Below are positions 1-64,000 of a DNA stretch of 64,000 nucleotides, piece by piece. Within the stretch, counting starts at the first letter, position 1, and the number at the start of each line of letters is the position of its first letter. The DNA lies in the NCBI RefSeq assembly GCF_030160015.1, contig NZ_BSNN01000002.1:682001-746000 (forward strand), given 5' to 3'. The translations under genes and the position numbers were made by a program. The notes beneath the pieces were generated by a model. The model was not told where the DNA came from. It searched no databases and saw only the letters and a program-made list of their open reading frames with translations. The DNA comes from Amylibacter marinus (lineage in GTDB: Bacteria > Pseudomonadota > Alphaproteobacteria > Rhodobacterales > Rhodobacteraceae).

Positions 1-2
1 AG

Positions 3-233
3 GCCCTGCGGGAAACCAAGCTGTTGCGCGCGAAACCCACCCCCAAAGTGCCTGTGATGTGTTTCCTCGGAACAGATGAGAGAATCGTCAGCCAAGCAGC
101 CGTTTACAAGATGATGGATCGCATGGAAAATGGCACCCTAAGGGTCTATCCAGATGCCAAGCACGAACTATTGATCGAACAGCCCCATGTCACCTCGGCC
201 ATTTGGAACGAAATTGACCAGTTCATCGCCTAG
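3..233 (+). CDS. Alpha/beta hydrolase (lysophospholipase-like), C-terminal part only
   Basis: The reading frame is already open at base 3 and runs to TAG at 231-233, so the window cuts the gene and only about 76 C-terminal residues are visible. They hold the last strand and helix of an alpha/beta hydrolase: a hydrophobic strand followed by LGTDERIV, where the acidic residue of the triad is expected, and then DAKHELLIE, in which the histidine fits the catalytic His. The pattern resembles PldB-type lysophospholipases/monoacylglycerol lipases. The TTG at 24 is an internal Leu codon and not the start. The next gene is convergent and ends 6 bases away. Confidence 0.75.
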   Translation, partial: ALRETKLLRAKPTPKVPVMCFLGTDERIVSQAAVYKMMDRMENGTLRVYPDAKHELLIEQPHVTSAIWNEIDQFIA

Positions 234-239
234 TTCGGC

Positions 240-1037
240 CTATTGATTTAACAATGCTATCGCCTGCGCATAAATGTCCGAATTTGCGGCGGCCACGACT
301 GTGCCACCCGCGTGGGCGGGCCCGCCCTTCCAATTGGTCACAATGCCACCTGCGGCCTCGACCACAGCAATCGGGGCCTGTATATCATAGGCATTTAACC
401 CCGCCTCAATCACCAAATCCACCTGCCCTGCCGCCAACAGCCCATAGGCATAGCAATCCATGCCATATCTGGTCAGCTTGGCCACGGAACTAACGCGCTG
501 AAATGCAGCGCGCTCATTTGCGGTGCCGACCTCTGGGAAGGTTGTGAACAAAATTGCATCCGCAAGTGTCGTGGTCTGCCGTGTCGCCAAAGGCGTCGTC
601 TGGCCAGCACGGCGCAATTCGGCACGCCCCAATCCCCCCATAAAGGTTTCGCCTGTATAGGGTTGATCAATCGCCCCCCAAATCGGCCCCTGCGCATCGC
701 TTAGGGCGATCAGCATGCCCCAAGTCGGGGTGCCAGAAATAAACCCGCGCGTGCCATCAATTGGATCTAGTACCCATGTATAGCCAGATTGACTGGCCAC
801 CGGCGGGAATTCCTCGCCCAGAATACCGTCCATCGGCCGCTCGGCCTTCAGAATTTCGCGAAACGCCAGCTCGATTTCCTTATCCGCCTGTGTCACCGGA
901 TCAAATCCATCAGACAGTTTATTCGCCAATCCCTGATCCGGCTGGCGAAAATAAGCCAAGGCGATATCACGACCTGCGGAAATCATCCGACCCACGGTTT
1001 GTTCAATCTGCTTTTGGTCACTGGATTTCAGGCCCAT
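240..1037 (-). CDS. hisN: Histidinol-phosphatase-like inositol monophosphatase family enzyme
   Basis: 265 residues, the normal size for the inositol monophosphatase superfamily of Mg-dependent phosphatases. Visible motifs are GEE (about residue 74), the signature WVLDPIDGTRGF (about 88-99) that binds metal and phosphate, and DCYAYGLLAAGQVDLVIEAG followed by AYDIQAP near residue 218, where Asp completes the metal site. The DCYAY form is typical of the bacterial HisN histidinol-phosphatases, which release inorganic phosphate from L-histidinol phosphate in histidine synthesis; an inositol or other sugar phosphatase role cannot be excluded. The gene follows an XRE regulator in the same direction, and its ribosome site lies in a strong hairpin (1042-1090). 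Confidence 0.8.
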   Translation of the reverse strand: MGLKSSDQKQIEQTVGRMISAGRDIALAYFRQPDQGLANKLSDGFDPVTQADKEIELAFREILKAERPMDGILGEEFPPVASQSGYTWVLDPIDGTRGFISGTPTWGMLIALSDAQGPIWGAIDQPYTGETFMGGLGRAELRRAGQTTPLATRQTTTLADAILFTTFPEVGTANERAAFQRVSSVAKLTRYGMDCYAYGLLAAGQVDLVIEAGLNAYDIQAPIAVVEAAGGIVTNWKGGPAHAGGTVVAAANSDIYAQAIALLNQ

Positions 1038-1041
1038 AAAA

Positions 1042-1090
1042 AAATCTCCAAATTCACAGCACTGTTAATGTGCTGCGCGTTTGGAGATTT
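1042..1090 (-). promoter_or_regulatory. Terminator-like hairpin that contains the ribosome site of the hisN-like gene
   Basis: On the minus strand an 11-bp perfect outer stem (AAATCTCCAAA with TTTGGAGATTT, 1080-1090 and 1042-1052) encloses a 6-bp inner stem (CAGCAC/GTGCTG). The 3' arm carries GGAG 8 bases before the ATG at 1037 and runs into seven T residues. It therefore looks both like an intrinsic terminator for the upstream XRE gene and like a lid on the Shine-Dalgarno of the hisN-like gene. Structure is seen; the regulatory role is inferred. Confidence 0.65.
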
Positions 1091-1132
1091 CATATCAAAC
1101 CCTCAAGATTTAGAAAACCTTGAAATCTGATC

Positions 1133-1516
1133 CTATGCTGCGTCACTAAGCACGCGGGCCAGATCAAATAGTTTTTTGCGTTGGTTCTCCGGAATGGAAT
1201 AATAGGATCGCACCAATTCCAGCGCCTCTTTGTCGGCCAGCAAGTCTCCCGCTTTGCTGTTTGCTGGGGCGGTTTGCGAGGCATTTTCCACTTCGCCTTC
1301 TTCGTATCCTTCGAAGAAGAAGCTAACCACAACATCCATCGCATTTCCGATATCCCACAAGCGCGATGCGCTAACGCGGTTCATACCGGTTTCGTATTTT
1401 TGGATCTGCTGGAATTTAATTCCTACAGCCTCGGCCAATTGTTGTTGAGTCATGCCAACCATCCAGCGGCGATGACGAATTCGTTTACCTACATGCACGT
1501 CTACAGGGTGTTTCAT
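1133..1516 (-). CDS. XRE-family helix-turn-helix transcriptional regulator
   Basis: 127 residues when started at the ATG at 1516, which has GAGG six bases upstream; a longer frame would need a TTG at 1543 and has no such signal. The N-terminal half is a lambda-repressor-like HTH: GKRIRHRRWMVGMTQQQLAEAVGI..QIQKYE.G.NR, with the recognition helix around residues 36-46. The C-terminal part is acidic and Ala-rich and ends in a conserved helix (LVRSYYSIPENQRKKLFDLARVL). Proteins of this form are common in Rhodobacterales, and their targets are mostly unknown. It reads toward the hisN-like gene 95 bases away. The AT-rich 267-bp gap upstream (1517-1783) holds a direct repeat and the typA terminator. 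Confidence 0.85.
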   Translation of the reverse strand: MKHPVDVHVGKRIRHRRWMVGMTQQQLAEAVGIKFQQIQKYETGMNRVSASRLWDIGNAMDVVVSFFFEGYEEGEVENASQTAPANSKAGDLLADKEALELVRSYYSIPENQRKKLFDLARVLSDAA

Positions 1517-1658
1517 TTTTTCCTCAAACTCAATTTCTGGCAATTAGTATAGCGGAAAAGGTGAAGAAAATTCACCGAAATGACGTAGGGTCACGAAAAT
1601 TATATATTAGCGCATAAGCAATTGTAATAATTATGTAAAAGAAAAAACCTATACTAAA

Positions 1659-1683
1659 GGACAGGTACCTTAGAACAGGTCCT
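1659..1683. repeat. Short direct repeat upstream of the XRE gene, possible operator
   Basis: Two near-copies, GGACAGGTACCT and GAACAGGTCCT, sit 14 bases apart in the AT-rich gap between the XRE gene and typA, about 145 bases before the XRE start. Spacing of roughly one and a third helical turns could suit a dimeric HTH protein, but this is only a guess from the pattern. Confidence 0.25.
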
Positions 1684-1719
1684 AAAAGGTTAGTTTTTTG
1701 CAACTCGTTTAGTGGATTG

Positions 1720-1750
1720 AAAAAACCGAACGCTATTCGCGTCCGGTTTT
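1720..1750 (-). terminator. Intrinsic terminator of typA
   Basis: The 12-base arms 1722-1733 and 1739-1750 enclose the loop TATTC. Read on the minus strand the only non-Watson-Crick pair is G.U, and the hairpin is followed by six T, whereas on the plus strand it would be an A.C mismatch. This fixes the orientation as the end of the typA transcript, 34 bases after its stop. Confidence 0.85.
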
Positions 1751-1783
1751 CATGAGATTCGAAATTGCAACTTATAGGGGTTG

Positions 1784-3607
1784 TTAACCTTGTTGCGATT
1801 TGGCGTGACGCTTACGTTCATGTGGGTCCAAATAGCGCTTACGCAGGCGGATCGCGTTTGGTGTGACCTCTACCAACTCATCATTATCAATATAGGCAAT
1901 CGCCTCTTCCAATGACAATTTAATCGGTGTGGTCAGACGCACCGCCTCATCCGTACCAGAGGCGCGAACATTGGTCAGCTTCTTACCCTTCAACGGATTA
2001 ACCTCTAGGTCGTTCTCGCGGCTGTGCTCGCCTAGGATCATCCCTTGGTACACATCCTCTTGCGCACCAATAAAGAATTTACCACGATCCTCTAGGTTAA
2101 AGATCGCATAGGAAACCGACACGCCGTTTTCCATGGAAATCAGCACACCAGCACGACGTCCAGGGATTGCGCCCTTGAACGGTGCCCAGTCATGGAACAC
2201 ACGGTTCAACACGCCCGTGCCGCGCGTATCGGTTAGAAACTCGCCGTGATAGCCAATCAGGCCACGAGCCGGCACATGGGCCACGATGCGGGTCTTACCA
2301 GCACCTGCTTGCTTCATCTCAACCAGCTCGCCTTTGCGATGGCCGGTTAGCTTTTCGATTACAACGCCTGAATATTCGTCATCCACATCAATGGTGGCCT
2401 CTTCAATAGGCTCCATACGTTGGCCATCAACCTCTTGGAACAGAACCTGTGGACGCGAAATCGACAATTCGAACCCTTCGCGGCGCATGTTCTCGATCAA
2501 CACACCCATTTGTAATTCACCACGACCCGCAACCTCAAAGGCCTCGCCACCTGGGGTGTCGTTGACCTTGATCGCCACGTTTGATTCCGCCTCTTTCATC
2601 AACCGATCGCGAATAACACGAGATTGCACCTTCTTACCATCGCGCCCAGCCAAGGGGCTGTCGTTGATACCAAAGGTTACGGTGATGGTAGGAGGATCGA
2701 TCGGCTGTGCAGGAATAGCATCCACAACCGCAGGATCCGCCAAGGTATCCGCAACGGTCGCCTTGGCCATTCCAGCAATCGATACAATATCACCAGCCTC
2801 AGCCACATCAATTGCGGTTTGTTCCAGCCCGCGGAATGCCAAAATTTTGGTCACACGGAAATTCTCGATCAATGCGCCCTCGCGGGTCATTGACTTGATG
2901 GTTTGACCAGCCTTCAACGTCCCTGTTTCCACACGCCCTGTTAGCAAACGGCCCAAGAACGGGTCGCCGCCCAAAGTTGTGGCCAGCATTGTAAAGGGCT
3001 GTTCGCGATTTGCGATTTGTGCAGGCGCTGGCACGTGATCGATGATCAAATCAAACAGCGCACTCAAATCCTTGCGCGGGCCATCCAGTTCCATATCGGC
3101 CCAACCAGAACGGCCAGAGGCGTACATGGATGGGAAATCCAACTGCTCGTCTGTAGCATCCAAGCTGGCGAACAAATCAAAACATTCATCAAGCGCGCGA
3201 TCGGGTTCGCCGTCAGGCTTGTCCACTTTGTTCACCACCACAATCGGGCGTAGACCCAATTTCAATGCCTTTTGTGTTACGAATTTGGTCTGAGGCATCG
3301 GGCCTTCGGCCGCATCCACCAACAAAACCACACCATCAACCATAGACAGGATACGCTCTACCTCGCCGCCGAAATCGGCGTGGCCCGGGGTATCTACAAT
3401 ATTGATACGTGTGCCCTTCCACTCGACGGATGTGGGCTTGGCAAAAATGGTAATGCCACGCTCGCGCTCTAGGTCATTACTGTCCATTGCGCGTTCGGTT
3501 GTTGCTTCGTTGTCGCGGTAAATACCGGATTGTTTAAGCAGCTCATCAACCAAGGTTGTTTTGCCGTGGTCAACGTGCGCAATGATTGCGATATTTCTGA
3601 GTTCCAT
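1784..3607 (-). CDS. typA: Ribosome-associated GTPase TypA/BipA
   Basis: 607 residues, full length for the family. TypA is a translational GTPase related to EF-G and LepA that binds the ribosome and supports 50S assembly and growth under stress or cold. The G motifs are intact: [10 protein letters not shown] near residue 10, the RERGITI switch I region, [12 protein letters not shown], and NKVDKP. Domain II (about 205-295), the EF-G-like domain III/V region and the Lys/Arg-rich TypA C-terminal tail ([16 protein letters not shown]) follow in order. It is a single transcription unit with its own terminator, divergent from nothing close; the LysR gene upstream points the same way. Confidence 0.97.
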
Positions 3608-3694
3608 AATACTGGGCCTTTAGAGGATTGGCGGTTGATCGGCCCTTAGACCAGCCTAGGGCGAAACACCAGTAAAAAGCGCATTTTTCTAAAT

Positions 3695-4543
3695 TCAGCG
3701 ATAGGCGGCGCGGATCATTTCGGCCAAATGTGCGGCCAAATTCGATTGGCGCTCTGGGCAGACGTAAAGATTTACGTCGAAAACGGGCAAGTCGGGCAGA
3801 GCATTATCATGGGCGATCTCTTCCATATCCATAGGCACCCGCGTGGCCAAACGCGCCTCGACTGCCAGATCCGCACTCAGGCTGGCCTCTACGGTTTCGG
3901 TATTTTCCGTGGTCACGGCCATTTCCCACGATATTCCCGCATTATCCAATGCCTCGGCACTAATGGGACGAAAGGCGCAGGCCTGGGCCGATGCCAGCCG
4001 CAGAGGCCGCTGTTTCCAAGCGCGCCCCCCCTGTGCGCCCACCCAGACCAGCGGATGCTGAGCCAATTGTTCGGCCTTGGCGCTGCCCTCTAATTCTGTG
4101 GTCATGATCACATCGATCTCGCCGGCGTTAAATTGCTTTAGTAGGCTGGCGGTAAAAGAAGAGATCAGGTTCAGCTTTACCTTCGGGTATTCCGCAGCAA
4201 AGCGGCGCAACACATTTGGCACATGCGGGTGTAGGATATCATGAGGCACCCCAAAGGTAATGCTGCCTTCATAGCTGTCGCTGGAGAGCCGCCCCCAGGC
4301 CTCGTCGTTCAGCGCCAACAACCTACGCGCATAGGACAGCAGTAATTCGCCCTCGGGCGTCAGGCCGATCTGTCTCGCAGATCGATCCAACAGCTCCATC
4401 CCCATAGATTCTTCTAGTCGTTTTAATTGCATAGAAACCGCAGATTGGGTCAGATGCAACTGGCCCGCGGCCTTGGTCACCCCCCCGACGTCAGCGACGG
4501 TTAGAAAAGAGCGCAACGCGGTTAAATCTAAGTTTCTGGGCAT
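3695..4543 (-). CDS. LysR-family transcriptional regulator
   Basis: 282 residues from the ATG at 4543, which is preceded by AAGGA; the upstream in-frame start would add 11 residues without a ribosome site. Residues 1-60 form the winged HTH typical of LysR (LDLTALRSFLTVADVGGVTKAAGQLHLTQSAVSMQLKRLEE). The remainder is a type 2 periplasmic-binding-like effector domain, beginning near ITFGVPHDILHPHVPNVL. It is transcribed away from the twin DUF1127 genes, and a 121-bp shared intergenic region (4544-4664) separates them, so these small genes are its most likely targets besides itself. The effector is unknown. Confidence 0.9.
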   Translation of the reverse strand: MPRNLDLTALRSFLTVADVGGVTKAAGQLHLTQSAVSMQLKRLEESMGMELLDRSARQIGLTPEGELLLSYARRLLALNDEAWGRLSSDSYEGSITFGVPHDILHPHVPNVLRRFAAEYPKVKLNLISSFTASLLKQFNAGEIDVIMTTELEGSAKAEQLAQHPLVWVGAQGGRAWKQRPLRLASAQACAFRPISAEALDNAGISWEMAVTTENTETVEASLSADLAVEARLATRVPMDMEEIAHDNALPDLPVFDVNLYVCPERQSNLAAHLAEMIRAAYR

Positions 4544-4664
4544 ATCACAATCCTTGATATCTAAACTAACAACCATTCATTTTACTTATTTAGCAGCAGA
4601 ATGCATAAACATCAAGAAAGTTGATGAAACAACACCAACTCATAAGCAACCGAAAGGAACGAAG

Positions 4665-4880
4665 ATGACATATTATTCAGATACCCGCGCCGCACCTCGC
4701 ACCAATCTCTGGGGTGGCCTTTTCCTGACGTTGCGCAGCATGCAGGCCCGCTCGAAACAACACCGCGCCCTTAGAAAATTGGATGCGGCGGCCCTGCGTG
4801 ATATCGGCCTTACAGCCCAAGATGTGCAAACAGAGCTGGCAACCCCGCTGTGGAAGTCCACCCCCCACCACACCGCGTAA
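4665..4880 (+). CDS. DUF1127 small protein (first of a pair)
   Basis: 71 residues from the ATG at 4665, with AAAGGAA seven bases before it; the frame extends upstream into the LysR gene but that part is not coding. The DUF1127 (YjiS-like) core is visible near residues 35-57 as HRALRKLDAAALRDIGLTAQD. These Arg-rich small proteins are abundant in Rhodobacterales, and one studied member in Rhodobacter (CcaF1) binds RNA and affects RNA turnover; the role of this one is unknown. It is 25 bases from a second DUF1127 gene and shares a promoter region with the LysR gene. Confidence 0.85.
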   Translation: MTYYSDTRAAPRTNLWGGLFLTLRSMQARSKQHRALRKLDAAALRDIGLTAQDVQTELATPLWKSTPHHTA

Positions 4881-4905
4881 TCAACACCTACAGAAGGTCA
4901 GAACC

Positions 4906-5100
4906 ATGGCAGCAACTCTTAAATCTTTCGCCGTTTTCGCAACACCCGCTCGTTTGGTGGCGATCCCCGCATCCCTGTTGGTGATCGCACAGATCCAAAA
5001 ACAACGCCGCGCACTAGCTAGGCTGTCTCCTGCGCAACTGAGCGATATCGGCCTAACCGCATCACAGGCCAAAACCGAGGCCGCGCGCTTCGGTCTGTAA
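4906..5100 (+). CDS. DUF1127 small protein (second of a pair)
   Basis: 64 residues from the ATG at 4906 with AGAAGG upstream. A hydrophobic stretch (residues 8-27, AVFATPARLVAIPASLLVIA) precedes the DUF1127 core RRALARLSPAQLSDIGLTAS, so it may associate with the membrane, unlike its neighbour. It is 25 bases after the first DUF1127 gene and is followed by an intrinsic terminator, so the two form a two-gene operon. Function unknown. Confidence 0.85.
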   Translation: MAATLKSFAVFATPARLVAIPASLLVIAQIQKQRRALARLSPAQLSDIGLTASQAKTEAARFGL

Positions 5101-5125
5101 TCCAAATTTTCTTTTTCCCCAGCCT

Positions 5126-5161
5126 TGGCGCGTTACAGATTTCTGTACGCGCCATTTTTTT
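5126..5161 (+). terminator. Intrinsic terminator of the DUF1127 pair
   Basis: TGGCGCGT(T)ACAG pairs with CTGTACGCGCCA around loop ATTT with one bulged T, followed by seven T. Confidence 0.9.
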
Positions 5162-5276
5162 ATCAATATTAGGTATTTGATCGGTCACATTCTGGTGATT
5201 TTTCTTGTATTTTCCAGCCCAAAGGCCATATTTAGCACAAAGGCGCAATACCGCGCATTTAGCTAAGGAGAATTCG

Positions 5277-5993
5277 ATGGCTAATCCACAAACAATTCGT
5301 CGCGCCGGCACCGCAGCTGCCCATATCGACGAGGGCCTTCGCGCCCATATGAACCGTGTCTATGGCATTATGGGCCTTGGTATGGCGATTACCGGTGCCG
5401 TTGCCTATTACGTTGGCAACAACGATGCGCTTATCGCCAGCCTGTTTACCGGCGCATCGCGCTATGTGATCATGTTTGCACCCTTGGTGTTTGTGTTTTT
5501 CTTGGGCGGTATGATTAACCGCGTATCAGAAAACACAGCGCGCCTCTTGTTCATGGCGTTCTCGGCACTTATGGGCCTATCAATCGCTTGGATCTTTGCG
5601 GTTTATACCGGCATTTCAATCACGCAGACCTTCTTTACCACTGCAATCGCATTCGCCGGTCTATCTCTATATGGCTACACCACCAAGAAAGACATTTCTG
5701 GCTGGGGTACATTCCTGATCATGGGTGTGATTGGTCTGATCGTAGCCGCAATTATCAACATCTTTATTGAATCCTCTGCCCTATCCTTTGCGATTTCGGC
5801 AATTGGCTTGCTGATTTTTGCTGGTCTAACCGCCTATGATACACAAAACATCAAGAACACCTACCTTGCCATGGCCAATGCCGGCCAGGATGAATGGTTG
5901 AACAAGGCAGCAATCATGGGTGCATTGAACCTCTACCTGAATTTCCTGAATATGTTCATGTTCTTGCTACACTTTATGGGCGGCCAAGAGTAA
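5277..5993 (+). CDS. Bax inhibitor-1/YccA family membrane protein
   Basis: 238 residues from the ATG at 5277, which has AAGGAG six bases upstream. The protein has about seven hydrophobic helices and the family features: an N-terminal cytosolic stretch ending in LRAHMNRVYGIMGLGMAITGAVAYYVG, the central SISIAWIF-like helix, and the near C-terminal AGLTAYDTQNIK motif whose Asp belongs to the pH-sensing aspartate pair in this family. Members are inner-membrane proteins linked to calcium leak and, for YccA, to restraint of the FtsH protease. The gene stands alone between two terminators. Confidence 0.93.
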   Translation: MANPQTIRRAGTAAAHIDEGLRAHMNRVYGIMGLGMAITGAVAYYVGNNDALIASLFTGASRYVIMFAPLVFVFFLGGMINRVSENTARLLFMAFSALMGLSIAWIFAVYTGISITQTFFTTAIAFAGLSLYGYTTKKDISGWGTFLIMGVIGLIVAAIINIFIESSALSFAISAIGLLIFAGLTAYDTQNIKNTYLAMANAGQDEWLNKAAIMGALNLYLNFLNMFMFLLHFMGGQE

Positions 5994-6016
5994 TTTAGCC
6001 CTCAACGCAATTCTTT

Positions 6017-6043
6017 AGCCGAGGCATTTGCCTCGGCTTTTTT
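6017..6043 (+). terminator. Intrinsic terminator after the Bax-inhibitor gene
   Basis: AGCCGAGGC and GCCTCGGCT around loop ATTT, followed by a six-base T run; only 12 bases before the next start codon. Confidence 0.9.
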
Positions 6044-6055
6044 ATAGGAAAATTT

Positions 6056-6457
6056 ATGTCAGATCTTACCCTACCCGTCACCGTAATTACTGCCACAGCA
6101 TTGGCTGCTCTCTATCTTGCGCAAACCATAAGTGTGATCATCCAGCGACGCCGACAGCGGATTGCGCATGGCGATGCGGGTGACAAAACAATGATGAAAC
6201 GCATTCGCGGCCACGCAAACACCAGCGAACAGGTGCCGCTGTTTTTGATTCTATTGGGATTGTTAGAACTACAATCTCCCCCCTACAAAGGCCTCTTATG
6301 CCTTGTTGCCAGCCTGATGGTGCTGGGGCGCATTTTACACGGGGTCTATTTTTTAGATATAGGCGCGCATTTTCGCTACCGCCAGTTTGGCATGCTGATG
6401 ACGCTGTTGGCATATTTGGCCGCAATCCTTGCCCTTGCTTGTGCTATCCTGACATAA
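6056..6457 (+). CDS. MAPEG family membrane protein
   Basis: 133 residues with four hydrophobic helices, matching the MAPEG fold (membrane-associated proteins in eicosanoid and glutathione metabolism). The family motif region is visible as IRGHANTSEQVPLFLILLGLLEL near residues 50-72, and a second conserved part as GRILHGVYF near 95. Bacterial members are often glutathione transferase-like, but the substrate here cannot be told. It ends at the bidirectional terminator it shares with rpmG. Confidence 0.88.
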   Translation: MSDLTLPVTVITATALAALYLAQTISVIIQRRRQRIAHGDAGDKTMMKRIRGHANTSEQVPLFLILLGLLELQSPPYKGLLCLVASLMVLGRILHGVYFLDIGAHFRYRQFGMLMTLLAYLAAILALACAILT

Positions 6458-6458
6458 A

Positions 6459-6484
6459 AAAACCGCGCTCTAGGGCGCGGTTTT
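6459..6484. terminator. Bidirectional terminator between the MAPEG gene and rpmG
   Basis: AAAACCGCGC and GCGCGGTTTT enclose loop TCTAGG. Both strands end in a T run of at least four, and the genes converge on it. Confidence 0.88.
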
Positions 6485-6507
6485 GAATTCAGTACCAAGA
6501 GGGCAGT

Positions 6508-6675
6508 CTACTTGATCTTGCCTTCTTTGTATTCAACGTGCTTGCGTACAACTGGGTCATATTTCTTTACGACCATTTTTTCTGTCATCGTACGTGAATT
6601 TTTCTTGGTCACATAAAAGTGGCCAGTGTCCGCAGTTGAATTAAGGCGGATTTTGATTGTTGTTGGCTTCGCCAT
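6508..6675 (-). CDS. rpmG: 50S ribosomal protein L33
   Basis: A 55-codon gene reading [20 protein letters not shown] at its start and ending in VEYKEGKIK. It matches L33 of alphaproteobacteria over its whole length, including YVTKKNSRT and [10 protein letters not shown]. The cysteine pairs of zinc-binding L33 forms are absent, so this is the C-minus type. GGAGAG lies eight bases before the ATG at 6675. It is a component of the large ribosomal subunit near the E site. It is alone in its transcription unit. Confidence 0.97.
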
Positions 6676-6780
6676 AGGAACTCTCCATTCGGGGCACGGA
6701 CCACCCGCGCGTAAACTTGAAACTGCCTTCTAAACGTTGCACGCACCAAGTCAAGCCAGAAACAAATGAATTCCCTGAAA

Positions 6781-7230
6781 TTACGCACCCCTTTGGGGCG
6801 TGCCCTCTAAATAGAGGCGCATCTCATCCGTCAGAGGCATAGATTTGGTGGCGGTTTCATTCACCAGCACCATCTGTGTATCCCCACTGGTGCGCAATTC
6901 ACCGTTTACAAACACGCCGTATTGGAAATCAAAACTGCTGTTGCCAATACGCGAACAACGAATGCCTGTAATATAGTCCTCACCAAACAACATCTGAGCG
7001 TGATATTCGATGCCCGCACGCCGCACCACAATCTTGTAGGGCGATTCCCCACCGAACAGTCCAAACCCCTGCACATAACAAACCCGCAGGTTTTCAAACC
7101 ACGTATGATAGATTTTGTTGTTAACATGGTTATACGCATCCAAGTCGCTGTAGTGCACTGTGCCGGCCAATCCCATTGCCCAGCCCCCCTGCACGCCAGC
7201 CTCTGTAACCTGTGCGGCAGATAAAATCAT
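6781..7230 (-). CDS. Hotdog-fold acyl-CoA thioesterase
   Basis: 149 residues with the 4-hydroxybenzoyl-CoA thioesterase/YbgC-type signature VHYSDLDAYNHVNNKIYHTWFENLR (residues 26-50), in which the Asp is the usual catalytic residue and the following long helix is the hotdog helix. It should hydrolyse an acyl-CoA; the acyl group is not predictable. Its start overlaps the last four bases of mrp (7227-7230), so the two are translationally coupled, though a functional link to iron-sulfur assembly is not obvious. Confidence 0.85.
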   Translation of the reverse strand: MILSAAQVTEAGVQGGWAMGLAGTVHYSDLDAYNHVNNKIYHTWFENLRVCYVQGFGLFGGESPYKIVVRRAGIEYHAQMLFGEDYITGIRCSRIGNSSFDFQYGVFVNGELRTSGDTQMVLVNETATKSMPLTDEMRLYLEGTPQRGA

Positions 7231-8291
7231 AGTACACCTGCCGTGATCAAACCCTGGGCTATTTCTTGATACGCCCCCGCCACCGCGCTGTCGGTCGCCG
7301 CAATCGGTGTGCCACTGTCACCGGCCACGCGAATATCCAGCTCTAACGGGATTTCCCCAAGGAACGGCAAGCCAAGGCGCGCCGCATCATCGCGCGCGCC
7401 GCCATGGCCAAAGATATGCGCCTCGTGGCCACATTTCGGGCAATGATAGCTGGACATATTCTCGATCATCCCCAGCATCGGGGTTTTCACCCGCTCAAAC
7501 ATGTTCATCGCCTTGCGCGCATCCAACAACGCCACATCCTGCGGCGTAGACACGATAATCGCGCCATCTACCTTGGTCTTTTGCGCCAGCGTTAACTGCA
7601 CATCCCCAGTGCCCGGCGGCAGATCAATTAATAAGACATCCAATTCGCCCCATTCCACCTGATTAAGCATCTGTTGCAACGCCCCCATCAGCATCGGCCC
7701 ACGCCAAATAACCGCCTCGTCCTCTTGCATCATTAGTCCCAATGACATCATGGTCACACCATGCGCCTGTAGTGGGATAATCGTCTTGCCATCCGGGCTG
7801 GCGGGGCGTTTGGATACCCCCATCATGCGCGGCTGGCTAGGCCCATGGATATCTGCATCCAATAGCCCCACCCGCTTGCCCATCGCGGCCAAGGCCACGG
7901 CAAGGTTGCTGGACACGGTGGATTTCCCCACCCCACCCTTACCAGAGCCAATGGCAATGATTTTAGAAACACCGGCAATGGGCTGATTATCATCTTGGGG
8001 TTTCATATGCCCCCCAACCTTTAGGTTTGGCGGGGGCGCCTTGGGGGCCTCATGCGCGGTTAGAATTACACGGGCCTTGCTGACCCCATCCATCTCGGCC
8101 AACAATTTCTCTGCGGCTGCACGCACCGGTTCCATACGCGCGCCCAGCGCCGCAGGCACCTCGAGCACAAAGCTGACCTGCCCGCCCGTGATGGTAATTG
8201 CGCGTACCATATCCGCAGAAACGATGTCACTGCCATCGGGCAGTTGAATGCGCTTCAACTCATCTTGAATTTGTTGTGTAGTTATAGACAT
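7227..8291 (-). CDS. mrp: Mrp/NBP35 family iron-sulfur carrier ATPase (ApbC)
   Basis: 354 residues. An N-terminal MIP18/DUF59-like domain (1-85) is joined to a P-loop NTPase: deviant Walker A GKGGVGKSTVSSNLA near residue 116, DADIHGPSQPRMMG, and LLIDLPPGTGDVQLTL. A CPKCGHEAHIFG segment near residue 285 gives the CXXC that bridges a shared 4Fe-4S cluster in the dimer. The protein carries Fe-S clusters to apo-proteins in the cytosol. It starts only 77 bases from the likely start of the divergent tupB. Confidence 0.95.
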   Translation of the reverse strand: MSITTQQIQDELKRIQLPDGSDIVSADMVRAITITGGQVSFVLEVPAALGARMEPVRAAAEKLLAEMDGVSKARVILTAHEAPKAPPPNLKVGGHMKPQDDNQPIAGVSKIIAIGSGKGGVGKSTVSSNLAVALAAMGKRVGLLDADIHGPSQPRMMGVSKRPASPDGKTIIPLQAHGVTMMSLGLMMQEDEAVIWRGPMLMGALQQMLNQVEWGELDVLLIDLPPGTGDVQLTLAQKTKVDGAIIVSTPQDVALLDARKAMNMFERVKTPMLGMIENMSSYHCPKCGHEAHIFGHGGARDDAARLGLPFLGEIPLELDIRVAGDSGTPIAATDSAVAGAYQEIAQGLITAGVL

Positions 8292-8367
8292 GACGCCCCG
8301 CGTTCAGTTAAACAGTTTCGAGCCAAATTTTACCAATTCCGCGCCGAGGGCAAGAGGGAACCACAGG

Positions 8368-9069
8368 TTGGATATTTTTACCACAGCCCTAAGCCTGATC
8401 ACCAGCGCAGATGCGACGCTGTGGGGGATTGTCGGCCTGTCCTTTAAAATCAGCGGCGCGGCCACACTTTTGGCCGCACTGCTGGCAGTACCGCTGGGGG
8501 CGGCGCTGGCCATGGGGCGGTTTTGGGGGCGGCGGGGCATACTGGCCCTCTCGACGGCGCTTATGGCCCTGCCCCCCGTGGTGGTTGGACTGGCGATCTA
8601 TCTGTTGCTGTCGCGCGCAGGGCCCTTGGGGCACTGGGGGCTATTGTTCACGCCCAGCGCCATGATCATCGCCCAGACGGTTCTAATCTTCCCGATTATA
8701 CTGGCCCTAACCACCGAGGCCGTCACCCCCCTAGAGCAAAGCTACCGCCCACTGTTAGATTCTGTTGATGCGGGTTGGGTGTTTCGCCTGAAAACACTGA
8801 TCATCGATGCGCGTTTCGCAATTTTTACTGCCCTATTGGCGGGATTTGGACGCGCCATTGCCGAGGTGGGCGCGGTGATCATCGTGGGGGGCAATATTGC
8901 GGGGTTAACACGGGTTATGACCACCACAATTGCACTCGAAACCTCTAAAGGTAATCTGGAATTGGCCTTAGCGCTGGGGATTGTGCTGATCCTGATGGCC
9001 TTGGCGGTAAATGCGATAATTCATTTGCTAAAATCCGCAGGCGAAAAGAACCAAAGGGCGCAAAGATGA
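8368..9069 (+). CDS. tupB: Tungstate-type ABC transporter permease
   Basis: 233 residues if started at TTG 8368, which has AGAGGGA about eight bases upstream. The ATG at 8290 overlaps the divergent mrp start codon, leaves no promoter room and adds a non-hydrophobic 26-residue tail. Five to six membrane helices are present with the permease EAA-type loop EQSYRPLLDSVDAG...F..LIIDARFAIFTALLAGFGRAIAEVGAV. The family is the TupB permease of the tungstate importer, and the closely related molybdate/sulfate permeases are the alternatives. The stop overlaps the tupC start (ATGA). Confidence 0.85.
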   Translation: MDIFTTALSLITSADATLWGIVGLSFKISGAATLLAALLAVPLGAALAMGRFWGRRGILALSTALMALPPVVVGLAIYLLLSRAGPLGHWGLLFTPSAMIIAQTVLIFPIILALTTEAVTPLEQSYRPLLDSVDAGWVFRLKTLIIDARFAIFTALLAGFGRAIAEVGAVIIVGGNIAGLTRVMTTTIALETSKGNLELALALGIVLILMALAVNAIIHLLKSAGEKNQRAQR

Positions 9070-9764
9070 TCCTCTCACTCAAAACCGCAAGCTTTGCGGC
9101 GAATGGGAAAACCCTGCTGGGGCCGATTTCGCTGGATATCCCGATGGATGGCATCACAGTGGTTTTGGGGCCAAATGGTGCGGGTAAATCGCTGTTTCTG
9201 GAAATGTGCCATGGGTTAATCCCCCTCAGTATGGGCAGTCTGTGCTGGGATGGCATCCCGGCCAATCATGAAAAATCAAGCAGAGGCTATATTTTTCAGC
9301 ATCGAATTACCCTGCGCCAATCGGTTGCCCGCAATATTGCCCTACCTTTGCGCGCGGCCAAATGGCCAAAGGCCAAACAAATTGCCCGCACCAAAGAACT
9401 GTTGTCCCTTACACAGCTTAGTGCCAAGGCCGATGAACCAGCGGTTGTTCTATCCGGCGGCGAGGCCCAGCGCATGGCATTGGCGCGCGCCATGGCCCAC
9501 CACCCCAAAACAATTCTAATGGATGAACCCACCAGCAATCTAGATCCAAAGGCCACAGAAACCTTTGAAATGCTGATCCAAGACATTGCCGACAGTGGGG
9601 TGTCGTTTTTATGGGCGACCCACAATCTGGCACAGGCTAAACGCTTTGCCAAGCATGTGCTGTTTATCTCCGAGGGAAAAATTGTTGAATATGCCCCCGC
9701 AGATCAGTTTTTCAACACACCCATTCATCCCACTTGCCAAAATTTTTTAAGGCCACCTTTATGA
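9066..9764 (+). CDS. tupC: Tungstate-type ABC transporter ATP-binding protein
   Basis: 232 residues. The Walker A motif GPNGAGKSLFLE lies near residue 35, Q-loop IFQHRITLRQSV near 76, ABC signature LSGGEAQRMALARAMA near 131, Walker B ILMDEPTSNLD near 150 and the H-loop WATHNLAQAKRF near 182. It powers import by the TupB permease. It overlaps tupB by four bases at its start and tupA by four bases at its end. A molybdate role cannot be excluded from the ATPase alone. Confidence 0.88.
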   Translation: MILSLKTASFAANGKTLLGPISLDIPMDGITVVLGPNGAGKSLFLEMCHGLIPLSMGSLCWDGIPANHEKSSRGYIFQHRITLRQSVARNIALPLRAAKWPKAKQIARTKELLSLTQLSAKADEPAVVLSGGEAQRMALARAMAHHPKTILMDEPTSNLDPKATETFEMLIQDIADSGVSFLWATHNLAQAKRFAKHVLFISEGKIVEYAPADQFFNTPIHPTCQNFLRPPL

Positions 9765-10579
9765 AATCGCTGCTAACCTGCCTGTTGCTTCTTGCCACCC
9801 CCCTAAGCGCAGACAGCATAACCCTCGCCTCTACCACATCAACCCAGAATTCCGGGCTTTATGACTACCTTATCCCTCTGTTCACCAAGGATACGGGCAT
9901 CGAGGTCAAAGTGATCGCCGTTGGCACAGGCCAAGCCCTGCGCATTGCACGTAATGGCGATGCGGATGTGTTGATGGTACACCACCGCCCGTCAGAAGAC
10001 GCGTTTATGGCCCAAGGTTATGGCAGCGTTCGCTTTGATGTCATGTACAATGATTTCGTACTCGTCGGGCCACAAATGCCCCAAAAACCCAAGTCCTTGA
10101 CCCGCTTCCTTCAGATAATGGCTCAGGATCAAACGCATCTGTTTATCTCTCGCGGTGATGACAGTGGCACCCATAAAAAGGAACGCGAGCTTTGGGCCCA
10201 AGCGCTAGACACCCCCCCCAGTGGCACATGGTACCGCGAGATCGGCGCAGGTATGGGCGCGGCTCTGAACATGGCCGCATCTGAAAATGCCTATACGCTA
10301 TCGGATCGCGGCACTTGGCTATCTTTTGGCAACAAAGGCGATCTGGCCATTCGCTGGGCCGGTGATCCAGACCTGCGCAACCCCTATGGGTTGATATTGG
10401 TAAACCCAGACCGCTTCCCCCATATTAACGCACAGGCAGCGGCGGAATTTGCCAAATGGATTACCGCCCCCAGGGCACAGGCCGCTATCGAGGCCTTCCG
10501 TATCGAGGGCATGCAATTATTCTGCCCCCATACCCCGGTAAATGCCACCCAGAGCGCAAAAACATGTCCAGCGCAATGA
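9761..10579 (+). CDS. tupA: Tungstate-type substrate-binding protein
   Basis: 272 residues from the ATG at 9761, which overlaps the tupC stop as ATGA. Residues 1-17 are a Sec signal peptide (MKSLLTCLLLLATPLSA). The mature N-terminus TLASTTSTQNSGLYDYLIPLF, then GTGQALRIARNGDADVLMVHH and VMYNDFVLVGP, match the TupA hallmarks, where the TTST segment holds the oxyanion. It captures tungstate in the periplasm for TupBC, supplying tungsten or molybdenum enzymes. No cofactor or enzyme genes using the metal are in the window. Confidence 0.88.
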   Translation: MKSLLTCLLLLATPLSADSITLASTTSTQNSGLYDYLIPLFTKDTGIEVKVIAVGTGQALRIARNGDADVLMVHHRPSEDAFMAQGYGSVRFDVMYNDFVLVGPQMPQKPKSLTRFLQIMAQDQTHLFISRGDDSGTHKKERELWAQALDTPPSGTWYREIGAGMGAALNMAASENAYTLSDRGTWLSFGNKGDLAIRWAGDPDLRNPYGLILVNPDRFPHINAQAAAEFAKWITAPRAQAAIEAFRIEGMQLFCPHTPVNATQSAKTCPAQ

Positions 10580-10659
10580 AAGAGCTATGCGTAAAGCGCA
10601 TAACGGCTTTGCATTAATTAATCTTCTATTAACACATCAACCACCCTAAATATAACCCA

Positions 10660-10794
10660 AGAGAAACAAATCTCTGCGCCACTCCTCCTCCCGGCGCGAA
10701 ATTTGAACTGGCCAGCTTCCTCCTCCCTGAAGGTGGCCAAACAAGATAGACGGCGACACTTCATCCTCCTCCCTTGAAGTGTCGCCGTTTTAAT
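10660..10794 (+). ncRNA. Small RNA of three hairpins with CCTCCTCCC loops (CcsR/cuckoo-like)
   Basis: Three consecutive hairpins each present the same nonamer CCTCCTCCC in the loop. Hairpin 1: GCGCC/GGCGC at 10676-10697. Hairpin 2: TGGCCA plus CTTC against GAAG plus TGGCCA at 10709-10739. Hairpin 3: a perfect 13-bp stem, CGGCGACACTTCA against its complement, at 10751-10787, followed by TTTTAATT and so a terminator. A smaller AGAGA/TCTCT stem precedes them. The motif is that of the alphaproteobacterial CcsR/cuckoo (alpha-r14) RNAs, which mimic the anti-Shine-Dalgarno sequence and are stress-induced in Rhodobacter. The 424-bp gap between tupA and the next gene contains nothing else clear; no confident promoter was found. 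Confidence 0.82.
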
Positions 10795-11003
10795 TCCCCC
10801 CTCAAACACCGGCGATAAACCCCGCGCTTATTGCACCCCGTACAATACATCACTGTACTGTTGCTGCGTGCCTTTGCATGCACCAAATTAATGGCTAGAT
10901 GGCCAAGCTATGCATCAGGCGCATTTCGGCATTGCAGAACTATCTGTTTAACGTCCACCCCAAGGATCCTAATTATAAGGTACGAAACCAAGGAGCCTTA
11001 GAC

Positions 11004-11216
11004 ATGGCATATATCACACAGAACCACGCAACTCCCAGCGTATTCGCTGGTATCATCTCAGCATTCAACGCGCTCAAAGCGCGCTATGAAGCAAACCGTG
11101 TTTACGCGAAAACAGTGTCTGAGCTAAGCGCCCTGACAGCTCGCGATTTGGCTGATCTCAATATCAACCGTGCCGACATCCGTCGCATTGCACGAGAAGC
11201 CGCCTACGGCGCATAA
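11004..11216 (+). CDS. DUF1127 small protein beside the CCTCCTCCC RNA
   Basis: 70 residues from the ATG at 11004, with AAGGAG eight bases upstream; the frame is open further up but has no ribosome site there. The C-terminal DUF1127 core reads VSELSALTARDLADLNINRADIRRIAREAAYG, closer to the Rhodobacter CcaF1 type than the two DUF1127 proteins at 4.7-5.1 kb. In Rhodobacter sphaeroides a DUF1127 gene is co-transcribed with the CCUCCUCCC RNAs. Here the three-hairpin RNA lies 210 bases upstream and one further hairpin with a TCCTCCC loop follows directly, so the link seems kept with a changed order. Confidence 0.85.
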   Translation: MAYITQNHATPSVFAGIISAFNALKARYEANRVYAKTVSELSALTARDLADLNINRADIRRIAREAAYGA

Positions 11217-11232
11217 GACAGCCCATAACACG

Positions 11233-11269
11233 AAAAGGCGATGCATTCCTCCCATGCATCGCCTTTTTT
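11233..11269 (+). terminator. Terminator with a TCCTCCC loop after the DUF1127 gene
   Basis: AAAGGCGATGCAT pairs with ATGCATCGCCTTT around a seven-base loop TCCTCCC, followed by six T. The loop repeats the core of the nonamer exposed by the upstream RNA, so this 3' end could be both terminator and a released CCTCC-type RNA. On the minus strand it can also end the small gene at 11288. Confidence 0.88.
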
Positions 11270-11287
11270 GTATCTGCTGTTCCGATT

Positions 11288-11437
11288 TTATCGGCCAGTG
11301 GCATCCATCAATTTCTGCACCTCGTTGCGTGCATCGTCGGCGTTATCGTCAAAATCTCCTAAAATATTTGTATTCATCGCCGCCAAAACCATAATTAATG
11401 GCATCACGATCAATCCAGCAATCAGTACCTTGGTCAT
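11288..11437 (-). CDS. Small membrane protein, 49 residues
   Basis: An ATG at 11437 with GGAGAG seven bases upstream opens a frame of 49 codons. It encodes a hydrophobic helix (MTKVLIAGLIVMPLIMVLAA) followed by an acidic polar tail (LGDFDDNADDARNEVQKLMD). The strong ribosome site, single clear transmembrane segment and convergent terminator support a real gene. The function is not recognised. It is convergent with the DUF1127 gene. Confidence 0.6.
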   Translation of the reverse strand: MTKVLIAGLIVMPLIMVLAAMNTNILGDFDDNADDARNEVQKLMDATGR

Positions 11438-11626
11438 AACGCTCTCCTAAGCTCTATTGCGGCAAGTATACATCGGCCACTTATTTACACAAGTAATGCT
11501 ATGCGCGATACCGTGTTAATCCGATAGCACTGCCTGCACAGCATGTATCCTGATATCCTCAGATGCTTTCTGGATTGCCAAACCCCATTTCAGAAAATAG
11601 CGTATTGATCTGCAAAAGGATCACCC

Positions 11627-12781
11627 ATGCTGACAAATTCCGATATAACCCAGCTAACTCACCTACGCCGCAAATTGCACAAACACCCCGAAATATCGGG
11701 ACAAGAGGCCGAAACCGCCAAAACAATCATCGCAGAGCTGCACCCCCTAGGCCCAAACGAGATTATCTCGGGGTTGGGCGGGCATGGGGTGGCCGCCATA
11801 TTCGACAGCAAGATCCCCGGCCCTACGGTACTGTTTCGCGCAGAGTTGGATGCCCTGCCAATTCAGGAAATCTCTGCCAACCCTTGGAAATCCGAAATCG
11901 ACGGGGCCGGCCATCTATGTGGACACGATGGGCATATGATGTTCCTGATGGGGCTGGGGCGTATTCTATCGCGCACCCCCGTGCAAACTGGGCGTGTCGT
12001 CCTAATGTTCCAACCGGCCGAAGAAGATGGCAGTGGCGCACGCGCCGTGGTCTCAGACCCCGCCTTTGACAGAATTCGCCCTGATTGGGCCTTTGCCATT
12101 CATAATGAACCCGGTCGCCCATGGGGCTATGTCTCTACCCGGGCGGGCCTTATTAATTGCGCCTCATTAGGGCTGGGAATAAAACTTATCGGCAAAACCG
12201 CCCACGCCGCGGATCCACAGGATGGGGTATCTCCGGCACTGGCAATTGCAGAGTTGATCCCCGCCCTCTCAAGCCTTGGAATAGGGGGCGACTTAGGCGA
12301 TGATTTCCGTCTGGTAACCATTACGCATTGCCAAATCGGCGCACCCAGCTTTGGCATTGCGCCGGGGGATGGGGTTTTGTTCGCAACCCTGCGCACCCCA
12401 CACGACGATGCGATGGATAAAATCACTGAGCAGGCCCGTGCGTTGGCCGCCAAGAGCGCCGCCAAACATGGGTTAGCGGTGGAATTCGAAATTCATGATC
12501 ATTTCGCCGCGTCGATCAATGATGCCACGGCCACCCAAATTGCCTGTACAGCGCTAGATAAACTAGACATACCCAACGGTGACTTGGGGCTACCAATGCG
12601 CGCCTCAGAAGACTTTGGCGTTTTCGGCTGGGGCGCACGGGCGGCAATGCTGTGTTTGGGCCCTGGTGAAAATCATGCCGCACTGCACAATCCCGATTAT
12701 GATTTTCCAGATGACCTGATTCCCATCGGCACCAGAATTTTCGAACAAATTGCGCGCGACATTCTAGACGATCCAGACTAG
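11627..12781 (+). CDS. M20-family metal-dependent amidohydrolase
   Basis: 384 residues, the usual length for M20D amidohydrolases (hippurate/N-acyl-amino acid hydrolase, IAA-amide hydrolase type). The visible metal-site motifs are FRAELDALPIQE near residue 70 (where most members have RADMDALP), GHLCGHDGHMM near 97, and QPAEEDGSGARAVV near 130, which holds the catalytic Glu. The dimerisation/lid domain (GKTAHAA near 193) and the closing HNPDYDFPDDLI follow. It removes an acyl group from an amino acid or related amide in the cytosol; the substrate is unknown. AAAGGA precedes the ATG. Confidence 0.9.
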   Translation: MLTNSDITQLTHLRRKLHKHPEISGQEAETAKTIIAELHPLGPNEIISGLGGHGVAAIFDSKIPGPTVLFRAELDALPIQEISANPWKSEIDGAGHLCGHDGHMMFLMGLGRILSRTPVQTGRVVLMFQPAEEDGSGARAVVSDPAFDRIRPDWAFAIHNEPGRPWGYVSTRAGLINCASLGLGIKLIGKTAHAADPQDGVSPALAIAELIPALSSLGIGGDLGDDFRLVTITHCQIGAPSFGIAPGDGVLFATLRTPHDDAMDKITEQARALAAKSAAKHGLAVEFEIHDHFAASINDATATQIACTALDKLDIPNGDLGLPMRASEDFGVFGWGARAAMLCLGPGENHAALHNPDYDFPDDLIPIGTRIFEQIARDILDDPD

Positions 12782-12969
12782 CCTGATACACAGACAATCT
12801 AATCTATCCGAATAAAACCCTCTGGTAGGCGCATCGCCCACAAGAGATGTAATCAGACACCCGCTAATCACGAAGAAAACATCGACGCCTAGGTAATGAC
12901 CCTCGCGCTGTCAAAGAGTATTTTAATAGCCTAAACTATAAAACCACATTAGATGAAAAACGCATCTTT

Positions 12970-13236
12970 ATGTCCTTAAGCCAGAGATATAGCCTATCAA
13001 AAGATGAAACAACCTTAAGATTTGTAGCAACTCTTAGTTTACGTGGTGAAAGCCCTCCTGTTTTTATCAAACCAAGCGGTTTTATACATACACTATACTA
13101 CGATTTTCTCGATCCAAGCATAGAATACGTCTATGTTTCTTGGCTCCCTGACGGAACGATTTACCGAGTTTCTGTCGGGGGAACTCAAAGTGAAATTATT
13201 ATTCATAGAAAATCAAAACTATTTTTAGAAAGTTAA
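12970..13236 (+). CDS. Hypothetical protein in an AT-rich patch
   Basis: 88 residues, not recognised. It is beta-rich and has no signal peptide or membrane helix: a run of short strands such as GFIHTLYYDFLDPSIEYVYVSWLPDGTIYRVSVGGTQSEIIIH. The base composition and codon choice are visibly more AT-rich than both neighbours, no ribosome site is seen before the ATG, and the frame stays open upstream to 12868 without another good start, so it may be a 5'-truncated remnant. It lies between the M20 gene and tRNA-Leu. The rest of 12782-13351 shows only the short frame at 13241. Confidence 0.4.
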   Translation: MSLSQRYSLSKDETTLRFVATLSLRGESPPVFIKPSGFIHTLYYDFLDPSIEYVYVSWLPDGTIYRVSVGGTQSEIIIHRKSKLFLES

Positions 13237-13240
13237 AATC

Positions 13241-13333
13241 ATGGGAACAATAACGCTTGCCACCAATGCCATCGCCGCGACAAACTTAAATTTTTCATCA
13301 GATGTGAACGATGATTTTTATGTCAATGATTAG
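13241..13333 (+). CDS. Possible 30-codon gene fragment
   Basis: A frame starting with MGTITLATNAIAATNLNFSS and stopping after 30 residues, four bases after the 88-residue frame. Its opening looks like the N-terminus of a larger protein that has been cut short. It has a weak ribosome site and lies 18 bases from the 3' end of tRNA-Leu. Whether it is translated is doubtful. Confidence 0.2.
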   Translation: MGTITLATNAIAATNLNFSSDVNDDFYVND

Positions 13334-13351
13334 CCATATCGGGATTTTAAA

Positions 13352-13439
13352 TGGTGCGGCTGAGAAGACTCGAACTTCCACGGGTTTTACCCCACAGCGA
13401 CCTCAACGCTGCGCGTCTACCATTCCGCCACAGCCGCAC
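13352..13439 (-). tRNA. tRNA-Leu (anticodon GAG)
   Basis: 88 bases including an encoded CCA end. The acceptor arm pairs GTGCGGC with GCCGCAC. The anticodon stem-loop is CAGCG-TTGAGGT-CGCTG, giving GAG, which reads CUC/CUU leucine codons. A long variable arm (class II tRNA) and the T loop TTCGAGTC are present. Its 3' side faces the AT-rich patch, but no duplicated tRNA end was seen there. Confidence 0.95.
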
Positions 13440-13548
13440 TAAGGTATCTGGCGTATAGCCAAGCAATTTTGGGATGTGAAGGGGTGATTTTGCATTTGAT
13501 AGATTTCCCCCACTAGACCTACCCCACAGTTTATGAAATGACTGCAAA

Positions 13549-14205
13549 ATGCTGAACTGGACACATGCCCCCGATATCGTTGCCTACCCTGATGCGGTGG
13601 ATGCAATGGAAATCCATGTGGCCGATATGATCGCAGGCACGGCGGATGAAAAGGTCTGGTTACTAGAACACCCCCCCCTTTATACCGCAGGCACCAGCGC
13701 ACAGGCGCAGGACTTGGTTGCACCAGATCGTTTTGATGTCTTCACATCAAAGCGCGGTGGCCAATACACCTATCATGGTCCCGGTCAACGTATTGCCTAT
13801 ACGATGCTCGATCTGAACAAACGCGGCAAAGATGTGCGCAAATTTGTACAAAGCCTAGAGGATTGGGTCATCCTGACCTTGGCCGAGTTTGGCGTTCAGG
13901 GCGAGCGCCGCGCGGGCCGAGTAGGCGTATGGGTGGTGCGCCATGACAAGCCGCTTACTGCCCTTGGCACCCCGCGCGAAGATAAAATCGCCGCCATTGG
14001 GGTGCGCCTGCGCAAATGGATCAGCTTTCACGGTATTTCCATCAACGTAGAACCAGACCTAGAACATTACAGCGGCATTGTCCCCTGTGGCATAAATGAC
14101 CACGGCGTCACATCCTTGGTGGATCTGGGTTTGCCTGTCAGCATGACAGATGTAGATATGGCCCTGAAACAGTGCTTTACCAAAATCTTTGGGGATGAAA
14201 TTTGA
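13549..14205 (+). CDS. lipB: Octanoyl-[acyl-carrier-protein]-protein N-octanoyltransferase
   Basis: 218 residues. LipB moves octanoate from acyl carrier protein to lipoyl domains in the cytosol, the first step of endogenous lipoate attachment before LipA. The family motifs are present: [16 protein letters not shown] near residue 69, GRVGVWV near 123, the catalytic lysine in [13 protein letters not shown] near 146, and the catalytic cysteine in YSGIVPCGI near 183. The last bases overlap the TTG start of the next gene. Confidence 0.96.
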
Positions 14206-15791
14206 AACCGCCCAGAATTTTATACACCGGTCTTTATATTCTGGCCTTTGCGATATCCTTCATTGCGCTGGTGCTTAGCGCCACGTCCTATACATCGGCC
14301 CAAACCAGCGACGAAACCCACTATATCTACATTGCCTTTGGGGTGATCTTTGTCGCGCTGCTTGTTTTGCCAGGGCAGGATATTCCGCGCGGCATGACCA
14401 AATCCCTGTGGGTGCTTGCACTGTTTATCCTGCTGTCCATTCCCTTTGCGGTGTTGAAAAATGCGCTGGCAATCAATCGCATAGATGCGATTTTGATCTT
14501 TATGCGCGATCACGATCTGTCCGATGTCGCCAGCTTTGGCTGGGAAACGGTGTTTAAGCCCATCCGCACGTTTTTATTCCTTGGCTTCATCGCCTTTATC
14601 AGCGCCTATATCGTACAGCCCCGCAAAAAATATTTTAACGGTACCGTTCTTGGCTTGGTACTGCTGGGGGCTTGTACATCACCGCCAGTGAATTACCTGT
14701 GGGAAACCGCATTCCCATCAAAATTCAAATCCACCTTCGATCTAGCGGGCGAAATCGCAGGGCTGGATATCACAGCAAAGCCAGCGCATCAGCGCAATAT
14801 GGTAATCTTCTACCTAGAAAGCATCGAGCAAAGCTACAAAACCCTGCCCCAAACCGCCAAGGCCTATCAACCGCTGGCCGATTTTGCCGATCAAAACACC
14901 CAATTCAGCGAACAGTTACAGGTCACAGGGGCCGATATCACCATTGCAGGTATCCTTGCCTCGCATTGCGGCGTGCCCTTTCTGACCAAGGTATCAAATC
15001 GCTATCGCTTTAAACAGACATCCAAAACCGAAGTGGCAGAGTTTATGCCCAGCGTTTGGTGCCTTGGCGATCAACTACAGGCAGATGGCTATACGCTCTC
15101 TTATATGAATGGGGCCAGTTTGCAGAAATTCTCGAAAGGTGCCTTTCTGCGCAGCCACGGCTATACCCGCGTAATGGGGCGCGAAACGCTGGATGAACAA
15201 GGCGTTGATTACCGCAAAAACTACTTCGGTGCCGATGATGAATTCTTGTTTCAGGCGCTGAAAACCGAATACGAGACGCTTAACGCCGCCGGCAAACCCT
15301 TTGTTCTCTCTATGCTAACGACCGCCACCCACAGCCCTGATGGGTTTTTTGATGCCACCTGCATGCCAGAGGATGATGTGGTGTCAAATATCCCCAAGGG
15401 CATATCCTGTAGCGTTGCGCGCACCCTTGCGGCCATCGCGCATATGCGCGCCCTGCCCGGGGGCGATGATACGATCTTCGTGGTGCTCAGCGACCACCTG
15501 TCCTACAAAAATACGCTCTACCCAGATCTGGGGAATATGGGCGATCAGCGCCGCAATATGCTGACCATTGCCGACGGCACAGCCGCGCGCCGTATCGCCA
15601 AAACCGGCACACATCTGGATATTTACCCCACACTATTGGAAACACTAGGCTATCAATTGCGCGACCATCGCGCCAATATGGGTATTTCATTGTTTTCAGA
15701 CACCCCCACATTGATCGAACAACACGGCCAAGACAAAATAAACAAGCTGTTTCGCAACAATGCCGCCATGGCTGATTATTTGTGGCGCTAA
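14202..15791 (+). CDS. LTA-synthase/phosphoglycerol-transferase-like membrane sulfatase-fold protein
   Basis: 529 residues. Four to five N-terminal membrane helices (1-165) are followed by an extracytoplasmic alkaline phosphatase-superfamily domain. [13 protein letters not shown] near residue 200 holds the first metal-binding acidic residue. The nucleophile is the Thr or Ser in [19 protein letters not shown] near 245. THSPDGFF and [10 protein letters not shown] near 425 supply the remaining metal ligands. Such enzymes transfer phosphoglycerol or phosphoethanolamine to glycans or lipids (OpgB/LtaS group). The start is TTG at 14202, overlapping the lipB stop with GGGGA upstream, so it is coupled to lipB. 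The acceptor is unknown. Confidence 0.85.
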
Positions 15792-15792
15792 G

Positions 15793-16431
15793 CTAGGGTA
15801 ACATTATCTGACAACATCCCGACAAGAGCTTGATCTCATTGCCCCCCACACCAAGCAAATCAATTTGCAACGCATAGACACGATCAGACATGCCATCATA
15901 ACAGGCCCGTTTCTCAAGCACCGCCCCCCAATTCGGCGAAGACAATCCATAGCGCAGGCTATGATTGGCTGATACGCTGTTTGATATCAAGGTCTCAACA
16001 GGCCGCTGCCCCTCGCTCATCGAAAACGTCACCTCAACACCATTGCTAAGCGACCAGTTCCAAAAGGGCTCTGTACCAAAACACGCAAGGTTCTGTGCGA
16101 TACCCGATGGCGACAGCACGGGCGTTTCTACAGGCGTTAGATATCTACGTGCCACCCATGCGCTGCGCTCGCCCATAATGACCCGCGCCCATGCACCGGA
16201 TGTATCCACGACCCCCACCTCGACAAATGTCCCTGCCGCCAGATCCCCGATGTCTTCTGATCGCGCATTCGGCTCTGCGCGCAAATTAAGATGATCCCCA
16301 GCGCTCAGCCCAGATACCTGCATAATAGTCGGCAAGGGAATGATTTGCTCGGCAGATACCGGCAACACGCCCATACACACCACCGCCGCCATCAGCTTGC
16401 GCCTAAGGGATTTATACATCTTTCGCTGCAT
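15793..16431 (-). CDS. Secreted SH3-domain protein
   Basis: 212 residues from the ATG at 16431, which has GGAG six bases before it; a longer frame lacks a ribosome site. After a positively charged N-terminus there is a signal peptide (LMAAVVCMGVLPVSA). A bacterial SH3 domain then follows (GDHLNLRAEPNARSEDIGDLAAGTFVEV...GAWARV..GERSAWVARRYL). The C-terminal half (FGTEPFWNWSLSNG..., four Cys) matches the COG3650-like module found after SH3 domains in Proteobacteria. It is probably periplasmic; its ligand is unknown. It converges on the sulfatase-fold gene with a one-base gap. Confidence 0.82.
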   Translation of the reverse strand: MQRKMYKSLRRKLMAAVVCMGVLPVSAEQIIPLPTIMQVSGLSAGDHLNLRAEPNARSEDIGDLAAGTFVEVGVVDTSGAWARVIMGERSAWVARRYLTPVETPVLSPSGIAQNLACFGTEPFWNWSLSNGVEVTFSMSEGQRPVETLISNSVSANHSLRYGLSSPNWGAVLEKRACYDGMSDRVYALQIDLLGVGGNEIKLLSGCCQIMLP

Positions 16432-16619
16432 TCTATGCTCCATCTGTATTACCAGCCGTCTCGGGCTAAATCGCCACACGATTGCGCCGCGCGGATAAAC
16501 GATTCATGGTATCGATTTTCTATGCTTCAACTCAGTTTTATTGTGATAACACATAGCGTTGCAATCAACTTTGTTTCAGAAAACACATACTGGCAAAATT
16601 CTAAAGCTGTGTCATGATT

Positions 16620-16739
16620 TCAATCCCTCATCGCAATTACGCCGGTTCGCAATACCGCACAGCACCAGCCGATTTTGCCCGCCGACCAATAAGCCAAAGC
16701 CACCAACACCGCCAAAACACCCCATTTGACCTGCGACAC
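16620..16739 (-). CDS. Possible 39-residue membrane peptide upstream of ctaD
   Basis: A GTG at 16739 with AAGGAG ten bases upstream opens a 39-codon frame with a hydrophobic helix (VKWGVLAVLVALAYWSAGKI) and two adjacent cysteines. It lies in the otherwise empty 433-bp gap before ctaD (16432-16864) and points away from it. The spacing of the ribosome site is long and no family is recognised, so this is a tentative call. Confidence 0.35.
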   Translation of the reverse strand: MSQVKWGVLAVLVALAYWSAGKIGWCCAVLRTGVIAMRD

Positions 16740-16864
16740 GCAGTCCGAACTCCTTATTTATGGCGTTGAAACAGTTGTTCCCTGAAACGAAAGCCGTTAA
16801 GACGGCGCTGGATACATGCGAACCTTCGGGATTCGCACAATAATGACGTGTCAGGAGAGAACAC

Positions 16865-18541
16865 ATGGCAGACGCAGCCCATAACGACCACGCCACACCG
16901 GGTTTCTTCACCCGTTGGTTCAAGTCGACGAACCACAAGGATATTGGGATCCTTTACCTATTCACCGCCGGCCTTTTGGGGTTCGTATCGGTGTGTTTCA
17001 CAGTGTATATGCGCCTAGAGCTTATGGAACCTGGCGTTCAATACATGTGTATGGAAAACCTAGACAAGGCTGCAAATGCCGCCGCGCTGGCCGCAGGTGA
17101 ATGTACACCAAACGGTCACTTGTGGAACGTTCTGATCACAGGCCACGGCATCTTGATGATGTTCTTCGTGGTGATCCCCGCCCTGTTCGGTGGTTTCGGC
17201 AACTATTTCATGCCGCTGATGATTGGCGCGCCTGATATGGCCTTCCCACGTATGAACAACCTATCCTACTGGATGTATGTTTGTGGTTCTTCACTGGCTG
17301 TTTTGTCGCTCTTGGCCCCTGGTGGTAACGACCAAGCAGGTTCTGGTGTGGGCTGGGTGCTATATGCACCGCTATCAACACGAGAAGGCGGCATGTCTAT
17401 GGATTTCGCGATCTTCGCGGTACACGTATCCGGTGCCTCTTCGATCCTTGGTGCGATTAACATCATCACCACATTCCTGAACATGCGCGCACCGGGCATG
17501 ACGCTGCACAAAACACCTTTGTTTGCTTGGTCTATCTTCGTAACGGCCTTGTTGATCTTGTTGTCCTTGCCTGTTTTGGCAGGTGCGATCACCATGTTGC
17601 TAACCGACCGTAACTTCGGCACCACCTTCTTTGATCCTGCTGGCGGCGGCGACCCGATCCTATACCAACACTTGTTGTGGTTCTTTGGCCACCCAGAGGT
17701 GTATATGATCATCGTTCCTGGCTTTGGTATCATCTCACACGTGATCGCCACCTTCTCTAAAAAGCCGATCTTTGGCTACCTGCCGATGGTTTATGCGATG
17801 GTTGCAATTGGTGCGCTTGGCTTCGTTGTTTGGGCACACCACATGTACACGGTTGGTATGTCGCTCTCTCAGCAATCATACTTCATGCTGGCTACGATGG
17901 TTATCGCGGTACCAACAGGTATCAAAATCTTCTCTTGGATTGCCACAATGTGGGGCGGCTCAATTGAAATGAAAACGCCAATGCTGTGGGCCTTTGGGTT
18001 CTTGTTCTTGTTCACCGTTGGTGGTGTAACGGGTGTTGTATTGTCTCAGGCTGGTGTGGACCGCGCCTATCACGATACATACTACGTGGTTGCACACTTC
18101 CACTACGTGATGTCACTGGGTGCCGTATTCTGTATCTTTGCTGGTATCTACTACTGGATCGGCAAAATGTCTGGCCGCCAATACCCTGAATGGGCTGGTA
18201 AATTGCACTTCTGGATGATGTTCATCGGTGCCAATATCACCTTCTTCCCCCAGCACTTCTTGGGGCGTCAGGGCATGCCACGCCGCTATATCGACTACCC
18301 AGAGCAATATGCCTATTGGAACGAAATCTCGACCTACGGTGCCTTCCTATCGTTCGCCTCTTTCGTCTTCTTCATCGGCGTTGTGTTCTACACAATCAAG
18401 TTCGGTAAAAAGATTGAAGAAAACGCCTACTGGGGTGAGTACGCAGATACGCTAGAGTGGACACTGCCAAACCCACCACCAGAGCACACGTTCGAAATCC
18501 TGCCAAAACAGTCAGAGTGGGACAAACAACCCAGTCATTAG
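16865..18541 (+). CDS. ctaD: Cytochrome c oxidase subunit I (aa3 type)
   Basis: 558 residues with about twelve membrane helices. Subunit I carries heme a and the heme a3-CuB centre that reduces oxygen and pumps protons at the end of respiration. Seen: [21 protein letters not shown] near residue 95 (heme a ligand region), [18 protein letters not shown] near 276 (CuB ligands, cross-linked Tyr, and the Glu of the D channel), HHMYTVG near 325, and [17 protein letters not shown] near 405 (heme ligands). The ribosome site is AGGAGAG. The gene stands alone here, apart from ctaC/ctaE, as in other Rhodobacterales. Confidence 0.98.
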
Positions 18542-18559
18542 CGGGCATAGCCATTGATC

Positions 18560-18590
18560 AAAGGGCGGAACGAAAGTTCCGCCCTTTTTT
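18560..18590 (+). terminator. Intrinsic terminator of ctaD
   Basis: AAAGGGCGGAAC and GTTCCGCCCTTT enclose a GAAA tetraloop; six T follow the stem's GC part. Confidence 0.93.
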
Positions 18591-18779
18591 GTTAGATATC
18601 CAAAATAGCCAATGATGCTAAATACGTATTTGGATCACTTCGAGGCTCTCAAATCGCATTCACAACTTATAGATGATCTGCCTACAGAATATCTATCCCA
18701 TCGCATGTATATGAACATTGCCTTTTAGCGGATACCTGTCAGAGTGCAACTTTAACAATTACATTCTAAAGGCCCTCCT

Positions 18780-20747
18780 ATGAAAAAGGCATACTACGAA
18801 GCATCTTTTCAGGAATTTTGTACCGAGAGTAACAGCAGTATTCTTGGCAAGTTAGCAAAACATCACCAACATGATTTAGACCATCTTCAGCGTAACGCTT
18901 GGATCACCCAGGTGGAGTATCTTCAGGCAGTTCTGATGAATTTTCCAGATGGCCATATCTTTTTCGAGTTTTCCATCCCCCGTATGGGAAAGCGAGCAGA
19001 TTGCTTGGTTCTTCTGAACGGTGTCGTATTTGTATTAGAATTTAAGGTAGGCTCATCCAGTTTTGATCGTCACGCCATCGAACAGGTCGTTGATTATACT
19101 CTTGATCTTAAAAACTTCCATGGTGGGAGCCACAACGCGACCATCATCCCGGTGCTGATCGCGACCAATGCACCAGAGAATGTCATTGAAATAACGCTAG
19201 AACAGGACAACGTTGCAGCACCCGTATGCATAGGGAACTCTGGCCTAGGTTTCCTCTTTTCACAAGCATCCCAAATCCCTCGCCAGCAAAATGTTGAAAT
19301 TGTCGCGTGGCGAAATTCGGGCTATCGCCCAACACCAACCATTATCGAAGCTGCGCAAGCACTCTATAAATCTCATAATGTAAATAACATCTCACGATCA
19401 GATGCTAGCGCGAAAAACTTGCAGGTCACCTCGGATCACATTGCTCAAATCATTGAACAATCCAAACTAAATGGTAAAAAATCGATATGCTTTGTCACCG
19501 GAGTACCCGGAGCGGGAAAAACACTTGCAGGCCTAAATATCGCGACAAGTCGGGCCGAGCGACATAAAAACGAGAACGCAGTCTTTCTGTCCGGAAATGG
19601 TCCACTAGTAGCCGTTCTGCGCGAAGCATTGGCACGCGACAAGGTTGAACAAGGCAAACTTAGCGGGGAAAAAATCAAAAAAGAGGATGCAAAACGACAG
19701 GTCAGTCAGTTTGTGCAAAACATCCACCACTTTCGCGATCAATACCTAAACGATACGGATAAACCATTTGAACACGTCGTTGTATTTGACGAGGCTCAAC
19801 GCGCCTGGACAACAGAGCAAGCCTCTAAGTTTATGAAAAAGCGTGGCGTAAGTGATTTCAATCTATCAGAGCCAGAGTTTCTAATCGGGGTCATGAACAG
19901 ACATACCCAATGGTGTACAATTGTCTGCCTTATAGGAGGCGGTCAGGAAATCAACACTGGTGAAGCAGGACTTGGCGAATGGTTGCATGCGTTAGAAACA
20001 CGCTTTCCAGAGTGGGAGGTGCATGCATCGACTCTGTTGGAGGATCCGCATTATACAGTTTCCGACGATGCCAAGGAGCTTTTAAGCTCGACAAGAGTGT
20101 CAAAGCATAATGACCTACACCTTTCCGTATCCATTCGGTCGTTTCGCGCAGAGAGTCTTTCGTCTTTCGTATCAACGGTGTTGGACAATGATCCTTTGGC
20201 TGCATTGGAAATTATGACAACCCTGATAGATAGCTATCCGATTTTCTTGACACGTGATTTGGCCAACGCAAAAAATTGGCTGAAATCTAAGGCGCGCGGC
20301 AGTGAGAGAACCGGCCTAGTCGCCTCATCCGGCGCGCATCGCTTGCGGCCCGAAGGCATTCATATCAAATCAAAGATCGAACCCGAAAATTGGTTTCTAA
20401 ATAACACCGAAGATGTACGTTCGTCTTATTACTTGGAAGGTGTCGCAACAGAATTCGACATTCAAGGACTGGAATTGGATTGGGTGGGAATGTGCTGGGA
20501 TGCTGATCTACGGTATGTTGGCGACAATTGGAACTTCACTGCTTTTAAAGGGAGCAAATGGCAATCAGTCAATGTTCCGACAGGTCAACTTTACTTAATC
20601 AATGCCTATCGTGTTCTACTCACTCGAGCACGACAGGGCATGATTATTTTTGTACCGCATGGCGACGCGTTGGATAAAACCAGACCCCCAGAGTATTACG
20701 ATGGAACCTACCGATACTTACGATCATGTGGCATTAAGGAACTCTAA
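18780..20747 (+). CDS. DUF2075-type nuclease-helicase protein
   Basis: 655 residues. The N-terminal 130 residues resemble a PD-(D/E)XK nuclease: EFSIPR near 63, then KRADCLVLL (D74) and FVLEFKVGS (E87, K89), with Q102 in the following helix. A P-loop NTPase of the DUF2075/superfamily 1 helicase type follows: Walker A GVPGAGKT at 241-248, Walker B VVVFDEAQRAW with D337/E338, a glutamine motif GGGQEINTGEAG near 387, and a final YRVLLTRARQGM motif near 620. It probably acts on DNA or RNA. Base composition is visibly lower in GC than ctaD or carA, and the gene stands alone, which suggests transfer. A role in defence or nucleic acid repair is inferred only. Confidence 0.8.
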   Translation: MKKAYYEASFQEFCTESNSSILGKLAKHHQHDLDHLQRNAWITQVEYLQAVLMNFPDGHIFFEFSIPRMGKRADCLVLLNGVVFVLEFKVGSSSFDRHAIEQVVDYTLDLKNFHGGSHNATIIPVLIATNAPENVIEITLEQDNVAAPVCIGNSGLGFLFSQASQIPRQQNVEIVAWRNSGYRPTPTIIEAAQALYKSHNVNNISRSDASAKNLQVTSDHIAQIIEQSKLNGKKSICFVTGVPGAGKTLAGLNIATSRAERHKNENAVFLSGNGPLVAVLREALARDKVEQGKLSGEKIKKEDAKRQVSQFVQNIHHFRDQYLNDTDKPFEHVVVFDEAQRAWTTEQASKFMKKRGVSDFNLSEPEFLIGVMNRHTQWCTIVCLIGGGQEINTGEAGLGEWLHALETRFPEWEVHASTLLEDPHYTVSDDAKELLSSTRVSKHNDLHLSVSIRSFRAESLSSFVSTVLDNDPLAALEIMTTLIDSYPIFLTRDLANAKNWLKSKARGSERTGLVASSGAHRLRPEGIHIKSKIEPENWFLNNTEDVRSSYYLEGVATEFDIQGLELDWVGMCWDADLRYVGDNWNFTAFKGSKWQSVNVPTGQLYLINAYRVLLTRARQGMIIFVPHGDALDKTRPPEYYDGTYRYLRSCGIKEL

Positions 20748-20880
20748 CTTACAGAGAAATTTGTTATAATAAGTGGGTTTTTACTTTTTCAGAACTCTCA
20801 AAATCGAGCATGTTTAAACCACTGAAAAGTCCATATTCCGCAAAAAGCTCAATCCGCGCCTATGTCCACGACAACGGATC

Positions 20881-21333
20881 TCAACCCAACAGCGCCTTAA
20901 CAGCCCCGCCAGCCTTGCCAAAATCCATCTGGCCCGAATATTTCGCCTTTAGCGCGCCCATCACCTTGCCCATATCACGAATGCTATCCGCCCCGATCTC
21001 GCTGATGGCCTCTTTTACGGCATCATTCACCTCATCTGCGCTCAACTGCTTTGGCAGAAACTCTTCGATCACCTTGATCTCATTGTTTTCCCTACAGGCC
21101 AATTCCTCGCGCCCGGCGGATTGATAGACCTCGGCGCTGTCTTTGCGTTGCTTGATCATCTTGGCCAAAATGCTCAGAATCTCGCTATCATCCACACCTT
21201 CATCATTGCCGCTGGGGCGTAGGGCAATATCGCGATCCTTGATTGCCGCCATGATCAGCCGCAATGTAGACAGGCGCGTCGCCTCTTTGTCTCGCATGGC
21301 CTGTTTCATAGACGCATTGATTTTATCGCGCAT
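20881..21333 (-). CDS. GatB/YqeY domain protein
   Basis: 150 residues from the ATG at 21333, with AGGAG eight bases upstream. It matches stand-alone YqeY proteins, which are related to the tail domain of the GatB subunit of aspartyl/glutamyl-tRNA amidotransferase: MRDKINASMKQAMRDKEATRLSTLRLIMAAIKDRDI at the start, EIKVIEEFLPKQLSADEV in the middle, and MGKVMGALKAKYSGQMDFGKAGGAVKALLG at the end. The domain is thought to touch tRNA; the exact role is not known. It is divergent from carA with 181 bases between the starts. Confidence 0.92.
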   Translation of the reverse strand: MRDKINASMKQAMRDKEATRLSTLRLIMAAIKDRDIALRPSGNDEGVDDSEILSILAKMIKQRKDSAEVYQSAGREELACRENNEIKVIEEFLPKQLSADEVNDAVKEAISEIGADSIRDMGKVMGALKAKYSGQMDFGKAGGAVKALLG

Positions 21334-21514
21334 TTTGCATTCTCCTGCATTGTCGCATTTCCAATTTTCGAACCTATCGAAAAACCAATTTGCACTCAAC
21401 TGATTATCGCAAAGGCAAGAGATTGATAAATAAAGGAAACAAAAATGATCGCTGCTTGACCTTCCTAGACCCTAGGCGTATTTTCTGCCAAATTTCTAAA
21501 TAGGATGAGTCTCC

Positions 21515-22678
21515 ATGTGCCCTGCCCCCGCACCAGCAGAAAACCCTGAAAACCCCACCGCATGTATTGTTTTGGCCGATGGAACCACATTCTATGGTCG
21601 CGGATTTGGTGCACCCGGTGAAATCCAAGCAGAGCTGTGCTTTAACACGGCAATGACGGGTTACCAGGAAATCATGACCGACCCCTCCTACGCAGGTCAG
21701 GCCGTTACCTTCACCTTCCCCCATATCGGTAATACCGGCGTTACCCACGAAGATGACGAAACAGCAGACCCCGTCGCCCGTGCGATGGTGGTAAAATGGG
21801 ATCCAACCGAGCCATCTAACTGGCGCTCCGAAGGCACATTAAACGCATGGTTGGAAAAAAATGGCCGTATTGGAGTCGGGGGCATTGATACCCGCCGCCT
21901 TACCCGAGCTATTCGTCAACAGGGCGCACCACATGTGGCAATCGCCTATAACAAAGAGGGCGTATTCGATCACGCAGCCCTTCTTAAATCCGCCCGCGAT
22001 TTCTCTGGACTCGAGGGGCTAGACCTTGCCAAAGAGGTCACCTGTGCGCAATCCTACACATGGAACGAGCAACGCTGGGCATGGCCAGATGGCTTCCCAA
22101 AACGCTCAACTCCGGGCAAAAAGGTCGTCGCCATAGATTTCGGCGCCAAGCGCAATATCCTGCGCTGTCTGGCATCGGCAGGCTGTGATGTAACAGTATT
22201 GCCCGCCACGGCCACCGCCGCCGAGGTTCTGGCCCATAAGCCCCAAGGCATTTTCCTATCGAACGGCCCGGGCGACCCTGCGGCGACCGGCGAATATGCC
22301 GTACCGATGATCTCTGAAATCCTTGAGACTACCCAGTTGCCAATTTTTGGTATCTGCTTGGGGCACCAAATGCTGGCCCTTGCACTAGGTGCCAAGACCA
22401 TAAAAATGAACCACGGCCACCACGGTGCCAACCACCCCGTGAAAGAAACGGCCACAGGCAAGGTCGAAATCACCTCGATGAACCACGGGTTTGCAGTAGA
22501 TGCCCAAACCCTGCCCGAAGGTGTGATAGAAACCCATGTATCGCTGTTTGACGGATCAAATTGCGGCATTCGCCTTGCGGATCGCCCCGTATTTTCTGTG
22601 CAACACCACCCAGAGGCCTCACCAGGCCCACAAGACAGCTTCTACCTATTCGAGCGTTTCTCCGCCGCTATGGCGTAG
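21515..22678 (+). CDS. carA: Carbamoyl-phosphate synthase small subunit
   Basis: 387 residues. The glutamine amidotransferase subunit makes ammonia for CarB, feeding carbamoyl phosphate into pyrimidine and arginine synthesis. The N-terminal CPSase domain opens with LADGTTFYGRGFGAPG and contains the usual FNTAMTGYQEIMTDPSYAGQ. The class I amidotransferase domain has the oxyanion segment FLSNGPGDP near 246, the nucleophile Cys in GICLGHQ near 283, and HHPEASPGPQDS with the His-Glu pair near 367. carB is not adjacent. A terminator follows. Confidence 0.97.
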   Translation: MCPAPAPAENPENPTACIVLADGTTFYGRGFGAPGEIQAELCFNTAMTGYQEIMTDPSYAGQAVTFTFPHIGNTGVTHEDDETADPVARAMVVKWDPTEPSNWRSEGTLNAWLEKNGRIGVGGIDTRRLTRAIRQQGAPHVAIAYNKEGVFDHAALLKSARDFSGLEGLDLAKEVTCAQSYTWNEQRWAWPDGFPKRSTPGKKVVAIDFGAKRNILRCLASAGCDVTVLPATATAAEVLAHKPQGIFLSNGPGDPAATGEYAVPMISEILETTQLPIFGICLGHQMLALALGAKTIKMNHGHHGANHPVKETATGKVEITSMNHGFAVDAQTLPEGVIETHVSLFDGSNCGIRLADRPVFSVQHHPEASPGPQDSFYLFERFSAAMA

Positions 22679-22730
22679 GACACGTTCTATCATGGCTTGA
22701 TTGCCGCCCGCATTCATGTTCTTCTGCAAA

Positions 22731-22757
22731 AGAAGCCGGATTTTTCGTTCGGCTTTT
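22731..22757 (+). terminator. Intrinsic terminator of carA
   Basis: AAGCCGGA pairs with TTCGGCTT (one G.U) around loop TTTTTCG, continuing into TTTT. The remainder of the 234-bp gap to the next gene is AT-rich and probably carries the next promoter. Confidence 0.7.
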
Positions 22758-22912
22758 AACAGACGGCTGTGAATGCGCGACAATTATATTAAAATTTTGC
22801 CTGAATTGGGTTTAATAAACCTTTAATTTACCAATAAATAGAAAGACTGGTCCCTAGAAACCATTTAACCTTCGATTAACTGGTTACAAAGTACCTAAGA
22901 GACGAGGATGAA

Positions 22913-23140
22913 ATGTCTAAGCACAAATGGATAGTATCGGTTGTACAGCATCTTTCGAACTATGCCGCTGAAGAGAAGCTTGAGAACTGGCAAGAAATTC
23001 TAGAATGCGCCAAGGCCGAGCTTTTGCATATTTCACCCAGCGCCACCCAAGAGCCAATCATCACCACATCCGAGGGGGCCGTGGATTATGACGAGCTAGC
23101 CCCGTTGGCGGCCTTGGACAAAGATTCTATGATCCACTAA
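22913..23140 (+). CDS. Hypothetical 75-residue protein before the glycosyltransferase
   Basis: 75 residues, ATG with GAGG nine bases upstream, so expression looks real. It has an amphipathic helical N-terminal half (IVSVVQHLSNYAAEEKLENWQEILECAKAELLHI) and an acidic disordered tail (VDYDELAPLAALDKDS). No family is recognised and there is no signal peptide. It lies 66 bases before the membrane glycosyltransferase in the same direction and may be an accessory protein for it; this is inferred from position only. Confidence 0.65.
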   Translation: MSKHKWIVSVVQHLSNYAAEEKLENWQEILECAKAELLHISPSATQEPIITTSEGAVDYDELAPLAALDKDSMIH

Positions 23141-23206
23141 AAATATATCAGCATTAAGATCGATTTAACTAAAATTCGATCAACTACACGTCAGCAAAGG
23201 CGTGTT

Positions 23207-25171
23207 ATGTATCAATCTGTTTTTCCAAAGCTTACCCAAAAGGCCCCGAAAATAGAGGCCAAGCCGCGTCAACCCGCGCGTCTGGGCGATATTTTGGTCG
23301 AAAATGGGCAGATTGGCCCAAATACATTGGCCAAAGCCTTGGCCCTGCAAAACCATGAAGAGGCCCAGCTAGGCCAGATCCTGATGGTGAATAATGAAAT
23401 CAACAGCGATGATCTTGGTTCTGCTTTGGCGCAACAACACCAAATGGCCTTTGAAAACATCGACACCCAGATCGATCCCGCCCTATACGCCTTGCCGTTT
23501 TCGGCCCGCGTGATGCTGGAACATTCATTTGTTCCCCTATCCCTGCGTAAAAATACTGTAGAAATTGCCACCTGCACACCACATTCAATCAACATGATCT
23601 GCGAGCTATGCGAGAAATTTGGCTTAACACCGCGCTTTGCGTTGGCCTCGCGCCCAAAAATACACAACCGCATCGCATCCCTTGCAGAACATGATCTTGC
23701 ATGCCTTGCAGAAAATGCCTGCCCAGAAGAGCGAAGCTGTCGGCGATTTTTCTTGCTAGAGCGCCGATTAATGGCACTTGCCTGCATATTTGCCACCCTG
23801 TTCGCCTTCTTCGGGATTGGAATTTTACCCGAGGTCACATTCACCCTAATTCTGTTAATTTTTCTAGGAAATAGCCTGCTGAAATTCACCTGCCTCTTGG
23901 CCGCGCTACGTGCACCGCCGCCCCCTGTACCAGTGGCTAAATTCCCAAAGAAGCTAGAAAAAGTCAGTATTCTGGTACCCCTTCTGCACGAAAAAGAAAT
24001 TGTAGGGCGGCTGATCCCAAGGCTGGAAAAAATCAACTATCCCAAAGAGTTGTTAGAAATATGCCTGATATGCGAGGCCAGTGACTCCATCACCCGTACC
24101 GCAATCGATCAGGCAACCCTGCCCCCGCACTTTCGCGTGATGGTCACCCCAAAAGGCAGCATAGAGACCAAGCCGCGGGCGTTGAATTATGCCATGGAAT
24201 TCTGCAATGGCAGTATTATCGCCGTGTATGACGCCGAGGATGCCCCCGAAACAGACCAAGTGTTCAAAGCTGTAAAACACCTACAGCACTGCGATCCGCG
24301 TGTCGTTTGCGTACAGGCGCGCCTTGATTTTTTCAACCAGTCCACCAATTGGTTGTCACGCTGTTTCACCATCGAATATGCCATGTTGTTCCGCGTGGTT
24401 CTACGCGGGTTACAGCGGCTGGATATTCCGATCCCGTTGGGGGGGACGTCGATGTTTTTACGCAAATCAGCGCTGGATAGCCTAGGGCGCTGGGATGCGC
24501 ATAATGTGACCGAGGATGCGGACTTGGGCATTCGGATTTACCGCGCGGGCCTACGTGTGGAATGCCTAGATTCAACCACCTACGAAGAGGCGAATTACCG
24601 CTTTATTCCATGGGTCAAGCAACGTTCCAGATGGCTAAAGGGGTTTTTCATGACATGGGTCACCCATATGCGCCGCCCGCTACAGCTGCACCGTGATCTG
24701 GGGCTCAAGGGCGCCATTGGGTTTCATATCCTGTTGCTTAATACCCTGCTGACATATCTGGCAATACCCTTTGCTCTGCCCTTATGGGTGCTGAGCTTTG
24801 GTGTTGATTTGCCCTTTGCACCAGACAGTTTGGACTGGTTCATCCCCTTGATGATTTTACTGTTCTTTTTGGGTGAACCAATGCTGTTTTTGGTGGGATA
24901 TGTCGCCACTGATACGGCCAAGCACAAGTCCCTGCGCAGGGGACTATTTACCATGTTTGCCTATTGGCCACTGGCCAGTTTCGCAGCCTTCAAGGCGCTC
25001 TACGAAATCGCCTTTGCCCCCGCCTTTTGGGACAAGACCGAACATGGGCTGGTGGATGCGGAATATGCTGACGAGATTGCCAATTTAACCCCGGTAAAAG
25101 AGGATTCGGATGAATATGTGCAGGGGGTTTTGGATGTGCTGGCTCTCAAGAAAACCGGCACAATCAGCTGA
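23207..25171 (+). CDS. Membrane glycosyltransferase family 2 with MshEN domain
   Basis: 654 residues. Residues 22-160 form a GspE/MshE N-terminal (MshEN) domain: LGDILVENGQIGPNTLAKALALQ...LGQILMVNNEINSDDLGSALAQQ, a fold that binds cyclic di-GMP in some proteins. Two membrane helices (about 190-235) precede a processive-type GT2 domain with VSILVPLLHEKEIVG near 255, DAEDAPE near 345 (the DxD), the TEDADLG acceptor motif near 435 and KQRSRWLKGF near 473 (QxxRW). Further helices close the protein. It probably polymerises or exports a surface sugar. Its end overlaps the convergent GntR gene by eight bases. Confidence 0.87.
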   Translation: MYQSVFPKLTQKAPKIEAKPRQPARLGDILVENGQIGPNTLAKALALQNHEEAQLGQILMVNNEINSDDLGSALAQQHQMAFENIDTQIDPALYALPFSARVMLEHSFVPLSLRKNTVEIATCTPHSINMICELCEKFGLTPRFALASRPKIHNRIASLAEHDLACLAENACPEERSCRRFFLLERRLMALACIFATLFAFFGIGILPEVTFTLILLIFLGNSLLKFTCLLAALRAPPPPVPVAKFPKKLEKVSILVPLLHEKEIVGRLIPRLEKINYPKELLEICLICEASDSITRTAIDQATLPPHFRVMVTPKGSIETKPRALNYAMEFCNGSIIAVYDAEDAPETDQVFKAVKHLQHCDPRVVCVQARLDFFNQSTNWLSRCFTIEYAMLFRVVLRGLQRLDIPIPLGGTSMFLRKSALDSLGRWDAHNVTEDADLGIRIYRAGLRVECLDSTTYEEANYRFIPWVKQRSRWLKGFFMTWVTHMRRPLQLHRDLGLKGAIGFHILLLNTLLTYLAIPFALPLWVLSFGVDLPFAPDSLDWFIPLMILLFFLGEPMLFLVGYVATDTAKHKSLRRGLFTMFAYWPLASFAAFKALYEIAFAPAFWDKTEHGLVDAEYADEIANLTPVKEDSDEYVQGVLDVLALKKTGTIS

Positions 25172-25817
25172 TCACACTCAACTCGCCGGCATCAATCTTA
25201 AGACGGGTTTCAAAAGCAAAGGACAGATGCGTCTTCAATGCATCGCGCGCAGATTCGCCATCCTTACGCTCAATCGCCTGCACAATCTCATAATGTTCGT
25301 TCAGCGCCGCCTCACCACGCCCATCCGCCGCCAAAGAGGTCGCCCCCAACAGGGCCATAGTGCGGTGCACCTGCTGTAGCTGTTTTATCAGGAAATTATT
25401 GTGGCTGGCCAGATGCAGCTGATTGTGAAACCGCCGATTAGACCGCGATAACGCATTGGGATCATCCACCAAGCGCCGATCGTTTTCGATCATATTGAAC
25501 AAAACACGGATCTCTTCGGGGGCTGCATGTTGCGCCGCCAAAAAGGCCGCCAGCCCTTCCAGCTCGGCGCGCACGGTATACAGCTCGCCGATTTGATTAT
25601 GATCCAACGTGGCCACCATCAATGAGCGCCCGTCCCGTTTAAGAAAGGACTGCGTTTCAAGCCGTTGTAGTGCCTCGCGAATTGGGGTGCGCGATACGCC
25701 AAAGCGATCCGCAAGCTCTGCCTCGACCAAGCGATCCCCCGGCTGATAGGCCCCTTCATCAATCGCCTCAATGATCAACTCATAGGCATCCTTTGCCTCG
25801 GTTTTCTTGATGACCAT
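25164..25817 (-). CDS. GntR-family regulator (FCD type)
   Basis: 217 residues from the ATG at 25817 with GAGGGA just upstream; three in-frame ATGs further up lack such a site. An N-terminal winged HTH (DAYELIIEAIDEGAYQPGDRLVEAELADRFGVSRTPIREALQRLE) is followed by an all-helical FCD ligand domain (VRAELEGLAAFLAAQ ... NRRFHNQLHLASHN ... HYEIVQAIERKDGESARDALKTHL), whose Asp/His residues often bind metal and a carboxylate. Targets are unknown; no catabolic cluster is adjacent. Confidence 0.9.
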   Translation of the reverse strand: MVIKKTEAKDAYELIIEAIDEGAYQPGDRLVEAELADRFGVSRTPIREALQRLETQSFLKRDGRSLMVATLDHNQIGELYTVRAELEGLAAFLAAQHAAPEEIRVLFNMIENDRRLVDDPNALSRSNRRFHNQLHLASHNNFLIKQLQQVHRTMALLGATSLAADGRGEAALNEHYEIVQAIERKDGESARDALKTHLSFAFETRLKIDAGELSVIS

Positions 25818-25920
25818 GTCTTCCCTCATTATTTTGGATGACATTAGCCAAGCCAAAGGAATTTGTCACCACCCTTGGACAGCGCTTTACCCTCCGCTGA
25901 TTGCAGATTAACCTAGCCCC

Positions 25921-26562
25921 ATGAAAACAAAATTTGCGCATATAGACACTTGGGTTTTTGACCTTGATCACACTCTCTATTCCAAAGAGGATTGCCTGTT
26001 CGACCAGATCGAGGATCTGATGGTTGCCTATATGAAGAAGGCGCTGAACATAGATGAAACCACGGCAAACCACCTGCGCAAACACTACTGGCAAACCTAT
26101 GGCACCACCCTATCTGGGCTGATGGTGGAACATAATATCGCACCTGAACCCTTTCTGGCCGCCGTGCACGATATCGACCTCGGCGCTCTTAGTCCCGATC
26201 CCGCACTGGCCACCGCCATTAACGCCCTGCCCGGACGTAAAATCATCTATACAAACGGCGATAAGAATCACGCGGTTCGCGTTTTGGCCGCGCGGGGCCT
26301 TTCGCATTGTTTCGAGGATATATTCGGCATCGAACACGCCCAATACACCCCAAAACCTCAGCGTGATGCCTTTGAGATCATCTTTCAGCGCGCCGCCCTA
26401 TCGCCCCAAAATGCCGCCATGTTCGAGGATGACCCCCGCAATCTGTTGGTACCCCATGAAATGGGCCTTAGCACGATTTTGGTAGATCAGATATCAACCC
26501 AACCCCACATCCACTATTGCACAGATCAGCTCACGCAGTTTTTGCACGCAACACAGGCCTAG
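25921..26562 (+). CDS. HAD-family pyrimidine 5'-nucleotidase
   Basis: 213 residues. The HAD motif I is WVFDLDHTLYS (the first Asp is the nucleophile), the cap follows, motif II is IIYTNGDKNHA near residue 99, and motifs III and IV are KPQRDAFE near 140 and AMFEDDPRNL near 160. The pattern follows the yeast SDT1/PHM8 group that dephosphorylates pyrimidine or ribonucleotide monophosphates. Three bases separate it from the next gene, so both are probably co-translated, although the functions are not obviously linked. Confidence 0.88.
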   Translation: MKTKFAHIDTWVFDLDHTLYSKEDCLFDQIEDLMVAYMKKALNIDETTANHLRKHYWQTYGTTLSGLMVEHNIAPEPFLAAVHDIDLGALSPDPALATAINALPGRKIIYTNGDKNHAVRVLAARGLSHCFEDIFGIEHAQYTPKPQRDAFEIIFQRAALSPQNAAMFEDDPRNLLVPHEMGLSTILVDQISTQPHIHYCTDQLTQFLHATQA

Positions 26563-26565
26563 ATT

Positions 26566-27756
26566 ATGCGGCGTAACACCACAGATATTGTTGTCTCAGG
26601 CGGGGGGATTGCCGGCATGGCCGCCGCCGCCGCCTTTGGTGGCGCGGGATTTCATGTGGTTTGCGTAGAACCACACCAGCCGATCAGCGACCCCAAAGAT
26701 GCCCACGCCGATCTGCGCAGCACCGCATTCCTGCAACCCGCCCGCCATACGCTACAGCGCGCAGGCCTCTGGGATCAGTTGGCCCCTTTTGCCACTCCGA
26801 TGAAAACCATGCGCTTGGCAGATGCTGGCGGCGAAACAAATACGCTGCGCGCAATTGCTGATTTTGAGGCCTCGGAAATATCTGATGATTTTTTTGCTTG
26901 GAACTTGCCCAATTGGCTGTTGCGCCGCGAAATGCATGCCCATTTAGAACGCCTAGAAACCGTCGAGTTCATCACCGGCCAGCGCACCCGCCGCCTGACC
27001 GCCCGCTCGGATCACGCCTTGGTGCAAATCGGAGAGCAACACTATAAATGCCAGCTGGTGATTGCCGCCGATGGTCGCGAATCCCCCCTGCGTAAAATGG
27101 CGGGAATTGGTGTAAAAACATGGCGTTACGGGCAAAAGGCACTGGCCTTTGCCGCTACACATGACGCCCCCCACGACAACATCTCGACCGAGATTCATCG
27201 CAGTGGCGGTCCCTTTACACTGGTGCCTCTGCCCGATCACCAAGGCCGCCCCTGTTCGGCCGTAATCTGGATGGAAACCGCGGCCAAGGCCAGCGATCTG
27301 TGGGCAATGGACACGGCTGATTTCAACAAGGCGTTGAATATACGCGCTTGTCAGGTGCTGGGCGAAATGCATCTGGTCTCTAGGCGTAATATCTGGCCGA
27401 TTATTTCGCAAAAGGCCGATCATCTAACCAGTGCGCGCCTTGCCTTGGTCGCCGAGGCCGCCCATGTGGTGCCCCCCATCGGCGCACAGGGGCTGAACAT
27501 GAGCCTTGCGGATATCGACTGCCTGCTGAACCTTGCGCAGGAAAACCCAGATGCATTGGGCACGCCCCAGCATTTGGATGCCTATGAAAAAGCCCGCGCA
27601 CAGGATATTGCGATGCGCGTGCGCGGCGTAGATGCCTTGAACCGCGCAGCAATGTTTCAAAGCCCGACCCTACGCGACCTGCGCCTACAGGGGCTGAAAT
27701 CATTGCATGGGTTTGCCCCCCTGCGCAAAAGTATAATGCGCAAGGGCTTAGGCTAG
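26566..27756 (+). CDS. UbiH/COQ6-type FAD-dependent monooxygenase
   Basis: 396 residues. The N-terminal dinucleotide fold reads VVSGGGIAGMAAAAAFGGAGFHVVCVEP, and the DG motif reads VIAADGRESPLRKMAGI near residue 165. The second FAD motif LVAEAAHVVPPIGAQGLNMSLADIDCL near 300 matches the GDAAH..PxxGQGxN pattern with Glu for Asp in the first position. Enzymes of this family hydroxylate the ubiquinone precursor ring, using NAD(P)H and oxygen, as peripheral membrane proteins. Which ring position is modified cannot be told. It converges on the aminotransferase gene with no base between the stops. Confidence 0.87.
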   Translation: MRRNTTDIVVSGGGIAGMAAAAAFGGAGFHVVCVEPHQPISDPKDAHADLRSTAFLQPARHTLQRAGLWDQLAPFATPMKTMRLADAGGETNTLRAIADFEASEISDDFFAWNLPNWLLRREMHAHLERLETVEFITGQRTRRLTARSDHALVQIGEQHYKCQLVIAADGRESPLRKMAGIGVKTWRYGQKALAFAATHDAPHDNISTEIHRSGGPFTLVPLPDHQGRPCSAVIWMETAAKASDLWAMDTADFNKALNIRACQVLGEMHLVSRRNIWPIISQKADHLTSARLALVAEAAHVVPPIGAQGLNMSLADIDCLLNLAQENPDALGTPQHLDAYEKARAQDIAMRVRGVDALNRAAMFQSPTLRDLRLQGLKSLHGFAPLRKSIMRKGLG

Positions 27757-28881
27757 CTAAACCTGATCCAGAATACGCGTCAGGCGCCCAACAGTAGAAT
27801 TCACATCATACAACTTTTCCAAGCCAAACAACCCGATGCGGAACGATGAGTAATCCTCTGGCTCGTCACATCGCAGCGGCACCCCAGCCGCGATTTGCAC
27901 GCCAAGGGCTGCAAACTTTGACCCATTTTGAAAGGCAGGGTCGCTGGTATAGCTGACAACCACCCCCGGTGCCTCGAACCCAGCCCCCGCGACAGATTTA
28001 AACCCCCGCTCGGCCAACACCGCGCGAACCGCCTTGCCCAAATCCCACTGAGCCTGCTTCAGTTCACCATAACCAAAATCTCGCATCTCTAACACGGTGT
28101 CACGGAAATCGCGCAATGAATCGGTGGGCATGGTGGCGTGATAGGCATGGCCGCCATCAGTATAGGCACGCATAATTCCCGCCCATGTTTTCAGGTTGGC
28201 GGCAAAACTGTCGCTCTCGGTTTCCGCCATCTGTGCCTCGGCGCGCTCGTTTAGCATCACCAATCCAGCACAGGGCGATGCAGACCAACCCTTCTGCGGG
28301 GCAGAGATCAATACATCCACATTGCAGGCCTGCATATCCACCCAGATACAACCAGATGCAATGCAATCCAGAACAAACAGCCCCCCATAGCTGCGCACCG
28401 CCGCACCGATGGCTTCCAGATAGGCATCGGGCAGGATAATTCCGCTGGCGGTTTCTACGTGGGGGGCAAAAAACACATCTGGCTTCTTGTCCAGAATCTC
28501 GGCCACCACATCCTCGATAGGCAAAGGACGAAAGGCAGATTCGGTGTGATTGTCACTGCGCCGCGCCTTTAACACCTGAGCATCGGCGGTAAAATCCCCA
28601 GTTTCAAAAATCTGTGTCCAGCGAAAGGAGAACCAACCGTTCCGCAAAACCATCACTGATTTGTTCCGGCTAAATTGGCGGGCGACGGCCTCCATCGCGA
28701 ATGTGCCCCCCCCGGGAACAATGGCACAGGAACTGGCGTTATAAACATGGCACAGTTGTTCAGAAATATCGCGCATCACCTTTTGAAATTGCGCGCTCAT
28801 GTGATTGAGAGATCGATCCGTGAACACCACTGAAAATTCCAACAACCCATCTGGGTCTACATCTGGTAATAGGGCTTTCAT
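27757..28881 (-). CDS. Class V PLP-dependent aminotransferase
   Basis: 374 residues, with GGAGGG just before the ATG at 28881. It follows the alanine-glyoxylate/serine-pyruvate aminotransferase group: PGGGTFAMEAVARQF near residue 57 (phosphate binding), HVETASGIILP near 139, FVLDCIASGCIWVDMQ near 170 where the Asp contacts the pyridine ring, and SAPQKGWSASPCAGL near 193 with the PLP lysine. Substrate unknown. It lies 76 bases downstream of two Lrp/AsnC regulator genes in the same direction, which suggests amino-acid-dependent control. Confidence 0.88.
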   Translation of the reverse strand: MKALLPDVDPDGLLEFSVVFTDRSLNHMSAQFQKVMRDISEQLCHVYNASSCAIVPGGGTFAMEAVARQFSRNKSVMVLRNGWFSFRWTQIFETGDFTADAQVLKARRSDNHTESAFRPLPIEDVVAEILDKKPDVFFAPHVETASGIILPDAYLEAIGAAVRSYGGLFVLDCIASGCIWVDMQACNVDVLISAPQKGWSASPCAGLVMLNERAEAQMAETESDSFAANLKTWAGIMRAYTDGGHAYHATMPTDSLRDFRDTVLEMRDFGYGELKQAQWDLGKAVRAVLAERGFKSVAGAGFEAPGVVVSYTSDPAFQNGSKFAALGVQIAAGVPLRCDEPEDYSSFRIGLFGLEKLYDVNSTVGRLTRILDQV

Positions 28882-28957
28882 CTTCCCTCCTCGTTGTTCA
28901 ATTTTGGGCTACAGTTAACATTAAAAGCCACAATCCACCTAACAGTTTATAATGCCT

Positions 28958-29413
28958 CTAAATCGCAAGTTTTCGATGCTCGTCCGAGAGCAACACATTT
29001 GCTTCTACATCGCCAACGCCGGGCAATGTCATCACACGGCGACGCAAAACCCTCTCGAAATCACTTATGTCTCGGGCAACCACCTTTAGGCGGTAATCAT
29101 AAAGCCCCAGAACATGCTGTATCAACTGAACCTCGGGGATGGCGGCAGCGGCGCGTTCGAAATCCTCGAGCGCCACACGCCCCTTGGTCGCCAGCTTTAT
29201 CCCAAGAAATACGGTCACATCGAAGCCCAGCTTCTTGGCATCCAGCACCACGCGGCGCCCGCGCAGCACGCCGCCCTCTTCTAATCGTTTTATCCGCCGC
29301 CACGTAGCGGGCTGTGACAGTCCGACCTTCTTGCCCAGATCAGATGCGCGCGCAGCGCCATTGTGCTGTAGCCCCCGCAGGATCGCGCGGTCGATATCAT
29401 CAAGGGCAATCAT
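28958..29413 (-). CDS. Lrp/AsnC-family regulator (downstream of the pair)
   Basis: 151 residues. The N-terminal HTH reads IDRAILRGLQHNGAARASDLGKKVGLSQPATWRRIKRLEEGGVLRGR, and the C-terminal RAM/effector domain contains ALEDFERAAAAIPEVQLIQHVLGLYDYRLKVVARDI. Such proteins form octamers that sense an amino acid. Its start overlaps the end of a second Lrp gene by four bases (29410-29413), and it is followed by the aminotransferase gene. Confidence 0.92.
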   Translation of the reverse strand: MIALDDIDRAILRGLQHNGAARASDLGKKVGLSQPATWRRIKRLEEGGVLRGRRVVLDAKKLGFDVTVFLGIKLATKGRVALEDFERAAAAIPEVQLIQHVLGLYDYRLKVVARDISDFERVLRRRVMTLPGVGDVEANVLLSDEHRKLAI

Positions 29414-29871
29414 ATGGGTAACGCCTGTCTATCCATCACTGTTGAAACCAGCATCAAGGCTTCGATATCGCTGATATGGGGCAGTGCCAGAATTTTGTCG
29501 CGGTAGATCTGTTGATAATGTGCCATGTCGCGGGCCAAAACATTCAACCGAACATCAACACGGCCCAAAAAGGTCTGGATTTCATTCACTTCTGCGATGT
29601 CGCGCGCGGCCGCAATAAAGCCATCAAAAGCATCGGTGCGGGTTTTATCCAAGGTGACGCGCAACGAGACCTCGACCTCATAGCCCAAGGCCTTGGCATC
29701 TAGCACTGCTTCGTGGGCGGCGATGATGCCCTCTTGTTCTAGCCGCTCGATACGGCGCCAACAGGAGGCAGAGGCGATTCCTATTTCATCAGAGAGCTGA
29801 GCAGCAGAGCGCGTTGCGTCTGCCTGTAGCGCCCTTAGTATTTTCATGTCAGTATTATCAAGATTATGCAT
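29410..29871 (-). CDS. Lrp/AsnC-family regulator (upstream of the pair)
   Basis: 153 residues if started at the ATG at 29871, where homology to the family begins (NLDNTDMKILRALQADATRSAAQLSDEIGIASASCWRRIERLEQEGII); no clear ribosome site precedes it, and a longer form from 29901 cannot be excluded. The RAM domain includes VNEIQTFLGRVDVRLNVLARDM. It is the first gene of the regulator pair, divergent from ilvC across 125 bases, so control of ilvC or of its own operon is plausible. An ATTAT-CATGC-ATAAT palindrome covers the start codon. Confidence 0.85.
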   Translation of the reverse strand: MHNLDNTDMKILRALQADATRSAAQLSDEIGIASASCWRRIERLEQEGIIAAHEAVLDAKALGYEVEVSLRVTLDKTRTDAFDGFIAAARDIAEVNEIQTFLGRVDVRLNVLARDMAHYQQIYRDKILALPHISDIEALMLVSTVMDRQALPI

Positions 29872-29987
29872 GATAATTTCATAAACTATAATCTGGTGCA
29901 TGTATATTTCTAAATTACGGGGAATTCCCGCGCTATTCACATGCATCCCCATGGGGAATGGGGTAAGGTATGCGCAACATGACATAG

Positions 29988-31019
<1,032 letters not shown>

Positions 31020-31037
31020 TCCAGCGCCTATCGATTT

Positions 31038-31068
31038 AAAACCGCCTGCCCTTGCAGGCGGTTTTTTT
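31038..31068 (+). terminator. Intrinsic terminator of ilvC
   Basis: AAAACCGCCTGC and GCAGGCGGTTTT enclose loop CCTT, and the T run is seven bases long. Confidence 0.95.
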
Positions 31069-31157
31069 ATGCGCACTCCTCCCCATGGGGAAGTTTCCCC
31101 TTGCGCGGGATTTCTGCTCTTGTAGCATCGCTGCGAAACCCTTTCGAAAGTTATGAT

Positions 31158-32087
31158 ATGAGCAAACCAACACTTGCCAATTGGCTAGCGCTGATCACCC
31201 TTGGCGTTATTTGGGGGGGGTCGTTTATGGGGGCTAAAATCGCCCTGATTGATTTGGAACCGATGACCGTGGCCTTGTTGCGCCTTGCGATTGCGGCGGT
31301 GGTTTTATGGCTGGTCACGCTGGCCACGGGGCGCAAGTTCCCTGGATTCAGCACGCCAACAGATCGCCGCATTTGGGGGCATATTGCGCTGATGGGGCTG
31401 ATCACCAATGCCATTCCCTTTACCCTGCTGAACTGGGGCCAGCTATATGTTAGCTCTGGGTTTGCAGGGGTGACCATGGCGGTTGTGCCACTGTTGGTTC
31501 TTCCGCTATCGCATTTTTTCCTAAAGGGCGGGCAGATGACCCTACGCAAGACCGTGGGGTTTGGTTTTGGGTTTATAGGCATTGTGATCCTAATCGGGCC
31601 GGCAAAATTGCTGGCGGCAACGGGATCAAACCTAGAGCCGATTGCGCGGGTTGCCTGTATTGCCGCGGCCTGTTGTTATGCCTTGGGCACCATCAATACC
31701 CGCCTGTGCCCGCCGGTATCGGTGATGGCCTATTCTGCCGGTGGATTGATTATTGGCACCATCGCGCTGTTGCCTGTTACCCTGATGTTCGAGGGCATAC
31801 CCAGCTGGCCGGACGCCCCTGCACTGATGGGGGTGGTATTCCTTGGACTTTTCCCAACGGCATTGGCCACGATCCTATTGGTCAGTGTTGTGAATACTGC
31901 GGGGCCTTCGTTTATGTCATTGGTGAATTATCAGGTGCCTCTGTGGGCGGTTTTGTTCGGGGTATTGTTCCTAGACGAATCGTTACCGCCCAGCTTCATC
32001 GGGGCCTTTGCGTTGATCTTGTTCGGATTGGCCATCAGCCAGAGCCGCGCCAAAACGGGCAAAACCTTCCCCGCGGGGAAGGTTTGA
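31158..32087 (+). CDS. EamA/DMT-family exporter
   Basis: 309 residues from the ATG at 31158, chosen because the hydrophobic core begins right after it (NWLALITLGVIWGGSFMGAKIAL) and the earlier frame is not membrane-like. Ten helices in two EamA repeats are seen. The family exports amino acids or small metabolites; the substrate is unknown. The ribosome site (GAAAG) is weak. The final codons are built from a perfect palindrome (32061-32085) that is repeated behind the gene as its likely terminator. Confidence 0.88.
   Translation: MSKPTLANWLALITLGVIWGGSFMGAKIALIDLEPMTVALLRLAIAAVVLWLVTLATGRKFPGFSTPTDRRIWGHIALMGLITNAIPFTLLNWGQLYVSSGFAGVTMAVVPLLVLPLSHFFLKGGQMTLRKTVGFGFGFIGIVILIGPAKLLAATGSNLEPIARVACIAAACCYALGTINTRLCPPVSVMAYSAGGLIIGTIALLPVTLMFEGIPSWPDAPALMGVVFLGLFPTALATILLVSVVNTAGPSFMSLVNYQVPLWAVLFGVLFLDESLPPSFIGAFALILFGLAISQSRAKTGKTFPAGKV
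32061..32085 (+). repeat. Copy 1 of a 25-base palindromic repeat, inside the end of the DMT gene
   Basis: AAAACCTTCCCCGCGGGGAAGGTTT, self-complementary around CGCG. It encodes the last residues KTFPAGKV and is 53 bases from an identical copy. Confidence 0.85.
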
Positions 32088-32113
32088 AAATTCAAAACTG
32101 CTGAAATCGGCCT

Positions 32114-32139
32114 AAAACCTTCCCCGCGGGGAAGGTTTT
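32114..32139. terminator. Copy 2 of the palindromic repeat, terminator between DMT gene and glmM
   Basis: The same palindrome with one more T, between two convergent genes. With short A/T runs at its ends it can stop transcription in either direction. Confidence 0.7.
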
Positions 32140-32156
32140 GCATTATAAACAATACG

Positions 32157-33500
32157 TTATGCGACAGAGCGCACAGTATCGGCTATATTCATCACAACGG
32201 TTTTCAACAAGGCCTCGTCCTCACATTCCCCCATAACCCGCACCAAAGGCTCTGTGCCGGATTTGCGGATCAGCAAGCGGCCCTTGGCGCCTAGCTCGGC
32301 CTCGCCGTCGGCAATTGCCTGAAGAACATTTGAATTTTCCAATGGCGTTGCCCCAATCGTAAAGCTGACATTTTCCAGCATTTGCGGCATGGGTTCAAAC
32401 ACCTGCAACAATTGGCTGGCGGGCATATTGCTTTCGACCATGGCGTTTAGGAACTGTAGACCCGCCATCAGCCCATCACCGGTGGTGGCATAATCACTCA
32501 TCACGATATGGCCGGATTGCTCACCGCCAAGATTATAGCCACCGCTGCGCATTTCCTGCACTACATAGCGATCTCCAACGTTGGTGCGCTTTAGTGTGAT
32601 ACCTTGATCATCTAGGTGGCGTTCTAGGCCCATATTGGACATGACTGTCGCCACCAGTGTGTTCTGGGCCAATGTGCCGCGCGCCGCCCACTGGGTGGCA
32701 ATCAGCCCCATCAGCTGATCGCCATCGGCCACTTGGCCTTTTTCATCGATCAGGATCACGCGGTCTGCATCGCCGTCAAGGCAAATACCCACATCAGCAC
32801 CATGTTCCAACACCGCACGCGCCGCCGCATCCGGGTGGGTAGAACCGCAATCTAGGTTGATGTTAAACCCATCGGGGTTCACCCCCAGCGAGATCACCTC
32901 GGCGCCCAATTCCCATAGGACAATGGGGGCTGCCTTGTAGGCGGCACCATTGGCACAATCGACCACAACCTTCATCCCATCGAGTAGTTTTTTACGCGGG
33001 AAGGCAGATTTGGCAAATTCCATGTAGCGGCCAAGCCCATCATCGATGCGCCGTGCCATGCCGATGTTTTCGGCCTTGGCGTAATCAATCTCGCCCTGTA
33101 GGAATTCTTCGATTTTCAGCTCGGCGCCATCGTCCAGCTTGAACCCATCGGGGCCGAAAAATTTTATACCATTGTCCTGATATGAATTATGCGAGGCGGA
33201 AATCATTACCCCAACATCCGCCCGCATAGAGCGGGTAAGCACCCCAATAGCCGGTGTGGGTACAGGGCCCAACAGGTATACATCCATACCCGTTGACGTA
33301 AACCCAGCCGTAAGCGCATTTTCAAACATATACGACGAGCGGCGCGTATCTTTGCCGATCACCACGCGGTGCTGTTTTTTATCTTGGCGGAAATAGCGCC
33401 CAGCGGCGGCCCCCAAGCGGAGCGCCACATCCGGCGTCATTGGGAAAGTATTGGCCAAGCCACGCACACCATCGGTGCCGAAATATTTGCGTTGAGTCAT
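32157..33500 (-). CDS. glmM: Phosphoglucosamine mutase
   Basis: 447 residues. GlmM interconverts glucosamine 6- and 1-phosphate in the cytosol on the way to UDP-GlcNAc, peptidoglycan and LPS. Seen: FGTDGVRGLAN at the start, the catalytic phosphoserine loop MISASHNSYQDNGIKFFG near residue 100, the metal loop DGDADRVILID near 245, the sugar-binding GEQSGHI near 330, and RKSGTEPLVRVM near 410. It shares one base with folP, so it is the last gene of the folB-folP-glmM run. Confidence 0.97.
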   Translation of the reverse strand: MTQRKYFGTDGVRGLANTFPMTPDVALRLGAAAGRYFRQDKKQHRVVIGKDTRRSSYMFENALTAGFTSTGMDVYLLGPVPTPAIGVLTRSMRADVGVMISASHNSYQDNGIKFFGPDGFKLDDGAELKIEEFLQGEIDYAKAENIGMARRIDDGLGRYMEFAKSAFPRKKLLDGMKVVVDCANGAAYKAAPIVLWELGAEVISLGVNPDGFNINLDCGSTHPDAAARAVLEHGADVGICLDGDADRVILIDEKGQVADGDQLMGLIATQWAARGTLAQNTLVATVMSNMGLERHLDDQGITLKRTNVGDRYVVQEMRSGGYNLGGEQSGHIVMSDYATTGDGLMAGLQFLNAMVESNMPASQLLQVFEPMPQMLENVSFTIGATPLENSNVLQAIADGEAELGAKGRLLIRKSGTEPLVRVMGECEDEALLKTVVMNIADTVRSVA

Positions 33501-34513
33501 CAGGTGCCCATTGTTGTTTTTGCGTCAGTCATTGCCTGCCACAGGCGCAGGGCCTGTGCAGTTTCGAATACATCATGTACCCGTAGTATTTGTGCACCCT
33601 GTGCCAGACCTTCAAGCCCCACCGCAAGAGAGCCGCCAAGCCGATCAGCAGGATCTTGCGCTTGTCCGAGTGTACCAATGAAGCGTTTGCGCGAAACCCC
33701 AAGTAATATCGGGCATCCCAGCCCGTGGAATAGGGATAATCCGCGGATCAGTAACATATTGTGTTCCAGTGTTTTGCCAAAACCGATGCCCGGATCGATG
33801 GTGATTTTGGATTTTGACAGCCCCGCATCCACACAGGCCTGCACGCGTGCCGCCAGATAATCGTAAACATCCAGCAAAACATTATCATATCTGGGGTTAT
33901 CCTGCATGGTTTTGGGATCGCCACTGGCATGCATCAAACAGACATCAGGTTGGGATGTACCCACCAAAGACAGGCTGCGTGGATCATAGGACAGGGCCGT
34001 CACGTCATTAAACATGCCTGCCCCGCCATCTAGTGCGGCGCGCGCCACATCAGCCTTGCGGGTATCGATGGAAATGGGGGCGATTTTAGACAAGGCCTTC
34101 ACCACCGGCTCTATTCGGTTGCGCTCCTCTATTCGATCAACGAAATCGGCCCCTGGGCGGGTGCTCTCGCCACCGATATCGATGACATCTGCGCCCTGCT
34201 GGTGCATTTCTTGGCCACGATGAACCGCCGCATCGAATGTATTATGCATCCCCCCATCAGAGAAGCTGTCTGGCGTGGTATTCAGCACCCCCATAATTTT
34301 AGGGCGATCCATCGACAGACCCAAGATTGTGCCGCGGGGCGCGGTGAGCGATTGCAGGGTCGTGCCGGGGATATCATCGGCATCGGTGATTTCTGGCGCG
34401 GCAGTACGGCTATGTTTGAGGCAATGGGTAAACCAAAGCGGCCCACCCGCCAATATATGCGCCGATCTGGGGCGGGCGGGGTGGTTTTGAACAAGTGGTT
34501 GATAATAGGCCAT
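33500..34513 (-). CDS. folP: Dihydropteroate synthase
   Basis: 337 residues. It joins p-aminobenzoate to the pterin diphosphate in folate synthesis and is the sulfonamide target. The family motifs are intact: IMGVLNTTPDSFSDGG near residue 72, DVIDIGGESTRPGA near 105, DV/N contacts in GAGMFNDVTAL near 160, SKITIDPGIGFGKTLEHN near 230 and GVSRKRFIG near 268. The first 65 residues extend beyond the barrel and are common to Rhodobacterales homologues. It lies 27 bases after folB and overlaps glmM. Confidence 0.96.
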   Translation of the reverse strand: MAYYQPLVQNHPARPRSAHILAGGPLWFTHCLKHSRTAAPEITDADDIPGTTLQSLTAPRGTILGLSMDRPKIMGVLNTTPDSFSDGGMHNTFDAAVHRGQEMHQQGADVIDIGGESTRPGADFVDRIEERNRIEPVVKALSKIAPISIDTRKADVARAALDGGAGMFNDVTALSYDPRSLSLVGTSQPDVCLMHASGDPKTMQDNPRYDNVLLDVYDYLAARVQACVDAGLSKSKITIDPGIGFGKTLEHNMLLIRGLSLFHGLGCPILLGVSRKRFIGTLGQAQDPADRLGGSLAVGLEGLAQGAQILRVHDVFETAQALRLWQAMTDAKTTMGT

Positions 34514-34540
34514 GTGCCCCCCAATATGTTTCTGGGGAAT

Positions 34541-35464
34541 TTACGCGAGCATCTCTGGTTGTGCAAGAACCTGCATGTTTTCGCGAAACGGGCCAGAGCC
34601 TAGAATATAGACCTGATCGGCGGCGAATTGTTCTGCGAACCAGCCTGCTAAATCCAGCGGCGAGGCATCTGGGCTTGGCTTATCCGTCGCATCTAGCACC
34701 ATTTTTGAGGGTGCCCAGACTGATAGTTGGTCTCGTTTCATGGCCCAATCCAGCTCTGTGCGGCTGTCAACCACCACACAGCGACTGTCCTTGCCGGCCA
34801 AAACCCAGGCGTTTTGCTCGATCGATAATAGGTTAATGCGGCGGTTGGCTGGTGTGATATCGGCCTGTGGAATCGGGGTTTGCGTGGTTTCTAGGCACAG
34901 CACGGCAGGTAGACAGTGGGTCTCGATTGCATTTAGCCATGTTTTCAGGGCACTTGATTGGATCAGCGCATTGGGTAGGAAAAAGACCCTGGGGTGTACT
35001 GGGGCTTCTTCGCCCACAGTTTCGTCCAATTTCACCAAATTATCGGCATCAATTCTGGAACGTACGATTTCAACACCCAATGTGCCGGGGATGCGATCCA
35101 GCTTTTCGATGCGTACAAAGACACGGATTGCCTTGGGGTTGGTTAAGATCTGTGCCGCGATCCGCTCGGCCAAAGTTTCAAGCAGGTTCAGTCGCTCGAC
35201 CTCTAGCTGATGATCGATGGCCTCGGTGATTGTGTCATAGGACAGCACCTGATCCACATCATCAAATTTCGCCGCAGCCGTATTGGCAACCTCTAGCACC
35301 ACGTTAAAGCGAATGCCTTGGGTTACACCACGCTCTGCCTGAAATGCGCCAATTTCCACATTTACAGTGTAATCACGCACAGCAATGCGATCATGGGGAT
35401 CACGCGCGGTGGCGCTGGCGCGGGTTTCTAACGTTTCGAATGCAAATGCGGTATCTTTGGTCAT
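34541..35464 (-). CDS. folB: Dihydroneopterin aldolase with long C-terminal extension
   Basis: 307 residues from the ATG at 35464, preceded by TGGAA; the longer frame would use a GTG. Residues 25-145 form the tunnelling fold of FolB: RIAVRDYTVNVEIGAFQAERGVTQGIRFNVVLEV, then DVDQVLSYDTITEAI and NLLETLAERIAAQIL with the catalytic-site Glu, and IEKLDRIPG. FolB splits dihydroneopterin to the hydroxymethylpterin. The family is normally about 120 residues, so the remaining 160 residues are an extra part of unknown role that ends in LAGWFAEQFAADQVYILGSGPF. The first gene of the folB-folP-glmM run. Confidence 0.88.
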   Translation of the reverse strand: MTKDTAFAFETLETRASATARDPHDRIAVRDYTVNVEIGAFQAERGVTQGIRFNVVLEVANTAAAKFDDVDQVLSYDTITEAIDHQLEVERLNLLETLAERIAAQILTNPKAIRVFVRIEKLDRIPGTLGVEIVRSRIDADNLVKLDETVGEEAPVHPRVFFLPNALIQSSALKTWLNAIETHCLPAVLCLETTQTPIPQADITPANRRINLLSIEQNAWVLAGKDSRCVVVDSRTELDWAMKRDQLSVWAPSKMVLDATDKPSPDASPLDLAGWFAEQFAADQVYILGSGPFRENMQVLAQPEMLA

Positions 35465-35549
35465 CGGTTTTCCATCTGGCCATTTGATGTTCGGCACTGT
35501 TTACGCGCAGTGCCGCGGTGTTTTCAAGAGGCTTGTGGTGGTTTGGGAA

Positions 35550-36404
35550 TTAACCGCGGTAGAAATGGTGGTGGCCGATTGTGGCAGTGCGGTCAAAGGC
35601 GCGCGACCAGCGAGGGCTGACGGATTTCGCATGATAGAATGTGGCACCAGATGTTAGTTTTGGGGCGCGTTGCTCCAAAACGATCTGGGCGATCTTCGCA
35701 ACCAGCTCTTTGGCCTTCTTCTCGTGGTAGATCTCTTTGTGGCCATCACATTTATACGAGAACTGGCAAGCATTTCTACGATGGGCGCCTTGCGAGATCA
35801 CCTTGCACACTGTGTTTGGGAATTTCTTTGAATTACGGCGGTTCACAATGACCTCGGCCACCGCAAAAATACCAGATAGGCTCTCGCCGCGGGCCTCGAA
35901 ATACAGCGCCTCGGTCAAACAGGCCCACTCGGCATCGCCGCTGGCCTGTGGCAATGCATTGATTGTCGCCTTGGCGGGTACGGTTGCATAGATATGCACC
36001 TTGGGGCGGCGCTGAAACAATGAGCCGATTTTGCGTTTTTGGTTTTTGGGTGCAAATTTCACATTGGTGATGGTTAGGTTCCCAAAGGCATCGGCCTCTT
36101 CTTGGCTGGGCAAGGCATCTTTGGAATACAGCGGCATGCGCAGATCCCGAGCGGACAGAGCGGCCACATTGCCCTTTTCCCTCGGTTGGCCATCAATCGT
36201 CTTATTGATCGGCATATTCACAGACAGCTGTTCCGAAATCGGTACCCAGCGCCCGGTGCGCGTTGATCCGCTGGTGGCCTGATCTTTGGCCTCGGCCTGG
36301 GCCACGGCATTCAGTTGCGCCAGCGTATAGGACGCGGTGTTCGCATTGGCAGCCACGGGGATAATCAGGGCCGAACACAGGGCTATAACATTTAGATACT
36401 TCAT
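35550..36404 (-). CDS. Secreted SleB-like cell wall hydrolase
   Basis: 284 residues. A Sec signal peptide (MKYLNVIALCSALIIPVAANA) is followed by a linker of about 120 residues, then a Hydrolase_2 domain: CLTEALYFEARGESLSGIFAVAEVIVNR with the catalytic Glu near residue 166, CKVISQGA, CQFSYKCDG, GATFYHA and PRWSRAFDRTATIGHHHFYR. The domain cleaves peptidoglycan as a lytic transglycosylase or amidase in the periplasm. It is a single gene, with a 160-bp gap on its upstream side that shows nothing notable. Confidence 0.9.
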   Translation of the reverse strand: MKYLNVIALCSALIIPVAANANTASYTLAQLNAVAQAEAKDQATSGSTRTGRWVPISEQLSVNMPINKTIDGQPREKGNVAALSARDLRMPLYSKDALPSQEEADAFGNLTITNVKFAPKNQKRKIGSLFQRRPKVHIYATVPAKATINALPQASGDAEWACLTEALYFEARGESLSGIFAVAEVIVNRRNSKKFPNTVCKVISQGAHRRNACQFSYKCDGHKEIYHEKKAKELVAKIAQIVLEQRAPKLTSGATFYHAKSVSPRWSRAFDRTATIGHHHFYRG

Positions 36405-36566
36405 CAGATCACCGCTACGATGGCACGTTTTTGTCTTTTGTTACTTGGGGGCTTGTAGGGTGCAAATGCGGATTCGTCTATCCCCCCCGGCGCATAGCAC
36501 CTATGCATCTGGGGTGGATGTACTGATTTTTTGTTAAATTTTACTTACTTACTCATGCGGCGGCTG

Positions 36567-39149
36567 TCATTTTTTTGCCACATTTTTGAGTAATTGCGCC
36601 TGTGCGGCGGCCAATCTGGCGATTGGAGTCGAGAATGGAGAGCAAGAAACATAGTCGAATCCGGCCTCTGCACAGAATTTTACCGATTCGGGATCGCCCC
36701 CATGTTCACCGCAAAGCCCCAACAGAAGATCGGGTTTATCCGCCCTACCCCGCTCAGCCGCCATTAGTAATAACTCGCCCACACCATCCACATCTAACGA
36801 GCGAAACGGGTCCTCTGGGAAAACATTCAGATTGACATATTCGCGCATAAACCGCCCCGCGTCATCGCGGCTAAGACCATAGGTCATTTGGGTCAGGTCA
36901 TTGGTGCCAAAGCTCATGAATTCACAAGAGCGCGCGATATCGCGCGCGCGCAAGGCCGCACGCGGGGTTTCCACCATGACGCCCAGCTTGTAATCCAGCG
37001 CAACGCCGCGTTCGGACTGTACGGCCGAGGCAATGGCATCGATACGCGATTTAACCAGCTCTACCTCGTGATTGGCCGACACCAAAGGCACCATGATTTC
37101 TGGGGTAATGCTGCGCCCCGTGGCATTGGTAAATTCAAGTGCGGCCTCGAATATCGCGCGGGCCTGCATATCGTAAATTTCTGGCACCGTAATGCCAAGA
37201 CGCACGCCGCGCATACCTAGCATCGGGTTGAATTCCGAAAGTTCCTCGATACGCGCGCTGACCTTTGAGGACGGGATGCCCATGGCATCGGCCAAGGCCT
37301 TTTGTTGCGCGCGGGTGGTGGGCAGGAACTCGTGTAGTGGCGGGTCAAGCAGGCGAATACAGACCTGTGCCCCATTCATCAGCGCGAATATCTCTTGGAA
37401 ATCGCCACGTTGCATAGGCAACAATAGGTTCAGCGCATCGATACGATCTTCGGCTTTGTCTGCGAAGATGAGTTCGCGCATCACCGTAAGGCGCCCCGGG
37501 TCGTAGAACATATGTTCTGTGCGCACCAGTCCAATTCCATCAGAACCAAAGGCCAGCGCCATACGCACATCCTGGGGGGTGTCAGCATTACAACGCACAC
37601 CCATCTCACGCACCTCGTCTGCCCATGCCAAAAATTGGCGAAACGGGCCATCGAATTTGGGCTCGACCAGACCGGCCGCGCCCCAGAATATTTGCCCTGT
37701 TGATCCATCCAGCGTGATAACGGTGCCCTCTTTTAGGGTTTGGCCATCGGGTAATGTGATGGTTTTGGATCGTTTATCCACCGAGATATCCTCGGCGCTA
37801 ACAACACAGGGTAGACCAAGGGTGCGCGCCACCACAGCCGCGTGGCTATTGATGCCCCCGCGTTCGGTTAGGATAGCATTGGCCGAATGCATGCCGCGGA
37901 TATCATCAGGACTGGTTTCAACACGCACAAGGATAGAGGCCTCGCCGCGGGCCTGTGCCGCGACGGCGGCCGGAGAGGAGAAGACGATTTTTCCGCTGGC
38001 GGCGCCGGGGCTGGCACCGATCCCCATGGCCAGCTGCTTTGGGGCGGCCTTGGGGTCGATTTGGGCGTGCAGGACCTCGGAAAGGTTGCGCGGGGCTACG
38101 CGGGCCAACGCCTGATCGCGGCTGATCAGCCCCAGTTCCACCAGATTAACCGCAATGGCGATGGCCGCACGCACGTTGCGTTCGGCTGGGGTGGCATCCA
38201 ACAGCCAGACTTGGCCGTCCTCGACGGTAAATTCCACCTGCATTTCATCGCGGTAAATTTCGCGCACCTGTGCGCCGTAGCGTTGCAATAGCATAAAGGA
38301 TTCTGGGCAAGCCTCTTCCAGCGAGGGGCCGCGCTTGTCTTGGGCCAGATACTGTGCCGTTTTGGTGGTATCCATGGCATCCCTGCCCTGTGATTGCCCT
38401 AGATAGCGGCCAGACAGGTTCACCGTGCCTGTGGTGGGGGATACGAATTGGGCAATGCCAGATCCGAATTCACCCTTGCCAATACCCAGCACCATTTCCT
38501 GAACCAACAGCCCCAATCCCGCATCCGCAGGGGCCCCGCGCGCGGCGCGCAGGATCCGCCCGCTGGCACCATTCCATGCATTGGCCATTGAGCGTAGTGC
38601 TTGGCGCAACTGATCTTCGGGGTCCTGCGGGAAAGGCATATCCATTTCAGATTCGTAATAGGCCAAAGAGTGCGCAAGGGCGGTGGCAGAATCGGTGCCC
38701 GCATCGGTTTTAGATCGATCAAGGATCGCATCGAAATCTTCTGCATCAAGGCGCGCCACATTGATCGCAAACCCCTGTACAAAGCGCAAATAGAAGGCAT
38801 CGGCGGCCTCTTGGCCCAGCGTGTCGATCAAATCCTTGTGGCGCGCGGCGTTCATGCCGATATTCAACAAGGTTTCGGGCCCACCCCAATCGCGGTTAAT
38901 CGGGCTAACACGCAGGGAAACCATAACCCCGTTTTTCAAGGCGGTGCTGACGGGCCATGATTCTGGAAATTCGCCGCGGCCAAATTTGCGCACGGTATCC
39001 GCCGCAAAGGCCCAACCATTGGGAATAGGCAAATTAGCCCGCAACAGCTCTACTGCGGCGGCGGCGCGTGCGCCGTATACCGATACCGGCACTTCGGCTG
39101 TGGCGCTAAGGGCGACGCAATCTGGGTATGTTTCTTGGGTTCCGTCCAT
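36567..39149 (-). CDS. Pyruvate phosphate dikinase-like protein with divergent N-terminal domain
   Basis: 860 residues from the ATG at 39149, which has GGAGG five bases upstream. The central phospho-histidine domain has ILTERGGINSHAAVVARTLGLPCVV, and the C-terminal PEP/pyruvate barrel is well kept (GIGLVRTEHMFYDP, MLGMRGVRLGI, EIMVPLVS, MSFGTNDLTQMTYGLSRDD, GLCGEHGGDP). The N-terminal ATP-grasp part is divergent: the usual SMPGMMDTVLNLG is replaced by SPINRDWGGPETLLNIGMN. PPDK makes PEP from pyruvate with ATP and phosphate. The family assignment is firm for the C-terminal half; full activity is uncertain. It lies downstream of glyS. Confidence 0.85.
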   Translation of the reverse strand: MDGTQETYPDCVALSATAEVPVSVYGARAAAAVELLRANLPIPNGWAFAADTVRKFGRGEFPESWPVSTALKNGVMVSLRVSPINRDWGGPETLLNIGMNAARHKDLIDTLGQEAADAFYLRFVQGFAINVARLDAEDFDAILDRSKTDAGTDSATALAHSLAYYESEMDMPFPQDPEDQLRQALRSMANAWNGASGRILRAARGAPADAGLGLLVQEMVLGIGKGEFGSGIAQFVSPTTGTVNLSGRYLGQSQGRDAMDTTKTAQYLAQDKRGPSLEEACPESFMLLQRYGAQVREIYRDEMQVEFTVEDGQVWLLDATPAERNVRAAIAIAVNLVELGLISRDQALARVAPRNLSEVLHAQIDPKAAPKQLAMGIGASPGAASGKIVFSSPAAVAAQARGEASILVRVETSPDDIRGMHSANAILTERGGINSHAAVVARTLGLPCVVSAEDISVDKRSKTITLPDGQTLKEGTVITLDGSTGQIFWGAAGLVEPKFDGPFRQFLAWADEVREMGVRCNADTPQDVRMALAFGSDGIGLVRTEHMFYDPGRLTVMRELIFADKAEDRIDALNLLLPMQRGDFQEIFALMNGAQVCIRLLDPPLHEFLPTTRAQQKALADAMGIPSSKVSARIEELSEFNPMLGMRGVRLGITVPEIYDMQARAIFEAALEFTNATGRSITPEIMVPLVSANHEVELVKSRIDAIASAVQSERGVALDYKLGVMVETPRAALRARDIARSCEFMSFGTNDLTQMTYGLSRDDAGRFMREYVNLNVFPEDPFRSLDVDGVGELLLMAAERGRADKPDLLLGLCGEHGGDPESVKFCAEAGFDYVSCSPFSTPIARLAAAQAQLLKNVAKK

Positions 39150-39283
39150 TTGGGCCTCCGGGGGATAGGCTACGCATTGGGATAGGCTACGCATTTGCGT
39201 ATCAATAGAACAGAGCAAAATGAAAATCATATTTATTCTGTGGCGTTCAAGCCAGAGAATGGCACTGGGGGATAATACAAATC

Positions 39284-39313
39284 GGACGCGAACAGGTGCA
39301 CCTATCCGCGTCC
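39284..39313. other. Two-tier hairpin in the glyS-PPDK gap
   Basis: GGACGCG and CGCGTCC enclose an inner palindrome AGGTGCACCT. No strong T run follows on either strand, so it is a weak terminator at best. It is the only structure seen in the 321-bp gap 39150-39470. Confidence 0.45.
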
Positions 39314-39470
39314 TTACAAAATGGGTGTTTGGGTGGAAACCCCCATTTGTTCCATCTTCATTGAGATCCTGGGGAAATCAATGAAAAGTGGCATTGCCCC
39401 TGATTTTGTCAATGTCGCTGAATTTGGACAAATTTATGGCCCTTGTTTGGCGGAACCGAGGCAGGCGCGA

Positions 39471-41543
39471 TTATCCTTCTATTTTTTCGAAGGCGGCAAC
39501 GCTGTTCATAACACTGCGGATGCGATTCAGCAGGCACAGCCGATTTCGACGCAGGATTTCCGAATCTGCGTTCACCTGAACATGCTCGAAAAACCCATCA
39601 ATCGGTGCGCGCAGAGCGGCCAAAGCGGCCATAGCGGCGGTGAAATCCTCGGCTTTGATGGCGCCATCCAGCAGGGGCTGGGCGGTATCAAGGGCGCTGA
39701 ACAGCGCTTTTTCGGCATCGTCCTCGGCCAATTTTGCCTCTGGGTCTAATTCATAGAATACCCCGTCTTTTTTCTCTTCGGCCGTGAGGATATTATTGGC
39801 GCGCTTAAAGCCCTGAAGCAGGTTCTCGCCATCTGCGCTGTCACGGAAACCTTGCAATGCACGGGCACGATTAACCAAGAGTGAGAAATCATCGTTACGT
39901 GGCATGGCAAGGCAGGCGTCGATCACGTCATGTTTGATGCCGGCATCTTTTAGGTAGACCTTTAGGCGGTCGTGGAAGAAGGAGAGGAGGTTGTCTAAAT
40001 CAACTGCCCCACCGCCCCCAGCTAGAGTCTGGGCACCCAGCCACTTCAGAAGGTCAACCCGAACACTATTTTCCAAGATCAATCGAATAACCCCCAATGC
40101 TGCGCGGCGCAGGGCGAAGGGGTCCTTGGATCCTGTGGGTTTTTCATCAATCGCCCAGAAACTTGTTAGTGTATCCAGTTTGTCCGCCATCGCTACGGCT
40201 ACGGAAACAGGAGCGCTTGGCACTGTGTCTGTCGGCCCAAGGGGGGAATAATGTTCCTCGGATGCCGCGCCAATTTCATCCGGCAACCCAGCCTCGGCGG
40301 CATAGTAACGCCCCATCAGCCCTTGGAGCTTGGCGAATTCGCCAACCATTTCTGATGACAGGTCTGCCTTGGCCAATTTTGCGGCCTTCGCGGCCAGATC
40401 AGCATCAGCACCGACAATCGGGGCCAGTTCGCGGGCGAGTTTGGCGATGCGGTCAATCCGCTCTGCCTGTGTGCCCAGCTTGTTATGGAAGGTTACGTTG
40501 GTCAGCTTATCTGCCCAAACGTCCATGCCTGCCTTGGCAATACGCAGATCGTTTTCCCAGAAGAATTTCGCATCAGACAGACGCGCAAACAGCACCTTTT
40601 GGTTCCCCGCAAGGATGGTGGCGCCATTGTCCGCAGTGGTGCGGTTGGCCACGGTGATGAATTTTTCAATTTGGCCGGTTTTGGCATTTTTCACCGAGAA
40701 AAATTTCTGGTGTTCGCGCATAGATGTGATCAAAACTTCGGGTGGTAGGTTCATGAAATCAGGTGCGATATCGCCCATCAAGACCACTGGCCATTCCACC
40801 AGCCCTGCGACTTCGGCCAGCAATGCGCTGTCTTCGACCAATTCCAAACCTGCGGCGAAGGCCATGTTCTTGGCATCTTCCCAGATATGTTCGGCGCGCT
40901 CTTCGCTGTCGAGCATCACAAAGGCTGATTTCAGCTCTGTTTGGTACTGGGCGAAGCTTTTTACAGAAAACCACTGTGGCGCCAAGAAGCGATGCCCCGC
41001 GGTTAGATTGGCGGATTCGATGCCATCGATTTCAAAGTCAACGATCTCGGCGCCGTCTTCGGCGGATAGAATACACAGGATCGAATGCAAGGGGCGCACC
41101 CAGCGCAAAGAACTACTGCCCCAGCGCATGGATTTGGGCCAGGGGAAATTGCGGATAATTTGAGGCAGAACCTCGGCCAAAATCTCGGATGCTGTGCGCC
41201 CCGGCTTTTGCATCACTGCATAATAGGTTTGGCCCTTTTTATCATCGCGGATTTCCAGCTGATCCTTGGTAAGGCCAACGCCGCGCAGGAATCCATTCAG
41301 CGCCTGCTCTGGGGCATCAACGCGCGGGCCTTTGCGTTCCTCGGTTAGGTCTGGGGATTTATCCAGCAGGCCATCGATGGTCAGGCACAGGCGGCGCGGT
41401 GTAGAGAGCGCCCCTGCATCCGCATAGGTGATACCGGCATCCACCAAGGCATCTGTGACCAGTTTTTTCAGGTCAGCCGCCGCGCGGGCCTGCATACGGG
41501 CGGGGATTTCTTCGGAAAAGAGTTCAAGCAGTAAGTCAGCCAT
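39471..41543 (-). CDS. glyS: Glycyl-tRNA synthetase beta subunit
   Basis: 690 residues, full length. With GlyQ it forms the alpha2-beta2 bacterial enzyme that charges tRNA-Gly; the beta subunit holds the HD-like and anticodon-binding domains. The N-terminus ([25 protein letters not shown]) and inner segments EALISMREHQKFF-like (ITSMREHQKFFSVKN), LSDAKFFWENDL and DKLDTLTSFWAIDEKPTGSKDPFALRRAALGVIRL are diagnostic. It shares one base with the DUF6446 gene and is translated from the same operon as glyQ. Confidence 0.97.
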   Translation of the reverse strand: MADLLLELFSEEIPARMQARAAADLKKLVTDALVDAGITYADAGALSTPRRLCLTIDGLLDKSPDLTEERKGPRVDAPEQALNGFLRGVGLTKDQLEIRDDKKGQTYYAVMQKPGRTASEILAEVLPQIIRNFPWPKSMRWGSSSLRWVRPLHSILCILSAEDGAEIVDFEIDGIESANLTAGHRFLAPQWFSVKSFAQYQTELKSAFVMLDSEERAEHIWEDAKNMAFAAGLELVEDSALLAEVAGLVEWPVVLMGDIAPDFMNLPPEVLITSMREHQKFFSVKNAKTGQIEKFITVANRTTADNGATILAGNQKVLFARLSDAKFFWENDLRIAKAGMDVWADKLTNVTFHNKLGTQAERIDRIAKLARELAPIVGADADLAAKAAKLAKADLSSEMVGEFAKLQGLMGRYYAAEAGLPDEIGAASEEHYSPLGPTDTVPSAPVSVAVAMADKLDTLTSFWAIDEKPTGSKDPFALRRAALGVIRLILENSVRVDLLKWLGAQTLAGGGGAVDLDNLLSFFHDRLKVYLKDAGIKHDVIDACLAMPRNDDFSLLVNRARALQGFRDSADGENLLQGFKRANNILTAEEKKDGVFYELDPEAKLAEDDAEKALFSALDTAQPLLDGAIKAEDFTAAMAALAALRAPIDGFFEHVQVNADSEILRRNRLCLLNRIRSVMNSVAAFEKIEG

Positions 41544-42421
41544 TAGTTTTCAACCTTTTGGTGCCACGCAACGGCGCGCCCGTTGGGGTAAACGGCAATG
41601 ATGCGATCATAGCCGGGAATAATATCATGTTGCCCCAATAGGGCCATTGCTTCGCCGCTGGCGATATCTTGGGCGATTTGCCCGTGATCGAAACAGTCCA
41701 TAGGGCTGCGGGTTTTACGCGGTGATGCGTGATCAGCGATTACATATGTTTCGCTTAGCAGGCCAAAGGACATAGGCGTGTCAAAGCAGGCAAAGAACTC
41801 TTTGCCGTTGGTGGAATAGCTGGTTACGGGGTCTGACCCGATCAGCATGTCATCCAGCGTACCACCAATAACCGAGGTAAGGCGCAGGGTGAAAATATCT
41901 GCGTTTCGATCGCGCATCACGTTTTTGTCTTCGGCACCTTCGGGTACGGGGCATCCATCGGGCAATGGATCGCCGGAAAAATGTGCCGTGCCGCAAGAAT
42001 TGGTCTGGCGCCACATAAAGGCACGGCCGTCCTCGTATTGCGCAATAAAGCGGTCAAACCCAAAGGGTTCGTTCTCTTGGGCCAGAATTGCCGTGGCATT
42101 GCCCGCCTGCAGGTCTGCGCCGATTTCTTTGGCATCGAAGCATTTAAAGAAATTTGGTGCGATCAGCGGCGTTGCGATATCCTTGTATTCATCGGTCGGG
42201 AAGTAATCCCAATCCACATCAAAACAGGCCCGCATTTTAAGGGGTGAGGTATCCGCATCAATCCCGCGATAGTTTTTAACAGGGAAGGCATCACCATAGG
42301 CCATGATTTCAGTCACATCGGTGATTTCGTTGTAATAGGCATTTTGGATGCTATACCACAGCCCTGCGCCCATAGCGCCCGCCGCCAGAAGTAATCCGCC
42401 CATCAGAACCGATCCTTTCAT
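41543..42421 (-). CDS. DUF6446-type protein between glyQ and glyS
   Basis: 292 residues from the ATG at 42421, which overlaps the glyQ stop as ATGA. One N-terminal membrane helix ([21 protein letters not shown]) is followed by a soluble region with paired cysteines. The region contains two similar halves, each with an F..CFD segment and a later GFDR or [17 protein letters not shown] segment, which suggests internal duplication. The N-terminus in-membrane with an exported body is the likely topology. The function is unknown. Its place inside the glycyl-tRNA synthetase operon is typical for Rhodobacterales. Confidence 0.75.
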
Positions 42422-43350
42422 GGCGCTGCCCCGCCTGCCTCGGTTTGCACAAATGCATCCGCGCAAAGTTTGGCCAAGGCGCGCACGCGCCCGATATAGG
42501 CCTGTCGTTCGGTAACCGAAATCACACCGCGTGCATCCAACAGGTTAAACACGTGGCTAGCCTTGATGCATTGATCATAGGCGGGGTGCGCCATGATGAT
42601 TTTAGCGCCGGTTTTGGGGTCTTCATGTGGGGTGTCGATGATGCGCTGGCATTCGGCCTCGGCATCTTTGAAATGCTGAAGCAATGTGTCTGTATCGGCA
42701 ACATCGAAGTTCCAGCGCGAATATTCTTGCTCTGTTTGTTTGAACACATCCCCGTATTTCAACGCGATGGCCGCGTCCGGGTCATTGAATGGCATGTCCA
42801 TCACGTGATCCACACCCAGCACATACATGGCCAGGCGTTCCAGCCCGTAGGTCAGCTCGCCAGAGACTGGCTTGCAGTCGTGCCCACCAACCTGTTGGAA
42901 ATAGGTGAACTGCGATACCTCCATGCCATCGCACCAGACCTCCCAGCCAAGGCCCCATGCGCCCAAGGTTGGGCTTTCCCAATCATCCTCTACAAAACGG
43001 ATATCGTGCATTTCCATATCAATGCCGATCGCATTCAGTGAACCGAGATACAGGTCTTGCAAGTTCGGGGGGCTGGGTTTGATCAGCACTTGGTATTGGT
43101 AATAGTGCTGTAAACGGTTCGGGTTTTCGCCATAGCGCCCATCGGTGGGGCGGCGCGAGGGCTGAACATAGGCCGCGGCCCATGGTTTATTGCCCAATGC
43201 CCGCAGGGTCGTTGCTGGGTGAAATGTACCCGCGCCGACCTCCATATCATAGGGTTGCATGATCGCGCAGCCGTTCTCGGCCCAGTAATTCTGCAGGCGC
43301 AAAATAATTTCTTGGAAGCTGCGGGGTTTTGACGATGCTGTTTGTGCCAT
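42418..43350 (-). CDS. glyQ: Glycyl-tRNA synthetase alpha subunit
   Basis: 310 residues. The catalytic class II subunit that activates glycine and charges tRNA-Gly together with GlyS. Diagnostic stretches are [31 protein letters not shown] near residue 12, [24 protein letters not shown] near 54, [18 protein letters not shown] near 122 and [33 protein letters not shown] near 143. It is the first gene of the operon glyQ-DUF6446-glyS. Confidence 0.98.
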
Positions 43351-43481
43351 AACGGGGCCTTTGCGGATTTGTTTGCGCCTTACTAGGCAAAGAAGCCTAG
43401 GGGGTCAATTCAATCTGGTGCGCCCTGTGCTTGCCTGATTGAATTGACGATGGTTTTCCTAAATTGACGAAAAAAACAACC

Positions 43482-44909
43482 CTAGCGATCCAAAACCTTT
43501 TCTAGCCGCGCTCCCTGCTCTACCACCGCCTCAATCAGCACATCCAAATCACTCTCTTGGGTGCGGTGATTGGTGATATTTACACGGATCGCCGTCTCGC
43601 CATTCAGCACAGTGGTAGAGGGCACCGCAACGCCGCTTTCTTGGAGGGCAATCACGATTTCTGTGTTCAGTATATCCATATCCACCCGATCAGAGGTATA
43701 GCGGAAGCAATTGATGTTCAGCGGGGTTGGAGCCATGGGTTGCAGGCGCTCATGGGCCACGATCCGCGCCCGCAGCGCCCCTGCCAATGCGATATTGCGA
43801 TCAATGGTGGCGCCCAGCGCATCAAAACCGTGTTCCACCAAATGCGCCCAGACCTTTAGGGCACGAAAGCCGCGCGACAGCTCTGGGCCGTAGTCCACTG
43901 CCCAAAAGGCGCCCCCCGCCAGTCCGCGCTCGGTGCCGCGCAGATATTCCGCACGATCAGAGAACGAGGCGCGGTGTGCGGCATCGTTGCGGATCAAAAC
44001 AAGGCCCGCCTCGTAGTTCACCTGGAACCACTTGTGGAAATCAAAGGCCAAGCTGTCGGCGCGCGCAATACCCGTTAGGCGATCCGCCGCGGCTGTGCCC
44101 AGACGCCCTGCCGCCCCAAAAGCACCATCAACATGGAACCATAGTTTATGTTCTGCGGCGATATCGGCGATGGTTTCTAGATCATCAATCGCGCCCATGT
44201 TCACCGCCCCCGCAGTGCCCGCCACCAGAAAGGGTTGATGCCCTGCGGCCACGTCGGCCTCGATTTGTGCGATCAGCGCATCCGTATCCATTTCAAAAGC
44301 ATCGTTACAGGGCACAAGGCGCAAGGAGTCCGTGCCCAAGCCCAAGAGGTCAAACGCTCGTTTGATACAAGAATGCGCCTGATTAGATGTATAGCCAACC
44401 AGCCGCCCCTGCGGCACCCCGCGGATTGATGCCAGCGCATTGGCCTGATCACGCGCAGTTTTCAGCGCAACCACAGTAGCCAAAGAGGTACCAGACACAA
44501 TCAAGCCTGATGCAGTTTCCCCAAATCCCATGACATCGGCGCACCAGTTGATCACCTGTTTTTCCACCACGGGGGCCACATGATTACGGCCACCTGCATT
44601 CACATTCATCGCCGCCGCGATAATGTCGGCTAAAACCCCAGAGGGTGCCCCCGCCCCATGCACCCAGCCGAAAAACCGTGGGTGGGTATTGCCCACGCCA
44701 TAGGGCAGGATAGCGCGCAGGATTTGATCCACATCACCACCGCCGCGCGGCAGGGGTTGTTCTATCTGTGCCTTCAGCTGATTGGGCAGTGGCGTCCATA
44801 CGCGGCCCTGATCGGCGGTGCTCATCTTGTCTAGGCTGTCATCCAGCAGTGCATGTGCGCGAGCGCGAAACTCATCCCAATTTTTGGGATCCAAATCACC
44901 AGTTGTCAC
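43482..44909 (-). CDS. PLP-dependent (aromatic-L-amino-acid-type) decarboxylase
   Basis: 475 residues from a GTG at 44909 with AGAGGA eight bases upstream. Fold type I group II decarboxylase features: HPRFFGWVHGAGAPSGVLADI near residue 76, HIAPVVEKQ-like HVAPVVEKQVINW near 110, TSNQAHSCIKRAF near 173, WFHVDGAFGAAGRL near 258, and the PLP lysine in DSLAFDFHKWFQVNYEAG near 290. It decarboxylates an aromatic or acidic amino acid to an amine; which one is not evident. Only four bases separate it from the trkH stop, so it is likely to be co-transcribed. Confidence 0.88.
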   Translation of the reverse strand: MTTGDLDPKNWDEFRARAHALLDDSLDKMSTADQGRVWTPLPNQLKAQIEQPLPRGGGDVDQILRAILPYGVGNTHPRFFGWVHGAGAPSGVLADIIAAAMNVNAGGRNHVAPVVEKQVINWCADVMGFGETASGLIVSGTSLATVVALKTARDQANALASIRGVPQGRLVGYTSNQAHSCIKRAFDLLGLGTDSLRLVPCNDAFEMDTDALIAQIEADVAAGHQPFLVAGTAGAVNMGAIDDLETIADIAAEHKLWFHVDGAFGAAGRLGTAAADRLTGIARADSLAFDFHKWFQVNYEAGLVLIRNDAAHRASFSDRAEYLRGTERGLAGGAFWAVDYGPELSRGFRALKVWAHLVEHGFDALGATIDRNIALAGALRARIVAHERLQPMAPTPLNINCFRYTSDRVDMDILNTEIVIALQESGVAVPSTTVLNGETAIRVNITNHRTQESDLDVLIEAVVEQGARLEKVLDR

Positions 44910-44913
44910 GGTA

Positions 44914-46362
44914 TTATCCTCTCCAGAAGGTGGCGGTGAACAAAACGTATACCGCCATTAACTCTAGCCGCCCGATCAACATGCCTGCGGCCAATATCCA
45001 TTTTGCATTATCATTCAGCCCAGCGAAATTCCCCGCAGGCCCGATTTCAGAACCAAGGCCTGGTCCAATATTGGCCAGGGCCGCCGCGGCCCCCGAGATA
45101 GATGTGATGGTGTTTAGGCCCGTCATGCCCAGCGCCACCGCCAAAACCGCCAGCGTCACCAGAAACAACACCAGAAAGGCCATCACAGACGAGACCACAT
45201 CTTCTTGGACTGTTGTTTTATTATAGCGTGGCTTAAAGATGCCATGCGGGCTGTGAATTCTCTTAATCTGTGCAGAAATAGACGCAAACAGCAATTGAAA
45301 ACGGAAAATCTTGATCGAACAGGTGGTAGAGCCCGCACAACCGCCTATCAGGCCAATCAGAAAGAAGAAAGTAATGGGAAAGGCCCCCCATGTCATATAG
45401 TCAGCGCTGGCATAGCCCGTGCCCGTAAGGATCGACACCCCATTAAAGGCGGCCTTGCGTAGGGCAAACTCGAACGAGTTGGTGATAAAATACCACCGCC
45501 AAGCCACCAATATGCCGACCACAATCACCAACGTATAGATGAAGCCACGAATTTGCGGATCGGCCCAGATCGGGCGCACCGATCCGCCCAGCAATTGCAC
45601 ATAGCGCACAAAAGGCAAGGCTGCGAGGATCATAAACACCACCGCGATATATTCAGCCGCCGCCCCCAGATCACCAAATGAGTTATCATAATTAGCAAAG
45701 CCGCCCGTTGCGATGGTGGTCATTGCATGTACCGAGGCATCAAACAGCCCCATACCCGCCATAGAATAGGCCACCATACAAATCAGTGTCAGACACAGGT
45801 AGATCGAGGAGATCGAGCGCGAAATTTCCGCCGCGCGTGGCAGAATTTTACCAAATGTATCAAACCCTTCGGTGCGAAAAATCTGCATCCCCCCCACGCG
45901 CAGAACAGGCAAGAACACCATAGCGACCACAACCACGCCAATTCCCCCGAACCATTGCATCAGCCCGCGCCACAGCAATAAGCCCCGCGGCAGGGTTTCC
46001 AGCCCGGTAAAGACCGTGGAGCCCGTCGTGGTTAGCCCGGACATCGCCTCGAAAAACGCATCGACAAAGCGTGCGTCCGTCGCCCCCCAGACAAAGGGCA
46101 GCGCCCCAAAGACCGGCAGAACCAGCCATACGCCAGTGGTGAGGAAGAAGGTCTGTTGGATATTCAACGTACCTGTCGTGGCATTATGACAGCACAGTGC
46201 AATTGCCCCGCCAATGAGCACCGTGGTGAATGCAGATAGCCCCATCGCCACCCAATTGCCATGGCCGTCGATCAAATCCATAGCCATAGGCAACACCATT
46301 GCACCGCCCAGTGCCATAATAAGAATACCGATTACATAGCCCGCAGGACGTAGATCAAACAT
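44914..46362 (-). CDS. trkH: TrkH-family potassium uptake channel subunit
   Basis: 482 residues from the ATG at 46362, chosen because the first membrane helix begins just after it (GYVIGILIMALGGAMVLPMAM). The four pore-loop/helix repeats are visible, with selectivity loops such as MSGLTTTGSTVF near 105, TIATGGFANYDNS near 215, LTGTGYASADY near 310 and SGAAAALANIGPG near 425. It moves K+ across the inner membrane with a TrkA-type NAD-binding partner that is not in the window. The ribosome site is weak. Confidence 0.93.
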   Translation of the reverse strand: MFDLRPAGYVIGILIMALGGAMVLPMAMDLIDGHGNWVAMGLSAFTTVLIGGAIALCCHNATTGTLNIQQTFFLTTGVWLVLPVFGALPFVWGATDARFVDAFFEAMSGLTTTGSTVFTGLETLPRGLLLWRGLMQWFGGIGVVVVAMVFLPVLRVGGMQIFRTEGFDTFGKILPRAAEISRSISSIYLCLTLICMVAYSMAGMGLFDASVHAMTTIATGGFANYDNSFGDLGAAAEYIAVVFMILAALPFVRYVQLLGGSVRPIWADPQIRGFIYTLVIVVGILVAWRWYFITNSFEFALRKAAFNGVSILTGTGYASADYMTWGAFPITFFFLIGLIGGCAGSTTCSIKIFRFQLLFASISAQIKRIHSPHGIFKPRYNKTTVQEDVVSSVMAFLVLFLVTLAVLAVALGMTGLNTITSISGAAAALANIGPGLGSEIGPAGNFAGLNDNAKWILAAGMLIGRLELMAVYVLFTATFWRG

Positions 46363-46420
46363 AGCTGCAGGTTTGGGATAGGTACGCGGGGGTGTCAAGG
46401 CCCTGCGCACCCGCGATGTA

Positions 46421-47044
46421 TTAGAGTTTGTTGGTTGGATTTCCGATCAGCGACATAAATTCACGTCGCATATCTCGATCACTGTCAAATGCGCCACGCA
46501 TCGCCGAGGTGACCATATTCACCCCATGTTTATGCACACCGCGCGTGGACATGCAGTGATGTTCGCCCTCTAGCACCACGGCAACACCGCGTGGTTTAAG
46601 GGTGTCATTGATGGTATTGGCGATTTGCGCGGTCATCTTTTCCTGTACCTGCATGCGTTTGGCGAATGCATCCACCACGCGGGCCAGTTTAGATATGCCG
46701 ACCACGCGGTCGGTAGGAATATAGGCCACATGGGCGCGCCCGATGATCGGGGCTAGGTGGTGTTCGCAATAGCTCTCGAAGCGGATGTCTTTTAGCAGAA
46801 CCATATCCTGATAACCTTCGACCTCGGAAAAGGTACGCTGCAACATTTCCTCTGGGTCTTGGCCATAGCCCTGAAACCATTCGCCGTAGGCCTTGGTCAC
46901 GCGGCGCGGCGTGTCCAGCAGGCCTTCGCGGTTGGGGTCATCGCCTGCCCAGCGCAATAGGGTGCGTACGGCATCTTCTGCTTCGGCTTGGGTGGGGCGG
47001 ATTACGACGTCATCTTCTTTGATGACTGGTTCATGCTTGGTCAT
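46421..47044 (-). CDS. folE: GTP cyclohydrolase I
   Basis: 207 residues. The first enzyme of folate (and tetrahydropterin) synthesis, forming dihydroneopterin triphosphate from GTP. Zn and active-site motifs are present: [25 protein letters not shown] near residue 104 with the Cys and His ligands, [24 protein letters not shown] near 130, and [18 protein letters not shown] near 168 with the second Cys. AAGGGA precedes the ATG. It is the type IA, Zn-dependent form; a PreQ1 or other riboswitch was not seen upstream. Confidence 0.97.
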
Positions 47045-47182
47045 GGGGTTCCCTTTCGGTCTAGTGCCCTTGATAAGTGTTACATGGGGGTTCTAGTGCG
47101 AGTATTCCAGTGGATTGTCAACAATAGCGACATTTTAGGGGCGTAATTGAGAGAAATACCCGAAAATAGAGTGGCGTGCGGG

Positions 47183-48601
47183 TTAGCGCATGCGGAAACG
47201 GGATCGAATGCCGAGGGCGAGGAGGAATTGGAGGATCACTGCCAAGACCGCCTGAATGCCTAAAACGGATTTGAACCACCACGGGGCGCATTTCAGGACA
47301 TCTGCGTAATAGAGTTTTACATAGCCCAAGTAGCCGAACATATTGGATAGGGTTAAGCCAAGGGGTTTGCTCCAATGTACGGGCTTCTCTACTGGGTAAT
47401 ATACATCGTAAAAAAAGGCGGATGCGGCCCCAAGTAGAACCAACCAACTGATGGGAAGTATAATTGAATGTCCGTAATTCGAGAGGATTTGAAAGAGGCC
47501 ATATGGTAGTTTAGTCCCCCAATCAGCCCCGACCTGTTGCACCCCGATCTCTCGGCGGTGGAAGAATTGTTCTTCTTCGACCATGCGTTTATCGGCCATG
47601 AAGCTGCGGATACGGTTGTAATTGCTTTTCTGGTCTTCTGCGCCATGTGCGCCCTTAGCTGGCGGCCACAGATCACGGTCACGCTCGTCTGCGGAAAACA
47701 GCGTGTCGGAATAGAGTGTGGTGCCGTGAAAGCTGGGCACGTATTTTTCGAAGGTTGTAGCGGTGAAGTCGGTTTTGGCTTGGAAGGTGGCGGCGTCGAA
47801 ATCGGCGTGACCAGCGAAGTGGCAGGAATTGAAGTTGGCGAGATCTGCGAAGAGACTGGAACTGAAATCGGCGGAACCAGCGAAGTGGTTGGATATGAAG
47901 TTGGCGGTACCAGCGAAGTGACTGGAATTGAAATAGGCGTCACCTTCAAAGTAGCTGAAACCGAGTTCGGCGGAAGGTAGAAAGGGGCTAAAACCTGCGA
48001 AGTGGCTGCCATTGAAAAAGGCCCCACCTAAAAACAACCCATTTTCGAACAAAAGGGAATTCCGAAAAAAGGTATGAGGGAAGTTTACTCGCTTTGCTGG
48101 TTTCTGCTCAGCTAAACTCTGACCACAGCGTGTTTTTAGCTCGCGATCAATCGCCTGCTCTTCTTCTGGGGTCAGCGCATCAAATTCGCTGGCACTAATT
48201 TTCAATTCACCTGCATAATATTTGGCAAATTCGGCGTGTTGCCATTCTGCGCGGCCTTCGACTTGCCGCGCCTTTTCCAGCCATTTTTCATCTCGAAACG
48301 CCCGCCCAATAAACCCGTGCCAGAAACGACGGTTTTCGGCCATTTTTTCTTTTAGTTTGAAATAAAACCTATCTGGATCAAACTCCCCCGCCACAGTCAT
48401 CAAAACATACCACGGGTTATTATGGGCGGATTCTAGTTTTGCGCCATCGTTGCGGTGAGCATGCAGGTTTGCGTGCGGTGTTGCGCGTATAAATTCATGG
48501 GGATCATTGACCGTTTTTCCGCTGTCATCGGAATATCTCAAAATCGCAAAGCGATCCAATGCGGGGTTTTTTAATTCGGATGTTTTAATTTCATTTGCCA
48601 T
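47183..48601 (-). CDS. Membrane-anchored pentapeptide-repeat protein
   Basis: 472 residues. Residues 1-175 are an Arg/Glu-rich soluble part with no recognised family. Residues 175-300 hold pentapeptide repeats with F at the central position (FNSSHFAGTANFISNHFAGSADF and on), forming a right-handed quadrilateral helix. Two or three membrane helices follow (HSIILPISWLVLLGAASAFFY; SVLGIQAVLAVILQFLLALGIRSRF), a tail also seen in pentapeptide proteins with ion-channel-like ends. The function is unknown. No gene is coupled to it; a 138-bp gap separates it from folE. Confidence 0.75.
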   Translation of the reverse strand: MANEIKTSELKNPALDRFAILRYSDDSGKTVNDPHEFIRATPHANLHAHRNDGAKLESAHNNPWYVLMTVAGEFDPDRFYFKLKEKMAENRRFWHGFIGRAFRDEKWLEKARQVEGRAEWQHAEFAKYYAGELKISASEFDALTPEEEQAIDRELKTRCGQSLAEQKPAKRVNFPHTFFRNSLLFENGLFLGGAFFNGSHFAGFSPFLPSAELGFSYFEGDAYFNSSHFAGTANFISNHFAGSADFSSSLFADLANFNSCHFAGHADFDAATFQAKTDFTATTFEKYVPSFHGTTLYSDTLFSADERDRDLWPPAKGAHGAEDQKSNYNRIRSFMADKRMVEEEQFFHRREIGVQQVGADWGTKLPYGLFQILSNYGHSIILPISWLVLLGAASAFFYDVYYPVEKPVHWSKPLGLTLSNMFGYLGYVKLYYADVLKCAPWWFKSVLGIQAVLAVILQFLLALGIRSRFRMR

Positions 48602-48656
48602 AATCCCCGCACCCTAGGTCAGGGGGCGGGGTGGTTCAATGCAATTGTGGCGTGTA

Positions 48657-49835
48657 TCAGGCCTGTTCCAGCGCCTGTGTGATATCGCCGATCAGATCAT
48701 CCGTATCCTCTAGCCCGATAGAGACCCGCACCAAGCCATCCGAGATACCTAGCTCAGCGCGTTGTTCATCCGACAGGCGCTGGTGGGTGGTGGTGGCGGG
48801 ATGGGTGACCAGACTTTTGGAATCGCCCAGATTGTTCGACATGGTGATAATTTTCAGCGCATTCAGGAACTTAAACGCCGCCTCTTTGCCCCCCGTTAGC
48901 TCTAGGGAGATCACCGTGCCGCCCTTGGTCATTTGCGCCTTGGCCAATTCGTATTGCGCATGTTTGGGACTAAATGGGTAGATCAGGCGTGATAATTTAT
49001 TATGCCCTTCTAGCGCTTGTGAAATCGCCATGGCCGTATCCGCCTGTGCCTCACAGCGCAACGCCAGTGTTTCCAGACCCTTTAGCAGAACCCATGCGTT
49101 AAAGGGGCTCATCGAGGGGCCGGTATGTTTGTTAAACGGCTCGAATGTTCCGCGAATAAATTCTGTGGTACCCAGAACGACCCCGCCCAGAACACGGCCC
49201 TGCCCATCGATATGTTTGGTGGCGGAATAGATCACAACATCGGCGCCCAGATCCAGCGTGCGCTGAAAAATCGGGGTGGCAAAGACATTGTCCACCACCA
49301 GTGTGGCATTATATGCGTGGGCGATTTCGGCCACCGCGGCGATATCGATCACCTCGAGTGTTGGGTTTGACAGCGCCTCTAGAAAACAGACCTTGGTATT
49401 GGGGCGCATGGCCGCGCGCCATTCATCCAAATTGGTGCCATCCACCAAGGTAACCTCGATGCCCCAGCGGCGCAGAACATCATCAATAACAAAGGAAATA
49501 GAGCCAAACAGCGCCTTGGCCGACACGATATGATCGCCCGCACGCAGCATTGAAAACAGGGTGCCAGAAACGGCGGCCATGCCGCTGGCGGTGGCGAATG
49601 CATCCTCGGCGCCCTCTAGGGCGGCAATGCGTTGTTCGAACATCGCAACAGTTGGGTTGCCATAGCGTCCATAGATAAATTCATCCGGGCCAGTTTCAAT
49701 AAATCGGGCCTCGGCCTGTTCGGCAGTATCATAGGCAAAGCCTTGGGTCAGGTAGATCGCTTCTGACAATTCGCCAAATTGGCTACGCTTGGTGCCGGCG
49801 TGCACCAGCTTGGTTTTTGGTTTCCAGTTTTCCAT
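48657..49835 (-). CDS. metZ: O-succinylhomoserine sulfhydrylase
   Basis: 392 residues. A Cys/Met-metabolism PLP enzyme that makes homocysteine from an O-acylhomoserine and sulfide in methionine synthesis. Seen: EAIYLTQGFAYDTAEQAEARF at the start, YGRYGNPTVAMFEQRIAALEGAEDAFATASGMAA near residue 55, VVDNVFATPIFQRTLDLGADVVIYSATKHIDGQGRVLGG near 180 with the PLP lysine, and VRVSIGLEDTDDLIGDI at the end. AGGAGAG precedes the ATG. Expression is controlled by the SAM-II riboswitch and terminator directly upstream. Confidence 0.94.
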   Translation of the reverse strand: MENWKPKTKLVHAGTKRSQFGELSEAIYLTQGFAYDTAEQAEARFIETGPDEFIYGRYGNPTVAMFEQRIAALEGAEDAFATASGMAAVSGTLFSMLRAGDHIVSAKALFGSISFVIDDVLRRWGIEVTLVDGTNLDEWRAAMRPNTKVCFLEALSNPTLEVIDIAAVAEIAHAYNATLVVDNVFATPIFQRTLDLGADVVIYSATKHIDGQGRVLGGVVLGTTEFIRGTFEPFNKHTGPSMSPFNAWVLLKGLETLALRCEAQADTAMAISQALEGHNKLSRLIYPFSPKHAQYELAKAQMTKGGTVISLELTGGKEAAFKFLNALKIITMSNNLGDSKSLVTHPATTTHQRLSDEQRAELGISDGLVRVSIGLEDTDDLIGDITQALEQA

Positions 49836-49860
49836 TATTCTCTCCTAGGGCCGCGCCCAT

Positions 49861-49886
49861 AAAAAAACCCCGACCAAAAGTCGGGG
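49861..49886 (-). terminator. Terminator in the metZ leader
   Basis: CCCCGAC/GTCGGGG stem with loop TTTTG on the minus strand, followed by seven T; 25 bases before the metZ start and 14 after the riboswitch, so it can act as attenuator. Confidence 0.92.
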
Positions 49887-49899
49887 CAATCGGCCCTGA

Positions 49900-49953
49900 C
49901 CTTTTTAGCGGCATATTTAACGTGGCCCACAATCCGGTTACAAATCGCCACAC
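49900..49953 (-). promoter_or_regulatory. SAM-II riboswitch of metZ
   Basis: On the minus strand the leader begins GTGTGGCGATTTGTAACCGG, pairs GTGGC with GCCAC, and continues ACGTTAAATATGCCGCTAAAAAGG in two pieces, which are the conserved parts of the SAM-II (SAM_alpha) pseudoknot. This class binds S-adenosylmethionine and shuts down methionine genes in alphaproteobacteria. The RNA starts a few bases after a good promoter, and a terminator follows. Confidence 0.93.
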
Positions 49954-49957
49954 CAAA

Positions 49958-49986
49958 TAAGTACCCATTCAAATAAAAAACGTCAA
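49958..49986 (-). promoter_or_regulatory. Sigma-70 promoter of the metZ leader
   Basis: TTGACG (49981-49986) and TACTTA (49958-49963) separated by exactly 17 bases on the minus strand. The predicted start, near 49951, coincides with the 5' edge of the riboswitch. Confidence 0.8.
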
Positions 49987-50047
49987 CGCGCGAATTTTAA
50001 TGAATATCGCAACACTCTGGTTAGGTTTAGGGTGTTAAAGCTCGGAT

Positions 50048-51079
50048 ATGAAATATGATCCGCTTTTCCATTTTAAAACCCAAGTGCCGCTACGCATGTT
50101 CCCGATTAATTCTTGGGGGCGCAGGATTTGTAATCCTGATCAGCCGGCACGCGATTATCGCACCCTGTTGCGCCATCAATTGGCGCGCACACCTGTTGAA
50201 AACCCCATAACCTTAATGGTGCATGGCGCGGGGTTTTCCCCATTTTCGCACCGTGCAAACCCGCAAGAGACGCTCTTTGGATCACGGGGGGACAGCACGG
50301 GTGAAAAGTGGGCAGATCGGGCATGGGCCATGCGTTTTGCGCCCAGCACGCGCAATCCGCGCGATTGCTTGGCCATTACCTATGGCTGGCATGCGACAGG
50401 GGATCATTGGACCGCGGCCAGCAATCTGATGGACACGCGAACCCGCGCAGAACAAGAGGCGCCGTTTTTAGCACAGCTATTGGATAGTTTGCGCCAGATT
50501 GATCCCGCGCGAACTGTGAATATCCTGTGTCATGGGATGGGTGCGCATTTGGTATTATTGGCCCTGTCCCGCCTAACTGCCAGTACGGTTGCGCGGGTGG
50601 TTTTGATTGATGCGCAGACCTTTGATACGGATGCTCTATTGGCGCTGAATCGACCTGTGACCAAGGGCATATCATTTTACAATATGTGCAATGATGCCGC
50701 TATCCATACCACACGCTGGGCCAATCGCATTTTGCCAAATGCCGGAAAGCTGGACAGCCTAGTTGCCTTTGGTTTTGCGTTCAAGCGCAAGAATTGGATC
50801 GATATCAGAACAGGGTTTGAACAAAAATCTCAGGCAAAATTGGGCTGGCGGGCGGGGCTATCGAATCGGCGGCATAGCGTTGCCAATTGTCATTGGAGCG
50901 GAACATTGCCGCCACTTGCCAATGCGCGGATGGTACGAATATTGTTTCAAGCCCCGCGCACCGAAATCGAAGATCTGCGCCCCAAGGGCGAGGCGACAGT
51001 GCCCCTACCCTTTCGCCCGCGCAACAATCCGCTACTACGGGATGTTCTATATAATTTTGGGCCGCGGCTGGCGTCCTAG
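50048..51079 (+). CDS. Alpha/beta hydrolase-fold protein without serine nucleophile
   Basis: 343 residues. The hydrolase fold is visible: ITLMVHGAGFSPFSH near residue 55 (oxyanion strand), CLAITYGWHATG near 107, and the nucleophile elbow strand TVNILCHGMGAHLVLLAL near 155. In active relatives the elbow reads HSMG or HSLG; here the serine position is Gly (CHGMG). His residues near 285 (RRHSVANCHWSG) may mark the former triad. It may be catalytically dead or use a different chemistry. It is divergent from metZ and overlaps the convergent yciB by four bases. Confidence 0.75.
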   Translation: MKYDPLFHFKTQVPLRMFPINSWGRRICNPDQPARDYRTLLRHQLARTPVENPITLMVHGAGFSPFSHRANPQETLFGSRGDSTGEKWADRAWAMRFAPSTRNPRDCLAITYGWHATGDHWTAASNLMDTRTRAEQEAPFLAQLLDSLRQIDPARTVNILCHGMGAHLVLLALSRLTASTVARVVLIDAQTFDTDALLALNRPVTKGISFYNMCNDAAIHTTRWANRILPNAGKLDSLVAFGFAFKRKNWIDIRTGFEQKSQAKLGWRAGLSNRRHSVANCHWSGTLPPLANARMVRILFQAPRTEIEDLRPKGEATVPLPFRPRNNPLLRDVLYNFGPRLAS

Positions 51080-51696
51080 CTGGGGCGGTCTTCTGTCTGA
51101 TCGGCGGAGTATTTGGAAAACAGACCCGTTTGCAGCATGATAAAGGCAAACATTGCAATTGGCAGGCCAAAGGTTTTGAAATTAACCCATGCATCCGTTG
51201 ACATGCTACGCCAGATCGCCTCGTTGGCCAAGGCCAAGCCCAGAAAGAAGAGCGCAAAACGTTTGGTTAGGATCATCCAGCCCGCGTCTTGCAGCGGCAA
51301 CATTTCCTCCATCATATAACGCAGATAGGATTGCCCCCTTAGCAGGCCAAATCCCAATACCCCGCCAAACAGCAAATAGATGATGGTCGGTTTCATTTTG
51401 AAAAAACTGTCATCATTAAACCAAATACCCAAACCACCAAAGACCACCACAAGGATCGCGGTAAAAACCTGCATCTTCGACAGCTTACCCGTAATCCACC
51501 ACATGGCCGCAGTAGAGATCAAAAGCACCGGAATAAACAACGCAGTCGCAACGATAAACCCTTGGTATTCATTGCCGGCAAAGGTGAATGTTTGGTCCTT
51601 GATCTTTGTATAGGCTACAAAAAACAGGATAAGTGGGCCGTATTCAAACAGCGCCTTCCATGGCCCGTGGGATTTTTTAGGTTCAGTGTCAGACAT
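51076..51696 (-). CDS. yciB: Septation protein A-like inner membrane protein (YciB)
   Basis: 206 residues from the ATG at 51696, which has GGAG six bases upstream; the start lies one base after the stop of the EamA gene. Five to six membrane helices with the family features EYGPLILFFVAY near residue 20, KPTIIYLLFGGVLGFGLLRG near 95 and NEAIWRSMSTDAWVNFKTFGLP near 155. YciB/IspZ is involved in envelope synthesis and cell division at the inner membrane. It is the last gene of ftsY-eamA-yciB. Confidence 0.92.
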   Translation of the reverse strand: MSDTEPKKSHGPWKALFEYGPLILFFVAYTKIKDQTFTFAGNEYQGFIVATALFIPVLLISTAAMWWITGKLSKMQVFTAILVVVFGGLGIWFNDDSFFKMKPTIIYLLFGGVLGFGLLRGQSYLRYMMEEMLPLQDAGWMILTKRFALFFLGLALANEAIWRSMSTDAWVNFKTFGLPIAMFAFIMLQTGLFSKYSADQTEDRPS

Positions 51697-51697
51697 T

Positions 51698-52602
51698 CTA
51701 TGCTCCAAATTCAACTATAACCGCGCCGAGCGCGATCAATATCATAAATACAGCCCTCAGGGGACCAACTTTCTCGCCCAGAAACAACCATCCGATGAGG
51801 GCGGCAAAAACCGGCGATGTTTCGCGCAGAACCGCCGCCTCGCCGACACTGTCTAGCCGCGTGGCCACCATAATCGAACCAAAGCTAAGATAGGCGATGA
51901 TTCCGCCAATAACGCCACGCGAAATCAGGGGCATGGGTTCGGGGCGCACTGCCATTGCGTGCCATCTGTACAGCGCAATCCATGGGAAGACCACCAGCCC
52001 ATCGATCAGGAAAAACCACGCAAGGAAGGTAAACGGATCGGCAGTAGCGCGGATGCCGTAGGCGTCATAGGTGGTGTAACTGGCCACCATAATCCCCCCC
52101 GCAATAGCCCATGCCAGGGCCTGCTTTAGATCGCTACGGCGCACCTGTTCTGTGCGCCGCAGGTTCAGCGCCGCTAGGGATAGGATCGCCAAGGTCAGCA
52201 GCGCCACCCCGCCCCATTGCATCGGGGCGAAATGCTCGCCAAATACGATGCCTGCCGCAAATACCGTAACAATTGGCCCGATCCCGCGCACCACCGGATA
52301 GACCACCGTAAAGGCGCCCTTGGAATAGGCCATGGCTTGGACATATTTATAGATCACATGGATCACCAACATGCCTGCAAAAATCGGCCACATATGCGGT
52401 TCTGGCCATGGCACCACAAACAGTGCCAGCGGCAGGGCCATGATCCCGTATGAAAAATCAATTGCCCCGCGCGACAGCCATGGATCATGCCGCCCTTTTT
52501 GCAGCGCGCCGAAAATTGCATGCATAAAGGCCGCGAATAACGCAAGGATCAGAGCGAGTTGCGCGCCGGTTTCAGTGCCCGATTGGGCCACCAGCCATGC
52601 GC

Positions 52603-52606
<4 letters not shown>
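51698..52606 (-). CDS. EamA/DMT-family transporter
   Basis: 302 residues with ten membrane helices in two EamA repeats (LILALFAAFMHAIFGALQKG at the start; GEAAVLRETSPVFAALIGWLFLGEKVG near 260). The substrate is unknown. Its start overlaps the ftsY stop by four bases, and its stop overlaps the ribosome site of yciB, so the three are tightly coupled. In Rhodobacterales this order is often kept, which hints at a shared membrane task, but the role is not known. Confidence 0.9.
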
Positions 52607-53799
<1,193 letters not shown>

Positions 53800-53964
53800 A
53801 ATTCACTCCGATTTATACAGATGACATAATATGTGCACGCCGTGAAGGGAAGAGCGGAATGGTCTGAGCAAAACCGCCTAGCTGCAAACCGGTAGGAAAT
53901 GCAGTGAAACAGGGTTTATTTCGCATCTGTCTAGGGGTATCATTTTGCTAAATTGGGATATGGA

Positions 53965-54384
53965 ATGATGATAAACACACCTAAGATAATCATTGTTGGC
54001 CTGTTATGCATGGCGTTCCCCGCACTGGGCGAAGAGTTTGTGACAGCGGATGAATTCGAGGCCATGAGTTTGAATAAGACGCTTTATTTTAATGCGGGCG
54101 GGAATTTTCATGGCGCCGAGCAATATTTCCCAAACCGTTTGGTGACATGGAAATTTGCCAATGGAGATTGCGATCAGGGACGCTGGTATGCCGAGGCGGA
54201 TGCCATTTGTTTCACCTATGAGACCAATCCGGTTCCTCAATGTTGGAATTTTATCCGAACCGATACCGGATTTTACGCTCGACAGTTGGGGGCGGCACCA
54301 GAAAATGACCTGTATCTAAATTTCATAAACACCGAAGAGTTGTTGTGCGAAGCACCGTTTCTGGGCGCCTCTTTTAGCCAGTAG
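53965..54384 (+). CDS. Hypothetical secreted protein
   Basis: 139 residues from the first ATG (53965), chosen over a TTG at 53953; the ribosome site GGGATATGGA is weak. A signal peptide (IIIVGLLCMAFPALG) ends before EEFVTADEFEAMSLNKTLYF. The mature part has four Cys spaced as two likely disulfides (DCDQGRWYAEADAICFTYE; CWNFI; LLCEAPF) and the G.WYAE pattern of small Rhodobacterales periplasmic proteins of unknown role. It overlaps the end of the convergent xseA by 11 bases. Confidence 0.7.
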   Translation: MMINTPKIIIVGLLCMAFPALGEEFVTADEFEAMSLNKTLYFNAGGNFHGAEQYFPNRLVTWKFANGDCDQGRWYAEADAICFTYETNPVPQCWNFIRTDTGFYARQLGAAPENDLYLNFINTEELLCEAPFLGASFSQ

Positions 54385-55732
54385 TTTTCACCTTGCCATC
54401 TTGGAATTGGATTTCCAGAACGCGCTGTGATTGAGCGTCATTCGCACGGGTTACAACCCTGCCTGTTTCATCGCGCACCACCGCATAGCCACGCATTAAC
54501 GTGGCCTCATAGCCGAGGGTGTTCAACACGCGCTCTAGCCCAGCAAGGGATTGAGAGCGCCGCTCTAACCCGTTTTCGGCGGTTTGTATGAAGGACTTGC
54601 CCAAACGCCCAAGGGTATCAGCATTTTGGGTAAGTTTTGTTCGCAGAATTTGCGGGCGCAGGGCGGCGGCTGTTTGGGCCAATTGGCGCCCCTTGCCTGT
54701 TGCGGCCATTTGCAATGCGCGCGGCAGACGCGCCGACACCATATCCAAGCGCTGGCCTTGCTGGGCCAAGATATCCGCAGGTTTTGGCAGGGCGCGCGAC
54801 AGATCACGCAGGCGTTGACGGCGGGTGTCAATGGCCGCAGTGATCGCCCCGAGGCGGCGCTGTTCTAGCTGTGCCACATGGCCCGTTAGATCGCGCCACA
54901 CAGGCACCGCCATTTCTGCCGCCGCTGTTGGGGTGGGCGCGCGCCGGTCTGATGCATAATCTATCAATGTGGTATCGGTTTCGTGACCAACAGCAGAAAT
55001 CAAAGGGATATCGCTGTCGGCGGCGGCGCGCACCACCATTTCTTCGTTAAAGCCCCATAAATCCTCGATAGATCCCCCCCCGCGGGCCACGATGATCAAC
55101 TCTGGGCGCGGCAATGCACCACCGGGGGTCAATGCGTTAAACCCTTGAATTGCGCGGGTCACCTCGGGGGCGCAATTCGCCCCCTGCACCGCCACGGGCC
55201 AAACCAGCACCTTGCGTGGGAAGCGATCGCGCAATCGGTGTAGAATATCGCGGATCACCGCCCCAGATGGCGAGGTAACCACCCCGATGATCCCCGGCAG
55301 GTAGGGGATCGGTTTTTTACGATCTGGATCGAATAGGCCCTCAGCGCTAAGCGCTGCTTTGCGCTTCTCCAGCTGGGCCATTAGTGCGCCAACACCGGCA
55401 ACGGCAAGTTCGCTGACCACCATTTGGTAGCGTGACTGCCCTGGATAGGTGGTGATTTTTCCCGTGGCGACCACCTCTAGCCCCTCTTCCGGTTGGGTCG
55501 CCAATTTGGCCGCTTGGCCTTTCCAGCAAATGGAATTGATCACGGCATTGTCGTCTTTGATGTCGAAATACAGGTGGCCCGAACGCGCGCGTACCACGCG
55601 GCCGACCTCGCCCTTGATACGTACATGGGAAAATTCGCCCTCGATCACACGCTTAATAACCCGTGAAATTTCGCTAACCGAAAATTCAGGGGCATTTTGG
55701 CCTTGGGCGGGGCTATCAATTAAATCAGACAC
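54374..55732 (-). CDS. xseA: Exodeoxyribonuclease VII large subunit
   Basis: 452 residues from the GTG at 55732 (VSDLIDSP), the position at which homologues start; the frame is open upstream to a TTG at 55804, but that would run almost to purD. An N-terminal OB fold (FSVSEISRVIKRVIEGEFSHVRIKGEVGRVVRARSGHLYFDIKDD) is followed by the catalytic domain with GVVTSPSGAVIRDILHRLRDRFP near residue 138, ARGGGSIEDLWGFNEE near 205 and ISAVGHETDTTLIDYASDRRAPTPTAAAE near 238, then a long coiled coil. With XseB it degrades single-stranded DNA. Divergent from purD. Confidence 0.94.
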   Translation of the reverse strand: MSDLIDSPAQGQNAPEFSVSEISRVIKRVIEGEFSHVRIKGEVGRVVRARSGHLYFDIKDDNAVINSICWKGQAAKLATQPEEGLEVVATGKITTYPGQSRYQMVVSELAVAGVGALMAQLEKRKAALSAEGLFDPDRKKPIPYLPGIIGVVTSPSGAVIRDILHRLRDRFPRKVLVWPVAVQGANCAPEVTRAIQGFNALTPGGALPRPELIIVARGGGSIEDLWGFNEEMVVRAAADSDIPLISAVGHETDTTLIDYASDRRAPTPTAAAEMAVPVWRDLTGHVAQLEQRRLGAITAAIDTRRQRLRDLSRALPKPADILAQQGQRLDMVSARLPRALQMAATGKGRQLAQTAAALRPQILRTKLTQNADTLGRLGKSFIQTAENGLERRSQSLAGLERVLNTLGYEATLMRGYAVVRDETGRVVTRANDAQSQRVLEIQFQDGKVKTTG

Positions 55733-55821
55733 GGGCGACTTTCTGGTGGGGGGTACTTGTGATTTGCGTGGCGCAACCTTATTACCCGCATCAACAAAGG
55801 CCAAGTGAAAGCGTGGGAATT

Positions 55822-57084
55822 ATGAATATTTTGATCTTAGGGAGTGGTGGACGTGAGCATGCGCTGGCTTGGGCCACGCGTCAGAACCCCAAATGTGATG
55901 CGCTGTTTTGCGCGCCTGGGAATGCCGGTATTGCCGAGGTTGCCACCTGTGTGGCGTTGGAGACCGAAAACGGCCAAGCGGTGGTGGATTTCTGCACCAA
56001 GGAGGCCATTGAGTTTGTAATTGTAGGCCCAGAGGCCCCACTAGCGGCGGGCGTTTCTGATGTATTGCGGGATGCGGGCATTTTGACATTTGGGCCATCG
56101 GCCGCGGCCGCCCAGCTAGAGGCATCCAAGGCCTTCACCAAAGAAATCTGCGATGCCTGCGCGGCCCCTACAGCAGGGTATGCGCGTTTTACACAGCTTG
56201 CCCCTGCGGTGGACTATGTGCGTGCGCAGGGCGCTCCGATAGTGGTGAAGGCCGATGGTCTGGCCGCGGGCAAGGGTGTGATTGTAGCCATGACGCTAGA
56301 CGAGGCGATTGCGGGGCTAGAGGATATTTTCGGCGGCGCATTTGGAGCCGCAGGTGCCGAGGTGGTGATCGAGGAGTTTATGGAGGGTGAAGAGGCCAGC
56401 TTCTTCATTCTGTCTGATGGTCAAAACATTTTACCCATTGGCACGGCGCAAGATCACAAACGTGCCTATGATGGTGATAAGGGGCCAAACACCGGTGGTA
56501 TGGGTGCCTATTCCCCTGCCCCGATCATGGATGCATCGGTCACACAAAAGGCGCTCGACGAGATCGTTCAGCCGACCATTGATGAAATGGCTCGTCGTGG
56601 CACGCCGTATCAGGGTGTTTTATACGCTGGGTTTATGATTAAGGATGGTCAGCCGCGGTTGGTGGAATACAATGTGCGTTTTGGCGATCCTGAGTGCCAG
56701 GTCTTGATGATGCGTCTTGGGGCACAGGCGCTGGATGCAATGTTGGCCTGTGCGGCGGGTACATTGGATCAGGCGCGGATCAACTGGGCCGATGATCATG
56801 CCCTAACGGTGGTTTACGCGGCAGAGGGCTATCCTGGATCCTATGAAAAGGGCACTGAGATTTCGGGGTTAGAGGGATTGAATGCCGAGGGTGAGGTGCA
56901 TGTATTTCATGCGGGTACCAAAACCGAGGATGGCAAGGTATTGGCCATTGGTGGACGCGTTTTGAACATCACTGCACGTGGCGAGACCCTAAAACAGGCC
57001 CATGAGCGAGCCTATGCGGCAATAGATAAAATCCAATGGAAAAAGGGCTTTTATCGACGGGATATCGGTTGGCGGGCGCTGTAA
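55822..57084 (+). CDS. purD: Phosphoribosylamine-glycine ligase
   Basis: 420 residues from the ATG at 55822, where homology begins (MNILILGSGGREHALAWA). ATP-grasp enzyme of purine synthesis that makes glycinamide ribonucleotide. Seen: VGPEAPLAAGVSD near residue 71, VVKADGLAAGKGVIVA near 142, VIEEFMEGEEASFFILSDG near 184, DKGPNTGGMGAYSPAP near 221, and LVEYNVRFGDPECQVLMMRL near 287. The 89 bases between it and xseA must hold both promoters. Confidence 0.97.
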   Translation: MNILILGSGGREHALAWATRQNPKCDALFCAPGNAGIAEVATCVALETENGQAVVDFCTKEAIEFVIVGPEAPLAAGVSDVLRDAGILTFGPSAAAAQLEASKAFTKEICDACAAPTAGYARFTQLAPAVDYVRAQGAPIVVKADGLAAGKGVIVAMTLDEAIAGLEDIFGGAFGAAGAEVVIEEFMEGEEASFFILSDGQNILPIGTAQDHKRAYDGDKGPNTGGMGAYSPAPIMDASVTQKALDEIVQPTIDEMARRGTPYQGVLYAGFMIKDGQPRLVEYNVRFGDPECQVLMMRLGAQALDAMLACAAGTLDQARINWADDHALTVVYAAEGYPGSYEKGTEISGLEGLNAEGEVHVFHAGTKTEDGKVLAIGGRVLNITARGETLKQAHERAYAAIDKIQWKKGFYRRDIGWRAL

Positions 57085-57142
57085 TCTTCAACCAACGTTA
57101 AGGTGCAGGCGCTAAACCATCCCTGATCTATTGGGGATGACC

Positions 57143-59089
57143 ATGCAGAAAATTCGTAACCTTGCCACGCCTGTTTTGGCACACCAAATCGGTATTTTAT
57201 TCTATGTCTGGCGGCGCGATGTCGTATTGCGCATCGGGATTGAGCTGTTGTTTTTTGCCAGCATTCTAGCGGTTTTGCCGGTATGGGTGGTAGCATCATT
57301 GGTGATCGGGATCATCTGGGTAGAAGTTGCGATTTATCGCATGGCTATCCCCTTTGCACAGAAAAGATATTTATTTACAGAGGGGTTTGGTTATCAGGTT
57401 GAGGTCATCAACATGGTGCATATGTTGTTGTTGGCAACGCCTGCGCTATTGTTCATTGCCACCACCAATCATGATCTGCGCTCGTTGGGCGGATTGTGGA
57501 TCATATTCCTTGCAATTTACAGCACCACATCTACCACATCGATCCCGCGGTTTTATTGGATGAATTTTGTGATTGCCAGCGCCGCGCTGGCCATTAGCAC
57601 GGTGATTATGTTTCAGTTTAGCCAGACATGGCTAGATGATACGGCATGGGGATCTTTGCTGATATTCTCGGCGGTTTTTGCGGTACATGGTATCAAATTT
57701 GCGCAACGCCAACAGGCCACCGCGGCGGCATTATGGCGCGCAAAAACCCTGACATCCGCCAGCCAGATCGAGCAGGAATTCCCTAGCCATTGTGACGCGT
57801 TAACTGGCCTGTCAAATCGCAATGCCTTTGATGAAAAGCTGCGCGCCATCACCAAGGACACAGGGCGCAATCAAGGCGACCTAGCCATGTTTCGCATTCG
57901 CCTGAGCCACCCCTGGCGTCAACATCAGGGGTGGGATCAAAACGCCTATGATCATGCGTTGTTCAACGTCAGCTCGCGATTGATGAGTTTTTGTAAATCT
58001 AAGGGATTTGCCGCCCGATTTGACAAGGATGATTTTGCGGTGATCTTATGGGATATCAGAACCGACCGCGCCGCGGTTAAGCTGGGGCGGGCCTTGGCCG
58101 ATCTGTTGGACGAGCCAATTGCGTTTTTTGATCGCAACATTCATGTGGTTGCCTCGATTGGAATTGCACGATCAAAGGCAGGTAAGATGAACCAAAAAGA
58201 GTTATGCTCGTCCGCAGAATTCGCGTTGGATTCATTGCTGGGCAGTGAAACAGATGACGTCGCAATAATCAAAGCGCCAGAACAATCGAACTGTTTAATT
58301 CTAAGCGAATTAGAAGAAATTGATGCGGCTCTTAAGAATGGCGAATTCGAACCCTACTATCAGCCGAAAATAGATATGTTGACCGGGCAGATTATTGGAT
58401 TCGAGGCCTTGGCACGCTGGCATCACCCAGATCGAGGCGTCTTGTTACCAGCAGAGTTTCTACCCAAGTTGCACGAGTTTGACCGAATGCGCGCCTTTAC
58501 CTTTGCGATTACGCAGCGCGTTCTGTTGGATATTCAGGCATGGCAATTGCGCGGGCTTGACCCCAGATCTGTCTCTGTGAACCTAGATGAGGGAACATTG
58601 GTTGGTAACGAGGGGCTGGCGGATCTGTTTTGGCTCTTAGAGGATCACAAGGCCGCGGCAAAGTTGTTGACACTTGAGATCAGTGAAAAGGTGATCGTGC
58701 AACAAGAGGATCAGCTGATCCAGAATGCGCTACGCCAATTCGTAGATATGGGTATGCGGATTTCCATGGATGACTTTGGTACGGGGTTTGCAGCCTTTCG
58801 GTATCTGAGCCGACTGCCGTTGGACGAGCTGAAGATTGATACGCAATTCGTGACCAGCATTGGCCAGGATCCCAATGCGATTGTGAAAATCGAGGGATTC
58901 TTGGCGATTGCGGCGCAATTGGGGGTTATGGTGGTGGCCGAAGGGGTGGAAACCCCTGCTCAGCGTGCCTTCTTGCTGGAGCGCGGCTGTAACATTGGCC
59001 AAGGGTTTTTATTCTTTAAGCCAAAACAGTTTGGTCAGATCACAAAGGTGCTGCGCGAACAGAATGCGGCAATTGTTGTGCCTGCCTAG
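57143..59089 (+). CDS. Membrane c-di-GMP phosphodiesterase (degenerate GGDEF, intact EAL)
   Basis: 648 residues from the ATG at 57143, which has GGGGA seven bases upstream. About six N-terminal membrane helices (25-190) form a putative sensor. The GGDEF domain (DALTGLSNRNAF near 215) has FDKDDF in place of GGDEF, so cyclase activity should be lost. The EAL domain (390-640) is complete: GFEALARWHHP, the metal residues in LTLEISEKV and DDFGTGFAAFRYLSRLPLDELKID, and VVAEGVET. The prediction is a phosphodiesterase that lowers cyclic di-GMP and favours motility over attachment. It overlaps the convergent next gene by four bases. Confidence 0.92.
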   Translation: MQKIRNLATPVLAHQIGILFYVWRRDVVLRIGIELLFFASILAVLPVWVVASLVIGIIWVEVAIYRMAIPFAQKRYLFTEGFGYQVEVINMVHMLLLATPALLFIATTNHDLRSLGGLWIIFLAIYSTTSTTSIPRFYWMNFVIASAALAISTVIMFQFSQTWLDDTAWGSLLIFSAVFAVHGIKFAQRQQATAAALWRAKTLTSASQIEQEFPSHCDALTGLSNRNAFDEKLRAITKDTGRNQGDLAMFRIRLSHPWRQHQGWDQNAYDHALFNVSSRLMSFCKSKGFAARFDKDDFAVILWDIRTDRAAVKLGRALADLLDEPIAFFDRNIHVVASIGIARSKAGKMNQKELCSSAEFALDSLLGSETDDVAIIKAPEQSNCLILSELEEIDAALKNGEFEPYYQPKIDMLTGQIIGFEALARWHHPDRGVLLPAEFLPKLHEFDRMRAFTFAITQRVLLDIQAWQLRGLDPRSVSVNLDEGTLVGNEGLADLFWLLEDHKAAAKLLTLEISEKVIVQQEDQLIQNALRQFVDMGMRISMDDFGTGFAAFRYLSRLPLDELKIDTQFVTSIGQDPNAIVKIEGFLAIAAQLGVMVVAEGVETPAQRAFLLERGCNIGQGFLFFKPKQFGQITKVLREQNAAIVVPA

Positions 59090-59888
59090 CTACATTTCAG
59101 GGCCGCGATTAAAGCATGGGGCGTGTATTTTGAGAGAATGCCTCTCTCGAGCTCTGCCCCATTAAATCTTGTGGATATCACATCGCGCCACCCGCCATCA
59201 ACGGTGATGATTTCTGGGGATGCGCCCGTACAATGTCGGATGCCCCCCGAGATGGTGGTCTCGCCGATGCGATGATTGGTGAGATCGGGGGCTTCGGCAA
59301 TTTTTGAAAATTTGCGCCCCTTTAGGCTCCATATCTGTAGGGTTTTTGCCAAATGCGGGCGATCAATAAAGGCGATGTCCATTGCCCCGTCCCCGTCAAA
59401 ATCCGCGGCCCCAATTGGAGCAAGCCAGCGGAACCGTCGGCCAATATAGGGCGTGGCGGCAATTAACTTGATCTTACCTGCGCCCTCTTTGGCGTAGCCA
59501 TAGATGGCAAGCCGCGCGCCCAATTTGAAATCGGAATGAACAACAACCACCTCGTTTAAACCATCGTTGTTCATGTCGATAAGGCGCGGTGCTACATCCT
59601 CGAATACGGAATTGTCAGGGGCCAAAACCCGATCACAGCGGGAGGCATCCCACGGCAGGGATACGATAAACCCACCCGCCTCTACATCATCCCCCAATGC
59701 ACCATGGGGATAGGAAGATGTTGGGTTGACAAAGGCGGCCCTCTGACCATCCTGTTGCGTTACCGGAGAATGATCAAAGCTGCGTTTAATCGCACAGTTT
59801 TGACCGGTTAGGCGTGTTTGGTCAGGAGTTTGCGCCTGAGCAATATTTGCGCAGATTAGCGCGCAAATTATGGTGTAGGCGCGGCGCA

Positions 59889-59889
<1 letters not shown>
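59086..59889 (-). CDS. Secreted VCBS/FG-GAP-like protein
   Basis: 267 residues. A signal peptide (MRRAYTIICALICANIAQA) precedes a beta-propeller-like body with two FG-GAP/VCBS signatures: PRLIDMNNDGLNEVVVV near residue 108 and GAADFDGDGAMDIAFID near 160, where the Asp-rich loops bind calcium in relatives. Two cysteine pairs are possible. The protein is probably periplasmic, with unknown role. It shares one base with the ferredoxin gene upstream. Confidence 0.82.
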
Positions 59890-60278
<389 letters not shown>

Positions 60279-60477
60279 TCAATTCTGAGTAAAACCCACA
60301 AAGGTTTGATCAACATGGGGAGCATTGCGTTAAAATTTATGACAAATTTTAGGCTGTATAATCGTAATTTATATAATAATTTTAATAGATTACGCGTTAA
60401 CCTACTCGCAAACTTTGTTTTGATTTTTCCATGCATTTTATGAAAAATAGACCCAGAGCGAGCATGGGGTGTTTGAC

Positions 60478-61599
60478 ATGGCTATTGAATACAAAGCAAA
60501 TAAAAATGGGTTCTTTCTGACAACTGCGGTTGGCGGGTTACTGGCGCCCAGCCTATCGTTATCGGAAACCTTGAACATCAAGGGGCGCGTCATCAGCGCC
60601 GCGGGCAGCGACCAATGGTCAACAGCACCCGCAGGTGACGGCGGATTGCGTTTTGACCTTTCGGCGGTTGAATTTTCAAGCATTGCGGTCATTGGCGCGT
60701 CTCGAGAGGTACAATTTGATGCGGCCATATTGTACCGCATCGAGGATGGCGCACAGCTGGCCATTGGAACGATTTCTTTCGGCACTGCCTTGGTTGTTGA
60801 GGCAACCTTTGATGATATCAACGGCACGCTGGGCTGGCGCGCGGATATTGCCGACGCAGTGGCCGAGATGGTGAAAACCAACGGTATGGTTTTTCGCGGC
60901 AGCTCAGACATAGATATTTTCGAGCCGGTTGTAGAGCCTCTGTATTACAGCGAAACAACGGTTGTTAAATTACGAGGGGGCGATGATATTGCCACAGGAA
61001 CCCATGGGGATGACAATATCCATGGTGGTTCTGGAAACGATAATATCACAGATGACTACGGCACCAATCGCCTACATGGGGGCGATGGGGACGATGTGAT
61101 TATTATTGGCAATAACAGTACCAACAGCACAGCACTAGGGGGGCGCGGTGACGATATGTTGGTGTCTGGGCATGGTGCTGATGTTTTGATCGGAGGGGCT
61201 GGTAATGATCAACTGGTGGGCAACAACGGTGCGGATCAGCTACGTGGCGGCAATGGCCGTGATGTTTTACTAGGCGGTGCAGGTGATGATTTTCTGCGCG
61301 GTGGCCACGGCGATGACACACTACAGGGGGGAATGGGCGATGATACCTTGGTTGGTGGCAGCGGCAGCGATCAGTTTGTTTTCTATCAAAACAGTGATGG
61401 TTCTGACGTGATCAAGGATTTTTCGACGGGGGTTGATGTGATTGTTTTGCCGGATTTCATCGGTGATTTTGGCGATGTAAATCTACACCAACAGGGCAAT
61501 GACGTAATTGTGACTCTGCATAATGAGGCATTTGAGGTTAAGTTAAGGGGTGTTGAGGCGTCCGACGTTGGTGCAGACGATTTCTTATTTGCGGTATAG
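60478..61599 (+). CDS. RTX calcium-binding exported protein
   Basis: 373 residues from the ATG at 60478 with GGGG eight bases upstream. Residues 1-160 form a beta-rich domain that is not recognised. Residues 165-305 hold about ten RTX nonapeptide repeats of the GGxGxDxLx type (GGSGNDNIT, GGDGDDVII, GGAGNDQLV, GGHGDDTLQ). They form a calcium-loaded beta-roll outside the cell. The C-terminal FVFYQNSDGSDVIKDFSTGVDVIVLPDF segment is the usual RTX end carrying the type I secretion signal. No secretion genes lie nearby. A long AT-rich leader (60213-60477) precedes it. Confidence 0.9.
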   Translation: MAIEYKANKNGFFLTTAVGGLLAPSLSLSETLNIKGRVISAAGSDQWSTAPAGDGGLRFDLSAVEFSSIAVIGASREVQFDAAILYRIEDGAQLAIGTISFGTALVVEATFDDINGTLGWRADIADAVAEMVKTNGMVFRGSSDIDIFEPVVEPLYYSETTVVKLRGGDDIATGTHGDDNIHGGSGNDNITDDYGTNRLHGGDGDDVIIIGNNSTNSTALGGRGDDMLVSGHGADVLIGGAGNDQLVGNNGADQLRGGNGRDVLLGGAGDDFLRGGHGDDTLQGGMGDDTLVGGSGSDQFVFYQNSDGSDVIKDFSTGVDVIVLPDFIGDFGDVNLHQQGNDVIVTLHNEAFEVKLRGVEASDVGADDFLFAV

Positions 61600-61630
61600 C
61601 AAACGGACAGGTTGAGTGTTTCGGCACCCT

Positions 61631-61667
61631 GGCCACGGGCGAACTTATCTCGCGCGTGGCCTTTTTG
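61631..61667 (+). terminator. Intrinsic terminator of the RTX gene
   Basis: GGCCACG-G-GCGA pairs with TCGC-G-CGTGGCC around loop ACTTATC and is followed by five T. Confidence 0.85.
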
Positions 61668-61719
61668 TTCCAAGCATTACGCGACAATTCGCAGCATATA
61701 CACCGCTAGCCGGTGCATT

Positions 61720-61742
61720 ACCTTTGATCAAAAATCAAAGGT
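61720..61742 (+). promoter_or_regulatory. Hairpin covering the ribosome site of the DUF2867 gene
   Basis: ACCTTTGAT pairs perfectly with ATCAAAGGT around CAAAA. The 3' arm contains AAAGGT of the Shine-Dalgarno AAAGGTGGG, seven to twelve bases before the ATG at 61750. A second small hairpin (CACCG/CGGTG, 61701-61715) precedes it. The lid role is inferred. Confidence 0.6.
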
Positions 61743-61749
61743 GGGTTTC

Positions 61750-62256
61750 ATGCTTTCCAATTTTCATCAAATCGATTCAGAAAACATCTATGTGCTAGCA
61801 CCGAGAACGTCTCTATATTTCTATGACAGCCAAACAAAAGAGCTACCACAATACCAAACGCCGCTGGAGGCATGGCAATCACTGATGGCACATCCTATGC
61901 CTTTGCTACGCGTGGCGTTTAAGATCAGAGATCGGATAGCGGGCTGGTTCGGGGTGCACGCGATTGGCGGGTTTTCCGGCCAAGAAGTCAACGAGGTACG
62001 AGCCGGGGACAGTTTGGATTTTTTCAAGGTTGAATATATCAACGATACGGTAATGCTACTGAGCGAGCGAGATCGGCATTTGGATGTGTTAACCTGTGTG
62101 TCGACCAAAGGATCGCAGCTAACGATCACCTCTTCGGTCATGGTACATAATTGGTTTGGTCGCATCTATATGGTGCCGGTGGCACCTGCGCATCGCGTGA
62201 TTGTGCGGCGTATGTTAAACAGGCTGGTCACGGCACAAGAGGCCCATAGCGCATAA
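61750..62256 (+). CDS. DUF2867 family protein
   Basis: 168 residues from the ATG at 61750; the frame is open upstream but that part overlaps the terminator of the previous gene. The DUF2867 pattern is clear: LMAHPMPLLRVAFKIRDRIAGWFGVHAI near residue 55, VRAGDSLDFFKVEYINDTVMLLSERDRHLDVLTCVS near 85 and VMVHNWFGRIYMVPVAPAHRVIVRRML near 130. The fold is thought to be SRPBCC-like, with a hydrophobic cavity; the ligand is unknown. Its ribosome site lies in a hairpin. Confidence 0.88.
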   Translation: MLSNFHQIDSENIYVLAPRTSLYFYDSQTKELPQYQTPLEAWQSLMAHPMPLLRVAFKIRDRIAGWFGVHAIGGFSGQEVNEVRAGDSLDFFKVEYINDTVMLLSERDRHLDVLTCVSTKGSQLTITSSVMVHNWFGRIYMVPVAPAHRVIVRRMLNRLVTAQEAHSA

Positions 62257-62257
62257 A

Positions 62258-62283
62258 AAAACCCGCCTAGAAAGGCGGGTTTT
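62258..62283. terminator. Bidirectional terminator between the DUF2867 gene and degQ
   Basis: AAAACCCGCCT and AGGCGGGTTTT enclose loop AGAA; both strands end in T runs and the genes converge. Confidence 0.92.
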
Positions 62284-62300
62284 CGGTGTATTCATTTATT

Positions 62301-63782
62301 TTATTCAGCCAAAACCAAGCCAACAAAGCGCGCATTACCACCGCGTGCCACCAGCATCAGGACAGATTTACGACCCGCAGCGACCACATCGGCAAAGGCC
62401 TTGGTGACCTGTTCCGGCGAGGTTACGGGTTCTTGTGCGATCTTTTGGATAACGTCGCCAACACGGATGCCTTTTACAAAAGCATCCGATGTTTCATCCA
62501 CATCGATCACCACCACACCTTCTACCGAACCATCAATATTATACTGCTCTTTGAGACTATCGGATATCGGGGCAAGCTTCATGCCCTTTTCTGTGACGTC
62601 CGCTGGCGTTTCTTCGGGCTTGGCAACCACTGGTGTAACCTCGGCCTTTTCTGCGTCCTCGCGGCGACCAAGTGTCACCAACAGCGTTTGTGTCTTGCCA
62701 TCGCGGTAAATCACCACCCGCACAGCCTTGCCAACCTCGGCGTTGCCAACTGCGGCAACAAGCTCGCGGGTACCTACAACGTCTACCCCATCAAAGGTCA
62801 GGATAACATCGCCGGCCAATATGCCCGCATCTGCGCCAGGGCCTGCGGGCACGCCGCTGACGATTGCGCCCTTGGCACTATCAAGGCCTAATGCAGAGGC
62901 CATGTCACTGTCGATATCTTGGATTTGCACGCCCAGCCAACCACGACGGGTTTCACCGAACTCTTGCAGCTGTTGGACAACACGGCTTACAACCTTGGAC
63001 GACATGGAGAACCCAAGACCGATAGAGCCACCATTAGGAGAGATGATCGCCGTATTCACACCGATGACATCGCCATCCATGTTAAACAGTGGGCCACCAG
63101 AATTCCCGCGATTAATTGCGGCATCAGTTTGGATGTAATCATCATATGGGCCAGAGCGCAGCGAGCGATTGCGCGCCGAGATAATTCCAGCAGAAACCGA
63201 GAACCCCTGCCCCAATGGGTTACCGATAGCCATCACCCAATCACCGACCCGCGCGATATCGCTGTCGCCAAATGCAACAAAGGGCAGCGGCTCTTCGGCC
63301 TCGACCTTTAGAACCGCAACATCGGTTTTCGCATCACGTCCAATCAGCTTTGCATCGCGTTTCGTGCCATCGAAAAATTCGATGGTGATTTCATCGGCCT
63401 TATCAATAACGTGGTTGTTGGTTACAATAAATCCATCCGCCGAGATCACAAAGCCAGAGCCCAGCGCGGATGAACGGCGCGGACGGCTGGGGCCGGTATT
63501 TGGACCCTCGTTAAAGAAATCATCGAACAGATCGCCGAAGGGGCTGCCCTCGGGAACCTGCGGACGGTTTTCACCAGAGCGGCCCACCACGGTGGTGGAT
63601 GTGGTGATATTCACCACAGAGGGTGACAGACGCTCTGCCAGATCAGCGAAGCTGTCTGGGGCGCCTCTGGCGTGGCTGCTGATGGCGGAGGCAATCCATA
63701 GCATTATCGCCATGAGTGTGGCGTTTAAATAGATTGGCAACTGATCAACATATAGCTTCTTGGTTCTGGCGATTGGGGTCAC
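62301..63782 (-). CDS. degQ: DegQ/HtrA-family periplasmic serine protease
   Basis: 493 residues from the GTG at 63782, which has GGAGG six bases upstream; the longer ATG frame from 63833 has no such site. An N-terminal membrane segment or signal (LPIYLNATLMAIMLWIASAIS) is followed by the trypsin-like domain with the triad His in IVTNNHVIDKADE, Asp in KTDVAVLKVE and Ser in AAINRGNSGGPLFN, then two PDZ domains (GWLGVQIQDIDSDMA; EGVVVIDVDETSDAFVKGIRVGDVI). It degrades or refolds damaged envelope proteins. In this order it follows a DUF2065 gene, as usual near hflKC. Confidence 0.95.
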   Translation of the reverse strand: MTPIARTKKLYVDQLPIYLNATLMAIMLWIASAISSHARGAPDSFADLAERLSPSVVNITTSTTVVGRSGENRPQVPEGSPFGDLFDDFFNEGPNTGPSRPRRSSALGSGFVISADGFIVTNNHVIDKADEITIEFFDGTKRDAKLIGRDAKTDVAVLKVEAEEPLPFVAFGDSDIARVGDWVMAIGNPLGQGFSVSAGIISARNRSLRSGPYDDYIQTDAAINRGNSGGPLFNMDGDVIGVNTAIISPNGGSIGLGFSMSSKVVSRVVQQLQEFGETRRGWLGVQIQDIDSDMASALGLDSAKGAIVSGVPAGPGADAGILAGDVILTFDGVDVVGTRELVAAVGNAEVGKAVRVVIYRDGKTQTLLVTLGRREDAEKAEVTPVVAKPEETPADVTEKGMKLAPISDSLKEQYNIDGSVEGVVVIDVDETSDAFVKGIRVGDVIQKIAQEPVTSPEQVTKAFADVVAAGRKSVLMLVARGGNARFVGLVLAE

Positions 63783-63943
63783 TCTTATCCTCCATTTGGG
63801 CAATTTATAGGGCTCTCCTGTCGAGCCTATCATTAAAGATGTAGTTTTTACCTAAGTTTTCAAGTCAATTTCGGGTAATATACCTCAAAACCACGTGAAG
63901 GTATCACAGGTATTTATCACATTCCTGTTTAGCGGTTTTTTGC

Positions 63944-64000
63944 TTAGGCTACAAAAGCGCGCACCGCCCACAGCATCACAACCCCAAATGCGACGATGAT
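63944..64000 (-). CDS. DUF2065 membrane protein, C-terminal end only
   Basis: The last 18 codons and stop of a gene cut by the window edge, reading IIVAFGVVMLWAVRAFVA. A glycine-containing helix ending in WAVR.F is the typical tail of the short DUF2065 proteins encoded between hflC and degQ. The 161-bp gap to degQ (63783-63943) is AT-rich and shows no clear terminator. Confidence 0.7.
   Translation of the reverse strand: MIVAFGVVMLWAVRAFVA

Follow-up and report, generated by a model that had tools for sequence, protein, structure and literature searches.

A conserved operator, probably of the LsrB/VtlR type, is common to a cuckoo-type RNA and a DUF1127 gene in Amylibacter marinus

In the window analysed here, a 64,000-nt stretch of the Amylibacter marinus genome (contig NZ_BSNN01000002.1, positions 682,001 to 746,000 of the forward strand), a small RNA with three hairpins lies between a tupA-like gene and a DUF1127 gene, and copies of one conserved operator precede the RNA and the DUF1127 gene. 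The locus is real, conserved and unusually split. The RNA is of a known type, and what is unexpected is the operator common to RNA and DUF1127, which, judged from sequence comparisons, is probably of the LsrB/VtlR type across the family. Taken as a whole, it seems probable that the RNA is an anti-Shine-Dalgarno sRNA activated by a LysR protein of the LsrB/VtlR type, co-regulated with DUF1127 and directed at the ribosome-binding sites of transporter genes. The shared operator is a testable candidate switch for CcsR-type RNAs and DUF1127 proteins, beside the heat-shock sigma factors, and it joins the Rhodobacter sphaeroides CcsR/CcaF1 and the rhizobial and Brucella LsrB/VtlR literatures, which are treated apart in the papers covered.

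The nonamer CCTCCTCCC occurs three times on the forward strand (10684-10692, 10719-10727 and 10765-10773), and a search of both strands of the window found no further copy. In 100 dinucleotide shuffles of the window it appeared 0.31 times on average, at most twice and in none three times, and the 2.72 Mb genome holds only these three forward copies and one reverse copy. Each copy falls within the loop of one predicted hairpin. The order on the forward strand is a small 5' hairpin that lacks the motif (10660-10675), hairpin 1 (10676-10697, loop ACTCCTCCTCCC), hairpin 2 (10709-10739, loop CTCCTCCCT) and hairpin 3 (10748-10791, loop TCCTCCTCCCT), the last being the terminator with a 16-pair stem and a T run at 10788-10791. 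The 146-nt RNA region folded at -56.1 kcal/mol, whereas its shuffles averaged -28.4 (z -7.3) and 0 of 200 did as well. Folded singly, hairpin 3 (z -8.4) was likewise unequalled in 200 shuffles, as was a 42-nt piece containing hairpin 1 (z -3.6), whereas hairpin 2 is weak on its own (z -2.5) because 7 of 200 shuffles fold as well. Search, fold and shuffles thus confirm the three stems presenting the same nonamer that were described in a first-pass annotation, which had also read the last stem as a 13-bp terminator; the terminator stands and its length does not, the fold giving 16 pairs. A consensus terminator scan with a loop limit of 8 did not list hairpin 3, whose T run is merely TTTT.

A covariance-model comparison, proposed in the first-pass annotation together with the suggestion of a cuckoo, ar14 or CcsR-like RNA, bore out this identity. 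In an Rfam search at permissive thresholds positions 10666-10790 of the forward strand aligned end to end with the ar14 model (RF02344, model positions 1-123; E 1.8e-7) at 47.2 bits, short of the gathering score of 58.8 bits, and more weakly with the CcsR1 model (RF02791) at 29.8 bits versus a gathering score of 65.3. At gathering thresholds neither ar14 nor CcsR was reported for the RNA. The untruncated full-length alignment contains three consecutive CCUCCUCCC-loop hairpins, and the RF02344 consensus has three CCUCCUCCC loops. The RNA is cuckoo-type and not a curated ar14 member. It had also been described as a compact triple-loop form, a description that falls away since three loops are the usual cuckoo/ar14 form, found both in the ar14 model and in Sinorhizobium meliloti SmelA075; the latter is reported to have three hairpins, and SmelA099 four, each with a loop of the CCUCCUCCC kind (PMC3927594). 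Among 101 genomes (A. marinus and relatives) the ar14 model gave a match at E <= 0.001 in 46, and in 5 the score attained the gathering threshold. The search filters miss some of these RNAs, because G002 and G007, two genomes in which the ar14 model had no match, possess hairpins with CTCC loops downstream of the operator and tupA. Elsewhere in the window there are a SAM_alpha riboswitch (49884-49961, reverse strand) whose 58.4 bits exceed its gathering score and a tRNA gene (13355-13437, reverse strand).

Upstream of the RNA, on the same strand, lie a tupB-like permease ORF (8290-9069) and a tupC-like ATPase ORF (9066-9764), both conserved neighbours detected by tblastn in genus loci, and a gene for a tupA-like solute-binding protein (9761-10579; PF12849, E 3.1e-37); the tup names are those of the first-pass annotation and the Pfam scan covered TupA only. 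The RNA was found in the tupA-DUF1127 gap of its own genome as had been stated. Of the 27 genus loci compared first, that of A. marinus among them, 14 have a TupA relative ahead of it, as do six further genomes (G002, G003, G005, G006, G007 and G018), and DUF1127 follows it in 9 of the 14 TupA-bearing loci, such that the proposed synteny comparison recovers the order tupA, RNA, DUF1127 in these nine. The placement behind a metal transporter does not hold throughout: in four genomes (G004, G016, G029 and G031) operator, CTCC loops and DUF1127 are retained, but approximately 4 kb of upstream sequence gave no match to TupA. The same four genomes bear on the possibility that the RNA has no gene of its own and arises by processing from the 3' UTR of the tupBCA mRNA, which would tie it to tungstate or molybdenum supply. 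Such an origin would suit an RNA that starts about 80 nt past tupA on the same strand and has TupA upstream in so many loci, and CcsR RNAs are reported to be cut by RNase E out of a longer transcript (PMC10253847). It is nevertheless unlikely, given the loci without TupA and the presence of the operator between tupA and the RNA, with no more than one mismatch, in all 14 aligned loci.

When the 14 genus loci (own included) were folded, three hairpins with CTCC-core loops were found behind tupA in each, in some with one or other of these loops shortened to CCTCCC or TTCTCCC. Two-sided pair changes were observed at nearly all stem positions while the loop core was unchanged; because the DNA alignment matched the stems poorly, the count was made on minimum free energy folds, starting at each loop and moving outward, and it therefore covers predicted pairs only, broken pairs being invisible to it. 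In these predicted folds the anti-Shine-Dalgarno loops are constant over variable stems, as is characteristic of cuckoo RNAs, and the arms and loops, whose loss in close relatives had been named beforehand as counting against the RNA, are kept in all 14 loci. A mere row of terminators with no function in trans, an idea to which the terminator-like hairpin 3 and DUF1127 hairpin lend themselves, is highly improbable in view of a loop core held constant over variable stems in three hairpins across 14 loci, as terminators need no particular loop sequence.

The DUF1127 gene itself (11004-11216, forward strand; PF06568, E 2.1e-9) encodes a 70-aa protein and is followed by a fourth hairpin (11232-11268, forward strand), its terminator, with a UCCUCCC loop on a 15-pair stem (z -7.29, 0 of 200 shuffles). 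Folding of the 135 nt after DUF1127 gave a hairpin with a CTCC-core loop in 9/9 loci. Cuckoo hairpins therefore stand on both sides of DUF1127, because the gene ends in a UCCUCCC-loop terminator of its own; the usual DUF1127-then-hairpin order is retained and the three-hairpin RNA is an extra unit ahead of it. The placement of the RNA upstream, and not downstream, of DUF1127 was accordingly described correctly in its first half only. The CcsR arrangement, with DUF1127 directly before the hairpins, differs from that seen here, where the three-hairpin RNA precedes the gene and one hairpin follows. A second DUF1127 locus in the window consists of tandem genes (4664-4880 and 4907-5100, forward strand) diverging from an LrhA-like LysR gene (3695-4543, reverse strand); no operator copy at 0-1 mismatch was found at this pair.

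The operator, ATGC-N7-GCAT-N2-CGG-N3-TGC, has perfect copies between tupA and the RNA (10587-10612) and before DUF1127 (10910-10935), both on the forward strand; these two sites are not independent evidence because the motif was defined from them. In each case 60 nt separate the start of the box from a -10-like sequence on the same strand, TAAATATAA for the RNA (10647-10655), a T/A-rich box found at a similar place in most of 14 aligned regions, and TAATTATAA for DUF1127 (10970-10978), assigned from sequence and alignment. The A. marinus genome has no other perfect copy, and its sole single-mismatch copy fronts another DUF1127 gene. A 20-nt operator core adds one site, before a gene for a small protein of 77 aa to which no Pfam family matched. 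No operator copy at 0-1 mismatch accompanies the genome's three other DUF1127 genes above the Pfam cut-off. Among aligned relatives the operator is present in 14/14 RNA promoter regions with 0-1 mismatch and in 9/9 DUF1127 promoter regions with 0-2 mismatches, and 10 genomes of the genus, A. marinus among them, have two perfect 20-nt cores that are separated by 226-323 nt and enclose at least three CTCC motifs.

The spacing of the half-sites suggests a LysR-family protein, and the conserved element looks like a LysR-family operator of the LsrB/VtlR kind. LsrB is reported to activate AbcR1 from a site, GCAT-N3-TG-N3-T, at -61 to -49 (PMC8844928), and in S. meliloti a TGCA-N6-GCAT site upstream of the ar14 RNA NfeR1 is bound by LsrB, which activates this RNA, and is required (PMC10746234). 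Because the published LsrB site lies at -61 to -49, the transcript would start near 10659, and with this putative start the distance from operator to -10-like box fits the LsrB site position.

A sigma-70 scan of the region found no promoter, and no clear -35 element is apparent in the RNA promoter region. Two blocks are conserved across the 14 RNA promoter regions when aligned, the LTTR-like box and the T/A-rich -10, and inspection by eye revealed no RpoH-like box and no CTTG-type -35 at a fixed spacing. Stress induction had been carried over from CcsR, and the element conserved at this promoter looks LysR-type. Of the earlier interpretation the kind of RNA, its position and the terminator hold, the compact form does not, and the upstream-only placement is incomplete. 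A general stress RNA under an RpoH-type sigma factor, with the conserved box secondary, is a possible though minor alternative. It has a precedent in R. sphaeroides, in which CcsR1-4 depend on RpoHI/RpoHII (PMC8307010, PMC10253847), and against it stand the 14 promoter regions with their conserved box and -10 and no CTTG-type -35 by eye. RpoH and LysR inputs could coexist at the RNA promoter.

A census of the genus with the 20-nt core gave 147 matches in 33 genomes compared with 19 for a reversed control. Of 133 distinct sites, a tally that omits the two window sites and others (a later count gave 146 distinct), 22 lie before DUF1127, 14 before the RNA under a strict rule and 97 before neither; one of the 14 RNA assignments (L211, in G011) is probably false, no such loops being seen on inspection. 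The 97 include sites at other small proteins and SorX/Y-like RNAs, and many are probably chance matches. At seven loci (L166, L184, L243, L249, L123, L233 and L251) the core precedes genes for proteins of about 49-90 aa with no DUF1127-profile hit, and the 77-aa type behind the core is common to A. marinus and G019. At four others, in four genus genomes (L167, L171, L194 and L208), it is followed by another small RNA; this RNA has CACCUCCC and a terminator and resembles SorY (E 2.7e-9 to 5e-8) and SorX at scores under their cut-offs. In G022 (L235 / L255) three consecutive DUF1127 genes each have their own operator core, 404 nt apart.

The box also occurs at loci where DUF1127 stands before the hairpins. 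It was found at no more than 3 of 15 mismatches in 13 of 16 such loci, a match equalled by at most 3 of 200 letter shuffles, and all 11 of the 11 loci outside the genus passed; two further loci outside the genus (L071 and L073), in which there was no DUF1127 match, were left out of this test. Three genus loci (G004, G016 and G031) have a poor box before DUF1127, with 4 mismatches equalled by 20-38 of 200 shuffles. In a second sample, 29 genomes from 30 loci chosen among 80 named Rhodobacteraceae and including Cereibacter azotoformans, the box lies upstream of the best DUF1127 match in 29/29 with 0-2 mismatches in 13 positions (at most 2 of 300 letter shuffles), although the box counted for Amylibacter ulvae is that of the RNA, the DUF1127 box there having 2 mismatches. 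At least four CTCCTCC loops follow DUF1127 in 26 of the 29, those without such an array being A. ulvae, Neptunicoccus and Fluviibacterium. In other genera a single DUF1127 gene is followed by 4 to 16 CTCCTCC loops, approximately 15 or 16 of them in L062, L393 and others.

The published VtlR/LsrB motif, scored as the reverse complement of the 15-mer quoted in PMC12595884 (mean maximum in shuffles about 9), was matched at 12 or more of 15 bases in 24 of these 29 relatives. Individual scores were 14 of 15 at 11 loci, 13 at 11, 12 at two, 11 at four and 10 at one; for the five loci at 11 or below, between 3 and 35 of 200 shuffles scored as high. The boxes of the window itself match the 15-mer at 10 and 11 of 15 bases, close to chance, and their probable link to VtlR/LsrB runs through the other genera.

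A candidate for the regulator is encoded at C2:222863-223768 (reverse strand), one of 15 LysR matches in the genome. The best solved relative of this 302-aa protein is A. tumefaciens LsrB (9HH1, the structure deposited with PMC11975290) at 265 bits, the next scoring 107, and five of the 14 other LysR proteins, when tried, scored 102 bits or less against 9HH1. The protein is a putative LsrB orthologue on sequence similarity. A search of 190 genomes of the class found it matched at E <= 1e-40 in 109. The LysR gene at 3695-4543 was also considered and rejected, its best solved relative being LrhA and the adjoining DUF1127 pair having no operator copy at 0-1 mismatch, and L094 was set aside for its OxyR match. 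LsrB has been called unique to Rhizobiales (PMC11975290), and the LsrB-family matches in Rhodobacteraceae argue against that status. The A. marinus protein contains no cysteine, the redox pairs C144/C273 and C236/C244 of A. tumefaciens LsrB being absent, so that it cannot operate the thiol switch reported for LsrB; among 80 named relatives the protein has no cysteine in 28, one in 50 and two in 2. A search for a trxB neighbour used the TrxB-like motif CATCDG. No frame with it was found at the A. marinus locus or near any of the 80 named Rhodobacteraceae-type loci, and in the class sample one is nearby at 25 of the 30 top-scoring loci. In rhizobia lsrB adjoins trxB in an operon (PMC11975290).

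Under the preferred reading, transcription from the RNA's own promoter would yield a trans-acting sRNA of about 130 nt, of the cuckoo/ar14 type, ending at hairpin 3. The cysteine-less LysR activator of the LsrB/VtlR family would bind the operator at about -70 to -50 and recruit RNA polymerase, and the second operator copy would drive DUF1127, whose mRNA is predicted to end in the further UCCUCCC-loop hairpin, the locus representing a DUF1127-cuckoo (CIN1) cluster split in two tandem transcripts. The exposed CCUCCUCCC loops may pair with GGAGG-type ribosome-binding sites, those of transport operons being the likeliest, and block translation; the DUF1127 protein may act as CcaF1 does and affect RNA maturation or turnover. 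The genome contains a single perfect loop complement, GGGAGGAGG, which is the reverse copy of the nonamer noted above and lies 5 nt ahead of a DctQ-like TRAP gene; this gene was rejected as a target since, among 25 genus orthologues, GGGAGGAGG stands at the start of that of A. marinus only, and no target is therefore backed by conservation. The pattern GGGAGG-N4-10-ATG has 62 genomic sites compared with 27 for the reversed pattern, and 7 of 30 fetched GGGAGG starts belong to transport components by Pfam, a proportion given without a background rate that provides a hint only of transport genes as a target class.

Since the perfect complement is single and not conserved no dedicated target is obvious, and the loops, which mimic the 16S anti-Shine-Dalgarno, might form a titrator that acts on ribosomes or soaks up GGAGG-bearing RNAs instead of repressing chosen mRNAs. 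This appears doubtful when set against NfeR1, for which two mRNA targets, both encoding transporter binding proteins, are reported as validated, and AbcR1/2, which bind mRNAs for transport and metabolism in large numbers (PMC8844928).

Extended across the Rhodobacteraceae, the LsrB/VtlR reading is favoured a little less firmly: an LsrB/VtlR-family LysR protein would directly activate DUF1127-cuckoo (ccaF1-CcsR) loci, and within the Amylibacter/Neptunicoccus group its targets would extend to SorX/SorY-like RNAs and other small proteins. Rhizobia, Brucella and Rhodobacteraceae would then have in common a single ancient regulon made up of anti-Shine-Dalgarno RNAs and DUF1127 proteins, the cysteine-less branch sensing a signal other than paired thiols. 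The novelty of an LsrB-type operator at this locus is provisional: the titles and abstract beginnings surveyed, a coverage that excludes the original CcaF1, CcsR and cuckoo papers, mention none at a DUF1127-cuckoo locus in Rhodobacteraceae, and the word 'LysR' is absent from the covered text of both PMC10253847 and PMC8307010. A search of 190 genomes for ar15/AbcR gave no match and is uninformative because the control genomes gave none either.

Three known systems invite comparison. The ar14 RNAs SmelA075 and NfeR1 share with the A. marinus RNA three CCUCCUCCC-loop hairpins, the full-length model match and, probably, an LsrB-type site upstream, but here the score is below the Rfam cut-off and a single genomic copy lies between tupA and DUF1127. 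The R. sphaeroides ccaF1-CcsR1-4 cluster (CIN1 locus; RF02791) likewise combines a DUF1127 gene with CCUCCUCCC-type hairpins on one strand; it differs in that here three hairpins with their own operator stand before DUF1127 and one behind, and in its published RpoHI/RpoHII promoter (PMC10253847, PMC8307010). Finally, Brucella VtlR is described as a positive regulator of AbcR2 and three DUF1127 genes (PMC12595884), and the VtlR/LsrB regulon of Rhizobiales, comprising AbcR and DUF1127, resembles the present case in a putative LysR-type site common to sRNA and DUF1127 genes and in the presence of an LsrB relative, whereas the RNA here is cuckoo-type and not AbcR, the regulator is cysteine-less and no trxB neighbours it in the Rhodobacteraceae loci examined.
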